NCBI GenBank assembly: GCA_027078745.1
Contig: JALWWO010000019.1
Span: 418,596-465,393, forward strand
Source of the DNA: Chromatiaceae bacterium
GTDB taxonomy: Bacteria; Pseudomonadota; Gammaproteobacteria; Chromatiales; Chromatiaceae
Reading direction: 5' to 3'
Length of the DNA: 46,798 bases
The notes under the pieces were generated by a model. It made no database searches and was not told the origin of the DNA. It saw only the letters and a list, made by a program, of their open reading frames with translations. Position 1 is the first letter of the stretch. Each line of letters starts with the position of its first letter. This document shows, one piece after another, positions 1 to 46,798 of the stretch. The position numbers were made by a program, and so were the translations under genes.

Positions 1-2063
1 ATGGCAAGCCCCAAACCGGTGCCCTTCGATTTGGTCGTCACATAGGGTTCAAACAAGTGTTCCATCAGACTGGGTGCGATGCCCTCCCCGTTGTCCTCGA
101 TGCTGAGGGTGACGAAAGCCCGTCCCTGTTCTCGGACTTCTCGGGTGCGCATCCAGATCTGACCGTCCGCCCGATGCTCCACCGCTTCTTGAGCGTTTTT
201 CACCAGATTGTGAATGACTTGGCGCAACCGCAGGGGATCCCCTTTGATCTGCGCTTTGGGTGCGCCCAAATCGAGATGAATCCGAACGGGTCCGGCAGCG
301 CTGCGGTACAGGTCCATGACCTCGGAGACCAATCGATCCAGCACAATCGGTTCGGCTTGCATTTTGGGGGGGCGGGCGTATTGGGAAAACTCATTCACCA
401 TAGCCTTCATGGCTTCCACCTGCTGCACGATGGTGCGGGTGGCCCGATCCACCACTCGGGCTTCCGCTTCGGGCAATTGATGCAAGAGCTTGTGGCGCAG
501 CCGCTCTGCGGAGAGCTGGATGGGAGTCAAGGGATTTTTGATCTCATGGGCCAGGCGGCGGGCGACCTCCCCCCAAGCGGCGTTCCGCTGGGCTTCGATG
601 AGGGCGGTCACCTCATCGAAGACCACCACATGTTCCTGTTGATCTCCGTCTGGACGCTGCAAAGGACTGCCCCGACACAGGAGCACTTGCCGCCCTTCGG
701 GACCCAGCAGGCTCACTTCCTCCCGCCATTCCTCTTGCTGATCCAGATGGGCGCGGATTAGCTGTGCCCAGGGCGCGAGATAGGGATAGGTAGCGGCCAG
801 CTGATCCAGCCCTGTGCCCGGGATGGTATCCGGTGCAAGGTGCAGAATCTGATGAGCGGCGGGATTAGCGGTGTAGAGCTTCCGGCGATGGTCTAGGGTG
901 ATCACGCCGGAAGAGAGGCGGCCGAGCACGGTTTCCAAATAGGCTCGCTGAGCTTCCACCGCCTGTTGACTGCGAGCCGCCTCATCTCGGGCTTGGGCGA
1001 TGCGCTTGGTCATGGTGTTGAAGGAAGCCACGAGAAAGGCGAGTTCATCGTGATGAGGAGGCAGGGGCAGCTGCTGTTCATAATCCCCTGCCGCCACCGC
1101 CTGAGTGCCCCGAGCGATGTCCGCCACCGGTGCCACCAGCCGGCGGGCCGTGTGAAAGGCAGCGATGAGGGCGGCGAACAGGCCGAAGAGCAGGACGAGG
1201 GAAAGGGTCAGGGAAAAATTGAGCTTCAGGGGTTCCCGCAGATAGGCGAGCTCCCGATAGCGGTTATAAGCAGCTTCCAGTTCCGCAGCCAACTCGCTGA
1301 TGCGTTCGGAAGTGGGGAAAAGGGCCTGCATAATGAGGGAACGGCCTCGGGGATCTGCTACCAGCACCCGCACGATCAATTCCCCGCGCCCCCGAGATTC
1401 CAGCCCCACATAGTTCAGGCCTTCTGCAACGCGCTTGAAGAGCTCTCGATCGGGATGATCCGGTACCAGTTGGGTGGGATCCTCGCTCACATTGCCGAGC
1501 ACCTGCCCGTTCCAGCTGAACACGGCGATTTCCAGGGCACCGGCCCGTTGGCGAAGCTGTCCCAGACTCAGCGCCAGGGCGGTGGCGGAGCGATCTTCCA
1601 GGCCGCTGAGCAACTGTTCTGTGTAGCGAAGGAGCACCCGTTGGTTCAGATCCAGCGCCGCCTGATTGAGGACCAAAGCGCTTTCCATGGCCCGATCGAT
1701 CTTCACATCGAACCAGCTGTCGATGCCCCGCAACAGGAAGCCCAGGGAATAATAGTAGACCACCGCCACGGGCAGCAGCGAGAGGAGCGCGAAGAGCATC
1801 ACTAGTCGAGCGGTCAGCTTGGAACCCGTGGCTCCTCGCCGGTAGCGGCGCACCAGCTTGACCACATTGACCACAACCAGAATGGCCAGGATTAGCAAGC
1901 CTAAGATCACCAGGGTCAGCAAGGGCACGAAAGCCCGGCTGAGGAAGGCGGTGTTCTGCACCGCGCTGGTCATGAGATCCAGGGCGATGAAGAGGACCAC
2001 CAGCAGGCCGGCCACCGGCAGTACCCCCGGATATTTCAATCGCTTCAACGAGGAACTGGCCAT
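1..2063 (-). CDS. ntrY: NtrY-family nitrogen-regulation sensor histidine kinase (3' end outside window)
   Basis: Inner-membrane sensor kinase that probably phosphorylates an NtrX-type regulator encoded beyond the left edge. I translated 687 codons from the ATG at 2063; the frame is open to base 1, so the C-terminus is missing. Hydrophobic segments lie at about 14-32, 44-70, 85-110 and 282-303, enclosing an extracytoplasmic sensor region of about 170 residues. A HAMP linker (about 304-357), a PAS-like region (about 370-490) and a HisKA helix with the H-box RRLAHEIKNPLTP (phospho-acceptor His506) follow. The ATP-binding domain shows the N box (HNLVKNAQEA), G1 (DNGEGIAP) and the start of G2 (KGTGLGLA). 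This order is typical of NtrY. The start overlaps the DUF4390 gene by 19 bp, so translation is probably coupled. The signal sensed cannot be read from the sequence. Confidence 0.9.
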   Translation of the reverse strand, partial: MASSSLKRLKYPGVLPVAGLLVVLFIALDLMTSAVQNTAFLSRAFVPLLTLVILGLLILAILVVVNVVKLVRRYRRGATGSKLTARLVMLFALLSLLPVAVVYYYSLGFLLRGIDSWFDVKIDRAMESALVLNQAALDLNQRVLLRYTEQLLSGLEDRSATALALSLGQLRQRAGALEIAVFSWNGQVLGNVSEDPTQLVPDHPDRELFKRVAEGLNYVGLESRGRGELIVRVLVADPRGRSLIMQALFPTSERISELAAELEAAYNRYRELAYLREPLKLNFSLTLSLVLLFGLFAALIAAFHTARRLVAPVADIARGTQAVAAGDYEQQLPLPPHHDELAFLVASFNTMTKRIAQARDEAARSQQAVEAQRAYLETVLGRLSSGVITLDHRRKLYTANPAAHQILHLAPDTIPGTGLDQLAATYPYLAPWAQLIRAHLDQQEEWREEVSLLGPEGRQVLLCRGSPLQRPDGDQQEHVVVFDEVTALIEAQRNAAWGEVARRLAHEIKNPLTPIQLSAERLRHKLLHQLPEAEARVVDRATRTIVQQVEAMKAMVNEFSQYARPPKMQAEPIVLDRLVSEVMDLYRSAAGPVRIHLDLGAPKAQIKGDPLRLRQVIHNLVKNAQEAVEHRADGQIWMRTREVREQGRAFVTLSIEDNGEGIAPSLMEHLFEPYVTTKSKGTGLGLA

Positions 2064-2608
2064 CGGGTCCAACCGGTCGAGAGCTTCCAGGAGGGAAAAA
2101 GATAGGCCATGGGCCGCAGGGGCAGGGGCAAAGCCTCGATGTCGAGGAAGGCCTTGAGATGCAGTTCATACTGCCGATCTTTCCGGAGCCGATCCCGAGA
2201 GATCAGGGGCAAGGCTTCGAGCTGGCCCAGGGCGCTGAGGGCGGCATCTCGGGTAACATAGCTGCGTCCCCCCTCGTCGGGCAGTTGGGTGACGAAATAA
2301 TCCTTGGAGAGGGGTTTATACTGAATGCGATATCGCAGCCGCTGATCTACCAGGCTATCTTCCCAGATCCAAGCATCCTGGGCGCGAAGCTGTAGATGAA
2401 CCTCCAGGATCAGGGGCACCCCGTTTTCCAAGGCTTCCAAAGCGCGGGCGCTGAGTCGATAATCGATCTGGGCATCGAAAAACAGGGTGTCATTCTGGAC
2501 ATAGAACCGCACGGATTTCACCCGAAACCCTTCGGTGGGTTCCCCCGCCCAGAGGGCCCCAGCTTGCAGCCAGCTCAGCAAAAAGCACAGAAAGCGAAAC
2601 GCTTTCAT
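2045..2608 (-). CDS. DUF4390 family exported protein
   Basis: A 187-residue protein starting [22 protein letters not shown], a clear signal peptide with cleavage near residue 22. The mature part is rich in beta-type sequence (SVRFYVQNDTLFFDAQIDYRLS) and resembles the DUF4390 family, which commonly sits beside rsmB and ntrY in proteobacteria. I chose the ATG at 2608 because it begins the signal peptide and overlaps the rsmB stop in an ATGA arrangement; the longer upstream reading would only translate rsmB out of frame. Its 3' end overlaps ntrY by 19 bp. The position suggests a periplasmic partner of NtrY, but that is inference; no biochemical role is known to me. Confidence 0.82.
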   Translation of the reverse strand: MKAFRFLCFLLSWLQAGALWAGEPTEGFRVKSVRFYVQNDTLFFDAQIDYRLSARALEALENGVPLILEVHLQLRAQDAWIWEDSLVDQRLRYRIQYKPLSKDYFVTQLPDEGGRSYVTRDAALSALGQLEALPLISRDRLRKDRQYELHLKAFLDIEALPLPLRPMAYLFPSWKLSTGWTRWPVPR

Positions 2609-3933
2609 CCCCCCTTTTTCTCCAGCTTGGCATAGTAGAACCCATCCCCGCCTCCAAGCTGGGGCAGACAGTACCGGCCGCACTGTCTTGCCAACCCCCA
2701 ATCGGCCCGAATCGGCACCAACCGAGCGTCCTCATGCCGTGCCAGGAAGGATTGAATCACGCCCTCATTCTCTTCGGGCAGCAGAGAACAAGTGGCATAG
2801 AGCAACTGCCCGCCTGGCACCAACAGGGGCCAGAGGGCAGCCAACATCTGGGATTGACGGGCTACGAGCTGGGGAATGTCCGCGTCCCGCCGCAACCATT
2901 TGATATCCGGATGGCGACGGATCACGCCGGTGGCCGAGCAGGGAGCATCGAGCAGGATGCGATCATAGCGTCGTTCTGCCCAATCGCCTCGGGGCTGGGT
3001 CACATCCCCCAGCTGCACTTGGGCTTGCAGGGAAAGCCGTTGCAGTGTCTTTTGCAAAGGTTTCAGCCGCCGGGCCTCTGCATCTAAGGCCACGAGATGC
3101 AGGCGATTCTGAGCCCGCTCCAGCAGATGCGCGGTCTTCCCGCCCGGGGCAGCGCAGGCATCCAACACCCATTGCCCAGGCCGCGCATCCAGCAGCGGGG
3201 CAGCGAGCTGAGCATGTACATCCTGTACGGAAACTAACCCTTCCCTAAACCCGGGCAATTTCTCCACGGGAACCGCCTGATCCAGCAGCAGGGCTTGGGG
3301 GGCGTAGGGGCTGGGGCGGCTGGTCCATCCCAGCGCGCTGAGCTGCTGCGCATAGGTGCTGCGGTTCGTCCGCATCCCATTCACCCGCAACCACAGGGGG
3401 GCCTGGGCGTTGCTGGCCGCCAGGATCTCCGCCCACTGGGGCCAGGCGGTCTGCAAACGATTCAGCAACCAACGAGGGAACAGCCAGCGGGCTTCTGGAT
3501 CATCCTGGGCGCGGGCGAGGTAGGTTTGGGGATCCCGCTGAAAGCGGCGCAGCAGAGCGTTCAGAAGACCCGCGGCCCAAGGCTTGCCGAGGGCTCGGGC
3601 GGCGGCTACACCGGTGCTGATGGCAGCATGGGGGGGAATGCGGGTTTCGAGCAGCTGATACAGGCTTAGCCAGAGCAGGATTTGCAGATCCAGATCCTTG
3701 GCTTTCAAGGGTTTAGATAGGAGCTGAGCAGCGATGCGCTGGAGGCGCGGGAGTAACCGCAAGGTGCCGAAGCAGAGGGCCTGAACCAGGGCTTGATCCC
3801 GGGCATCGGCGCAATGTTCCCGCTGCTCGATGGCTGCTTGAAGCGACTGACCCTTTCCCAGCACAGCGACCAGGATGCGAACTGCCTGCACCCGAGAGGC
3901 GACCCCGGGGTTGGAAGCCTTGTGCTTAGCCAA
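2605..3933 (-). CDS. rsmB: 16S rRNA (cytosine-967-C5)-methyltransferase RsmB
   Basis: 442 residues, the usual RsmB length. It methylates C967 of 16S rRNA with S-adenosylmethionine. The first 140 residues form the NusB-like RNA-binding domain ([20 protein letters not shown]). The SAM-binding motif [16 protein letters not shown] is at about 256-271. The two cysteines of m5C methyltransferases are visible: Cys332 in DAPCSATG and Cys382 in [12 protein letters not shown], the latter being the nucleophile in this family. It overlaps fmt by 8 bp upstream and the DUF4390 gene by 4 bp downstream, so the block def-fmt-rsmB-DUF4390-ntrY is probably one transcript. The def-fmt-rsmB order is widely conserved in gammaproteobacteria. 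Confidence 0.95.
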
Positions 3934-4864
3934 GCAGCTGACCCGCTAGGGAATGGGCGCGAAGAAATTCGGCGGCGATCAGGGGCCGCTTGCCCGGCCG
4001 TTGCAAGCGGGTGATGCGGAGCTGGCCCGCACCGGTGGCCACCTCGATGCCCGATTCGCTTTCGGCCAGAACAGTGCCTGGGGCAGCTTGGGCCGCTCGG
4101 TCGAGCAAGGGTTCCGCCGCCCAGATGCGCAAGATCTGATCGCCGGCGCGGGTCTGGGCGATGGGCCAGGGGTTAAAGGCCCGGATCTGGCGGTCGATCT
4201 CCTGAGCAGGGCGCTGCCAATCGATCCAGGCTTCTTCCTTAGTGAGCTTCTTAGCATAGGTGGCGCGGTGCTCGTCCTGGGGCTGGGGGTTCAGACGGCC
4301 CGCTCGGAGGTCAGGCAGCGCGGACAAGAGCACCTGGGGGGCGAGCGCTGCCAATCGGTCGTGCACCTGGCCGGCGGTTTCCCGTCCGTGGAGCGGAATC
4401 CGTGCTTGGGCATAGATTGGACCCGCATCCAGTGCCAATTCCATGTGCATGAGGCTCACGCCGGTTTCCCCATCGCCCGCGAGGATCGCCCGTTGGATGG
4501 GCGCTGCCCCCCGCCAGCGGGGCAAGAGGGAAGCGTGCAGATTGAGGCAGCCGAGCTTGGGAATCTCGAGCACCGCTTCGGGCAGCAGCAATCCATAGGC
4601 GATGACCACCATCAGATCGGGTTGCAGCTGGCGCAGGGTTGCAACCGCCTGGGGATCCCGCAGGGTTTTGGGTTGATAGAGGGGGATCCGAGCGGCCTGG
4701 GCTTCCACCTTGACCGGACTGGCCTGCAGTTTCCGACCCCGTCCCGCCGGTCGGTCCGGCTGGGTGTAGACGGCGATGACCGAATGGGCGCTTTCCAACA
4801 GTGCCCGGAGGCAGGGCACAGAAAATGCCGGTGTGCCTGCAAAGACAATGCGGAGCGGTGCCAT
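3926..4864 (-). CDS. fmt: Methionyl-tRNA formyltransferase
   Basis: 312 residues, the standard Fmt length. It formylates initiator Met-tRNA using 10-formyl-tetrahydrofolate. The N-terminal formyltransferase fold opens [19 protein letters not shown]. Catalytic residues are present: Asn108 and His110 in [18 protein letters not shown], and Asp146 in ALDAGPIY. The charged loop [12 protein letters not shown] (41-52), which contacts the tRNA acceptor arm in known Fmt structures, is intact. The C-terminal tRNA-binding domain starts near residue 205. The stop codon is followed after 7 bp on the def side and overlaps rsmB by 8 bp. Pairing with def is functional: formyl groups added by Fmt are removed by Def. 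Confidence 0.96.
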
Positions 4865-4871
4865 CCCGCCC

Positions 4872-5411
4872 TCAGCCTTTTCCCGCCTGCGCCCTTGCGC
4901 TTACCGCGTCAGGGCGCTGCTGACGCCGCACCTTCTCCAGTTTTTTGCGGATGCGCTGGCGCTTGAGGGCGGAAAGATAATCCACGAAGAGCTTGCCGTC
5001 GAGATGGTCAACCTCATGCTGAATGCAGACGGCGAGCAAACCCTCTGCTTCCAGCTCAAAGGGCTTGCCCGTCCGATCCAAGGCCCGCAGCCGGATGCGC
5101 GCCGCGCGGGTCACCGGCTCTGTGTAGCCCGGTACGGAGAGACAGCCTTCTTCCGTGGTTTCCTCCCCTTCCCGCTCGAGGATTTCCGGATTGATGAGGC
5201 ACAGGGGCTGGCTCCGATCTTTGGAAAGATCGATGACAGCGATGCGCAGGGAAATTCCCACCTGGGTGGCGGCTAATCCGATGCCAGGCGCTTCGTACAT
5301 GGTTTCAAATAGATCGTCGATCAGGGATTGAATGCGGTCGTCCACCCGGGACACGGGCTTCGCGCGATTGCGCAGACGGGAGTCGGGAAAGACCAAAATC
5401 TCTAGGTTCAT
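4872..5411 (-). CDS. def: Peptide deformylase
   Basis: Metal-dependent removal of the N-formyl group from nascent proteins. From the ATG at 5411 the protein is 179 residues and begins [20 protein letters not shown], which matches the family N-terminus; an ATG 90 bases further upstream would add 30 unrelated residues, so I reject it. All three deformylase motifs are intact: [10 protein letters not shown] (43-52), EEGCLSVPG with metal ligand Cys90, and QHEVDHLDG with His132, catalytic Glu133 and His136. A basic tail rich in Lys and Arg (about 145-179) follows the catalytic domain. It is the first gene of the minus-strand block and is divergent from the LysM gene, sharing an intergenic region with two inverted repeats. 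Confidence 0.95.
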
Positions 5412-5472
5412 CGCTTCTTGGGACTGGTGCTGTTCGGGACGGATGCTAAGAATTTGCATGGTACACGGTTGG

Positions 5473-5493
5473 GCATAGCCAAAAAAGCTATGC
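5473..5493. promoter_or_regulatory. Inverted repeat upstream of def
   Basis: Perfect 7-bp inverted repeat GCATAGC / GCTATGC with a 7-base spacer (C followed by six A), between the divergent def and LysM genes and about 60 bp upstream of the chosen def start. No T-run follows it in the orientation needed for a terminator. It could be an operator or an mRNA hairpin in the def leader; the sequence does not decide. Confidence 0.35.
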
Positions 5494-5508
5494 AGATACA
5501 AGCACGAG

Positions 5509-5533
5509 ATGCCTTGCTAGAATAGAAAGGCAT
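5509..5533. promoter_or_regulatory. Second inverted repeat enclosing a TAGAAT hexamer
   Basis: Perfect 7-bp inverted repeat ATGCCTT / AAGGCAT with an 11-base spacer. The spacer contains TAGAAT (5518-5523), a 5-of-6 match to a sigma-70 -10 box for the plus-strand LysM gene. No good -35 box lies 16-18 bp upstream, so the promoter may depend on an activator or may not be real. The symmetry around the -10 box would suit a repressor site. Confidence 0.3.
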
Positions 5534-5612
5534 TTTCCTGTAGGGGGATATGTGGATGAAAACGCTTAACTTCACGCCCGATGCGGCTTGGGCTAGACCT
5601 GCTGGAGCTATC

Positions 5613-6779
5613 ATGCGCTTATTCTTTCTATTCACCACGCTGCTGTTCCTGCTTCCCGCCCGTTCGATATTCGCCCTAGAACTCAATCCCAATCATCCCC
5701 AGACTTATCGGGTTCGCCCTGGGGATACCCTCTGGAGCATCGCCAGCCGATTTCTCAAGGATCCTTGGCGTTGGTCAGAAATCTGGGAGGCAAACCCTGC
5801 TTTGGGGGATCCTGACCTCATCTATCCTGGGGATGTGCTCACCCTCTATTACGAGAACGGACAGCCCCGCGTCGGGCGGGCACCCGGGCAACTGCGCACC
5901 GTGAAGCTTTCCCCTCGGGTGCGGGTCACCCCGCTGCAGAAACCCATTCCCACAATCCCCATCGGAACCATCCATCCCTTTCTGACCCAACCCTATGTGC
6001 TGGAACGAGAAGAGATTCAGGCTGCACCCTATGTGGTGAGTTTTCCCGATCATATGCTCGCTGGTGCGGGGGATCGGGTCTATGTGCGCAAGATCTTGAG
6101 CGATCAGGAGCGCCATTACCATATCGTGCGTCCGGGAGAACCCTATCGAGATCCGGATACCGACCGATTGTTGGGCTATAGAGCGCGATACATCGCTGAC
6201 GCCTTCCTGCAGAATCCCGGAGATCCCGCATCCCTGCGGATCAAGCGCATGGATTTGGAAGTCGCCATCGGGGATCGGATCATCCCTGCCGCTGCCAGCG
6301 AGCCCCTGCAGAACTTCTATCCCCGTCCCGCGCCCCCGGGCCGCCGAGGCAGGATCATCGCTTCCCTCAATTCGCTCTCCCAGATCGGTCGCTATGATGT
6401 GGTGGTGATCAATCTGGGAAAGCGACAGGGTATCGAGGTAGGGCAGGTCTTCAATGTCTACAATGGGGGACAAGTGGTGAAGGACCGCGCTGCTACGGAA
6501 GCAGCTAACTGGGATTGGAAAAACATGCCCTTCTGGTCTCAGGAGTTTTGGTACGACGACTATCGGACGCAGGGTTGGTTGTTCGATGAACCCGATGAAA
6601 ACGAGCCTTTCCCAACCCATATGTGGGCAAAGCCTCGAGCGGAAGACTATATCTTGCCCTACGAACAAGCAGGTGTGTTGATGGTGTTCCGTACTTTCGA
6701 AGACCTGAGCTTCGGCCTGATCCTGCGGGCGAATCGAGCGATCAATCTGTTGGATTCGGTACAATCACCAGAAGCCTGA
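5613..6779 (+). CDS. Exported LysM-domain protein upstream of dprA
   Basis: 388 residues from the ATG at 5613. This start gives a clean signal peptide (MRLFFLFTTLLFLLPARSIFA) and has GGAG five bases upstream. An alternative ATG at 5556 also has a G-rich stretch (AGGGGG) at good distance but would put 19 polar residues before the signal. One LysM repeat follows (YRVRPGDTLWSIASRFL to LIYPGDVLTLYY, about 31-77), expected to bind peptidoglycan. The rest is a beta-rich region without a motif I can name. A LysM protein next to dprA and divergent from def is a common proteobacterial arrangement. It likely acts in the periplasm or at the outer membrane. dprA starts 3 bp after its stop, so the two are cotranscribed. 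Confidence 0.85.
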   Translation: MRLFFLFTTLLFLLPARSIFALELNPNHPQTYRVRPGDTLWSIASRFLKDPWRWSEIWEANPALGDPDLIYPGDVLTLYYENGQPRVGRAPGQLRTVKLSPRVRVTPLQKPIPTIPIGTIHPFLTQPYVLEREEIQAAPYVVSFPDHMLAGAGDRVYVRKILSDQERHYHIVRPGEPYRDPDTDRLLGYRARYIADAFLQNPGDPASLRIKRMDLEVAIGDRIIPAAASEPLQNFYPRPAPPGRRGRIIASLNSLSQIGRYDVVVINLGKRQGIEVGQVFNVYNGGQVVKDRAATEAANWDWKNMPFWSQEFWYDDYRTQGWLFDEPDENEPFPTHMWAKPRAEDYILPYEQAGVLMVFRTFEDLSFGLILRANRAINLLDSVQSPEA

Positions 6780-6782
6780 ACC

Positions 6783-7916
6783 ATGGGCGAGAACGCCGAA
6801 GCCGCATTGCGGGATTGGCTGTTGCTCGCCCAACTGCCCGGCATCGGCCCCCGCAGTTTCCGGACTCTGCTCGAGCATTTCGGCACGCCGAGCCAGGCTC
6901 TTGCAGCGGACCCCCAGCTCCTGAAGGCGCTGGGCATCCGGAAGCGTGCGATTGCGCGCCTGGATGATCCGCCCTGGGATCAGGTGGAAGCCGCCTTAGA
7001 TTGGGCACAAGGAGAGCAGGCTCACATCCTGACGCTAGCGGATCCCGCCTATCCCGTCCCCCTTGCAGAACTGCCGGATGCGCCGCCAGTGCTCTATTTG
7101 CACGGCAATCCCCAAGTGCTGAAGGAACCTCAGCTTGCCATCGTGGGCAGCCGGAATCCTTCCCGGAACGCTTGGGATACCACTAAAGCATTCGCCCGCC
7201 ATCTTGCCGCCTGCGGATTGACCATCACCAGCGGCCTGGCTCTGGGCATCGATTCGGCCGCCCATGAAGGCGCCTTAGAAGCGGGCTATACAATCGCAGT
7301 GCTGGCCACGGGGCCGGACCGGGTTTATCCCGCCCAGAACCAAGCGCTGGCGAGACGCATTGCAGACCAGGGCGCATTGGTCTCGGAGTTTCCCCCGGGC
7401 ACTCCCCCCAGGGCGGAGCACTTCCCTCGCCGAAATCGGATCATCAGTGCCCTGAGCTTGGGTACCTTTGTTACAGAAGCAGCCCTTCGCAGCGGCTCCC
7501 TCATCACCGCTCGCTATGCGGTGGAGCAGGGGCGGGAGGTGTTCGCCATGCCGGGTTCTATTCACAATCCCCTGGCGCGGGGCTGTCATGCCCTCATCAA
7601 GTCCGGGGCCAAATTGGTGGAGAGCACAGATGATATTCTTCAGGAACTCAGCCCTCAGCTGCATCCCTTTGTGCAGGCGGGGCCGGACGATTCGGAGCGG
7701 AAAGAAGCGATGGCCGTTCCTTCTTTCTCGTCCCGTGTGGATGCGCGCTATCATCATTTAATCCATGCTATGGGCCAGGATCCCATTTCTTTAGAAGGAT
7801 TGATTCAGCGCACCGGCATGTCTGCGAATGAGGTGGCCTCCGTGCTAACCTTATTAGAGCTGGAGGGAATTATCGTTTCCGTGCCAGGAGGGCGCTACGC
7901 TGTGTGCGCGTCCTGA
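6783..7916 (+). CDS. dprA: DNA-processing protein DprA (Smf)
   Basis: 377 residues. DprA binds incoming single-stranded DNA and loads RecA during natural transformation. The N-terminal helix-hairpin-helix-like region is LLAQLPGIGPRSFRTLLEHFG (about 11-31). The Rossmann-like domain contains IVGSRNPS, SGLALGIDSAAHEGAL, FPRRNRIISALS and TEAALRSGSLITARYA, all standard for the family. A C-terminal winged-helix domain (about 315-375) ends in VPGGRYAV. The gene is intact and full length, so the organism may be transformable, but that cannot be concluded from one gene. It follows the LysM gene by 3 bp and is followed by smg after 50 bp. Confidence 0.95.
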   Translation: MGENAEAALRDWLLLAQLPGIGPRSFRTLLEHFGTPSQALAADPQLLKALGIRKRAIARLDDPPWDQVEAALDWAQGEQAHILTLADPAYPVPLAELPDAPPVLYLHGNPQVLKEPQLAIVGSRNPSRNAWDTTKAFARHLAACGLTITSGLALGIDSAAHEGALEAGYTIAVLATGPDRVYPAQNQALARRIADQGALVSEFPPGTPPRAEHFPRRNRIISALSLGTFVTEAALRSGSLITARYAVEQGREVFAMPGSIHNPLARGCHALIKSGAKLVESTDDILQELSPQLHPFVQAGPDDSERKEAMAVPSFSSRVDARYHHLIHAMGQDPISLEGLIQRTGMSANEVASVLTLLELEGIIVSVPGGRYAVCAS

Positions 7917-7966
7917 GATAGGCGGCGATCCTCCATCGTTTTGCACAATGCCCACAAGGATTACAG

Positions 7967-8440
7967 ATGCCCGAAAATCTGGTCGATGTTCTCATCTATC
8001 TCTATGAAAATTACCTGGATGGGAAACCGTATCCGCCCAAAGATCAAGTAGCCTTGGAAGAGGAGCTCTCTCAGGCCGGTTTCAGCAGCACGGAGATCGA
8101 CAAGGCACTGCGCTGGCTCGATGAGCTAGCGGCAGGAGCCACCCAAGAACTGTATCGCCCCTATGCAAGGCAGGCCATGCGGATCTACAACGCTGCAGAA
8201 ACTGCGCGACTGGATCTGGAAGTGCGCAGCTTCTTGCTCTCCCTCGAACAGAACGGCATCCTAGAACCGGAAAGTCGGGAACTGGTCATCGACCGCGTGT
8301 TGGCTATCGATCATCCCCTCATTTCTGTAGAAGAGATTAAATGGGTCGTGCTGCTGGTGCTCATGAGCCGACCTGGCTGCGAAGTGGCCTTCAGCCGGAT
8401 GGAAGAGATGATCTACAGCACAGAACCTACCTTCCATTAA
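7967..8440 (+). CDS. smg: Smg / DUF494 family protein
   Basis: 157 residues opening MPENLVDVLIYLYENYLDG, characteristic of the Smg (DUF494) family, which is almost always located directly after dprA. The sequence is mostly helical and acidic and lacks a signal peptide or membrane segment, so it is cytoplasmic. Its function is not established. In many relatives the next gene is topA; here the next genes are a PH-domain protein and a small membrane protein, so the usual dprA-smg-topA string ends at this point. Confidence 0.9.
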   Translation: MPENLVDVLIYLYENYLDGKPYPPKDQVALEEELSQAGFSSTEIDKALRWLDELAAGATQELYRPYARQAMRIYNAAETARLDLEVRSFLLSLEQNGILEPESRELVIDRVLAIDHPLISVEEIKWVVLLVLMSRPGCEVAFSRMEEMIYSTEPTFH

Positions 8441-8532
8441 AGCGCGAGGTTGCTCGGGATCGCTTCCCGTACCCAATCTTTGCTGGTACCATCCTCAAGC
8501 AAGCCGAATGGAGAAAATGAGCGGGGGTATTC

Positions 8533-9030
8533 ATGTCTGAGGTCCTATATGAAGCGAGTCCTTCCATGGTTCGCATGAATCCGGTGGGGATGGTAGTGGC
8601 CATTCTGGTATTAATCGGTGGCATCGCGGTGGCCACGCCTCCTATGGCCACGGACATCGCCGAGTTTCTCAATATTCCTAAAGTAGACCATCGCATCATC
8701 AGCCTCATCGCCCTGGCGATTGTGGCCATTGACTTCCTCATCCTGCTCACCTGGTATGCCAAGACCAAGATCGACCGCCTGATCATCAAGCGGGACGAAC
8801 TCATCTGGATCCATGGATTGCTGAGCAAGGAATACACAGAGATCAACATGAACTCCATCCGCACGGTGCGCATTTCCCAGACCATACTACAGCGCATCAT
8901 GGACGCGGGAGACATCACGGTGTTCACCTCTGGAGATCTTCCCGAAGTGGTGGTCAAGGGGCTGCCGGATCCCCATCTCATCCGAGAATATGTCAAGGGG
9001 GAGCCTCGGGAAAGGGATGCGGACGAGTAG
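8533..9030 (+). CDS. Bacterial PH-domain (bPH2/YdbS-like) membrane protein
   Basis: 165 residues. Two hydrophobic segments (about 19-37 and 55-74) precede a cytoplasmic beta-rich domain. The pattern YAKTKIDRLIIKRDELIWIHGLLSKEYTEINMNSIRTVRISQTILQRIM followed by GDITVFTSGD is the hallmark of bacterial PH domains of the DUF304/bPH2 type; I describe it by its residue pattern because no search was run. A G-rich ribosome site (GCGGGGG) precedes the ATG. It is followed by a small membrane protein gene (36 bp) and pqiABC, all same strand, suggesting an envelope-related function. Confidence 0.75.
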   Translation: MSEVLYEASPSMVRMNPVGMVVAILVLIGGIAVATPPMATDIAEFLNIPKVDHRIISLIALAIVAIDFLILLTWYAKTKIDRLIIKRDELIWIHGLLSKEYTEINMNSIRTVRISQTILQRIMDAGDITVFTSGDLPEVVVKGLPDPHLIREYVKGEPRERDADE

Positions 9031-9066
9031 CGTTGTCCAGGGCGGAAGGTTGCCGAGGGGAGTGCA

Positions 9067-9360
9067 ATGGCGAACGGGAATGACCTTAAATTATTGCTGA
9101 TCCTGGTCGCTGCTGGGCTGGCCGTCATACTGGTCCTCGGGTGGCTCAGCGGCCCGGTCATCAGCGCCGTCTCCGAAGCCCTGGCCCCCGGAATCGGGCT
9201 CAAGCAGGCGGTGATCTGGGGCTTCTTTATCACCGTGGGTTTGTTCGTGCTCTTCGCCCTCGTGGCAGGCGATGGCATCGTGGGAGAACTGCACTTCATG
9301 TTGAGCGCTTTCTTTTCCTTTTTCGCCATCTTCACCTTGCTCATCGCCTGGATCTTTTAA
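9067..9360 (+). CDS. Small two- or three-segment membrane protein
   Basis: 97 residues with hydrophobic stretches at about 8-27, 46-67 and 77-96, so two or three membrane helices cover most of the protein. GGGGAG lies seven bases before the ATG. No motif is recognised. It sits between the PH-domain gene and pqiA in an evenly spaced same-strand run, which suggests it belongs to the same transcript. It may be a partner of either neighbour. The reading frame is supported by its hydrophobic pattern and by the clean ribosome site. Confidence 0.6.
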   Translation: MANGNDLKLLLILVAAGLAVILVLGWLSGPVISAVSEALAPGIGLKQAVIWGFFITVGLFVLFALVAGDGIVGELHFMLSAFFSFFAIFTLLIAWIF

Positions 9361-9407
9361 GCCAGAGGGCATTCAAACCACCGGTTCGCCTGCTCGGGCG
9401 CGGCAAC

Positions 9408-10643
9408 ATGAGTTCCAAGGCATGGATGCAATGCCAGGAATGCGGTCTGCTGCAACAAGTGCCCCCGCTCCCTCCTGGCGCTTCTGCCCGCTGTCCTCGC
9501 TGCGGCTGCACCTTGCGCCGCCGTCCTCCCAACAGTTTGGATCGCACCCTCGCCCTGACCCTCGCGGGCACGGTGCTCTTCGTCATCGCCAACAGCTTTT
9601 CTTTTCTGTCCTTCCAGATGCAGGGGCAATGGACGGAAACCACCCTGATGACCGGCGTGCAGGGACTCTATGCAGAAGGATTCTGGGTGCTCGCCGGCGT
9701 CGTGCTCTTCACCACGATCCTAGCCCCGGGGCTTCAGCTCGTCTTGCTGCTCAGCGTTCTGCTTCCCCTTCGAAAGAACCGATTGCCCAAGGGCTTTGCC
9801 GCTCGATTCCGGCTCGTGCATCTGTTAGGGCCCTGGGGCATGATGGATGTTTTTCTCTTGGGCATTCTGGTCTCCGCAGTGAAGCTGTCGGAGATGGCCA
9901 CCCTAGTGCCGGGCAGTTCCCTGTTCGCCTTCGTGGCCCTGATCTTCGTGCTGGCCGGTGCCCAGAGTTCGCTGGATCCCCAGCTCATCTGGTCTCGGGT
10001 GCCTCTGTCTCGAAAAGTCCCTCCTATTGACCCCCAAGCACCTGTGTTCTCCTGTCAGGTTTGTGCCCTGGTGATACCTGCTCTGCAACCTCAGGGCATG
10101 CAGCACTGCCCCCGATGCGGTAGCTCCCTGTATTACCGAAAGCCCGAAAGCATCCAGCGGACCTGGGCCTTGCTCATCGCGGCTATCTTCTGCTACCTGC
10201 CTGCCAACCTGCTTCCCATCATGCAGGTTACCTCCTTCGGTCGAATTCAGTCGGATACCATCTTCAGCGGCGTGGTCTTCCTGCTCCACCAGGGCATGTG
10301 GCCGTTGGCGCTCATCGTGTTCACAGCGAGCATCTTCGTGCCCCTGCTCAAGCTGCTCATCCTGGTCTTCCTGGTGATTTCCGTGCAGATGAAGTCCAGC
10401 CGACATCTGCGAGATCGAACGCTTCTGTACCGCATCACAGAATCCATCGGTCGCTGGTCCATGGTGGATATCTATGTGGTCACCATTCTCGTGGCCTTGG
10501 TTCGCTTGGGCAATCTCGCCACCGTCGAGGCGCGATCTGGTGCACTGTTCTTCGCCCTGGTGGTGATCCTCACTCTGTTCGCCGCTGCGAGCTTCGATCC
10601 GCGGCTCATGTGGGATGTAGGTCAGCGTGACAGAACCCCTTGA
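9408..10643 (+). CDS. pqiA: PqiA family intermembrane transport protein
   Basis: 411 residues from the ATG at 9408. The frame stays open upstream to 9141 but that part only shadows the preceding gene. The protein contains two homologous halves, each with a zinc-ribbon-like cysteine pair set (CQECG...CPRCG near 9-34; CQVC...CPRCG near 216-238) followed by four membrane segments. This is the PqiA/YebS organisation. In Escherichia coli PqiA is the inner-membrane partner of the PqiB needle in lipid transport between membranes. The stop overlaps the pqiB GTG start by 17 bp. Confidence 0.92.
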   Translation: MSSKAWMQCQECGLLQQVPPLPPGASARCPRCGCTLRRRPPNSLDRTLALTLAGTVLFVIANSFSFLSFQMQGQWTETTLMTGVQGLYAEGFWVLAGVVLFTTILAPGLQLVLLLSVLLPLRKNRLPKGFAARFRLVHLLGPWGMMDVFLLGILVSAVKLSEMATLVPGSSLFAFVALIFVLAGAQSSLDPQLIWSRVPLSRKVPPIDPQAPVFSCQVCALVIPALQPQGMQHCPRCGSSLYYRKPESIQRTWALLIAAIFCYLPANLLPIMQVTSFGRIQSDTIFSGVVFLLHQGMWPLALIVFTASIFVPLLKLLILVFLVISVQMKSSRHLRDRTLLYRITESIGRWSMVDIYVVTILVALVRLGNLATVEARSGALFFALVVILTLFAAASFDPRLMWDVGQRDRTP

Positions 10644-12276
10644 TCCCCACTCGGAAAGCCCGCCAGAGGCCCAGATTGTTCCCCCCAGCCGGATTTCCAT
10701 GGTGTGGCTCGTGCCCCTGGTGGCCCTGGGCATCGGCCTCTGGCTTGCCTATCGCCATTATGTGATGCAGGGGCCCCTGATCGACATCCGTTTCAAGAGT
10801 GCGGCGGGGTTGCAGGCGGGAAAGACCAAGGTGAAATACCGAGATGTGGAGGTGGGGGAAGTCAAGTCCATCCTTGTCAGCGAGGATCTCAAATCCGTGA
10901 TCGTGCGGGCAAGGCTGGTTGCTGGCGCGGAAGAATATCTTCGGGAGAAAACCCGCTTTTGGGTGGAACGCCCTCGGGTTTCCGCCGGTCGGGTGTCCGG
11001 CTTGGAAACCCTGCTTTCCGGGCCCTATATCGCTGTGGATCCGGTAACCCAGGGGCCGGAGACGCACACCTTCATCGGTTTGGAGGAACCGCCCCTGTTC
11101 ACCACCGCCGAGACCGGCACCCAGTTTCTACTGCGTTCTGAGCAGGGAAGCAGTCTAAAGCGGGGGGCACCGGTCTATTATCGCTCGATTCCGGTGGGAC
11201 GGGTGATCGGTGCGGAACTCGCGGAAGGGGGCAAAGCGGTAGTGATTAAGATCTTCATCGCCTCCCCCCATGATCGTCTGGTCCTCACCACAACCCGATT
11301 CTGGAATGCGAGCGGCATCGATGTGACCTTGGGCACCGATGGCGTTCAGATCCATACGGAATCCTTGCTTTCCCTGCTGATCGGGGGCATCGCCTTCGAT
11401 AATCCCGACTCCCTGGAAGAAACCGGCAAGCCAGCGGAGAAGAATCATCGCTTTCCCCTCTATCCCAATCGGGAGCGCGCTTATGAAACTCTGTATCCGA
11501 AGAAAGAGCGCTATATTCTGTTTTTTCAAGATTCTGTGCGGGGATTGGAGGTCAATGCACCGGTGATGCTACAGGGCATTCCCATTGGGCGGGTGCTGGA
11601 CATCAAACTGAGGTTCGATGAGGAAGCCTTTCAATTCCTTGTGCCCGTGCTCATCGAAATCGAGCCAGCGCGCATCGGTTTCATCGGTGATCCCCAACGA
11701 TTGGCGGGGGAAAATCTGGTGGAACGGCTGGTGGAAAAGGGCTTGCGGGGCCAGCTCAGAACCGGCAGTTTGCTCACGGGGAAGCTCTATATCGAGCTGG
11801 GTTTCCATGAGGAGGCGCCACCGGCACAGCTCAGCCGGTACGGGGAATATAAGGTGCTGCCCAGCATGCCTTTAGAAACCCTGACCCAGAAGGCGAATGC
11901 ATTCTTGGACCGCTTGCAAGCCTTGCCGCTACAGGAGATCGGCAAGGAACTTCAGGATACCTTGGCGGGTGCTAATGACCTGGTCCATTCCGAAACCCTG
12001 TCTCAATCCCTGTTGGAATTGCAGGGATTGTTGACAGAATTGCGGCAAGCCGCTCAATCCATCGATGGGGAGAGCATCCCGGCGTTCAATGCAGCGCTGC
12101 AACAATTGCATCAAACCCTGGCCAGTGCGGAACAGTTCCTTTCTCCCAATGCAACTCTGTATCTGGAAGTGCAGCGCGCCCTGCGAGAATTGAGCGCTGC
12201 CGCCCGCTCCATTCGCAGCTTGACGGATTATTTGGAACGGCATCCGGAAGCCTTGCTGCAGGGGAAACGACGATGA
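10627..12276 (+). CDS. pqiB: PqiB, three-MCE-domain trans-envelope lipid transport protein
   Basis: 549 residues from a GTG at 10627 that overlaps pqiA. One N-terminal membrane anchor (ISMVWLVPLVALGIGLWLAYR, about 18-38) is followed by three MCE domains recognisable by their repeated cores: AGKTKVKYRDVEVGEV, KRGAPVYYRSIPVGRV and VNAPVMLQGIPIGRV. The C-terminal 150 residues are helical and suit the coiled-coil needle seen in E. coli PqiB, which bridges the periplasm. Lipids are thought to pass through the central channel between the two membranes. The gene overlaps pqiC by 4 bp, completing a tight pqiABC operon. Confidence 0.94.
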   Translation: MTEPLDPHSESPPEAQIVPPSRISMVWLVPLVALGIGLWLAYRHYVMQGPLIDIRFKSAAGLQAGKTKVKYRDVEVGEVKSILVSEDLKSVIVRARLVAGAEEYLREKTRFWVERPRVSAGRVSGLETLLSGPYIAVDPVTQGPETHTFIGLEEPPLFTTAETGTQFLLRSEQGSSLKRGAPVYYRSIPVGRVIGAELAEGGKAVVIKIFIASPHDRLVLTTTRFWNASGIDVTLGTDGVQIHTESLLSLLIGGIAFDNPDSLEETGKPAEKNHRFPLYPNRERAYETLYPKKERYILFFQDSVRGLEVNAPVMLQGIPIGRVLDIKLRFDEEAFQFLVPVLIEIEPARIGFIGDPQRLAGENLVERLVEKGLRGQLRTGSLLTGKLYIELGFHEEAPPAQLSRYGEYKVLPSMPLETLTQKANAFLDRLQALPLQEIGKELQDTLAGANDLVHSETLSQSLLELQGLLTELRQAAQSIDGESIPAFNAALQQLHQTLASAEQFLSPNATLYLEVQRALRELSAAARSIRSLTDYLERHPEALLQGKRR

Positions 12277-12893
12277 ATATTCGGCCCTGGCAAGGCATCG
12301 GCCTGTTGAGCATCGGGATCGCCTTGGGCGGCTGTGCGACCCCCCCCGCCCAATTCTATTCCCTGAGCGCGCTGCCAGAAGCGGCCCAACGGGAGGCGCC
12401 CTTGACCCAAACAGGGCCCGGCCTGAGGATCGGGCCCTTTCAGGTGCCTGCCTATCTCGACCGATCGCAGCTCGTCCTTCGACAAGGAGAGAATCGGCTC
12501 CAGATCGAGGAATTTCATCGCTGGGGGGATGCCCTCTCGGAAGCCTTCCCCCGTGTTCTCGGAGAGAACCTCGCCCATCTGCTCCATTCCCCGCGCATTC
12601 TGATCTATCCGGAAGAAGATCGCTTTCCCGTAAATCTCCGGCTCATGGGGAGTCTGTTGCGCTTCGAAGGGGAACCGGACGGCAAGGCGGTGCTGCGGGT
12701 GCGCTGGGCCCTGCTGGTACCCGATGTATCCGAACCGCTCTTGGTGCGGGAATCCACCTATACCAGCAGGGTACAAGGAGAGGATCGGGCGGCGCTGGTG
12801 CAAGCCATGAGCCGGAACCTGGGGGCATTCAGTCGGGAAGTTGCCCAGATCATTCAGGCTTATCAGTCCCGATCAGTCCATGCGCAGGACTAG
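12273..12893 (+). CDS. pqiC: PqiC outer-membrane lipoprotein
   Basis: 206 residues starting with a lipoprotein signal whose lipobox is LGGC (Cys21), followed by ATPPAQFYSLSALP. This N-terminus and the later segment FQVPAYLDRSQLVLR are typical of the PqiC/ABC-transport auxiliary (DUF330/YmbA) family. In E. coli PqiC forms a ring on the inner face of the outer membrane that receives the PqiB needle. Translation is coupled to pqiB by a 4-bp overlap. Its last 21 bp overlap the end of the convergent oxidoreductase gene. Confidence 0.9.
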   Translation: MNIRPWQGIGLLSIGIALGGCATPPAQFYSLSALPEAAQREAPLTQTGPGLRIGPFQVPAYLDRSQLVLRQGENRLQIEEFHRWGDALSEAFPRVLGENLAHLLHSPRILIYPEEDRFPVNLRLMGSLLRFEGEPDGKAVLRVRWALLVPDVSEPLLVRESTYTSRVQGEDRAALVQAMSRNLGAFSREVAQIIQAYQSRSVHAQD

Positions 12894-13868
12894 CTTGCCC
12901 TGCGTGTGACCGGTTTCGATCTGATGATGGGCCTCTGCAGCCTTTTCCAGGGGATAGGTCTTGGTCACCTGTATTTGTAATTTCCCTTCATCGAACCAGG
13001 TCCCACAGCGACGCAGGATTTCCCCCTGATGGGCGCGGGCTTCGGGCAAGTCGCGCAGCATGGGTGTGAGCATGAGTTCCAGGGAAATCCGCAGGTTCAG
13101 CAGGCGGGCTTCCTTGAGATCCAAATCGGGGCCGGGATCTAAAATGCTCACCAGATCTCCATAGGGCGCCATGGCAGGGATGCTCTTCCGGAGGACGGCT
13201 GGCCCCACTGTATCCAGCACTACATCCACGCCTCGGCCCTCTGTCCAATGCAGGACGGATTCCACCAGCTCTTCTTCCCGATAGTTGATGGTATATTCCG
13301 CCCCCAGGGATTGGGCGAAAGCAGCTTTGGCGGGGCTGCTCACCGTGGTGGCTACCCGAGCGCCTCGCAGGCGGGCGAGCTGAATCGCCACATGGCCCAC
13401 GCCTCCTGCACCTGCATGGATGAGCACGGTTTGACCGGATTGTAAGTTCGCACGGTCATAGAGGGCTTCCCAGGCGGTGATGAGCACCAGGGGCGCGGCG
13501 GCCGCCTGCACGAAATCCAAGGAAGCGGGCTTGGGCTGGGCGATGGTTTCATCCACCAAAATGTATTCCGCATAGTTGCCCACGGGTCCCCCCAGCCCTC
13601 CATGGCAGAACCAGACTTCATCCTCGGGTTGAAACCGGCGCACCTGGCTGCCGACGGCTTCCACGATGCCCGCCCCATCACATCCGAGCACGGCGGGCAA
13701 ACCGTTGGGGAGAAAAGGCCCTCGGCTGCGGATCTTGGCATCCACCGGATTCACCCCCGCCGCCTTGAGGCGCACCAACAATTCCGTACCTTTAGGAACT
13801 GGCACGGGCCGTTCCCGGACTTCTAACACCTCGAGTCCACCCGGTTCACGCATTTCGATGGTTTTCAT
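12873..13868 (-). CDS. Zinc-independent quinone oxidoreductase-like MDR protein
   Basis: 331 residues of the medium-chain dehydrogenase/reductase superfamily. The N-terminal GroES-like domain has VLGCDGAGIVEAVG, and the Rossmann domain carries HAGAGGVGHVAIQLARLRGARV, the NADPH-binding pattern of quinone oxidoreductase-like members. The cysteine and histidine ligands of the catalytic zinc of alcohol dehydrogenases are absent at the expected places, which favours an NADPH-dependent quinone or enone reductase. The substrate is unknown. It stands alone on the minus strand, converging with pqiC and diverging from the FKBP gene. Confidence 0.87.
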   Translation of the reverse strand: MKTIEMREPGGLEVLEVRERPVPVPKGTELLVRLKAAGVNPVDAKIRSRGPFLPNGLPAVLGCDGAGIVEAVGSQVRRFQPEDEVWFCHGGLGGPVGNYAEYILVDETIAQPKPASLDFVQAAAAPLVLITAWEALYDRANLQSGQTVLIHAGAGGVGHVAIQLARLRGARVATTVSSPAKAAFAQSLGAEYTINYREEELVESVLHWTEGRGVDVVLDTVGPAVLRKSIPAMAPYGDLVSILDPGPDLDLKEARLLNLRISLELMLTPMLRDLPEARAHQGEILRRCGTWFDEGKLQIQVTKTYPLEKAAEAHHQIETGHTQGKLVLRMD

Positions 13869-14053
13869 GGATTCTTTCCTCCGAACCGATGGAGATCATT
13901 CAACCAAACGATTGCCTCTGAGCACTGCGCGCCCTATAGTAACCAATTCCTAATTCATCTATACCTGTTCCCCTTCGGATCGCGCCCTCGCAGCCTTTGC
14001 ACCTGTTGCGGTTCCGTTCGATTGGGACGACAGGTAACGTGCAGGAGTGTTTG

Positions 14054-14482
14054 ATGTCTGTTGCAAAGCGAGGCGATCGGGTTCGCGTGCATTATCGGGG
14101 AACCCTTTCCGATGGAAAGGAATTCGATTCCTCCCTGGGGCAAGAACCCTTGGGATTCGTGCTGGGAGCCGGGCGGGTGATTCCGGGTTTTGAGCAAGCT
14201 GTCCTAGGCATGCGCATCGGTGAGTCCAAGACAGTGGTCATCGAAGCTGCGGAGGCCTATGGCCCCCATCGTCCGGAGATGATCCAAGAGATCCCCCGAA
14301 GTGCTATTCCCCCAGAGATCGCGCTTTCCGAAGGGTTAGTGCTCCAAGCCCGAAGTCCAGAGGGACGCACCCTTTCCTTTTCCGTGGTCTCCTTCGACGA
14401 AGAGCGGGTGAAAGTGGACGGCAATCATCCCCTAGCCGGTCAGGATCTCACCTTCGAATTGGAACTGGTAGAGATCGCGTAA
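14054..14482 (+). CDS. FKBP-type peptidyl-prolyl isomerase (SlyD/FkpB-like)
   Basis: 142 residues from the ATG at 14054, preceded by AGGAG at good spacing; an upstream in-frame ATG would add 19 residues with no similarity. The FKBP domain shows VHYRGTLSDGKEFDSS and GRVIPGFEQAVLGMRIGE. An insert-in-flap chaperone domain (about 70-125) ends in DGNHPLAGQDLTFELELVEI, the SlyD/FkpB signature. The His-rich metal-binding tail of SlyD is missing, so it is closer to the FkpB form. No signal peptide is present, so it acts in the cytoplasm as a folding catalyst and chaperone. It converges on rpoH. Confidence 0.9.
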   Translation: MSVAKRGDRVRVHYRGTLSDGKEFDSSLGQEPLGFVLGAGRVIPGFEQAVLGMRIGESKTVVIEAAEAYGPHRPEMIQEIPRSAIPPEIALSEGLVLQARSPEGRTLSFSVVSFDEERVKVDGNHPLAGQDLTFELELVEIA

Positions 14483-14500
14483 CCCCGGCAACTGCCCTAT

Positions 14501-14534
14501 AAAAAAGCCAGAAACCCAGGGATGGATTTCTGGC
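14501..14534 (-). terminator. Rho-independent terminator of rpoH
   Basis: On the minus strand a perfect 8-bp stem GCCAGAAA / TTTCTGGC with a 12-base loop is followed directly by six T. It lies 26 bp after the rpoH stop codon. In the other orientation the hairpin has no T-run, so it is assigned to rpoH only. Confidence 0.75.
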
Positions 14535-14559
14535 AAGAGGGAGGAACTTAGAAAAATCC

Positions 14560-15402
14560 TCAGTTTTCCAGTTGGGCCCGCAGCTTCTTCATCGCGTTCT
14601 TCTCGATCTGGCGGATTCGTTCTGCGGACACCCCGAATTGTTGGGCGAGCTCGTGAAGGGTCTGCTTTCGCTCCGAAAGCCAGCGTTCCTGCAAGATGGT
14701 CTTGCTCCGTGCATCCAACCCCTCCATCGCCTGATAGAGGCGTTCCCGCTGATACATCAGGCTATCCTGCTGTTCCAGGGCAGTGGCAGGCTCCATGCGC
14801 ATATCCGGCAGATAGGTGGCCGGTGCAGAGGGTGCTTCTTCGTCATCGTTATCCACGCCGTCGAAGGATAGATCCTGATTGGATAGACGGGATTCCATCT
14901 CCAGCACGGTTTCCGGCTTTACGCCCAGTTCCTCTGCAACGCCCTGCACTTCTTCATGGGAAAACCAACCCAGGCGCTTCTTAGCGCTGCGCAGGTTGAA
15001 GAAGAGCTTGCGTTGAGCCTTGGTGGTGGCCACTTTGACGATGCGCCAATTCCGCAAGATGTACTCGTGGATCTCTGCGCGAATCCAGTGCACGGCGAAG
15101 GAAACCAGACGTACCCCCATCTCCGGGTTGAAGCGCTGAACCGCCTTCATCAACCCCACGGAACCTTCTTGAATCAGGTCCTGCAAGGGCAATCCGTAGC
15201 CGAGATACCCCCGAGCAATGCGGATGACAAAGCGCAGATGGGAGAGGACCAGCCGACGGGCCGCCTCCTTATCGTCATGATCCCGCAGACGGATCGCCAA
15301 TTCCCGCTCTTCGTCTGCAGTCAATACAGGGATTTGATAGGCCAAGCTGATATAGGACTCGATGTTTCCAGTGGGAAACCATGCGATCTCGTTCGTCATC
15401 AT
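14560..15402 (-). CDS. rpoH: RNA polymerase heat-shock sigma factor RpoH (sigma-32)
   Basis: 280 residues. It directs RNA polymerase to heat-shock promoters. Region 2 is complete ([55 protein letters not shown]). The RpoH box QRKLFFNLR, absent from other group sigma factors, is present at about 130-138 and settles the assignment. Region 4 ends with the helix-turn-helix [19 protein letters not shown]. Two adjacent ATG codons (15402 and 15399) could start it; a weak AGGT lies upstream. It is monocistronic here with a strong terminator and is not adjacent to ftsX, its neighbour in many gammaproteobacteria. Confidence 0.96.
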
Positions 15403-15510
15403 CTATTACCTAGTAAATTGATCAAGAATTAGGCTAACAAACTCCTCTGCTTCTGGCAAGCTTCTGATCAATCGTCCTGAGATGAGAAGGCAGAGACAGG
15501 GAAAAGTTCC

Positions 15511-16791
15511 CTATTCAGTAGGATCTGCAGTTCGAGCCGCGAGCAAGAAATCCACCACCGATGCCAAAGGCTTTTCGATCTGTGGCCCCTGGTCTCGCAA
15601 GGGTTTGATTCCCATCACGCCCCGTTCTAACTCCTCCTCACCCAGGATCAAGGCATAGCGAGCGCCGCTGCGGTCTGCCTTTTTAAACTGACTTTTGAAG
15701 CTGCCGCCGCCGCAATGGCAGCACAAGCGGAGATCGGGGGATTGATCACGCAGTTGTTCTGCCAAGACCAGGGCGGCTGCCTGGGCACGTTCCCCCACTG
15801 CCACCAGATAAGCATCCAGGGCGGGGGCCGCCTGAGCAGGTAGGCTTTCCAACAGGGCAACCAAGCGTTCCAATCCTAGGGCAAATCCGACCGCCGGAAC
15901 GGAACGTCCCCCCAATTGTTCCACCAAACCATCATAGCGACCGCCGGCGCAGAGGGTACCCTGCGCACCCAGGGCATCGGTGATCCATTCGAAAACCGTG
16001 CGATTGTAATAATCCAGGCCTCGCACAAGCCGAGGGTTGACCCGAAAGGCGATGCCCGCATTCCCCAGCCCCTCGCAGAGCTGTGAAAAATGCTCCTGAG
16101 CCTCCTTTCCCAAAAAGTCCAAAATGCTGGGCGCTTCCGCAATCAAGGCTTGCATGTCCGGGTTTTTGGAATCGAGAATGCGCAGGGGATTGGTGGCAAG
16201 TCGTCGGCGGCTGTCCTCGTCCAGCATGTCCTGCCGCGCTTCCAGGTATTGAACCAGGGCCTCCCGATAACGATGCCGATCTTCCGCATCGCCCAGACTG
16301 TTGATTGCTAACCGGAGGCCGGATAGGCCCAGAATTTTCCACAAGCGATGGGTTAGCAGGATCAGTTCCTGATCGATGTCAGGTCCCGCCAGCCCGAATA
16401 CCTCTGCGCCGATCTGATGAAACTGCCGGTAACGGCCTTTTTGCGGTCGCTCCCGCCGGAACATGGGGCCTCGGTACCAGAGCCGCTGGGGACGATCCAA
16501 TAGGTTGTGTTCGATGGCCGCCCGCACGCAGCTCGCCGTGCCCTCGGGGCGCAAGCTCAGGAGTTCCCCATTACGATCCTGGAAGCTGTACATCTCTTTT
16601 TCCACGATGTCCGTCACTTCCCCGATGGATCGCTGGAACAGTTCCGTGGGTTCCAAAAGCGGCGTGCGGATCTCTTCGTAACCGTAGGATTCCAGCAATC
16701 GCCGGGCGCTGTCCTCGACCCAGTGCCAGCGCCCCATCTGTTCCGGAAGCAGATCGTGCATCCCACGGATTGCGCGGAGGATTTTTGCCAT
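15511..16791 (-). CDS. hisS: Histidyl-tRNA synthetase
   Basis: 426 residues, standard length for a class II synthetase that charges tRNA-His. It starts [18 protein letters not shown]. Motif 2 is [23 protein letters not shown], and the histidine-A motif [15 protein letters not shown] and motif 3 [10 protein letters not shown] are intact. The anticodon-binding domain occupies about the last 95 residues. It starts 7 bp after rodZ. In E. coli and relatives ispG lies between rodZ and hisS; here ispG is absent from that slot. Confidence 0.96.
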
Positions 16792-16798
16792 AACTTAC

Positions 16799-17731
16799 CT
16801 ATCGGGTTGGATTCAGGGTGAATTTAGCCACATTGCCTCTGGTCTTTTGGGAGAGATCGAAGGGCTCTCCACCGATCGTCATCCGAACTACCGCTGCATT
16901 GCCCAGCAGGATCGAATAGGGAGGTGTCCCTTTCAGCACCAACCGATCCCCCGCCTTCATCTCTCCGAAACGCTTGAACTTGCGGCTGCTGTCCCGGAGA
17001 TCCACCCAGCAGGGACCGGAGAATTCGAGAACCACTTCCGGCGGGGATGCTGGCTGCTCGGGTTCTGGTGTGGGCCCTGGCTCAACAGATGATTCCGTGG
17101 ATACTTGAGGTTCCGCGGGTGTGGGGGGCGGGCTTTCCAGCACACCACCCGAAGGAACCGAGCTGGAAGGCGGCGGGGGTTCTGGCTCCATGGATACTAG
17201 TGCAGGCTCTGAGGACAGCAAAACGGGGGGTGATGCTGCTCCTGAATGGGCAGGTTCTTGGCGTTCCACCGGCACGGAAGAGGCTGGTTCAGCAGGCGGG
17301 GCATCGCCGGAGAAATCGAGAGAAGATGCTTCTTTCGGACTCGGGGAAGGCACCGACCAAACATACCAAAGCCCCATGATGCCAACCAGCAGGAAGAGGA
17401 ACAACCCCGAGAGGGGCAACAGGGGAGGACGTCTTTTTTGAGGGCGGGCTGGTCGGGGTACTGGCGTGGGAACATTCTGTACTTGAGTGCGGTACAGTTC
17501 CACATAGGGTTCTGGGTCCAGCCGCAACAGTCGAGCATAGTTGCGCAGATAGCCGATGGCGAACACATGCCCCAAGCCCTCGTAATCGTCTCGCTCTAAC
17601 TGTTGGATCACTGCGGAGGTGAGATGCAATTGGGCGGCGACTTCGGCAAGATCCAAGCCACGCTCCTGCCGCTTTGCCCGCAACTGGCTGCCCGGGCCTT
17701 CCCGCCCAGGTGGGGTTTCCACAACACGCAT
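16799..17731 (-). CDS. rodZ: RodZ cell-shape protein
   Basis: 310 residues from the ATG at 17731; the longer frame upstream only shadows the pilW gene. The N-terminal HTH domain (about 17-80; LRAKRQERGLDLAEVAAQL, then YLRNYARLLRLDPEPY) is the MreB-binding domain of RodZ. A single membrane segment (LSGLFLFLLVGIMGLWYVW, about 107-125) leads into a long Pro/Glu/Ser-rich periplasmic linker (about 130-225) and a C-terminal DUF4115 beta domain. RodZ links cytoplasmic MreB to the wall-elongation machinery. It lies 10 bp after pilW and 7 bp before hisS. Confidence 0.93.
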   Translation of the reverse strand: MRVVETPPGREGPGSQLRAKRQERGLDLAEVAAQLHLTSAVIQQLERDDYEGLGHVFAIGYLRNYARLLRLDPEPYVELYRTQVQNVPTPVPRPARPQKRRPPLLPLSGLFLFLLVGIMGLWYVWSVPSPSPKEASSLDFSGDAPPAEPASSVPVERQEPAHSGAASPPVLLSSEPALVSMEPEPPPPSSSVPSGGVLESPPPTPAEPQVSTESSVEPGPTPEPEQPASPPEVVLEFSGPCWVDLRDSSRKFKRFGEMKAGDRLVLKGTPPYSILLGNAAVVRMTIGGEPFDLSQKTRGNVAKFTLNPTR

Positions 17732-17741
17732 CTTTGTTCCC

Positions 17742-18488
17742 TCAGAGTTCCAAGGTTTCGGGTGCATTGGGGAATCGCTTCCGCAACTGCTTCTCGTATT
17801 GACGGGCCTTGCGGCGCGCACCTAATTTCCGCTCGATCCGGCTGCCCAACAACAGGGCCTTTGGGGCGGGCCCTGCGACTTGGAAAAATCGATTGAGATA
17901 ACTCCGAGCTGCCCTGTAACGACCTTGGGCATATTCCACATCCGCCATTTCCAACAGGGCAGGGGGATAACGGGGATTCACCGTGAGTGCTCGTCGAAGC
18001 CATCGAACGGCTTCCGCTGCATTGCCCGCTTGATGGGCGCAGCGTCCGGCATAGGTCAGGGTGATCCAAGTGGCTTGATAGAGGGGATTTTTCAGGGCCT
18101 GCTCGTACTGGGTTTTAGCCTCGGCAAATCTGTGCTGATCGCAGAGGTAATTGCCCCAGGCAGTCCGGATATAAGCATCCTTGGGAGCGAATGCCAGGGC
18201 CTGGCGGAAATGTTCCTCCGCCAGCTCGTTTTGCTCTAAGCGATGGTAAATGGTGGCGAGCACATTATGGGCTTGGGCATTCTCAGGATCTTCTACCAGA
18301 GCCTTTTGCGCATTTTGCAGAGCTACTTCGATTTCGCCGAGCCGATAGTACTCTGCTGCGATGCGCACATAGAGATCCCCAGGACTCTCTTCCTTAGGAG
18401 CGCCAAGTTCGTCGCCCGTCGGTGTGGTCGCACACCCGCTGAGCATCAGAGCGATCCCGAAAACGCATACCAGCGCAAACAGTTTCAT
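17742..18488 (-). CDS. pilW: Type IV pilus biogenesis/stability lipoprotein PilW (PilF)
   Basis: 248 residues from the ATG at 18488. The N-terminus is a lipoprotein signal (MKLFALVCVFGIALMLSGCA, lipobox LSGC). The remainder is a run of TPR motifs (about 35-240), for example AEYYRLGEIEVALQNAQKAL and RLEQNELAEEHFRQALAFAP. In pilus systems this lipoprotein pilots the PilQ secretin to the outer membrane. Its start overlaps the rlmN stop by 4 bp and has GGAG upstream. The rlmN-pilW-rodZ order is a conserved gammaproteobacterial cluster. No other pilus gene is in the window. Confidence 0.92.
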   Translation of the reverse strand: MKLFALVCVFGIALMLSGCATTPTGDELGAPKEESPGDLYVRIAAEYYRLGEIEVALQNAQKALVEDPENAQAHNVLATIYHRLEQNELAEEHFRQALAFAPKDAYIRTAWGNYLCDQHRFAEAKTQYEQALKNPLYQATWITLTYAGRCAHQAGNAAEAVRWLRRALTVNPRYPPALLEMADVEYAQGRYRAARSYLNRFFQVAGPAPKALLLGSRIERKLGARRKARQYEKQLRKRFPNAPETLEL

Positions 18489-19564
18489 AGGGAGACTCCG
18501 AATTGTGATCGGCGGGTGCGGTCCTGTACTCGTCCCACCAGCTGTCCGCAGGCTGCAGCGATTTCCTCTCCCCGCGTCTTGCGGACGGTGGCAAAGAAAC
18601 CCGCGGCTAAGAGCCGTTTGCGGAAGGCTTCGATTTCTGCTTCCGGTGTGGGAGAGAAGGGGCTCCCCGGAAAGGGATTGAAGGGAATGAGATTCACCTT
18701 GGAAGGTGTGCCTTCTAAGAGGCGGATCAGTTCCTTTGCATGCTGGATGCGGTCGTTGACGCCCCGAATCATCACGTATTCCCAAGTGATCCGACGGCGT
18801 TTATCGCCCGCAATATAGGCACGGCAGGCCGGAATCAGTTCCCGCAACGGGTACTTGCGATTGATGGGTACTAGGGTGTTCCGCAGAGCATCGTTCGGCG
18901 CGTGAAGGGAAACTGCGAGAGAAACATCGCTCCGTGTTCGAAGCTGGTAGATGGCGGGCACGATGCCGGACGTGCTCAGGGTAAGCCGGAACTTCGAGAC
19001 CATGTAGGCCAAATCGTCCTGCAAGATGCCCAGGGCCTTGACCACATTTTCGAAGTTGGCCAAGGGTTCTCCCATGCCCATGAGCACGAGATTGGAGGGA
19101 GGCTTTCCGATCCGGCGCTGGGCATGCCAGACCTGGGCGACGATTTCCCCCACCGTTAGGTTCCGATTGAACCCCTGCCTCGCCGTGGCGCAGAAACTGC
19201 AGTTCAGCGCACAACCCACCTGGGTGGACAAGCAAACCGTAGTACGGCGCCCGTCGGGGATGAAAACGGTTTCAACCCGCTGCCCATCCCACAGACCCAG
19301 CACCCATTTCTTAGTGCCATCTGGAGCGGGTTGCTCCTGAACGATGGGCGGGATGCGGATCTCTGCGACCTGAGCGAGTTTCTCCCGCAGGGCTTTGGAT
19401 AGGTCCGTCATCTGGGAAAAATCCTGCACCCCATGTTTGTGGATCCATTTGAAGAGATTCCGACCGTGAAAGGGTTTATATCCCAAGGACATCACGAACC
19501 GCTCACAGTCCTGTACATCCAGATCCAGCAGGTTGCATTTTTTCTGATGGAAAAGGGAAACCAT
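18485..19564 (-). CDS. rlmN: Dual-specificity RNA methyltransferase RlmN
   Basis: 359 residues. This radical-SAM enzyme methylates C2 of A2503 in 23S rRNA and A37 in some tRNAs. The iron-sulfur cluster motif C-x3-C-x2-C is CALNCSFC with Cys118, Cys122 and Cys125. The glycine-rich SAM motif GMGEPL and LSTSGIVPAI are present, and the C-terminal EEIAAACGQL supplies the second catalytic cysteine. It is the gene just before pilW. coaD, 7 bp upstream, takes the place of the more usual ndk. Confidence 0.96.
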   Translation of the reverse strand: MVSLFHQKKCNLLDLDVQDCERFVMSLGYKPFHGRNLFKWIHKHGVQDFSQMTDLSKALREKLAQVAEIRIPPIVQEQPAPDGTKKWVLGLWDGQRVETVFIPDGRRTTVCLSTQVGCALNCSFCATARQGFNRNLTVGEIVAQVWHAQRRIGKPPSNLVLMGMGEPLANFENVVKALGILQDDLAYMVSKFRLTLSTSGIVPAIYQLRTRSDVSLAVSLHAPNDALRNTLVPINRKYPLRELIPACRAYIAGDKRRRITWEYVMIRGVNDRIQHAKELIRLLEGTPSKVNLIPFNPFPGSPFSPTPEAEIEAFRKRLLAAGFFATVRKTRGEEIAAACGQLVGRVQDRTRRSQFGVSL

Positions 19565-19571
19565 GGCTGTT

Positions 19572-20107
<536 letters not shown>

Positions 20108-20425
20108 CCCTGGGGTATATGAAGATCCGATAGGCAACTTCACCGCTGAAGCGGATCGCTCCAGACGCAGGTCGCTAGGTTGCAGCCACAATTATTGCTA
20201 GCAGCGCCGACCGGAATGTTTTAGCCTTTGTACATCAGGGAGGCGACCTCAACGGGCAGGACCATCGGGCGACTGTGGGGTGCAGAAAGACTGGCGCTGT
20301 GGGGTTCATCTCTTGCGCTGGATGTGCCGTCCAACGCTTCAGATGCCGAAAAGGCAACATGAGCCTTGGTCGTCGAAGCCCGTCTTTGCGATCCTATAAC
20401 GCTTGCAACGTGCGGGAAAGCGCTT
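20108..20425. other. Gap without a supported gene
   Basis: About 320 bases between the coaD promoter and the small plus-strand gene. No RNA gene, terminator or repeat was recognised. On the minus strand there is a 72-codon frame (20439-20221) with unconvincing composition. After its stop the same frame continues for 26 codons (20220-20143) with three close cysteines (NNCGCNLATC). This may be chance or a decayed gene. Confidence 0.4.
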
Positions 20426-20716
20426 ATGAGCCAAACCATCGATGAACTAACCGTCCGCTATCGGGAAGGGGATCTGGAAATCGTCCAAGAACTGGATAAG
20501 GTAGTGCTTTCCAGGGGGGCCTGGACCACCATTTTATTCCGCTATCGGGAGTGGAACCGATCCAAATCCGCCTATGGCCCAGAAAAATACAGTATCCGAC
20601 GCTACCAAAAGCGCAATGGAGAATATCGACTGTATGCGAAATTCAATCTCTCCAGCCGTGCCCAAGCCAAGGCTTTGATCGAAGCCTTGCAACGCTGGAT
20701 TACTGAGAAATCCTAG
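20426..20716 (+). CDS. Small conserved-looking cytoplasmic protein of unknown function
   Basis: 96 residues from the ATG at 20426; the frame extends 20 codons upstream without support. The protein is basic and has no signal or membrane segment. The central part WTTILFRYREWNRSKSAYGP followed by IRRYQKRNGEYRLYAKFNLS looks like an ordered beta-rich core with an amphipathic C-terminal helix (AQAKALIEALQRWITEK). I recall similar short proteins in sulfur- and methane-oxidising proteobacteria but cannot name a family. It converges with the retropepsin gene; the two stops share four bases, so they cannot be cotranscribed. Confidence 0.65.
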   Translation: MSQTIDELTVRYREGDLEIVQELDKVVLSRGAWTTILFRYREWNRSKSAYGPEKYSIRRYQKRNGEYRLYAKFNLSSRAQAKALIEALQRWITEKS

Positions 20717-21465
20717 GGTTTAGAAGGGGGCTTGGGTTTACCCCTGGGCGCCAAGGTGAGGGTGCCCTGCTGATCGTCGAGAGTTACCCGATAGCGGCGC
20801 AACAAGTTCATGCCCAACAATCCCTCGTTGCCGAGCTTGTCCTCTGGCAGGTAGGCTGCCTGAACCTCGGGGATGCGATAACCGCCGATCCAAAGGGCGG
20901 GCAGCTTGCCGACCCGCGCCTTCACCCGTCCATTAGCAGTCTGCAGAACTCGTTTCCGAAGCATGTAATCGGGAATGCCCAACAGGGAGCGCAGGGAATC
21001 GGGCAGCACCACCGCATCGGCCCCTGTGTCGATGAGCAACATCCGAGACACCCGCTTTCCCCCCATGCCTTCCAAGGAGACCTCCACCGCATGTTGCGCC
21101 CCGCGGCGCTGGGTTTTGATCTGAATGGTTTCCGTCAGGGGTTGGGGCTTGGACTGGATGAAAACGGAGTGCACGGGAAGGGTCGGCTTCTCACCCAACA
21201 CGATCAGCCGCTGAATGCTCCCATTAGGGTTCTGAATGAGGATGTAGTTCAATCCCTCCAACAGCGCGCGCAACCGGAAATACAGCCCACCGGAGACCCG
21301 ACGTCCCTGCAAGGCATCGTCCAAGGTCTCCGTGCCAAAAATCCGGAAATGATGGCGAGCAGCGAGCCGCCGCAGCTCATGGACGACTTGCACTTGTTCA
21401 GCGCTCGTGATAGGGCTGAAAAAAAACGGGAACAGACTGAGCAGCAGGATGAAATGCTTCTGCAT
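20713..21465 (-). CDS. Exported retropepsin-like aspartic protease
   Basis: 250 residues with a signal peptide (MQKHFILLLSLFPFFFSPITSA). The N-terminal half (about 25-115) resembles a small secretin/STN-like fold (LYFRLRALLEGLNYIL). The C-terminal half is a single retropepsin-type domain with the catalytic motif LLIDTGADAVVLP (Asp146), a later ALWIGGYRIPEVQAAYL and LLGMNLLRRYRVTLD, as in the bacterial clan AA proteases that act as homodimers. It would work in the periplasm. Substrate unknown. It is divergent from the nucleotide-sugar dehydrogenase at the left border of the polysaccharide locus. Confidence 0.82.
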   Translation of the reverse strand: MQKHFILLLSLFPFFFSPITSAEQVQVVHELRRLAARHHFRIFGTETLDDALQGRRVSGGLYFRLRALLEGLNYILIQNPNGSIQRLIVLGEKPTLPVHSVFIQSKPQPLTETIQIKTQRRGAQHAVEVSLEGMGGKRVSRMLLIDTGADAVVLPDSLRSLLGIPDYMLRKRVLQTANGRVKARVGKLPALWIGGYRIPEVQAAYLPEDKLGNEGLLGMNLLRRYRVTLDDQQGTLTLAPRGKPKPPSKP

Positions 21466-21527
21466 GGCTTAGGGAGTTCTATAGATCTTCAGTAGCGCTG
21501 ATAGCAAATTATAACTCTTTGCTCAGA

Positions 21528-22787
21528 ATGCATTTTCATCGAATTTCCATCATCGGACTCGGCTATATCGGCCTGCCCACGGCTGCGGTACTCTCTGACC
21601 GAAAGCAGAGGGTAATTGGCGTAGATCTCAATCCAAAAACAGTCGCCACCATCAATCAGGGAAAAATACCTATCCTAGAACCCGATCTAGATCAGATCGT
21701 TCGCAGAGCGGTGCAAGAGGGTTTTCTCCGAGCAACGACTGTGCCGGAACCTGCGGATGCCTTTCTCATCGCGGTGCCTACCCCACTGACAGAGCATCAT
21801 AAACCGGACCTTAGCTACATTGAGTCCGCAGCGCGATCCATTGCCCAGGTGCTCAAGAAGGGGGATCTGGTGATTCTCGAATCCACCTCTCCGGTGGGTA
21901 CAACCGAGCGGATGGCCGGATGGTTAGCGGAGGAAAGACCGGACCTGCGCTTTCCTCAATCGGCTGGGGAAAAGACGGAGATCAACATCGCCTATTGCCC
22001 GGAGCGGGTTTTGCCCGGGCACGTCTTGCGGGAACTCGTGGAAAACGACCGCATTATCGGCGGATTGTCCGAGCGGTGCGCAGAACGGGCGGTTGCCCTG
22101 TATCGGCTTTTCGTGCGGGGTCAGTGCATCACCACAGACGCGAGGACAGCGGAGCTTTGCAAGCTGACGGAAAATGCCTTTCGGGATCTGAACATCGCCT
22201 TTGCCAATGAACTTTCCTTCATCTGCGATGAACAGCGCATTGATGTTTGGGAACTGATCCAGCTGGCGAACCATCACCCACGAGTCAACATCCTGCAACC
22301 CGGGCCTGGCGTGGGGGGACATTGTATCGCAGTGGATCCCTGGTTCATCGTAGATTCTGCACCGGAGCAAACCCGACTCATCCGCACTGCTCGGGAAGTC
22401 AACGATCGCAAGCCCCATTGGGTAATAGAAAAGGTCAAGCGGGCTGTGCAGGGAATTCCCTCTCCTCGCATCGCCTGCCTCGGCCTGAGCTTCAAGGCGG
22501 ATATCGATGATCTGCGGGAAAGCCCTGCCTTGGAGATCGTAAGCGCCCTAGCAAGAGAAGGGGTGGGGAAGCTCTTAGTCGTGGAACCTCATATCGCTGC
22601 CTTGCCCCCCAACCTGAGTGCCTTTTCTCATGTGGTCTGGACAGATAAGGAAACAGCCATAGATCAGGCAGATATCGTCCTGCTGCTGGTCAATCACAGT
22701 GCTTTCCGGAAGATCGATCCTAAGGCATTGCTTGAAAAGATTATCATCGATACCCGGGGGTTTTGGCGGGATTTAGATCCATCCTAG
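21528..22787 (+). CDS. wecC: UDP-N-acetyl-D-mannosamine dehydrogenase-type nucleotide-sugar dehydrogenase
   Basis: 419 residues from the ATG at 21528; a TTG nine bases upstream is possible. Oxidises a UDP-sugar at C6 to the uronate using NAD. The Rossmann motif is ISIIGLGYIGLPTAAVLS, followed by STSPVGTTERM, the linker LTENAFRDLNIAFANELS and the catalytic loop GPGVGGHCIAVDPWF, whose Cys acts as nucleophile. PERVLPG favours the WecC/ManNAcA branch rather than the UDP-glucose branch. No wecB epimerase is in the window, so its substrate supply must be encoded elsewhere. It is the first gene of the plus-strand locus; a TTATAA-like -10 lies just upstream. Confidence 0.9.
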   Translation: MHFHRISIIGLGYIGLPTAAVLSDRKQRVIGVDLNPKTVATINQGKIPILEPDLDQIVRRAVQEGFLRATTVPEPADAFLIAVPTPLTEHHKPDLSYIESAARSIAQVLKKGDLVILESTSPVGTTERMAGWLAEERPDLRFPQSAGEKTEINIAYCPERVLPGHVLRELVENDRIIGGLSERCAERAVALYRLFVRGQCITTDARTAELCKLTENAFRDLNIAFANELSFICDEQRIDVWELIQLANHHPRVNILQPGPGVGGHCIAVDPWFIVDSAPEQTRLIRTAREVNDRKPHWVIEKVKRAVQGIPSPRIACLGLSFKADIDDLRESPALEIVSALAREGVGKLLVVEPHIAALPPNLSAFSHVVWTDKETAIDQADIVLLLVNHSAFRKIDPKALLEKIIIDTRGFWRDLDPS

Positions 22788-22795
22788 CGTTGCCT

Positions 22796-23029
22796 ATGAT
22801 AAAGGATTTTATCGTTATCACTCTTTCAGATATAATCGGCCGAGGGCTGTTTTTTGTCTATGGCGTGATCGTTGCTCGTTCCATACCTGTGGAAGAATTC
22901 GACATCTATTCACTCGCGGTTTCTGTCAGCGTGTGGTTATTTTCTATAAGCAGCATAGGTATTGCCGCGCATGGGATACGCCTCGTAGACCCACTAACTG
23001 GAGCGATCACATCAATTCCTCCGAACTAA
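22796..23029 (+). pseudogene. N-terminal relic of a second polysaccharide flippase
   Basis: A 77-codon frame starting MIKDFIVITLSDIIGRGLFF followed by a segment of the Wzx/RfbX type (GVIVARSIPVEEFDIYSLAV, then ISSIGIAAHGIRLV). Flippases are normally 400-500 residues with 12-14 membrane helices; only the first two are present. The reading then runs into unrelated residues and a stop at 23029, exactly where the complete flippase begins in another frame. I therefore interpret it as what remains of a different flippase gene after a deletion or recombination. Its base composition is more AT-rich than that of the following gene. Confidence 0.7.
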
Positions 23030-24351
23030 AAGCATACCTGCTGCGAGGCGGTGCTTGGGCATTCTTTGGCAAGCTGGCGGCATCGTTCGTCGGCTTGTTG
23101 CTGATAAGCCTGTTGGCCAGAACATTGCCACAGGCAGAGATGGGTTTGTATTTTTTATCATTCAACCTAGCGACCTTCTTTTCGATCCTGGGGCGGGGCG
23201 GGCTGGAAAACACCCTGCTGCGCTATCTTGCCAAAGCCAATGGAGCTAACCAGCCGGAAGAAATGCGCGTCATCTGGCGGAAGGGGTGGGTGCTGGCCGT
23301 GTGTGTGGCATCCGTTGCCGGTTTCTTGGCTGCTATCACGCTGCACAAACTCGGCGAGCCTGTTTTCGGCTCACCCGCGCTGAGTGGCTTAGCATGGCTG
23401 ATAGGTGGCTGGGTCCCCCTTTTGGCCATTCAGGGCGTGGCGGCGGAAATTTTTCGTGGCCTGCAAGAGATTGCCCACTCGGTGTGGTTCGGAGGGCTGA
23501 CTGCCGGAATGCTTACCGTGGCTTTATTGGCGGCAGCGATGGGGCTGAATACAACGCTCGATTTGAGAGCGGTAATACTGCTGATCCTTTGCGCGCTGTC
23601 CTTCAATGCCATTGTGGCATTCCTGGCGCAATACCAAAAAATGAAAGCGCTGCCCGAGGCGGCTCAGGAAAAGACCGGTTATGGAGAATTGCTAGGGCAC
23701 TCCTGGCCGCTCTTGATCAATGCCGTGACGCTGTTCTTGCTTTCTCAATCGGACTTATGGCTGGTAGGTACCTATGCCAGCAAGGAAGATGTCGCGGTGT
23801 ATGGGGCGGCAGCGCGGCTTGTCATGCTGACCGCTATCTCACTCAGCATCGTCAACATGGTGATACCACCGCTCATCGCGCGCATGCATGCGAAGAACGA
23901 TCTGGCCAGATTGGAAAGATTATTGCGCAGCATAGCGACCCTTGCCGCCATCCCGTCGTTGATTATACTGACCATGTTCATGCTCTTTGCGGCACCCATG
24001 ATGGAGCTGATTTACGGGGAACATTATCGATCTGGAGCCGTCGTTCTGATGATTTTGTGTGCCGGGCAAATCGCCAATGTACTGACTGGATCATGCGGTT
24101 ATGTTCTGATTATGACGGGGCATCGAAAAACGATCATGGCGATAACGATTGCGAGTGCTGTGTTTGCGCTATCGACAGGGTTATATTTCGTGCAAGTATT
24201 TGGCGTGATCGGATTGGCAACGGCCTATGCAATTGCGGCGGTAGTCCAGCAAGTCGGCATGTGGATCTATGCACATCATTATTCAGGTGTGTGGACTCAT
24301 GCTGGATTTACTTATCTATTTGGATTGGTTAGAACGATGCTGATGAAATGA
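22933..24351 (+). CDS. Wzx-like polysaccharide flippase, start codon uncertain
   Basis: Up to 472 residues, with about 12-14 hydrophobic segments and the family features LLARTLPQAEMGLYFLSFN near the N-terminus and SQSDLWLVGTYASKEDVAVYGAA in the middle. It would flip undecaprenyl-linked repeat units to the periplasm. The family-like sequence begins only near ELKAYLLRGGAWAFFGK (about 23026). The only start upstream in this frame is a GTG at 22933 without a ribosome site, inside the relic flippase. From there to 23026 there is no ATG, GTG or TTG. So the native start seems lost, and translation may depend on the upstream frame or be poor. It overlaps the sulfotransferase by 4 bp. Confidence 0.8.
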   Translation: MVIFYKQHRYCRAWDTPRRPTNWSDHINSSELKAYLLRGGAWAFFGKLAASFVGLLLISLLARTLPQAEMGLYFLSFNLATFFSILGRGGLENTLLRYLAKANGANQPEEMRVIWRKGWVLAVCVASVAGFLAAITLHKLGEPVFGSPALSGLAWLIGGWVPLLAIQGVAAEIFRGLQEIAHSVWFGGLTAGMLTVALLAAAMGLNTTLDLRAVILLILCALSFNAIVAFLAQYQKMKALPEAAQEKTGYGELLGHSWPLLINAVTLFLLSQSDLWLVGTYASKEDVAVYGAAARLVMLTAISLSIVNMVIPPLIARMHAKNDLARLERLLRSIATLAAIPSLIILTMFMLFAAPMMELIYGEHYRSGAVVLMILCAGQIANVLTGSCGYVLIMTGHRKTIMAITIASAVFALSTGLYFVQVFGVIGLATAYAIAAVVQQVGMWIYAHHYSGVWTHAGFTYLFGLVRTMLMK

Positions 24352-25256
24352 AAGATTCAATGAGGATGAGAGATCCAATGAGAGTGCCCGACATTTACAT
24401 CATAGGCGCACAAAAGTCCGGTACTACCACCTTGTATGACTGGTTGGCGCAGCATCCACAGATTTATAGCCATCCTCTGGCGAAAGATTATCCCTATTTC
24501 AGTGATGATTGCATCCATAACGATGGCGCGAGAATCTTCTATTCATTTTCGAAGGATGCGCCTAGTAATCTTATGGTGTTAGGAGGGGACGCGAACGCCA
24601 TGTATGCCTCCTTGGGACCCCAGAGAATGAAACAGACGATGCCAAATGCTCGTTTGATCGCCATTCTGAGACATCCGGTACAACGGGCATATTCCGCTTA
24701 CTGTCATGCAGTTGAGCGTTTGATGGAAGTGCGTCCCCTAGAGCAAGCCATTCGTGATGAACTCCAAGGCATTAGGTATGATCCCTTGGACGCGTTGCGA
24801 CGGGATTATCTTGCACATGGCCAATATGCTCATCAACTGAAGAGGATCTATAAGTTTTTTAGTTCTCATCAGGTTAAGGTGGTGATTTTTGAGGAGTTTA
24901 AAGAGGAGCCTTTGGATGTTCTTCGAGATGTCTATCGGTTTATCGGTGTTTCAGATGATTTTGTTCCTGATCTAGAAATTAGAAATCAGACGATGGGTGG
25001 GTTTCGCTCGGCCATGCTTACAAAAATTGTTCATGGACGCCCCTCATCCAGTCTAGTGCGTAAAATGGGTCGATCTGTAATCCCTTTTGCGGCTCGTCAA
25101 TATATTCGTAGAGGGATTAATAAAATCAATCATGTGGAGCGTTCTAAGCCTGTGTTCTCACAGTGTGTCAAAGAAATAATGATGCATTTTTATGAGGAGT
25201 CTATTGTTGAACTTGAGGTTTTGTTGGAGCGCAGGATCGCATTATGGCGATGCTGA
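24348..25256 (+). CDS. PAPS-dependent sulfotransferase
   Basis: 302 residues. The 5'-phosphosulfate loop GAQKSGTTTLYDWL (about 20-33) and the 3'-phosphate motif LRHPVQRAYSAYCH (about 107-120) identify a PAPS-dependent carbohydrate sulfotransferase of the heparan/chondroitin type. Four in-frame ATGs lie at 24348, 24360, 24366 and 24378. The first overlaps the flippase stop (ATGA), while the last is nearest the conserved core MRVPDIYIIG. GATTCAATGAGG and GATCCAATGAGAG suggest an imperfect 18-bp in-frame duplication here. Its acceptor is probably the sugar repeat unit made by this locus. It is one of two unlike sulfotransferases in the locus. Confidence 0.87.
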   Translation: MKDSMRMRDPMRVPDIYIIGAQKSGTTTLYDWLAQHPQIYSHPLAKDYPYFSDDCIHNDGARIFYSFSKDAPSNLMVLGGDANAMYASLGPQRMKQTMPNARLIAILRHPVQRAYSAYCHAVERLMEVRPLEQAIRDELQGIRYDPLDALRRDYLAHGQYAHQLKRIYKFFSSHQVKVVIFEEFKEEPLDVLRDVYRFIGVSDDFVPDLEIRNQTMGGFRSAMLTKIVHGRPSSSLVRKMGRSVIPFAARQYIRRGINKINHVERSKPVFSQCVKEIMMHFYEESIVELEVLLERRIALWRC

Positions 25257-25543
25257 TTGAAATGTATGTCTATATAAAATCAACAATTCCCGCTGAAATA
25301 CAAATCAATACATTGATTACAAAGGAATTTAGACTGAAATTTGTACAGAAGGCGGATGAATTCCCAATCTATAATCAAAAATAATTTACAGGTGACCGGG
25401 AGTTTCTGATATAAAATCATGATGTTTTTATTATATTGATGGTTTTGATGGGTTTTGAGTGTAGATGGGCGAAAGGTGCCTGATGAAATCGTTATGACGA
25501 GACAGGTCTTGATTATCATGGTCCTAGTTAGTATGGGATTGGT
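25257..25543. other. AT-rich gap before the polymerase gene
   Basis: 287 bases, very AT-rich, with no gene I can support on either strand. It may hold an internal promoter for the genes that follow. No clear -35/-10 pair or terminator was identified. Confidence 0.4.
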
Positions 25544-26986
25544 ATGAGAATTTTCTGTGTTTTCTTGGTTTTGTCAGTCTCTGGGGTTATAGGACTGGTT
25601 GTTGGTTTCATGGGTGAGGGCGATAAATCTATATGGCAGATAATAATCGTTTTTCTTATTCTGTTGTCCGGGGCGTTAAGTCGTTTGGCCCGCATTTTTG
25701 GTGATGTTAGGGTTATTTTTGCTATTGTGCTTTTGCTTTACGGATTGATTGGTGGGTGGAATTTTTTTGATCGAGGGGCTTTTGTTGACTGGAAAAACGA
25801 AGAATACTTTATTATATTTTTTAGTGGATTCTTCTTGGGAGCGATCATTGGCGATATGTTCTATAGCGGCATGAAAACCCTGTCTAAAATCGGTTTTGAG
25901 GCAGCCGATGTGATGGTTGAAAAAGAAAAACTTTTTGGTTTTTGGATTCGTAGTAAATTAGCCGATTCAAAAAGTTGCGTCCCAGATTGTCATCAACCGG
26001 TCCGGATCCCTCAGAGGATGACTCTGATTTCTTTATGGATCGTAGTTATTGGATTAGTTGCATTTCTTTTTGATTTTTTGTTAATAGGTAATGTGCCAAT
26101 ATTTAACCCTGAGTCTCGGTACAATAGCCTGCCTTTTTTTAGATTGATATATCTTTTTGGGGCTTCAGTGTCGTGTTTGTGGCTCATTTCTGCTTGGCAT
26201 TGGGGATGGAAGGTGAATGCGTCTATTGTTTTTATATTTTTGTATATGGTTTTAGGGGTGGTGAGTTTATATAGAACATTGCCTATTTTTATGTTGGGTG
26301 TGTTGGGATTGGCTTACCTCGAAAGAGAAAAATTATCTAATGTAAAGCGTAGCGGTATTTCAAAAGTTGCTCGTTATTTTGGCTTGCTGATTATTTTTCT
26401 CACGATTAATATGGTTGCTTTGTATAGAGATATGAATCAGTATGGTGATTTTTATACTCTCTATAATTTGGTCGTGGTAAAAGAAGGTCTTCCTGAATAT
26501 GCCTTTCCATTTTACCCGATTCTTCATAATGTTCGGGAGGGGCCTCAAATATTTCAGCAAATAAGGGATTCCGATTTTGTGTTTGGATATGGGCGTTATG
26601 TGGCCGAATCCTACTCTACTGTGTTGCCTGGTTCTCAAAGGAGCTTTGGTGATATTGTAAATGAAATAATTAATGCGCCAACCAGAAACACAAAAACACC
26701 ATCGGTGGTCGGGTCGTCCTATATTGTGGGTGGCTGGCTTGGTGTTGTGCTTGTTTCTATGTTTCTTGGGTTTTTGATCAGTATTGTTTGCAGATGGCGC
26801 AAGGGTAAATTGTTGTACGGAGGTTTCTTCTGTTATTATCTTTCTTCTTGGTTCTTAATTTCAATACATACGGGTGGGATTTTCCAACCGTCGTTTCTGA
26901 TAGTGTTTATTTTGTTGATTATTATGGGCCTTTATGGACTTTTTTTGACAAGCGGCGTGTCGCGTTATGGGATAGATCACAGTTAG
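25544..26986 (+). CDS. Wzy-like O-antigen/oligosaccharide repeat-unit polymerase
   Basis: 480 residues with about 11-12 strongly hydrophobic segments spread over the whole length and a large periplasmic loop around 300-390 (GDFYTLYNLVVVKEGLPEYA; SFGDIVNEIINAPTRNTKTP). This organisation, together with position beside a flippase, indicates a repeat-unit polymerase. Wzy proteins share little sequence, so the call rests on topology and context. The gene is visibly AT-rich (22 G/C in 60 at 25621), unlike the flanking chromosome, which suggests horizontal acquisition. It is intact, whereas the second polymerase/ligase downstream is broken. Confidence 0.7.
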   Translation: MRIFCVFLVLSVSGVIGLVVGFMGEGDKSIWQIIIVFLILLSGALSRLARIFGDVRVIFAIVLLLYGLIGGWNFFDRGAFVDWKNEEYFIIFFSGFFLGAIIGDMFYSGMKTLSKIGFEAADVMVEKEKLFGFWIRSKLADSKSCVPDCHQPVRIPQRMTLISLWIVVIGLVAFLFDFLLIGNVPIFNPESRYNSLPFFRLIYLFGASVSCLWLISAWHWGWKVNASIVFIFLYMVLGVVSLYRTLPIFMLGVLGLAYLEREKLSNVKRSGISKVARYFGLLIIFLTINMVALYRDMNQYGDFYTLYNLVVVKEGLPEYAFPFYPILHNVREGPQIFQQIRDSDFVFGYGRYVAESYSTVLPGSQRSFGDIVNEIINAPTRNTKTPSVVGSSYIVGGWLGVVLVSMFLGFLISIVCRWRKGKLLYGGFFCYYLSSWFLISIHTGGIFQPSFLIVFILLIIMGLYGLFLTSGVSRYGIDHS

Positions 26987-27040
26987 AAAATATACGGCAA
27001 TGACCAATCTCAGTTGCGTCCTCTCAGAATTTAAAAGAAT

Positions 27041-27299
27041 ATGAAAATCATCCTCAGCGGAACTAACCCGGCTTCCCGCCTTGGTGGGATTGGCTATGCG
27101 GTGGGATTGGCTATGCCCTGCCTGGCTATTTTCGGGTGTTGGAGGCAGCGGGCATCCTTTAATCCCTACCTATCATCCACTCAAGTCAGGCGGCAGGTAG
27201 CGACCTTGGCTGGCGGGTTTTCCCCTGTTGATTCGTGGAATTCGTGCAGCGCGCTGGAAAAGCGATTCAATCATAGTCTTCTATGCTCATCTAGGTAAA
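27041..27299 (+). pseudogene. Decayed N-terminal fragment of a GT4-type glycosyltransferase
   Basis: The first 19 codons (MKIILSGTNPASRLGGIGYA) match the start of the intact glycosyltransferase at 28553 (VILTGTDPSSKKGGIGFA). A perfect 17-bp tandem duplication then shifts the frame. Other frames continue the similarity: MPGYFRVLEAAG-like bases near 27117, IPTYHPLKSGGR near 27160 and IRGIRAARWKSDSIIVFYAHLG near 27231-27296. A further small deletion near 27150 and a TAG at about 27197, likely from TGG, also interrupt it. Similarity stops after YAHLG, where the polymerase/ligase begins. At least three lesions and the missing C-terminus make this a true relic. Confidence 0.8.
27083..27116. repeat. 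Perfect 17-bp tandem duplication
   Basis: GGTGGGATTGGCTATGC occurs twice in direct contact (27083-27099 and 27100-27116). Seventeen is not a multiple of three, so it shifts the frame of the relic glycosyltransferase. The intact homologue at 28553 has the corresponding segment once. Confidence 0.95.
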
Positions 27300-27320
27300 A
27301 GTACTCTCTGGCTAATTACT

Positions 27321-28575
27321 ATGTTACCACTTCTATTCTTTGCAGATGTGCTGTATGGTGCTATGCAGCTATATGGATTGAATACACCAGTCAGCCCAGG
27401 GATCGCGCTTCGTGGTCTTGTGCTCGTTGCTTCCATCTATTTCCTATTGATGAGAACCCAATTCATAGATCGCAGATTACTGATCTGGATTGTGACCATA
27501 ATTATATCCTCATTGCCAGGATTGGTAATTGGTATTTTCCAAGGGCAGGATCTGTTTTTTGAATTTACTGCATATGCTAAAATTTTATACATGCCATTAG
27601 TTGCTGGGCTATTATCTATTCTAATCAAGCGCTATTCAGTTGATCCGGATAAGGTCATTCGATTCATTGAATATACCGCTTATGTACTAGGTATCGCACT
27701 TTTAATTTCTCAAGCCATTGGAATAGAGAAAAAAACCTATGGGGATTATGCATTTGGAAGCACTGGGGTCTTCCATGCGCAGAACGATCTAACGCTTGCC
27801 TTCGGTCTTGGGTTATTGGCAAGTACCTACCGATTAGTCATCTTTCGATTTTCTTGGTTTCGACTTAGTTTGCTAATATTAAGTATATATGCCTGCTTAC
27901 AAATCGGAACCCGTGCCTCACTTGCTGTAGTGATCATTGCAGGGATCAGCGCCATAGCCTACCTATTTTGGGGAAGTTCTACTAGAAGCTACATATTAAG
28001 ATGGATTATAGGTCTGTCAATTATTGTTGTTGCAGTCTCAATGGTGACCTATTTTTTCTCTAAACAGATGGAATTCGATTATCAGAAAAAGAAATTTGAG
28101 ACGATTGCACAAGGTGAGTTTCCACGGATGAGTTTAGCAGATGCTGGATTTCAACATCTCGCGGAAAGATTTTTGATCTATGATATTTTTGGAGAGGGTG
28201 TAGATACATTCCAGCGCGGTGTAGCAGAGAATTTTAATAATATTACAAATTTCGATCGAAGACTTGTAGAAGTGGATTGGATCGATTTATTTGGTTATTA
28301 TGGGATTATATTTGTTCTTATTTTCCATTTTTTTGTTCTTTCCATATTTTTAAACTCTCTATTTAGATTTTTTAAACTCTCTATTTAGATTTATCCTTTA
28401 CCATGATCCAATATTTGGGTTAATTTCAATCACAACGCTGGTGTATTTAGGACATTCTGCGGTTGCAGGACACGCATTAGTTACCCCAATACCAGGTACT
28501 GCAATCGCAGCTTATTTTTCTATTTTCTTCTCTCTAAAGAAGAATTACTCTTATGCATTCAAAGTTATCCGATAA
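27321..28575 (+). pseudogene. O-antigen polymerase/ligase-like membrane protein, truncated by a 22-bp duplication
   Basis: Membrane protein of the WaaL/O-antigen ligase-like superfamily, with about ten hydrophobic segments and a periplasmic loop (about 255-325). As written the frame ends at 28388 after FRFFKLSI (355 residues from the ATG at 27321). A 22-bp tandem duplication at 28347-28390 causes this. With one copy removed the frame continues FRFILYHDPIFGLIS, then GHSAVAGHALVTPIPGTAI and on to a stop at 28575, about 410 residues. The continuation looks like a normal C-terminus and would overlap the GT4 start by 23 bp, as in a compact operon. The exact start is uncertain because the relic glycosyltransferase runs into it in frame. 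The 355-residue form may retain partial function. Confidence 0.8.
28347..28390. repeat. Perfect 22-bp tandem duplication
   Basis: Two contacting 22-bp copies (28347-28368, 28369-28390) of a unit that begins TTTTTAAACTCTC and ends TATTTAGAT. It introduces a +1 frame change and the TAG at 28386-28388 into the polymerase/ligase gene. Confidence 0.95.
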
Positions 28576-29656
28576 AATTTATGTAATCCTCACGGGCACC
28601 GATCCAAGTTCTAAAAAAGGAGGAATCGGGTTTGCCCTGCCTGGCTATCTCGCCGCCTTGGATACAGCACAAATTTCCTATAAGTCCATTCCTACCTATC
28701 ATCCCACTGCCGTCGGAGGAAAATGGTGGTGGTGGCTACGAGCATTGCCTAAGATCGGAGGGCATATCCTCACCAATCGTTTTTCCGGTCGATCGGTTAT
28801 CCTGTACAGTCATCCTGGTGCTGGTATCTCTTTGGCAAGGGAGGGAATTCTACTAGCCCTTTCCCGTCTACTAGGTGCCAAGGCTGTGATGCAGTTACAT
28901 ACACTTACAATAGATCGATATCTCCGTCATCCTTGGCAGCGATTTTTCTTTCAATTGGCAATTGCTCCCGCATCCGCCTTAGGGGTACTCACCCTCTGGT
29001 GGCAGAAACGATTGTTAGGCGCAGGGATTCAGAAGAAAATGTTTGTGATTCCCAATCCGCTGCCACCGGATTGGGAACAGCGGGCGTTTTCAAAGAAAGT
29101 CCTTGTAAGGCCAAAGGATTTTCCACTTACAGTATTAACACTAGCTCGGATCGTACCCGGGAAGGGGGTGGATCTCGTCGTAGAAGCCTTTGCATTCTTG
29201 CCGAAATCTGTGCGGTTGATTGTGGCAGGAGATGGAGATCAGCTAAATGCAATTAAGCATCGGGCAAGTGAGCTAGGGATTTTTTCTAGGATAGCATTTG
29301 CAGGTTGGGTAGTGGATGAGGAAAAACAAAGGCTGTTCGATCAGGCAGATCTATTCTGTTTACCCAGCGATTACGATTCTTTTGGAATGATCTATTTAGA
29401 AGCGATGGCGAACGGATTACCTGTCATTGCGTTAGACGGGGGGCCTATTTCCGATGTGGTGCCCCATGGTCGCTGTGGCCTACTGATCAAACAGAAAGAT
29501 CCCAAGCAATTAGCGGAAGCGATCCGTTCGCTGATGGCACCTGATCTGCGACAGCGCATGGGCAAATCTGGACAGCGTTGGGTCATAGACCAGTTCAGCG
29601 CTCGAAAGGTCGGTCAGTCGATTCGATCGATGCTAGAAGAGATCACCAACCCATGA
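28553..29656 (+). CDS. GT4-family glycosyltransferase
   Basis: 367 residues, GT-B fold. The N-terminal domain starts VILTGTDPSSKKGGIGFALP, and the C-terminal nucleotide-sugar domain carries LTLARIVPGKGVDLVVEAF, VAGDGDQ and the E-x7-E motif in SFGMIYLEAMANGLPVIALD, as in retaining GT4 enzymes. It adds a sugar to the lipid-linked repeat unit on the cytoplasmic side; donor and linkage cannot be read. The start lies inside the ancestral C-terminus of the polymerase/ligase gene. The stop overlaps the next start (ATGA). A decayed relative of this gene lies 1.5 kb upstream. Confidence 0.9.
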   Translation: MHSKLSDKIYVILTGTDPSSKKGGIGFALPGYLAALDTAQISYKSIPTYHPTAVGGKWWWWLRALPKIGGHILTNRFSGRSVILYSHPGAGISLAREGILLALSRLLGAKAVMQLHTLTIDRYLRHPWQRFFFQLAIAPASALGVLTLWWQKRLLGAGIQKKMFVIPNPLPPDWEQRAFSKKVLVRPKDFPLTVLTLARIVPGKGVDLVVEAFAFLPKSVRLIVAGDGDQLNAIKHRASELGIFSRIAFAGWVVDEEKQRLFDQADLFCLPSDYDSFGMIYLEAMANGLPVIALDGGPISDVVPHGRCGLLIKQKDPKQLAEAIRSLMAPDLRQRMGKSGQRWVIDQFSARKVGQSIRSMLEEITNP

Positions 29657-30693
29657 GATCCCCTCATCTTATCTTAACCGTAGATTATGAAGTCTTTGGC
29701 AATGGACTGGGTTGCATTTCCCATTGTGTCCTCGATCCGGCTGAACGCATTATGCGTATCGCAGAAGACTTTTCTGCACCAATTACCTTTTTTGTAGATA
29801 CAACGGAATTCATGGCGATGGAGAATGGACTCAGGGAAGAGCGACCAGGCATTCAGATCATGCAAGCCGTTAGCCGTGGACATGATGCGCAACTTCATAT
29901 CCATCCCCAATGGGCCGATGCGACCTATGACCGGAAGACCGCTACTTGGAAAGTGGATGAAAAACGCTGGCGCATCGGCGATCTTCCATGGGATCAGGTC
30001 CATTCCCTGATTCAAGAGGGAAAGAATTGGCTGGAAACCAAAGTTTCTTCAGCAGGTTTTCTCTGTATTGCTTTCCGAGCTGGCGGTTGGTGCATCCAAC
30101 CTGCTAAGACTGTCTTGAACGCTTTACAGGACTCTGGTTTTAAGATCGATTCCACAGTGGCACCGGGATTCTGGAATGGATCGAGGCTGGAATGGAACGA
30201 TTTTCGCCAAGTGCCTAGGCTACCTTTCTGGCCGGTTCAAGAGGATGTTTGCAAAGCGGAACCCGTTGGAATTCTCGAAGTGCCGATTGCAACGGGAAGA
30301 ATTGATCGCATTCGCCATTTCCGAGCTTGGAGAGAATCCAGAAAAATACAGGGGGGTTTTGCGCCAAACTGTAGGGGTTCTTACCAAATTGCAGATGATC
30401 GCTTATTCGAGCGTATCCGAGGAAAGGGATCCAAGTTAATGCGATTGGGTCAAGTAATGTTAGACCTCTCTACCATGCCGGCAGATATACTCATCGAGGT
30501 TACACAACAATGGATCAATAGCCATGAAGGGGTTTCAGAAATACCCTTGCCTATCGTAGCTATTGCACATACTAAGAATTTTACCGAAGCTTCGGAAAAT
30601 GCACTCCGGGTTTATCTGGATTGGGTGAAACGGTCGGGGTTGAGATTTTCAACCTTTCAGGAATGGCTAGCGATGTATGATGAGCCAAGATAA
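29653..30693 (+). CDS. Polysaccharide deacetylase-like protein (NodB/CE4-type fold)
   Basis: 346 residues from the ATG at 29653, in a 4-bp overlap with the glycosyltransferase. The start LILTVDYEVFG (Asp11) matches the catalytic aspartate motif of CE4 deacetylases. His82 and His84 in QLHIHPQW sit where the metal-binding histidines are expected. FRAGGWCIQP (about 138-147) matches the third family motif. No signal peptide or membrane segment is visible, so it probably acts in the cytoplasm, on a nucleotide sugar or lipid-linked sugar, rather than on exported polymer. The substrate is not known. It overlaps the next sulfotransferase gene by 17 bp. Confidence 0.8.
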   Translation: MRSPHLILTVDYEVFGNGLGCISHCVLDPAERIMRIAEDFSAPITFFVDTTEFMAMENGLREERPGIQIMQAVSRGHDAQLHIHPQWADATYDRKTATWKVDEKRWRIGDLPWDQVHSLIQEGKNWLETKVSSAGFLCIAFRAGGWCIQPAKTVLNALQDSGFKIDSTVAPGFWNGSRLEWNDFRQVPRLPFWPVQEDVCKAEPVGILEVPIATGRIDRIRHFRAWRESRKIQGGFAPNCRGSYQIADDRLFERIRGKGSKLMRLGQVMLDLSTMPADILIEVTQQWINSHEGVSEIPLPIVAIAHTKNFTEASENALRVYLDWVKRSGLRFSTFQEWLAMYDEPR

Positions 30694-31573
30694 ACCGCCT
30701 ATCCGCCTGCTCTATATCATGGGCACGGCTCGCAGCGGTTCCACCATTTTAGAAATCCTTTTAGCGCAGACTAAGGATGCCTTTGGTGCGGGGGAACTCA
30801 GCTATTTAGTACAGGACGGGCTAATTGCACATAAGGATTGTTCCTGCGGTACATCCTTTCAGAAATGTCCAGTATGGGGAAGGATTCAGGAAGTCTTAGG
30901 GATTCCTAAAACCCTTTACGAGGATTGGGAAAAATTGCAAAGGTCCGTTGATTGGCACCCTGGTTTTTTCCGCCAGTGCTTTGGTTTGTTGGGTAGTAAG
31001 GAGCGAGAACGCTATACTAAGTATAATCTGGCCTTGCTACAGGCAATTCGTGAAGTCACCGAAGCAGCTATTATTGTGGATTCCTCCAAATATGCTGGTC
31101 GTGCCCTAGCGCTGGGCCGTATGGAGGGAATTGATTTATGGGTACTCTGCCTGACCCGAGATCCAGAAGGGTTGATGGCTTCTTTTCAGAAACCAAATGA
31201 GGATGAGCAACTGCCTAAGCGTCCATTGGCAGTTCTTTTCTATTATATGGTTACATTATTTTCTTTACGGATGGCTAGTTTTTTATTAGATAAACAGCAG
31301 ATTTATCTGCTTCGCTATGAAGACTTAGTTGCCGATCCGAGAATTGTTCTGAAGTCCATAGGACGCTGGGCTAAAATTGATTTATCGAAGGCAGAGTTTC
31401 ACTTAAAAGAACAGTCCGCATTCTCAGTAGGGCACTTGATTACCGCAAATCGTTTGCGGAAGCAGGGTGCGATTCGTTTTGATCCTATTATGAACCGAAA
31501 AAGATCAAAGGAATTTAGTGCTAGATTGATTGTGTTCTTGATGAAGATTTGGCGATGGCTACTTAGATTCTAA
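30677..31573 (+). CDS. Second sulfotransferase, of a different subfamily
   Basis: 298 residues; starts at 30677 or the adjacent ATG at 30680. The PAPS-binding loop is IMGTARSGSTILEILLA (about 14-30). IIVDSSKYAGRALAL and LCLTRDPEGLMAS (about 157-169) follow the family pattern for the 3'-phosphate site. Cysteines in CSCGTSFQKCPVW (about 54-66) are typical of this bacterial subfamily and not found in the sulfotransferase at 24348. It overlaps the deacetylase-like gene by 17 bp. It probably sulfates a different position or sugar than the other enzyme. Confidence 0.84.
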   Translation: MMSQDKPPIRLLYIMGTARSGSTILEILLAQTKDAFGAGELSYLVQDGLIAHKDCSCGTSFQKCPVWGRIQEVLGIPKTLYEDWEKLQRSVDWHPGFFRQCFGLLGSKERERYTKYNLALLQAIREVTEAAIIVDSSKYAGRALALGRMEGIDLWVLCLTRDPEGLMASFQKPNEDEQLPKRPLAVLFYYMVTLFSLRMASFLLDKQQIYLLRYEDLVADPRIVLKSIGRWAKIDLSKAEFHLKEQSAFSVGHLITANRLRKQGAIRFDPIMNRKRSKEFSARLIVFLMKIWRWLLRF

Positions 31574-31706
31574 GCTTGATAGAATGTGTAATAGCATGGG
31601 TCATGGCGAGTGGTTATAGATGGCATGACTACACAGTGAAAACTGTTTCAAGAAAGAGTATCACGAAAAACAATAAGTTTGGTGCTTTCTAATACGAGGC
31701 TAGCAA

Positions 31707-32405
31707 GTGAAAAATCTGATCAAGCAGTGGGTTAAACAATATAGGCTTACTGCTCGTGCAAAGAGACGAGCAATATTCCGCAACTATTTTCCTGTGGATG
31801 CACATACAAAAATTCTGGATCTTGGTTCGGAAGACGGCTCTTCGATCTATTTTTTGCTGGATGGACTCTCGTATAACCCAAAAAATATTTACATTGCAGA
31901 TATAGATCGAGACTTGATTTCTGCCGGCGCGGTCAGATATGGATTTACTCCGGTCTATCTCAAAGAGGATAAAGCTCTGCCGTTCGGTGATCGGTTCTTT
32001 GATATTGTGTATTGTTCTAGTGTTATAGAGCATGTTACTGTTCCGAAAGATGAAGTTTACAAGATCCTTTCTGGAAATAGGTTTTCTCTGTTATCAAGTT
32101 CTCATCAAGAGGCTTTCGCAAATGAGTTAGCAAGGGTGGGAAAGGGATACTTTGTACAAACACCAAACAAATACTTCATTGTTGAGTCGCATACATGGCT
32201 GCCGTTCTTCGGATTTATCCCACGGAGATTACAGGTGCCTCTAATCAAATGGACTAACCGTTTCTGGGTCAAGAAGACAGCTCCAGATTTTCATCTTCTT
32301 TCGAGAAGCGAATTTCAAAAGCTATTTCCGGAATCCCTTATCATTCCGGAAAAATCCATGGGGATGGTAAAATCTTGGATGGCTATTAGAAAAATTAACC
32401 AATAA
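31707..32405 (+). CDS. Class I SAM-dependent methyltransferase
   Basis: 232 residues from a GTG at 31707, with GAGG at suitable distance; 133 bp separate it from the sulfotransferase. Motif I is KILDLGSEDGSSIYFL, a slightly unusual form with Glu-Asp in place of the common G-x-G. The acidic motif II (YIADIDRD) and FFDIVYCSSVIEHV are clear. No membrane segment. It likely methylates a sugar or the chain end. Its stop overlaps the next ATG by one base (TAATG), indicating coupling. Confidence 0.78.
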   Translation: MKNLIKQWVKQYRLTARAKRRAIFRNYFPVDAHTKILDLGSEDGSSIYFLLDGLSYNPKNIYIADIDRDLISAGAVRYGFTPVYLKEDKALPFGDRFFDIVYCSSVIEHVTVPKDEVYKILSGNRFSLLSSSHQEAFANELARVGKGYFVQTPNKYFIVESHTWLPFFGFIPRRLQVPLIKWTNRFWVKKTAPDFHLLSRSEFQKLFPESLIIPEKSMGMVKSWMAIRKINQ

Positions 32406-33574
32406 TGCCAACCTATGATCCCTATGATCTCTGGTCTTCTCCTTGGGGCGTAGCCGCACGCCGCCGCTATTATGAAGGTTCTTTCTCCGGTAAAGTAGGT
32501 GCCGTTGCCATCGGGCTAGCGGATTGGCTTTTTCCTCAATTCAGCCGCTGGGCGCTGAACGGTAAACCTCGAACTTACCCTATCGTTGTGGCGCAGGAAT
32601 GCCTGCGAGCAAGGATTCAAGGCACACAGGATCCAGATTCACGCACAAAGGTGCTACAGGCGCTCCAAGATCTGGCTTGGCAGCGGGAGGACGAAGTTTG
32701 GGGTTGGGGGCTGGGCTTCCCTTGGATGTCTAAAAATGGTCTGTATGGACCGGAAATTCCCTTTGTTACCCATACACCTTATGTCATGGAAGCGCTGCTC
32801 GTCCTGTCCGAATGGCCGGAACTCTGCGATCCGGCGATGCGCCTATTCCACGGAACTTGGGGATTCCTAGCATCCCTCCAAATCATGCAGGAAGGGCAGG
32901 ATGATCTGGCACTTTCCTATGCACCCGTGGCAGAACCGCGCATCGTAGTCAACGCAAACAGCTACGCGGCCTTTGCCTATGCCCTACATGCGATCTACGG
33001 CAAGGAAGCACGGCGGAAGGAAGCCGAGCACAGAGCAGAGCGGCTAGCCCGTTGGGTAGTTCACCAGCAAGCAAGCAATGGAGCCTGGTTCTATTATGCG
33101 GATCGGGAGCCAGGTAACTTCATCGACTGCTTCCATTCCTGCTTTGTGGTGAAGAATCTGAGAAAGGTAAAGCAATTGCTTCCCAGCCTGACCGATTTGG
33201 TGGAACCGGCCATCCATCAGGGATGGCAATTCCTTCAGAACGCATTCTTCGATGGGCAGGCAAGGTTGTGCCGTCGATTTGCAGCGCGTGCCCATCGGGA
33301 CCCTTTCTGCTGGGATCTGTACGACCAAGCAGAATTTCTTGGACTGTTAGTGGATTTCGGGGAACTGGATCGGGCAAAGCTATTTGCATCTCAGGTGGAG
33401 GCCCGATTCCGCAGGAATGGGGATTGGTACTGCAAGATCGATCTGCTGGGAAGGCGCTGGGGCAAGCATTTCCTGCGCTGGGGCATCGTACCCTTTTGGT
33501 ACCAGCGCGCCCGGCTGGATGCCCAGATTCGCGGAGATGAGAAAATAGAAATCGGCAACCAGAGAATCTCCTAG
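32405..33574 (+). CDS. Unknown protein, probably an alpha/alpha-toroid fold
   Basis: 389 residues, no signal peptide. Aromatic-rich helices repeat at regular spacing: YPIVVAQECLRARIQ, WGWGLGFPW, THTPYVMEALLVLSEW, NANSYAAFAYALHAIYG, ASNGAWFYYAD, FIDCFHSCFVVKNLR. The pattern resembles alpha/alpha-barrel proteins such as GH88/GH127-like hydrolases, epimerases and terpenoid cyclase-fold enzymes, but I cannot name a family or catalytic residues. It shares one base with the methyltransferase before it and ends immediately before the asnB ATG, so it is embedded in a coupled operon for surface polysaccharide. A sugar-modifying or sugar-cleaving role is inferred only from fold and context. Confidence 0.65.
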   Translation: MPTYDPYDLWSSPWGVAARRRYYEGSFSGKVGAVAIGLADWLFPQFSRWALNGKPRTYPIVVAQECLRARIQGTQDPDSRTKVLQALQDLAWQREDEVWGWGLGFPWMSKNGLYGPEIPFVTHTPYVMEALLVLSEWPELCDPAMRLFHGTWGFLASLQIMQEGQDDLALSYAPVAEPRIVVNANSYAAFAYALHAIYGKEARRKEAEHRAERLARWVVHQQASNGAWFYYADREPGNFIDCFHSCFVVKNLRKVKQLLPSLTDLVEPAIHQGWQFLQNAFFDGQARLCRRFAARAHRDPFCWDLYDQAEFLGLLVDFGELDRAKLFASQVEARFRRNGDWYCKIDLLGRRWGKHFLRWGIVPFWYQRARLDAQIRGDEKIEIGNQRIS

Positions 33575-35416
33575 ATGTGCGGCATCCTAGGTTCCATCGA
33601 TCGAACCCTCCAGCCTGCATTGCTTGCATCGTTGCACCATCGAGGGCCGGATGGTCACGATTTGAAAGCAATACAAGTAGCTGGCCGCAAGGTCTGGCTT
33701 GGTCATACTCGTTTGGCCATTTTAGATCTCTCCCCCGCAGGTCATCAGCCTATGCAGAGCCGAGATGGGCGCTGGTGGGTGAGCTTCAACGGTGAGCTGT
33801 ACAATCATTTCGATTTGCGCCGATCGCTGTCAGGTCCCTTTCGCGGCCATTCGGATACGGAAACTTTGGTGGAGTTGCTGGCCGCTCAGGGGATGGAAAG
33901 TACCCTGGCTCAACTCAACGGCATGTTTGCATTCGCCGCCTTGGATTGCCGAGCAGGGCAGCTCTATCTCGCGCGAGATCCCTTTGGCATCAAGCCGCTC
34001 TATTATGCTCGGGAAGGCAGAAGTCTGATCTTTGCTTCGGAAGTCCGGGTGCTTCGGCTTCTCGGTTTAGGCAATCAGATCAGCGATGCAGGATTACGCC
34101 AGTTCTTAAGCCTCCGCTATGTGCCCTCGCCCGCTACTCTCTGGGCGGGTATTCAGCGACTGCCGCCCGGTCAGATACTTCGAGTAGATTTGGAAAGCGG
34201 CGGTCAGGAATCGCGGCGCTATATCGCGCCGGTACGGGAGCGCTTTCAAGGCAGTTTTGAGGAAGCGGTTGGGATCTATCGGGAACGCTTGGGCGCAGCA
34301 ATCGCACGGCAATTGCTTTCCGATGTGCCGGTGGGGGTGCTGCTTTCCGGCGGGGTGGATTCCGCGTTGGTGGCAGCGATGGCCCGAGATGCCGGCGCAG
34401 AACCGCCCTGTTTTACCGTGGGATTTGGACAGGAACATGCTGAGTGTGAAATCGAAGACGCCGCCCATACCGCGCGGGTGCTCGGACTCCCCTTCCATTC
34501 GGTTCAGGTAACGCCGGAAGGCTTGCGGGAAGCCTTGCCGGCAATCGTCCGCGCAGTGGAGGAACCGCTCGGCACGACCTCTATCTTGCCCATGTGGTAT
34601 CTAGTAGCTCGTGCCCGAGCATCGGTTACGGTGGTACTGACCGGTCAAGGTACGGATGAACCCTGGGGTGGGTATTTTCGGTATCAGGTGGGTTTGTTGA
34701 GCCGGGCATTGCCTTTTCCCTGGCTGTTTCAGCCCGCCGCTTGGCTCGCCCGCTTTCTGCCTGGATTGCCCGATGCTGCCGAGCGAGGCTTGCGCACCTT
34801 GGCTCAATCGGACGCTGCCAAACAAATCTTAGCCGCAGCCGCTCTATTTTCTCCTTCGGAAAGGTGCTGGTTGCTGGGCGATGCAGAAGACGGTGGGGCG
34901 GAAGCGCAGATCCGTGCTTGGCTGCGATGGGTTGCCCAAGCCGGCACCCTCTCCCCCGTGGAAAGCATGATGCGGTTGGATGCCCGCATGAATCTCGCCG
35001 ATGATCTGCTGCTCTATGGCGATAAGATCGCCATGGCGCATTCCTTGGAAGCGCGGGTGCCCATGCTGGATTTGGATCTAGTCCAGTTCGTGGAATCCCT
35101 GCCCATCGAATATCGCATTCGCTGGCGGCAAGGCAAGGTACTGCACAAGCGCATGGCGGAAGGCTATCTGCCTAGGGAAATCGTGCATCGTCCGAAAAAA
35201 GGGTTTCAGGTACCCTTCGGCGCTTGGTCGCGCACTCGTTGGAAACCTTGGGTTGAACAGCACCTGCTGGAAGGTCTGGAAGATATTTTAGAACGGCGAG
35301 GGGTTGAACGCCTTTGGCGGCAGCATAGTAAGGCTCGCCCAGATCGCAGCCGCCAGATCTTTTCCCTTTTGATGCTCGCGCTCTGGTATCAGGATCAAAG
35401 CCATGCAAACGGCTAA
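33575..35416 (+). CDS. asnB: Asparagine synthase (glutamine-hydrolysing) family protein
   Basis: 613 residues. The glutaminase domain starts MCGILGSID with catalytic Cys2 and has LHHRGPDGHD, WVSFNGELYNH and ARDPFGIKPLYY. The synthetase domain contains the pyrophosphate loop GVLLSGGVDSALVAA and later VLTGQGTDEPWGGY and FQVPFGAW. All residues expected for ammonia transfer and aspartyl/carboxyl adenylation are present. In polysaccharide loci such proteins often amidate uronic acids, which would fit the uronate-forming dehydrogenase at the start of the locus. Free asparagine synthesis cannot be excluded. Start abuts the stop before it; the stop overlaps wecG by 14 bp. Confidence 0.9.
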   Translation: MCGILGSIDRTLQPALLASLHHRGPDGHDLKAIQVAGRKVWLGHTRLAILDLSPAGHQPMQSRDGRWWVSFNGELYNHFDLRRSLSGPFRGHSDTETLVELLAAQGMESTLAQLNGMFAFAALDCRAGQLYLARDPFGIKPLYYAREGRSLIFASEVRVLRLLGLGNQISDAGLRQFLSLRYVPSPATLWAGIQRLPPGQILRVDLESGGQESRRYIAPVRERFQGSFEEAVGIYRERLGAAIARQLLSDVPVGVLLSGGVDSALVAAMARDAGAEPPCFTVGFGQEHAECEIEDAAHTARVLGLPFHSVQVTPEGLREALPAIVRAVEEPLGTTSILPMWYLVARARASVTVVLTGQGTDEPWGGYFRYQVGLLSRALPFPWLFQPAAWLARFLPGLPDAAERGLRTLAQSDAAKQILAAAALFSPSERCWLLGDAEDGGAEAQIRAWLRWVAQAGTLSPVESMMRLDARMNLADDLLLYGDKIAMAHSLEARVPMLDLDLVQFVESLPIEYRIRWRQGKVLHKRMAEGYLPREIVHRPKKGFQVPFGAWSRTRWKPWVEQHLLEGLEDILERRGVERLWRQHSKARPDRSRQIFSLLMLALWYQDQSHANG

Positions 35417-36152
35417 TCCCCCCCGCATCCGATTTATGGATGTGGACATGGATCCTTGGACCATGGAACAGACCTTGGCGGAAATCGCCCGCCGTATGGA
35501 TGCGGGTATCTTCGTGCAACATGTGGTGGTCAATGTGGCCAAGCTGGTGAATATGCGAAGGAATCCTGATCTGCGGGAAGCGGTTTCGCGCTGTGATCTT
35601 ATCAACATCGACGGCATGGGCGTGGTTTGGGGGGCGCGCCTTCTGGGGCATCCAGTGCCCGAGCGGGTGGCAGGCATCGACCTGTTCTTCCGCTTGCTGC
35701 AACTGGCCATCGCGCGAAATGAAGGGGTGTTCTTGCTCGGCGCGCGGGAGACGGTAATACGTCAGGCCGTGAACAATCTCCAAAAACAATATCCTCAATT
35801 GTGCATCGCTGGCTACCATCATGGCTATTTCTGGGAAGATGAGGAAGCCGTCGTGGAAAAGATCCGGCAATCCGACGCTTCCATGCTGTTCGTGGGGATT
35901 AGTTCTCCGAAAAAAGAGCAGTTTATCCACCGCTGGCGGGATCGCTTGGGGGTGAAATTCGCCATGGGGGTGGGCGGCACCTTTGACATTGTGGCGGGAA
36001 AAACCCGCCGTGCGCCGGAATGGATGCAGAAGGCTGGCTTAGAGTGGTTCTATCGGGTGCTTCAAGAACCTGGCAGGATGTGGAAGCGTTATCTGACAAC
36101 CAATAGTCAATTTCTTTGGCTATTGATGCGGGAATACTGGTCAATGCGTTGA
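35403..36152 (+). CDS. WecG/TagA/CpsF family (GT26) glycosyltransferase
   Basis: 249 residues of the GT26 family, which transfers an N-acetylmannosamine-type sugar or uronate to a lipid-linked acceptor. Signatures are HVVVNVAKLVNMRRNPDLRE, CDLINIDGMGVVWGARLLG, GARETVIRQAVNNLQ and GVGGTFDIVAGKTRRAPEWM. The C-terminal WFYRVLQEPGRMWKRYL is the basic membrane-association region. The pairing with a WecC-type dehydrogenase suggests ManNAcA as donor. The stop at 36150-36152 is produced by a 9-bp tandem duplication; with one copy the protein would be three residues longer (ending MRWNH). Confidence 0.9.
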   Translation: MQTANPPRIRFMDVDMDPWTMEQTLAEIARRMDAGIFVQHVVVNVAKLVNMRRNPDLREAVSRCDLINIDGMGVVWGARLLGHPVPERVAGIDLFFRLLQLAIARNEGVFLLGARETVIRQAVNNLQKQYPQLCIAGYHHGYFWEDEEAVVEKIRQSDASMLFVGISSPKKEQFIHRWRDRLGVKFAMGVGGTFDIVAGKTRRAPEWMQKAGLEWFYRVLQEPGRMWKRYLTTNSQFLWLLMREYWSMR

Positions 36153-36160
36153 ATGCGTTG
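36143..36160. repeat. Perfect 9-bp tandem duplication at the wecG stop
   Basis: AATGCGTTG occurs twice in direct contact (36143-36151 and 36152-36160). The junction forms the TGA that ends the GT26 protein. Removing one copy reads on through TGG AAT CAT to another TGA. Confidence 0.85.
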
Positions 36161-36187
36161 GAATCATTGACTTGAGAAGGTATTAAC

Positions 36188-36877
36188 ATGCATAACGGCT
36201 CTATTCTTCGAATGCAATGGTTTATCGATCATTATGCCTCAGAAATACCTCGTAATGAATTAAAGGTGCTTGATGTAGGGAGTTATGATGTGAACGGCTC
36301 CTATAAGCCTCTATTCAATGAGCCGAAATATCGTTACTTCGGACTTGATCTGGAAGCGGGCCCCAATGTGGATATTGTGCTCGAAAATCCATATAATTGG
36401 GATTCGATCGAATCAGATAGCTTTGATATAGTAATTTCTGGGCAAGCATTCGAACATATCGAATTCTTCTGGAAGACAATGGAGGAAATGACTCGGGTAC
36501 TCAAAAAAGATGGCCTATTATGTTTAATTGCGCCAAGTGGGTTTGCAGAACACAGGTATCCAGTGGATTGCTATCGTTTTCTTTCCGATGGGATGATCGC
36601 CTTAGCTAGATATGTTGGGATAGAACCCCTACATGTGCACACAAACTGTGCACCCAGCAAGCACCATATTGACTGGTACAGTGAAACCTGTGCAGATGCT
36701 ATGTTGATCGCCCGGAAAACCTTTGACGGTCCACCTAGATTCCCTGATTTTAAAACCTATCAATGTGTGCCTGCAGACCAGAAAACCCTAAGGAGCGGGC
36801 TGATTCCATACCAAGGTGGATCCCGTACTTACGTTTTGCTGCGTAAAATCACAAGGCGACTCTTTAGAAAGAAATAA
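36188..36877 (+). CDS. Class I SAM-dependent methyltransferase
   Basis: 229 residues. Motif I is KVLDVGSYDVNGSYKPLF (about 26-43), motif II YFGLDLEAGPNVDIVL, and FDIVISGQAFEHIEFFW gives the post-II region. The VGSYDVNGSY form is typical of methyltransferases in bacterial polysaccharide and glycan loci. No membrane segment, so it acts on a nucleotide sugar or on the lipid-linked glycan on the cytoplasmic side. Last gene of the plus-strand locus; a terminator hairpin follows 26 bp after the stop. GC content is lower than wecG before it. Confidence 0.82.
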   Translation: MHNGSILRMQWFIDHYASEIPRNELKVLDVGSYDVNGSYKPLFNEPKYRYFGLDLEAGPNVDIVLENPYNWDSIESDSFDIVISGQAFEHIEFFWKTMEEMTRVLKKDGLLCLIAPSGFAEHRYPVDCYRFLSDGMIALARYVGIEPLHVHTNCAPSKHHIDWYSETCADAMLIARKTFDGPPRFPDFKTYQCVPADQKTLRSGLIPYQGGSRTYVLLRKITRRLFRKK

Positions 36878-36903
36878 AAGATTTTGCTCAACTCCACTGC
36901 CGC

Positions 36904-36929
36904 CAGCGGGTTTATTCACCCGCTGTTTT
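36904..36929 (+). terminator. Terminator of the plus-strand polysaccharide operon
   Basis: Perfect 8-bp stem CAGCGGGT / ACCCGCTG with a 6-base loop, followed by TTTT. It lies 26 bp after the methyltransferase stop and overlaps the last codons of the convergent membrane-protein gene. The T-run is short, so efficiency is uncertain. Confidence 0.55.
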
Positions 36930-38336
36930 GAATCGGATATTTCTTTGTTTTCGCCATGCCCAACCAGATACCAAGATAAAGGTAAACAATGCCGGAAGAA
37001 TATGGAAAGTAGCTCGATTGATGGTTGTGGAATCTATTGCAGACTGATTATGCCTTGTGAAGAAAAATACGACAAAGAGGAAAACAAGACCGCTTAATAG
37101 GGTCGTTGTGATTGGCAGGAGCCGAGGATTCCAAAGACCATAGAGCAGGGATAAGGGCAACGAGAAGAGCAACAGCCAGCCGAGCAAATGCCAATTATCC
37201 CAAAGAAGATCGTTCTTTATGAAATAGGACCCGACGGGATGATAGGTTAATGTAAATCCCCCTAAGCCGGGAATCTGAATCCGTTCAGGGGTCAGTATCC
37301 ATTGCTGCCCTGTACTGGATTCCCAAGCGATGCCCCCGTAGAACCAGAACAGGGCGATGGCTGCGACCAGAATGCCCAAGAATAGCGGTCGGAATCGCAG
37401 GGGAAGCAGGCTGAGCAGCAGTCCGGGCAGCAAGGTCGCTGCCCAGATGATGCCAGGTCGTTTGGTGAGCGCGCCCGCAAAAGCCATGAGCAATGCAAGA
37501 CCTAGTTGGGTGCGGGACCCCGTCAAGCTCCAATGCAACAAGGCGAGTATTGCCGCGCTGTAATAAGCCGCCATCCAGAGATCCGCATAGCCGGCGAGGG
37601 CAACATGGGTGTTGAGATAGGGCATGCTGAACAGCAGATAGCTCGCCACCATGACGACCACAGGCGGAAGCCCCAGTGCGCGCAATTGCCCGTAGAACAG
37701 GAGGTAGAAGGCGAGAGCGCACAGCCCCCAAGGCAGATTGATCCAGTTATCCCGCCATGCGCCCAGGCCTAGGGCAGTCCAGAACTGAATCAGGGGAACC
37801 AAAGGGGGATATTCGGAGGCATTCGGATTACCCAACGTATAGGCCCCGCGCTGCAAGCTCTGCTCAGGCCATTCCCGGTAGGACACGAAGGGCGCTAACT
37901 CTTTAAGAGAGAACCATACCTTGGCCTTGGGTGCCCAGTTCATCCAAGCATCCCAAGGATAGAGCGGTAGCAGGGTCTCTTCGAGAAGCAGCCCGCTGAA
38001 TCGGATGAGGAGTAAGCCTGGAAAAAACCACCAGATTCCGGCTTGCCAAGCAGTATCGAACTTCTGCATGGGTGGGGTGGGAAGTTGGGGCCGGGAGCGG
38101 AGCAAAAAGGGAAATAGCGTGAGCGCTGACAAGATCAGTGCTAGGGGTAAGAACCGGATCGATTGCCCCGCGTAGCTCCAAGCCTGGATAACGAGTACTG
38201 TAATCAGTACGCCTAGCAGATATCCATAGCCTAGGCGAGCGGCGGGATGTCCCGACCGCCAGAAGCGATGCAGCCAAGCAAATCCCAGCAATCCGGGCAA
38301 CAGCAAGGCAACGATCAGACCGAGTATCCCATTCAT
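36912..38336 (-). CDS. GT-C-like multi-spanning membrane protein
   Basis: 474 residues with about 11-13 hydrophobic segments. A periplasmic loop after the third helix contains LPLYPWDAWMNWAPKAKVWF, in the place where GT-C glycosyltransferases (ArnT/PMT type) carry their acidic catalytic residues. This suggests transfer of a sugar or similar group from a polyprenyl donor on the periplasmic side. The family cannot be fixed by eye, and a polymerase is an alternative. It is the last gene of a tight minus-strand operon with the 661-residue protein (4-bp overlap) and the Wzz-like gene. Confidence 0.65.
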   Translation of the reverse strand: MNGILGLIVALLLPGLLGFAWLHRFWRSGHPAARLGYGYLLGVLITVLVIQAWSYAGQSIRFLPLALILSALTLFPFLLRSRPQLPTPPMQKFDTAWQAGIWWFFPGLLLIRFSGLLLEETLLPLYPWDAWMNWAPKAKVWFSLKELAPFVSYREWPEQSLQRGAYTLGNPNASEYPPLVPLIQFWTALGLGAWRDNWINLPWGLCALAFYLLFYGQLRALGLPPVVVMVASYLLFSMPYLNTHVALAGYADLWMAAYYSAAILALLHWSLTGSRTQLGLALLMAFAGALTKRPGIIWAATLLPGLLLSLLPLRFRPLFLGILVAAIALFWFYGGIAWESSTGQQWILTPERIQIPGLGGFTLTYHPVGSYFIKNDLLWDNWHLLGWLLLFSLPLSLLYGLWNPRLLPITTTLLSGLVFLFVVFFFTRHNQSAIDSTTINRATFHILPALFTFILVSGWAWRKQRNIRFKTAGE

Positions 38337-40318
38337 GGCTGTTTCCTGGGAAGCCTTCGCAGGCTGACGGTATCTTCCTCTGCTGCGGATACGATCTGCC
38401 CGAACAGCGCATCACGACCTAGGATCAGCAGATCGACCTGTTCAGGCACATGTTGGGTTTCTGGATCTCGGGACTGCTCTTCCTGTAAACGAACTTGGAA
38501 GCTGTGAATGGTGTTCCACTGGGTATCGATAGATTGACGCATGATTTGATAGGGGATCATCCGGCCATCGATGGCGATCCATCCCCAAGATCTCGGGGCC
38601 TGAACCGCGAGATAGGCAAGGGGCAGATCGATAGCGACCGTTCCCTTGGATTCCTGGCTGTCCAACCGATAGCGGAATCCTCGCGCATCAATCTCTTTCG
38701 CTCTGGGTACCAACGCGAGATCGGGCAAGGATTGTTGGGGCATGAGAAACAGATGGGGCGGGCTGGAGAAGGGTTGGCGGAATTTCCCTTCCTGCCAGCG
38801 GTTGCTTTCCCGTGTTCTGAGCAAACCGATTTCCCAGATCGACCCATCTTTCATGACATAACGACCGGGTTTCGCCAAGAGCACAGCAATAGATTCTGTG
38901 GCGTGGAGATCGTCTCGATAATCCCATTCCTGAAAGCGGATGCGCAGGTTTCCCTTTTGATCCCGGTAGATGGCTACAACGCCGGGATCGGGTCCGACCT
39001 GGGTCGGAATCCCTGAGAAGATTAATGGATTATTCAGAATGCGACCTTGGGTGTCCAGCCGCCTGCCGCCATGATGGATGGAAACCTGCTGGAGCAAAAA
39101 GCGATTCTCATGGACCTGATAGAAACTTCCCAATGGGGCGCGGTGTAATAGAGTGGCACGCACCGCTTTGTTTTTCCCCCAATGAAGTCGCTGGGCGATA
39201 AAATCATAATAAAGGTTGTTCAAGGGATTGAGTGCGAGCAACAGATCCCCGCCTTGCAGAAATCGGGAGGGATGGTTTCCATAATTGTAGCTATTATAGG
39301 GCAACAAATAGTATTGTATTTTAAGGCGCTGATAGCTTTGCCATTTATTTTGGATAATAAACAGACGACCGGAGTGTTTTTGGGGAACGGATGCATTCAG
39401 CTGTTCGGCGTAGCGATACAGCGCCGCATCTTCTGCGGCCAAATGTTGTTCCCGATGGCTCTTTCCCGCGAAAAGATGCCAAGTTTCCTTATGCTGTTGC
39501 CAGAGCTTCCACTGCCAATTAGCATCTAAGAGAAGCCAGACGAACAAAAAAGCGATAGCAAAAGTAAACCCTAGCGTAGGGGTATTCTGCTGTGTTTTCG
39601 CAGATCCCCTTTTTCCAATAAAAAACCACCAAGTTAGAAGCAGTATCACTGCAAGCCCTATCCATGCCACAGCTGCTAACACCGGGGAAATCAGCGATTG
39701 CCTTGCAGTGCCAAAGACCGTATTAATGGAATAAGGCTGCCAACCTGTGAAAGCCGTCCATTCCGCCCAGACGCTTTTGAGCAGAGCTTCTATAGTGGGA
39801 GGTTGCAGGGTTAGTTCTTGAATGATCAGAGATTGTCCCCGAAGATCTCCCTGCAAGCTGATACCGAATTCAAGGATTTCCCCCCGCCACTCTTCCTGTT
39901 TTTCCAAGCGATAGATCATCGGCTGATCCCCTTTCCAAGGGAGGGGAGCGAAATAGGTTTTCCTGGGTTGATCCCTCCTCACCCAGTAGAACACTACTGC
40001 TAACCGGGGATTCCTTCCGGCGATGACATAGTGCAGAAAGGGGAAGTCGGCAGCAGTTATGAGATGCCTCGACCCCACAATCACCCCATCCCCTCGCTGA
40101 TCCAAAGCCCTGACCACTAAGGCATCTCCCTCCCAGTTTCCACGACCGATCAGCAGACGCAAGGTGCTGCCCCGAAATACGAGAGGTTCCACCGTCGAGG
40201 CTCCTAGGTTAGGAACCTGATAGAGGATAAAACCCGCGATCAGCAGGACGGCACTTCCCATCAAGGAAAGGATTGCAGCGTGGAAAGCATGAAAAACGGA
40301 ATAACCGGGCAAGGACAT
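38333..40318 (-). CDS. Large membrane-anchored protein of unknown function
   Basis: 661 residues, not recognised. A membrane helix lies near the N-terminus (about 13-33), followed by a periplasmic beta-rich domain (about 34-210), two further helices (about 212-236 and 252-271), and a large beta-rich C-terminal region (about 275-661) rich in Trp, Tyr and Arg. The alternating pattern in the C-terminal region (VAIYRDQKGNLRIRFQEWDY; YVMKDGSIWEIGLLRT) suggests beta-sandwich or propeller-like units, perhaps glycan-binding. It lies between a Wzz-like gene (2-bp gap) and a GT-C-like gene (4-bp overlap), so it probably works with them in assembly or modification of the exported polysaccharide. Confidence 0.7.
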   Translation of the reverse strand: MSLPGYSVFHAFHAAILSLMGSAVLLIAGFILYQVPNLGASTVEPLVFRGSTLRLLIGRGNWEGDALVVRALDQRGDGVIVGSRHLITAADFPFLHYVIAGRNPRLAVVFYWVRRDQPRKTYFAPLPWKGDQPMIYRLEKQEEWRGEILEFGISLQGDLRGQSLIIQELTLQPPTIEALLKSVWAEWTAFTGWQPYSINTVFGTARQSLISPVLAAVAWIGLAVILLLTWWFFIGKRGSAKTQQNTPTLGFTFAIAFLFVWLLLDANWQWKLWQQHKETWHLFAGKSHREQHLAAEDAALYRYAEQLNASVPQKHSGRLFIIQNKWQSYQRLKIQYYLLPYNSYNYGNHPSRFLQGGDLLLALNPLNNLYYDFIAQRLHWGKNKAVRATLLHRAPLGSFYQVHENRFLLQQVSIHHGGRRLDTQGRILNNPLIFSGIPTQVGPDPGVVAIYRDQKGNLRIRFQEWDYRDDLHATESIAVLLAKPGRYVMKDGSIWEIGLLRTRESNRWQEGKFRQPFSSPPHLFLMPQQSLPDLALVPRAKEIDARGFRYRLDSQESKGTVAIDLPLAYLAVQAPRSWGWIAIDGRMIPYQIMRQSIDTQWNTIHSFQVRLQEEQSRDPETQHVPEQVDLLILGRDALFGQIVSAAEEDTVSLRRLPRKQP

Positions 40319-40320
40319 GT

Positions 40321-41685
40321 CTAGGGGCTGATCTGGGTTTCCTTCGCATGAACTCGATCCCGGAATTCGGCGATCAATACAGCAAAGAGGGCAAAGATGA
40401 CTCCTAAGAAAATTAAGAGCAAAACTTGCGTCTTTTTGGATAAGGAAACAGGCTCCGGAGATCGGGTTGGAGGAACGACTGCCCGAGTTTCCACGAAATT
40501 ATCAAGTCGGTTCAGCAGTTCTGCTACATTTTCCTGTTGTCGTTGAATCTTCCGCTGCTGATCATTGATCAGCTTCTGAATAGTAGATTCAATCTCTGCG
40601 ATGGCAGCTTTGAGGCGCATTTGTTCTAGAAGGTTGGTTTTCCTCAGCGCTTGCAGCACCCCTTTGGCCTGTTCGATCTGTGCTTGCGCGAGTTGCTGAC
40701 TGCGTGCGTTATCTTTAAGCGCCTTTTCAATCTCCGCCCTACGGTTCTCCAGCTCGATATGAAGTTGTTCTCTCAATCGAACTAACCATTTACGGTCACT
40801 GCTGATCTGATTGTTGATGAGCAACTGAGACATGGCACTAGAAGCATCTTTAATCCCGCTCGTAGCATGCAGCTGTAGCTCCAATGCATCTGCAATCCTC
40901 TTCTCCAAGGCCTGAATTTCCTTCCGAACTAGATCCTGTTGGGCACTGATATGTGCCAGCTTATCTTCCAAGACCTTCTGGGCATCTTTAAGGGAAAGCA
41001 GATCATTCTCCTTTTGCCTAATGATGTTTTCCTGCGCACGAAGTTTTGTGCCGAAGATTTCGGGATCGGTCAGTTTAGCCAATTGCGATTTTTTCTCTGC
41101 CAGATCTTTCCTTTGATGATCCAAGATTGCGTCGAGTGTAGTAGGATCTTTTAATTCTGCAAGTTGAATGCGTGCAGCGGCCAATTCGGTTTCGAGCTTT
41201 TTCCTGAGTACCTCCAGTAGCCTTCGATGATCGGAAACGAGGGCAGAAACAATGGATCGATGTAGTTCTTGGTAGTGAGGGATCTCCGTTTCCCCAATCC
41301 GGCTCTCCAATACGACCAAGCTACTTTTCTTAGGAATCTGCACGCGAACCTCATATTGCTCTGGTTCCTGCTGCTCCCCTGTAAATTGACCGACGACCAG
41401 AGGAATAAATGCATTTTCTAGCTTCGCCTTTACCGTTTCTGGCTTTTCGATCGGTGTAGATTGATCGGAGCTACCAATTTCTAGAGCAGTGGTAAGCTCA
41501 TAAGTTCTTGGAAGCAGCAAGATCACCAGCAAGCCGAGTGCTAAGATTCCAAAAAAGGTACCCAAGAAGGCCTTGCGATGTTTGCGAAGACCGAGCCAGA
41601 TATCGACTAAATTGATTTCATTTTCTTCCGGCGCTATTTGTACAGGATAGACTTGAAGCAGCTGCGGTTTGGGATCTTGTGGCAT
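40321..41685 (-). CDS. Wzz-like chain-length determinant (polysaccharide copolymerase)
   Basis: 454 residues. The N-terminal Wzz domain follows NEINLVDIWLGLRKHRKAFL and the first membrane helix (about 41-59). The second helix is at about 418-438 (TQVLLLIFLGVIFALFAVLI). Between them is a periplasmic region that is mostly long coiled coil (about 150-400; KKLETELAAARIQLAELKDP; IEQAKGVLQALRKTNLLEQM). The usual Pro-rich motif before the second helix is represented by PPTRSPEPVSLSKK. No tyrosine kinase domain is fused. The periplasmic part is longer than in enterobacterial Wzz. AAGGAG precedes the start. It leads the minus-strand operon facing the biosynthetic genes. Confidence 0.85.
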   Translation of the reverse strand: MPQDPKPQLLQVYPVQIAPEENEINLVDIWLGLRKHRKAFLGTFFGILALGLLVILLLPRTYELTTALEIGSSDQSTPIEKPETVKAKLENAFIPLVVGQFTGEQQEPEQYEVRVQIPKKSSLVVLESRIGETEIPHYQELHRSIVSALVSDHRRLLEVLRKKLETELAAARIQLAELKDPTTLDAILDHQRKDLAEKKSQLAKLTDPEIFGTKLRAQENIIRQKENDLLSLKDAQKVLEDKLAHISAQQDLVRKEIQALEKRIADALELQLHATSGIKDASSAMSQLLINNQISSDRKWLVRLREQLHIELENRRAEIEKALKDNARSQQLAQAQIEQAKGVLQALRKTNLLEQMRLKAAIAEIESTIQKLINDQQRKIQRQQENVAELLNRLDNFVETRAVVPPTRSPEPVSLSKKTQVLLLIFLGVIFALFAVLIAEFRDRVHAKETQISP

Positions 41686-41719
41686 GGAAAGTCGTGCTCC
41701 TTAACTCAGTCAGTATGAA

Positions 41720-42853
<1,134 letters not shown>

Positions 42854-42866
42854 TTAGGTACTGGAA

Positions 42867-44804
42867 CTACTCTAGGATGTAGATCTCAACCCGGCGATTC
42901 TTGCGACGGCCTGCAGCCGTGGCATTGCTGGCGATGGGCCGTGCTTCCCCGATACCCTCGGCGATCAGACGATCTTCAGAAACTCCCCGCTCGATGAGGG
43001 CATTGCGCACTGCTTCTGCCCGAGCTTGGGAAAGCTTTAGATTGGTTTCTTCTCGGCCCGCGCTGTCCGTATGCCCTTCGATGCGGGCCTTGAGCTGGGG
43101 ATGAGCTTTGAGCAGTTCTGCAATTCGGTCCAAGCTAGGCAGTTCTCGAGGGAGCTCCGCGCTGCCGGAGCGGAATTGCAGCTCATCATTGGCTAAGCTC
43201 AGGAGCATCCCCCGTTCTGTGTAACGCCCTCCTAGGGCGGAGAACTGGGTGAATAGCGCTCGCTGCTCAGCTAAAGCCTTTTTCGCTTTTTCTTTGGTCG
43301 CGCTGAGGTCTTCTTCTAAGGATCGAATCAACCACTGATGCCGGCTGAGCTGACCGTTGAGCTCTTCTTCTCTCGCTCGCGCTTGTTGCAACTCAGCCCG
43401 TACTTGATCCAAAGCGCGCTCCGTATCCGTCAAATTGCCCGTGAGTTCCGCCACCATGGTTTCATGCTTCTGCTGCAATGCGGTCAGGGCAACGCGCTGC
43501 TCTTCCAGTTGTTGCTGAAGCGCTTCGATGTTTGCCCGGGCCTCCGCCATCTGTTGGGCGTGGGCAGCTTTGGTATTGGCTAAGGTTTCCTCCGCCGCTT
43601 TCTGGGCAGCGAGCAATTGAGAGGCCGCCTTGGCTTTGGCCGCTTTGAGCTTAGCCGCTGCTTCCGCCTTGGTCTGGCGCAATCGGAGGGCGGCTTCTTT
43701 CTGAGCGGCCGCGAACTCCGCAGCCGCCTGTTTCTGGGCGGCGGCTAGTTTCTCTGCAGCCTCTTTTCGGAGATTGTGCAGCTGGGAAGCGGTTTTTGCT
43801 TTGACTGCTTTGAGCTGCGCAGCAGCCTCTGCCTTGGTTCTCAGGTGAGCGGATTGCTCCGCTTCCAGACGAGCCTGAACGCTGCTCAGTTGGGCCTGGA
43901 GCGCTGCAGTGGTTTGTTCATACCGGGCCTGCAGGGCTTGATAGTCCCGCTGGGTTGCGGCGAGATCCTGTTGCAGCTGTTCGATGCTTTGCGCCGCTTT
44001 CGCAAGCTGCTGTCTCAGGTGCTCATTGGCTTGTCTGGACTCGGCTAGGCGCGCTTCCAGATCCGCTTTAGCGCTTCGTTCCTCGGCGAGGGCCTGTTCT
44101 GTCTCCGCAAGTTGGGCTGTTAATCTCCGTTCATTCTGTAGGAATTGGTCGAGTTGGGCGGCGCGTTCCGGATCGCTGCCTTCCAAAGAGATGCGGTATT
44201 GTTCGATCCTGCCGTTCAGTTCCTGCTGCACCGCCTGTATTCGAGCTTCTGCCGCCGCCTGGGCTTCTGCCAGGGCGCGTTCGTGAGCTTGTTCCGCCTG
44301 GGCGAGGGCCTGTTCATGGGCCTGTTTCGCTTCCTCTGCTGCCTGATGCAGCGCTTGAATGTCTTGCTGTAACGATGCGATTTTCCCCAGCGCTGCTTCA
44401 TGCTTTCGGACCAGGGCGGCATAGGTTTCCCGAGCCTGTTTGCGTTCTTCGGCTAGGGTCCGTTCATAATGTTCCCGATCCGCCTGCATTTGTTCCTTCA
44501 GGCTGGTGATCATCCCCCGTTTCTCGGCAATTTGGTTTTGCAGTTCGCTTTCTCTCGTGCGATGGGCTTCTTGAAGCCGCAGGATTTCCGCATTCAGCAC
44601 TCGTTGTTTTTCCTGAGCCTGGGTGAGCTGAGTTTGGGTCTGCTGAAGTGTTTCCTGGGTCTGGGCAAGGGCTGTGTCACGGGTTTCCAGCTCCTTCTGC
44701 ACGGTTTTGTGATACCAGAGGAGCAGGGCAATCAGGCCGATGACAAGAATTGCTAACACCCAGCTCAGCGGCCGAGCGACCGAGGGCGACTTCGGTTCGG
44801 ACAT
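42867..44804 (-). CDS. Inner-membrane-anchored long coiled-coil protein with OmpA-like C-terminal domain
   Basis: 645 residues from the ATG at 44804, preceded by AAGGAG. One N-terminal membrane helix (about 13-31; WVLAILVIGLIALLLWY) anchors it. Residues about 33-525 are almost continuous coiled coil rich in Ala, Gln, Glu and Lys, and include ten consecutive 11-residue units at 323-432. The C-terminal 110 residues form an OmpA/MotB-type peptidoglycan-binding domain with KARIEGHTDSAGREETNLKL and LSQARAEAVRNALIERGV. It could therefore connect the inner membrane to the cell wall across the periplasm. The function is not known. It stands 46 bp upstream of tgt and 131 bp from the next methyltransferase gene. 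Confidence 0.85.
   Translation of the reverse strand: MSEPKSPSVARPLSWVLAILVIGLIALLLWYHKTVQKELETRDTALAQTQETLQQTQTQLTQAQEKQRVLNAEILRLQEAHRTRESELQNQIAEKRGMITSLKEQMQADREHYERTLAEERKQARETYAALVRKHEAALGKIASLQQDIQALHQAAEEAKQAHEQALAQAEQAHERALAEAQAAAEARIQAVQQELNGRIEQYRISLEGSDPERAAQLDQFLQNERRLTAQLAETEQALAEERSAKADLEARLAESRQANEHLRQQLAKAAQSIEQLQQDLAATQRDYQALQARYEQTTAALQAQLSSVQARLEAEQSAHLRTKAEAAAQLKAVKAKTASQLHNLRKEAAEKLAAAQKQAAAEFAAAQKEAALRLRQTKAEAAAKLKAAKAKAASQLLAAQKAAEETLANTKAAHAQQMAEARANIEALQQQLEEQRVALTALQQKHETMVAELTGNLTDTERALDQVRAELQQARAREEELNGQLSRHQWLIRSLEEDLSATKEKAKKALAEQRALFTQFSALGGRYTERGMLLSLANDELQFRSGSAELPRELPSLDRIAELLKAHPQLKARIEGHTDSAGREETNLKLSQARAEAVRNALIERGVSEDRLIAEGIGEARPIASNATAAGRRKNRRVEIYILE
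43509..43838 (-). repeat. Ten tandem 11-residue (hendecad) repeats within the OmpA-domain protein
   Basis: Codons 323-432 read as ten 11-residue units without gaps, for example TKAEAAAQLKA, TKAEAAAKLKA, AKAKAASQLLA and AQKAAEETLAN, consensus x-x-K-x-x-A-x-x-L-x-x. Units 1-2 and 6-7 are near-identical, so a block of five units (55 residues) appears duplicated. Confidence 0.8.
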
Positions 44805-44935
44805 GGGTAACAACTCCTTACGTTTGCTGTGAGGATAGAGGTTGCTGCGGAGTACCGGTCTCATCATACTGCTGCCGGATTAGGCGAGAGTGTACTCCAT
44901 CCGACAGGCACCTTCAGGGTTTTCCCCAAGGAAGC

Positions 44936-45739
44936 TCAGGGTTGGTTGGGTTGGCAGCACAGGCGCACGGCGAAGTAGCGGGCTTCTGCATTAGGTGCAC
45001 CCCGAAGCTGGCGAAAAGCAACGCGCAACGCCTCGACTTGGGAAACCTGTATCTCTCCGGCACGAATGAGGGCTTCGCTAGCGGATAGCAGGAGCTTCTC
45101 TAAATAGGTAAGGATTTCTTCCCGCCGTTCTGGTTCTCGCTGTGTGGACAGGATCGGCAGGGTTTCTGTGTGGATCCGGCACGCACCCAGGGTCCGTGCC
45201 AGGCTTGCGAGCCGACGGCCCACATAGGGATCACCGCCAGAATCTTGCTGTACTCGATTGAATCGACTGATCCAGTCTTCGATGACCGGCGACTTCGGTG
45301 CTATGCGCAGGGTCGCATTGTCTACTTCTGTGCAGATAAGTCTGCCCTTTGGTCGGAGTATCCGCAGAGCTTCCCGCAACAAGGCTTCCGGCTCATGGGC
45401 ATGTTCCAGTACCCAGACGATCAGGACGAAATCGAAGCTTCGGTCAGGAAAGGGCAAAGCAGCCCCTTCCCCTTGAATCAGGTCTATGGGTTCTCCGGCC
45501 AGATAATTCCGTGCACTGGCGAGGGAAGGACCATGCCGGTCGATCCCCACCAGTTTTAGATAAGGCCAATGGGCGCGGAGGTAACGCAGTTCTGCGCCCG
45601 TGCCGCAGCCCAACTCCAGCAGCCGTTTTCCCGAAGAGAAATCCAGCCCCCGATGGACCTGCGGGGCTAACACGGCCGCTTGTTCGATGAGCCGCCGTTG
45701 TTCCTCGAGGGAGTAGCCGTGGATATAGGACTGCGCCAT
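44936..45739 (-). CDS. Class I SAM-dependent methyltransferase
   Basis: 267 residues opening MAQSYIHGYSLEEQRRLIEQ. Motif I RLLELGCGTGAELRYLR (about 39-55), motif II KLVGIDRHGPSLA, post-II ALPFPDRSFDFVLIVWVLEHAHEPEALLRE and motif III-like ILRPKGRLICTEVD are clear, as in UbiE/Methyltransf_11-type enzymes. The methyl acceptor is unknown; small-molecule or lipid substrates are usual in this group. No signal or membrane segment. It lies 37 bp from the four-repeat exported protein on the same strand, but no functional link is evident. Confidence 0.85.
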   Translation of the reverse strand: MAQSYIHGYSLEEQRRLIEQAAVLAPQVHRGLDFSSGKRLLELGCGTGAELRYLRAHWPYLKLVGIDRHGPSLASARNYLAGEPIDLIQGEGAALPFPDRSFDFVLIVWVLEHAHEPEALLREALRILRPKGRLICTEVDNATLRIAPKSPVIEDWISRFNRVQQDSGGDPYVGRRLASLARTLGACRIHTETLPILSTQREPERREEILTYLEKLLLSASEALIRAGEIQVSQVEALRVAFRQLRGAPNAEARYFAVRLCCQPNQP

Positions 45740-45776
45740 GGGCGGGATTCGACCTGGTCCGCAGCAGCGTGGCTCT

Positions 45777-46475
45777 TCAGCGCCGCACTTGCTCGTCGAA
45801 GCAGTGGAAGTGGGGAGAAGTACCCAAAGTGCTCACATAGGAGATGAGGCAGGTCTTGTTGTTGTGTTGATCAATGATCTTGCGCACCACCAGATCCCCT
45901 TCTCGCAATCGGCTGGTTTGCACCAAATTACCATCCCCTGGCAATCCCTGGGTGGGATAGCAGAGGAGGGAGGGCGAGGTGCCGCCAGAGCGCACATAGG
46001 CGATCAGGCAGGTTTCACTGCTGTCCGGCTCGATGACCCGATAGATCTCCAGATCGCCTTCCCGAAGATGTCCCCCGCGCACGATGCTGTCATCGGAGGA
46101 TTTGGCGCTCTGATAGCAATCGATGGCGGGGGCGGTGCCCGGGGTGCTCACATAGGCCACGAGACAGGACACATGGTTTTCATAGTCCTTGACCTTCCGC
46201 ACGATGAGCTTGCCTTCCTTGAAGAAGGCTACCTGGTTAATGTTGGACCGGAATCCACCTGTGGCATCGTAGCAGGTGATCTGGGCGCTGGTGCCCTGAG
46301 TGCGCACATAGAAGGCTAAGCAAATTTTATTGCTCTCTAGGTCGGAGATGGTGCGGATGATGAGATCGCTTTCCCGCAACTTCCCCGTTTGCACCAGCAG
46401 GGTGGATTCATATTCTGCACTGAGTGCAGAGAGCGACCATAGACCGAACAAGAGGAGGGAGAACAGTGCTTTCAT
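45777..46475 (-). CDS. Exported protein built of four Cys-paired repeats
   Basis: 232 residues. Signal peptide 1-20 (MKALFSLLLFGLWSLSALSA). The mature protein consists of four units of about 52 residues starting near 25, 77, 129 and 182. Each has the pattern L-R-E-G-D-L-x-[IV]-R followed by an acidic stretch, then T/S-C-L-[IA]-x-Y-V-[RS]-x-x-G-T-[SA], and a last C-[YF]. Cysteines fall at 52/68, 104/120, 156/172 and 209/225, always 16 apart, and no other cysteine exists, so one disulfide per repeat is likely. The units look like small beta modules. I do not recognise the family. Divergent from the Gly/Tyr-rich gene at the right edge. Confidence 0.8.
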   Translation of the reverse strand: MKALFSLLLFGLWSLSALSAEYESTLLVQTGKLRESDLIIRTISDLESNKICLAFYVRTQGTSAQITCYDATGGFRSNINQVAFFKEGKLIVRKVKDYENHVSCLVAYVSTPGTAPAIDCYQSAKSSDDSIVRGGHLREGDLEIYRVIEPDSSETCLIAYVRSGGTSPSLLCYPTQGLPGDGNLVQTSRLREGDLVVRKIIDQHNNKTCLISYVSTLGTSPHFHCFDEQVRR

Positions 46476-46576
46476 GGGAATCTACCTAAATAGGAAACGT
46501 GGGATGATGGACGGCTGTGTCGAGCGAGATTGTAACCCGACCGAGGCGGCCCGTCCGCCCGCGATGGCTTCTGATG

Positions 46577-46613
46577 TATACTGATCCGGAGTTTCATTTC
46601 TCCTTTGGAGGAA
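46577..46613 (+). promoter_or_regulatory. Candidate -10 box and strong ribosome site for the right-edge gene
   Basis: TATACT (46577-46582) is a five-of-six match to the -10 consensus. No acceptable -35 box is seen at 16-18 bp. GGAGG (46607-46611) stands seven bases before the ATG at 46619, a strong ribosome binding site. Confidence 0.4.
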
Positions 46614-46618
46614 GACCG

Positions 46619-46798
46619 ATGAAAAAGATTGCGATCCTTTCTCTAGCAGTTTCTACCTGGGCTGCGAGCACTCTGCTGCCTTCAGCGACTGCCTCTGCGG
46701 GCGTGTTCGACATCATGAACCCAAGCCGTTGGTTTGGGGATCATGACGACGACTATTATTATCGGTACCATCGGTGGGGCGGGCCCTATGGTTGGGGC
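46619..46798 (+). CDS. Small exported Gly/Tyr/Trp-rich protein (3' end outside window)
   Basis: 60 codons are visible and the frame is open at the right edge. Signal peptide MKKIAILSLAVSTWAASTLL continues to cleavage near SATASA. The mature start GVFDIMNPSRWFG is followed by an acidic DHDDDYYYRYH stretch and WGGPYGWG. Short exported proteins rich in Gly, Tyr and Trp occur in sulfur-oxidising gammaproteobacteria, including sulfur globule proteins, and this resembles them in composition. That similarity is from memory and low-complexity sequence, so I do not assign a function. Confidence 0.7.
   Translation, partial: MKKIAILSLAVSTWAASTLLPSATASAGVFDIMNPSRWFGDHDDDYYYRYHRWGGPYGWG

Follow-up and report, generated by a model that had tools for sequence, protein, structure and literature searches.

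The surface-polysaccharide gene cluster within the window (the whole stretch of 46,798 nucleotides of Chromatiaceae bacterium DNA analysed here) is probably a hybrid, in which a newly arrived polymerase gene, wzy2, made an older one, wzyA, dispensable. The older gene would now be decaying, with a 22-bp tandem duplication as a recent lesion. As the evidence stands, this is mostly ordinary gene decay. Feature positions are collected in Table 1.

Table 1. Features of the polysaccharide cluster, in window coordinates. Percentages are identities to the Sedimenticola operon (L044) described in the text.
Feature	Position	Strand	Basis or remark
Wzx-type flippase	22933-24351	+	no L044 match
First sulfotransferase (PF13469)	24348-25256	+	no L044 match
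wzy2, intact second polymerase-type gene	25544-26986	+	PF01901, 31.7 bits (cut-off 24.2)
GT4-type glycosyltransferase remnant (about codons 1-89), fused to wzyA	27041-27296	+	tblastn, DNA alignment
17-bp unit in two perfect tandem copies, within the remnant	27083-27116	+	sequence
wzyA body (broken polymerase/ligase-type gene)	27296-28388	+	PF13425; homology to L044 polymerase
wzyA duplication, copy 1	28347-28368	+	perfect 22-bp unit
wzyA duplication, copy 2	28369-28390	+	perfect 22-bp unit; ORF frame gains TAG 28386-28388
wzyA C-terminal part, other frame	28369-28575	+	holds GH motif invariant among aligned relatives
GT4 glycosyltransferase, intact	28553-29656	+	L044 ortholog, 53%
Rest of operon shared with L044	29653-36152	+	same gene order
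Next shared gene (start approximate)	29653-30693	+	L044, 51%
Sulfotransferase (PF13469)	30677-31573	+	L044, 52%
Methyltransferase-like gene (label by eye)	31707-32405	+	no L044 match
389-aa protein	32405-33574	+	L044, 63%, at L044 9323-10537
Asparagine synthase-type	33575-35416	+	L044, 61%
WecG/TagA-type	35403-36152	+	L044, 69%

The two 22-bp copies in wzyA are identical and abut each other, and two extra bases also match. Because 22 is not a multiple of three, the duplication moves the reading frame, and the open reading frame (ORF) terminates six codons past the first copy, leaving a product of 355 residues. Two touching copies, with a TAG in the second, had already been reported in a preliminary description of this DNA, and both are found in the sequence. 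Across the 2.18-Mb genome the unit has two exact matches on the forward strand and none on the reverse, and a backwards control has none. Perfect tandem units of 12-60 bp were absent from six dinucleotide-Markov sequences, each of window length, two of which held one perfect tandem unit of 10-11 bp. The 22-bp tandem repeat is more than a chance occurrence. The repeat also contains TTTAAAC, a classical -1 slippery heptamer; it was rejected as a frameshift signal since the tail frame requires a +1 move.

The tail frame can be read from 28354 as far as a stop codon that ends at 28575, and it overlaps the next gene, which begins at 28553, by 23 bp. The 349 codons from the ATG at 27321 to copy 1, together with the 61 tail codons counted after the tail-frame reading of copy 2, give a read-through protein of 410 residues; this length, the stop and the overlap agree with the preliminary description. 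When the restored protein was compared with the O-antigen ligase/polymerase families, as that description had proposed, it matched PF13425 (O-antigen ligase-like membrane protein; curated cut-off 31 bits) with 60.2 bits, compared with 53.9 for the wzyA ORF. Counted from the ATG at 27321, the ORF scores 53.5, the body to copy 1 52.8, the read-through 60.2 and a version with the tail reversed 53.8 bits, i.e. the true tail adds 7.4 bits to the body alone and the reversed tail 1.0. A second, weak PF13425 match of the ORF (E 0.0013, genome scan) ends at profile position 408 of 462; the C-terminal part of the profile is not in one frame with the body, and its remainder lies in another frame. Membership of PF13425 does not separate polymerases from ligases, and wzyA is best described from this match as polymerase/ligase-type. 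Searches with wzyA gave no match in NCBIfam, one weak match in PHROGs (E 0.019) and none in the PDB by sequence at E 1, and tblastn of body and tail against plasmids gave none. Elsewhere in the genome, two other genes score above the PF04932 cut-off.

An intact ortholog of wzyA, encoding 423 amino acids, lies at 4965-6236 of JALVNE010000137.1 (L044), from a metagenome-assembled genome titled Sedimenticola sp.; this sequence is identical to a stretch of G944, a genome from the window's own GTDB family. The polymerase gene of L044 overlaps its downstream glycosyltransferase gene by 4 bp, and a deacetylase-like gene (labelled by eye), a sulfotransferase, a gene of the 389-aa type and an asparagine synthase follow in that order. 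The asparagine synthase and WecG/TagA-type matches in Table 1 were taken from 20 kb of the L044 contig. No Pfam match was obtained for the 389-aa protein of the window at E 0.1. The body of wzyA is 48.7% identical to the L044 polymerase and the tail 48.2%. In alignments with the L044 protein the score is 156 for the tail frame, 25 and 21 for the other two frames, and 54 for the best of 500 shuffles; a chance origin of the tail homology was rejected on these values. Judged by this homology, the out-of-frame tail is the true C-terminus of wzyA, and the truncation removes a C-terminal membrane part including a conserved GH motif. The earlier claim that the duplication truncates a polymerase/ligase gene is thus borne out by the PF13425 match together with a homologous tail in another frame. 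Apart from the duplication, neither body nor tail contains a frameshift or stop. The equal divergence of body and tail, and the lack of any additional stop or frameshift, make it probable that the break is young relative to the split from L044. The recent age proposed earlier for the duplication is supported, indirectly, by this divergence and by the identity of the copies.

Other relatives agree with this view of the C-terminus. PF13425 was matched at E 1e-6 or better in 5 of 398 genomes of the phylum, the window's own included. Two of the four other loci (L040-L043) were found through C-terminal parts of the profile, so this sample leans towards presence of the tail. Among the invariant columns of an alignment of L040-L042 with the read-through protein are S372, G376 and H377, all in the tail; the GH motif is thus invariant in these four sequences, and L043, outside the alignment, shows it by eye. 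A scan of genome contigs based on the alignment returned three loci, namely L044 and two from Mesonia (L045 and L046), which are 22 and 19% identical to the L044 protein and have similar ends; an earlier contig scan with the single wzyA protein yielded 79 stretches and no relative. All seven relatives read (L040-L046, the weak matches L005, L016, L017 and L049 being left out) extend past the truncation point with the GH motif. Homologues that end naturally at FKLSI, which the preliminary description had named as a reason to regard the restored C-terminus as fortuitous, can be rejected: the intact L044 protein has 423 residues, and all seven relatives run on.

Close orthologs of wzyA are scarce, L044 being the one found within the genomes searched. 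Among 146 genomes of the family, PF13425 occurs in one, the window's own (G944 apparently lay outside that draw). The wzyA protein is matched in 2 of 142 relatives, the own genome and one other at E 4.6e-4, and in 3 of 369 genomes of the class, again including the own, with E values of 0.003 and 0.009 for the others. At the DNA level, the 2.1 kb around the duplication site were found in 1 of 38 genomes, the own, and in no second one. The N-terminal part of the downstream glycosyltransferase is present in three of 210 family genomes, namely the own genome, G944 (54%) and G937 (24%, E 1e-6).

The duplication is not the only damage to wzyA. Its front is fused to a glycosyltransferase remnant. The frame of this remnant shifts twice, at the 17-bp duplication and before about 27162, and the remnant contains a TAG at 27198-27200. 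In tblastn the remnant appears as pieces in three frames that cover about residues 8-89 of the window glycosyltransferase, with best E values, for a search space of the 414-base stretch only, of 4e-11 (L044 glycosyltransferase) and 3e-8 (window glycosyltransferase). A DNA alignment with the intact downstream glycosyltransferase gene scores 40, compared with 25 for the best of 200 shuffles. Glycosyltransferase homology stops, and polymerase homology starts, at about 27296 (DNA) to 27306 (protein); on the L044 gene, the start of the polymerase homology is at codon 6 (DNA) to 8 (protein). Because the end of one homology meets the start of the other, the fusion seems to have cost wzyA its own start and the first five to seven codons. 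The listed TTG start at 27228 sits in foreign sequence, the codons before about 27296 resembling a glycosyltransferase and not a polymerase. The first in-frame ATG past the junction, at 27321, corresponds to a position inside residues 8-32 of the L044 protein, its first hydrophobic segment. The fusion frame has no stop from 27201 until the TAG that ends at 28388, and translation from an internal start could still occur.

Upstream of the remnant, the cluster contains an intact second polymerase-type gene, wzy2, which in addition to the match in Table 1 scores 22.6 bits against TIGR04370, below the cut-off of 40. It has no blastp match to wzyA at E 1. In tblastn at E 1e-3 against the 20 kb surrounding the L044 operon, neither wzy2 nor the flippase nor the first sulfotransferase gave a match. 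Within the family, wzy2 is found in one of 210 genomes, its own, and in 0 of the 209 others. The GC content of wzy2 is 38.7% and that of wzyA 37.7%, compared with 58.9% for 400 kb sampled from the contig; in 1-kb windows over 24000-29000 it ranges from 37 to 46%, with the minimum over the two polymerase-type genes. The gap at 25256-25544 shows no remnant recognisable by eye. The first sulfotransferase gene opens with an imperfect in-frame repeat of 18 bp (24348-24382), right at its start codon. Two genes of the PF13469 sulfotransferase family in one polysaccharide cluster suggest, from family assignment, that the polymer is sulfated.

These features can be arranged in a plausible history. Illegitimate recombination would have joined an incoming segment with flippase, sulfotransferase and wzy2, whose last gene, for a glycosyltransferase, breaks off after about codon 89, to an old operon at the very start of wzyA. 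The old operon would have consisted of wzyA, a glycosyltransferase, a deacetylase-like gene, a sulfotransferase and further genes. Once two polymerases were present, wzyA may have become dispensable, the function of wzy2 being presumed from its family only. Slippage during replication would then have produced the tandem copies of 17 and 22 bp, which, together with other lesions, would have accumulated in the decaying genes. The junction between segment and old operon is suggested by the homology breakpoints and the comparison with L044; the direction and order of events, the functional replacement and the loss of wzyA activity are what we infer.

A different view is that the duplication is an assembly or consensus error, for example from mixed strains at a variable locus, and that the true gene is single-copy. 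We regard this as rather unlikely. The genome is in 24 contigs, and the two duplications of the window, 1.26 kb apart, both frame-shifting and both in gene remains, exceed the sampled rate, at which about 0.04 further duplications would be expected within 1.26 kb on either side (a post hoc estimate). However, perfect tandem duplications occur elsewhere in the genome. In 400 kb of the same contig nine were found with units of 10-200 bp, six of them with units of at least 15 bp, and four of these six units (16, 19, 20 and 34 bp) are not multiples of three. When these four were located from ORFs and a Pfam scan of ten ORFs, three lay outside recognised Pfam domains: in the DAGK/L-PSP intergenic region, beside a uroporphyrinogen decarboxylase gene, and between a citrate synthase gene and an Lcl_C domain, the last within a frame that stays open. 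As the frame-shifting duplications are mostly outside domains, duplication errors are not scattered through genes in the 400-kb sample. Furthermore, the remnant carries lesions other than a duplication, namely a further frame change, the TAG and the fusion. Most of the tandem duplications in this genome sit at places where they can cause little damage; the two of the window stand out, being inside genes. The fourth of the frame-shifting duplications in the sample, with a perfect 16-bp unit (C18:264337-264369, in L033), overlaps the final codons of a PepSY-type gene, whose end it may have changed.

It is unlikely, in our judgement, that the duplication is a reversible switch, gained and lost by slippage to turn wzyA off and on. 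The copies are perfect and of frame-shifting length; the tail carries no other lesion, and its divergence does not exceed that of the body. A gene long redundant should have collected further stops or frameshifts, which body and tail lack, so either its loss is of very recent date or it stayed in use up to that point; a gene in use until recently would fit a switch. In addition, spontaneous and reversible sequence duplication is described for pneumococcal capsule operons of serotypes 3, 8, 19F and 37 in the account of PMC4243769. But wzyA also has a defect at its 5' end, next to it lies a remnant with several lesions, another duplication among them, the cluster has a second polymerase-type gene, and at 28347-28390 there are two copies only, no longer repeat tract being found. 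A switch is less likely in view of the damaged front and of the second polymerase-type gene. The reversible polymerase switch proposed in the preliminary description is therefore not supported. Its picture of a normal compact operon after removal of one copy is not supported either: the tail does overlap the next gene, but the duplication is not the sole defect, given the 5' fusion and wzy2.

A variant that we find very doubtful is a two-polymerase cluster, in which the duplication would toggle wzyA with wzy2 active throughout; the population would then alternate between two linkages or two chain types of a sulfated polysaccharide. A role for such alternation, e.g. under phage attack or in host association, seems just as doubtful. 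Finally, it is highly improbable that the tail is dispensable and that the remaining 355 residues form a working enzyme: the first, long region of the PF13425 match is undamaged, but all seven relatives read keep the tail, its GH motif is invariant in the four-sequence alignment, and an AlphaFold2 model of the L044 polymerase (mean pLDDT 50.3) places two helices, at low confidence, beyond the cut point.

Under the favoured reading of a hybrid cluster with a decaying wzyA, the locus seems to show replacement of a polysaccharide polymerase near its beginning. Except for the fused first codons and one short duplication, wzyA is whole in sequence, and an intact ortholog and operon are available for comparison, which makes it a useful example of recombination in surface-sugar clusters. 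Precedents exist for the mechanism as well as for the outcome. In Salmonella groups B1 and D1, as described in PMC3715488, a new wzy was gained and the original wzy of the cluster lost its function and decayed. A second intact polymerase-type gene beside a broken old one resembles that case, and wzy2 may have taken over the function here. According to the same account (PMC3715488) the new Salmonella wzy lies at a distant locus and decay proceeded by serial deletions, whereas wzy2 shares a cluster with wzyA, in which a tandem duplication is the lesion to be seen.

Reversible loss of a polymerase has also been described. In S. Typhimurium, wzy is reversibly excised, which was proposed to aid recovery after phage attack (PMC12074656). 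An O-antigen polymerase gene is lost there as well, but the account describes excision of a whole locus between the direct repeats attL and attR, whereas the window shows an internal duplication of 22 bp (PMC12074656). Capsule phase variation by sequence duplication is known from pneumococcus (Waite et al., 2001, 2003, as cited in PMC4243769 and PMC4022640). A frame-shifting perfect tandem duplication in a surface-polysaccharide gene, the mark of phase variation of this kind, is what we found. As in the pneumococcal cases summarised in these sources, a duplication would turn off a polysaccharide gene and could revert (PMC4243769, PMC4022640). If switching were shown, duplication-driven capsule switching might extend beyond pneumococcus. 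In pneumococcus, however, reversibility is reported, whereas the duplication in wzyA is known from one assembled sequence and is accompanied by further lesions (PMC4243769, PMC4022640).
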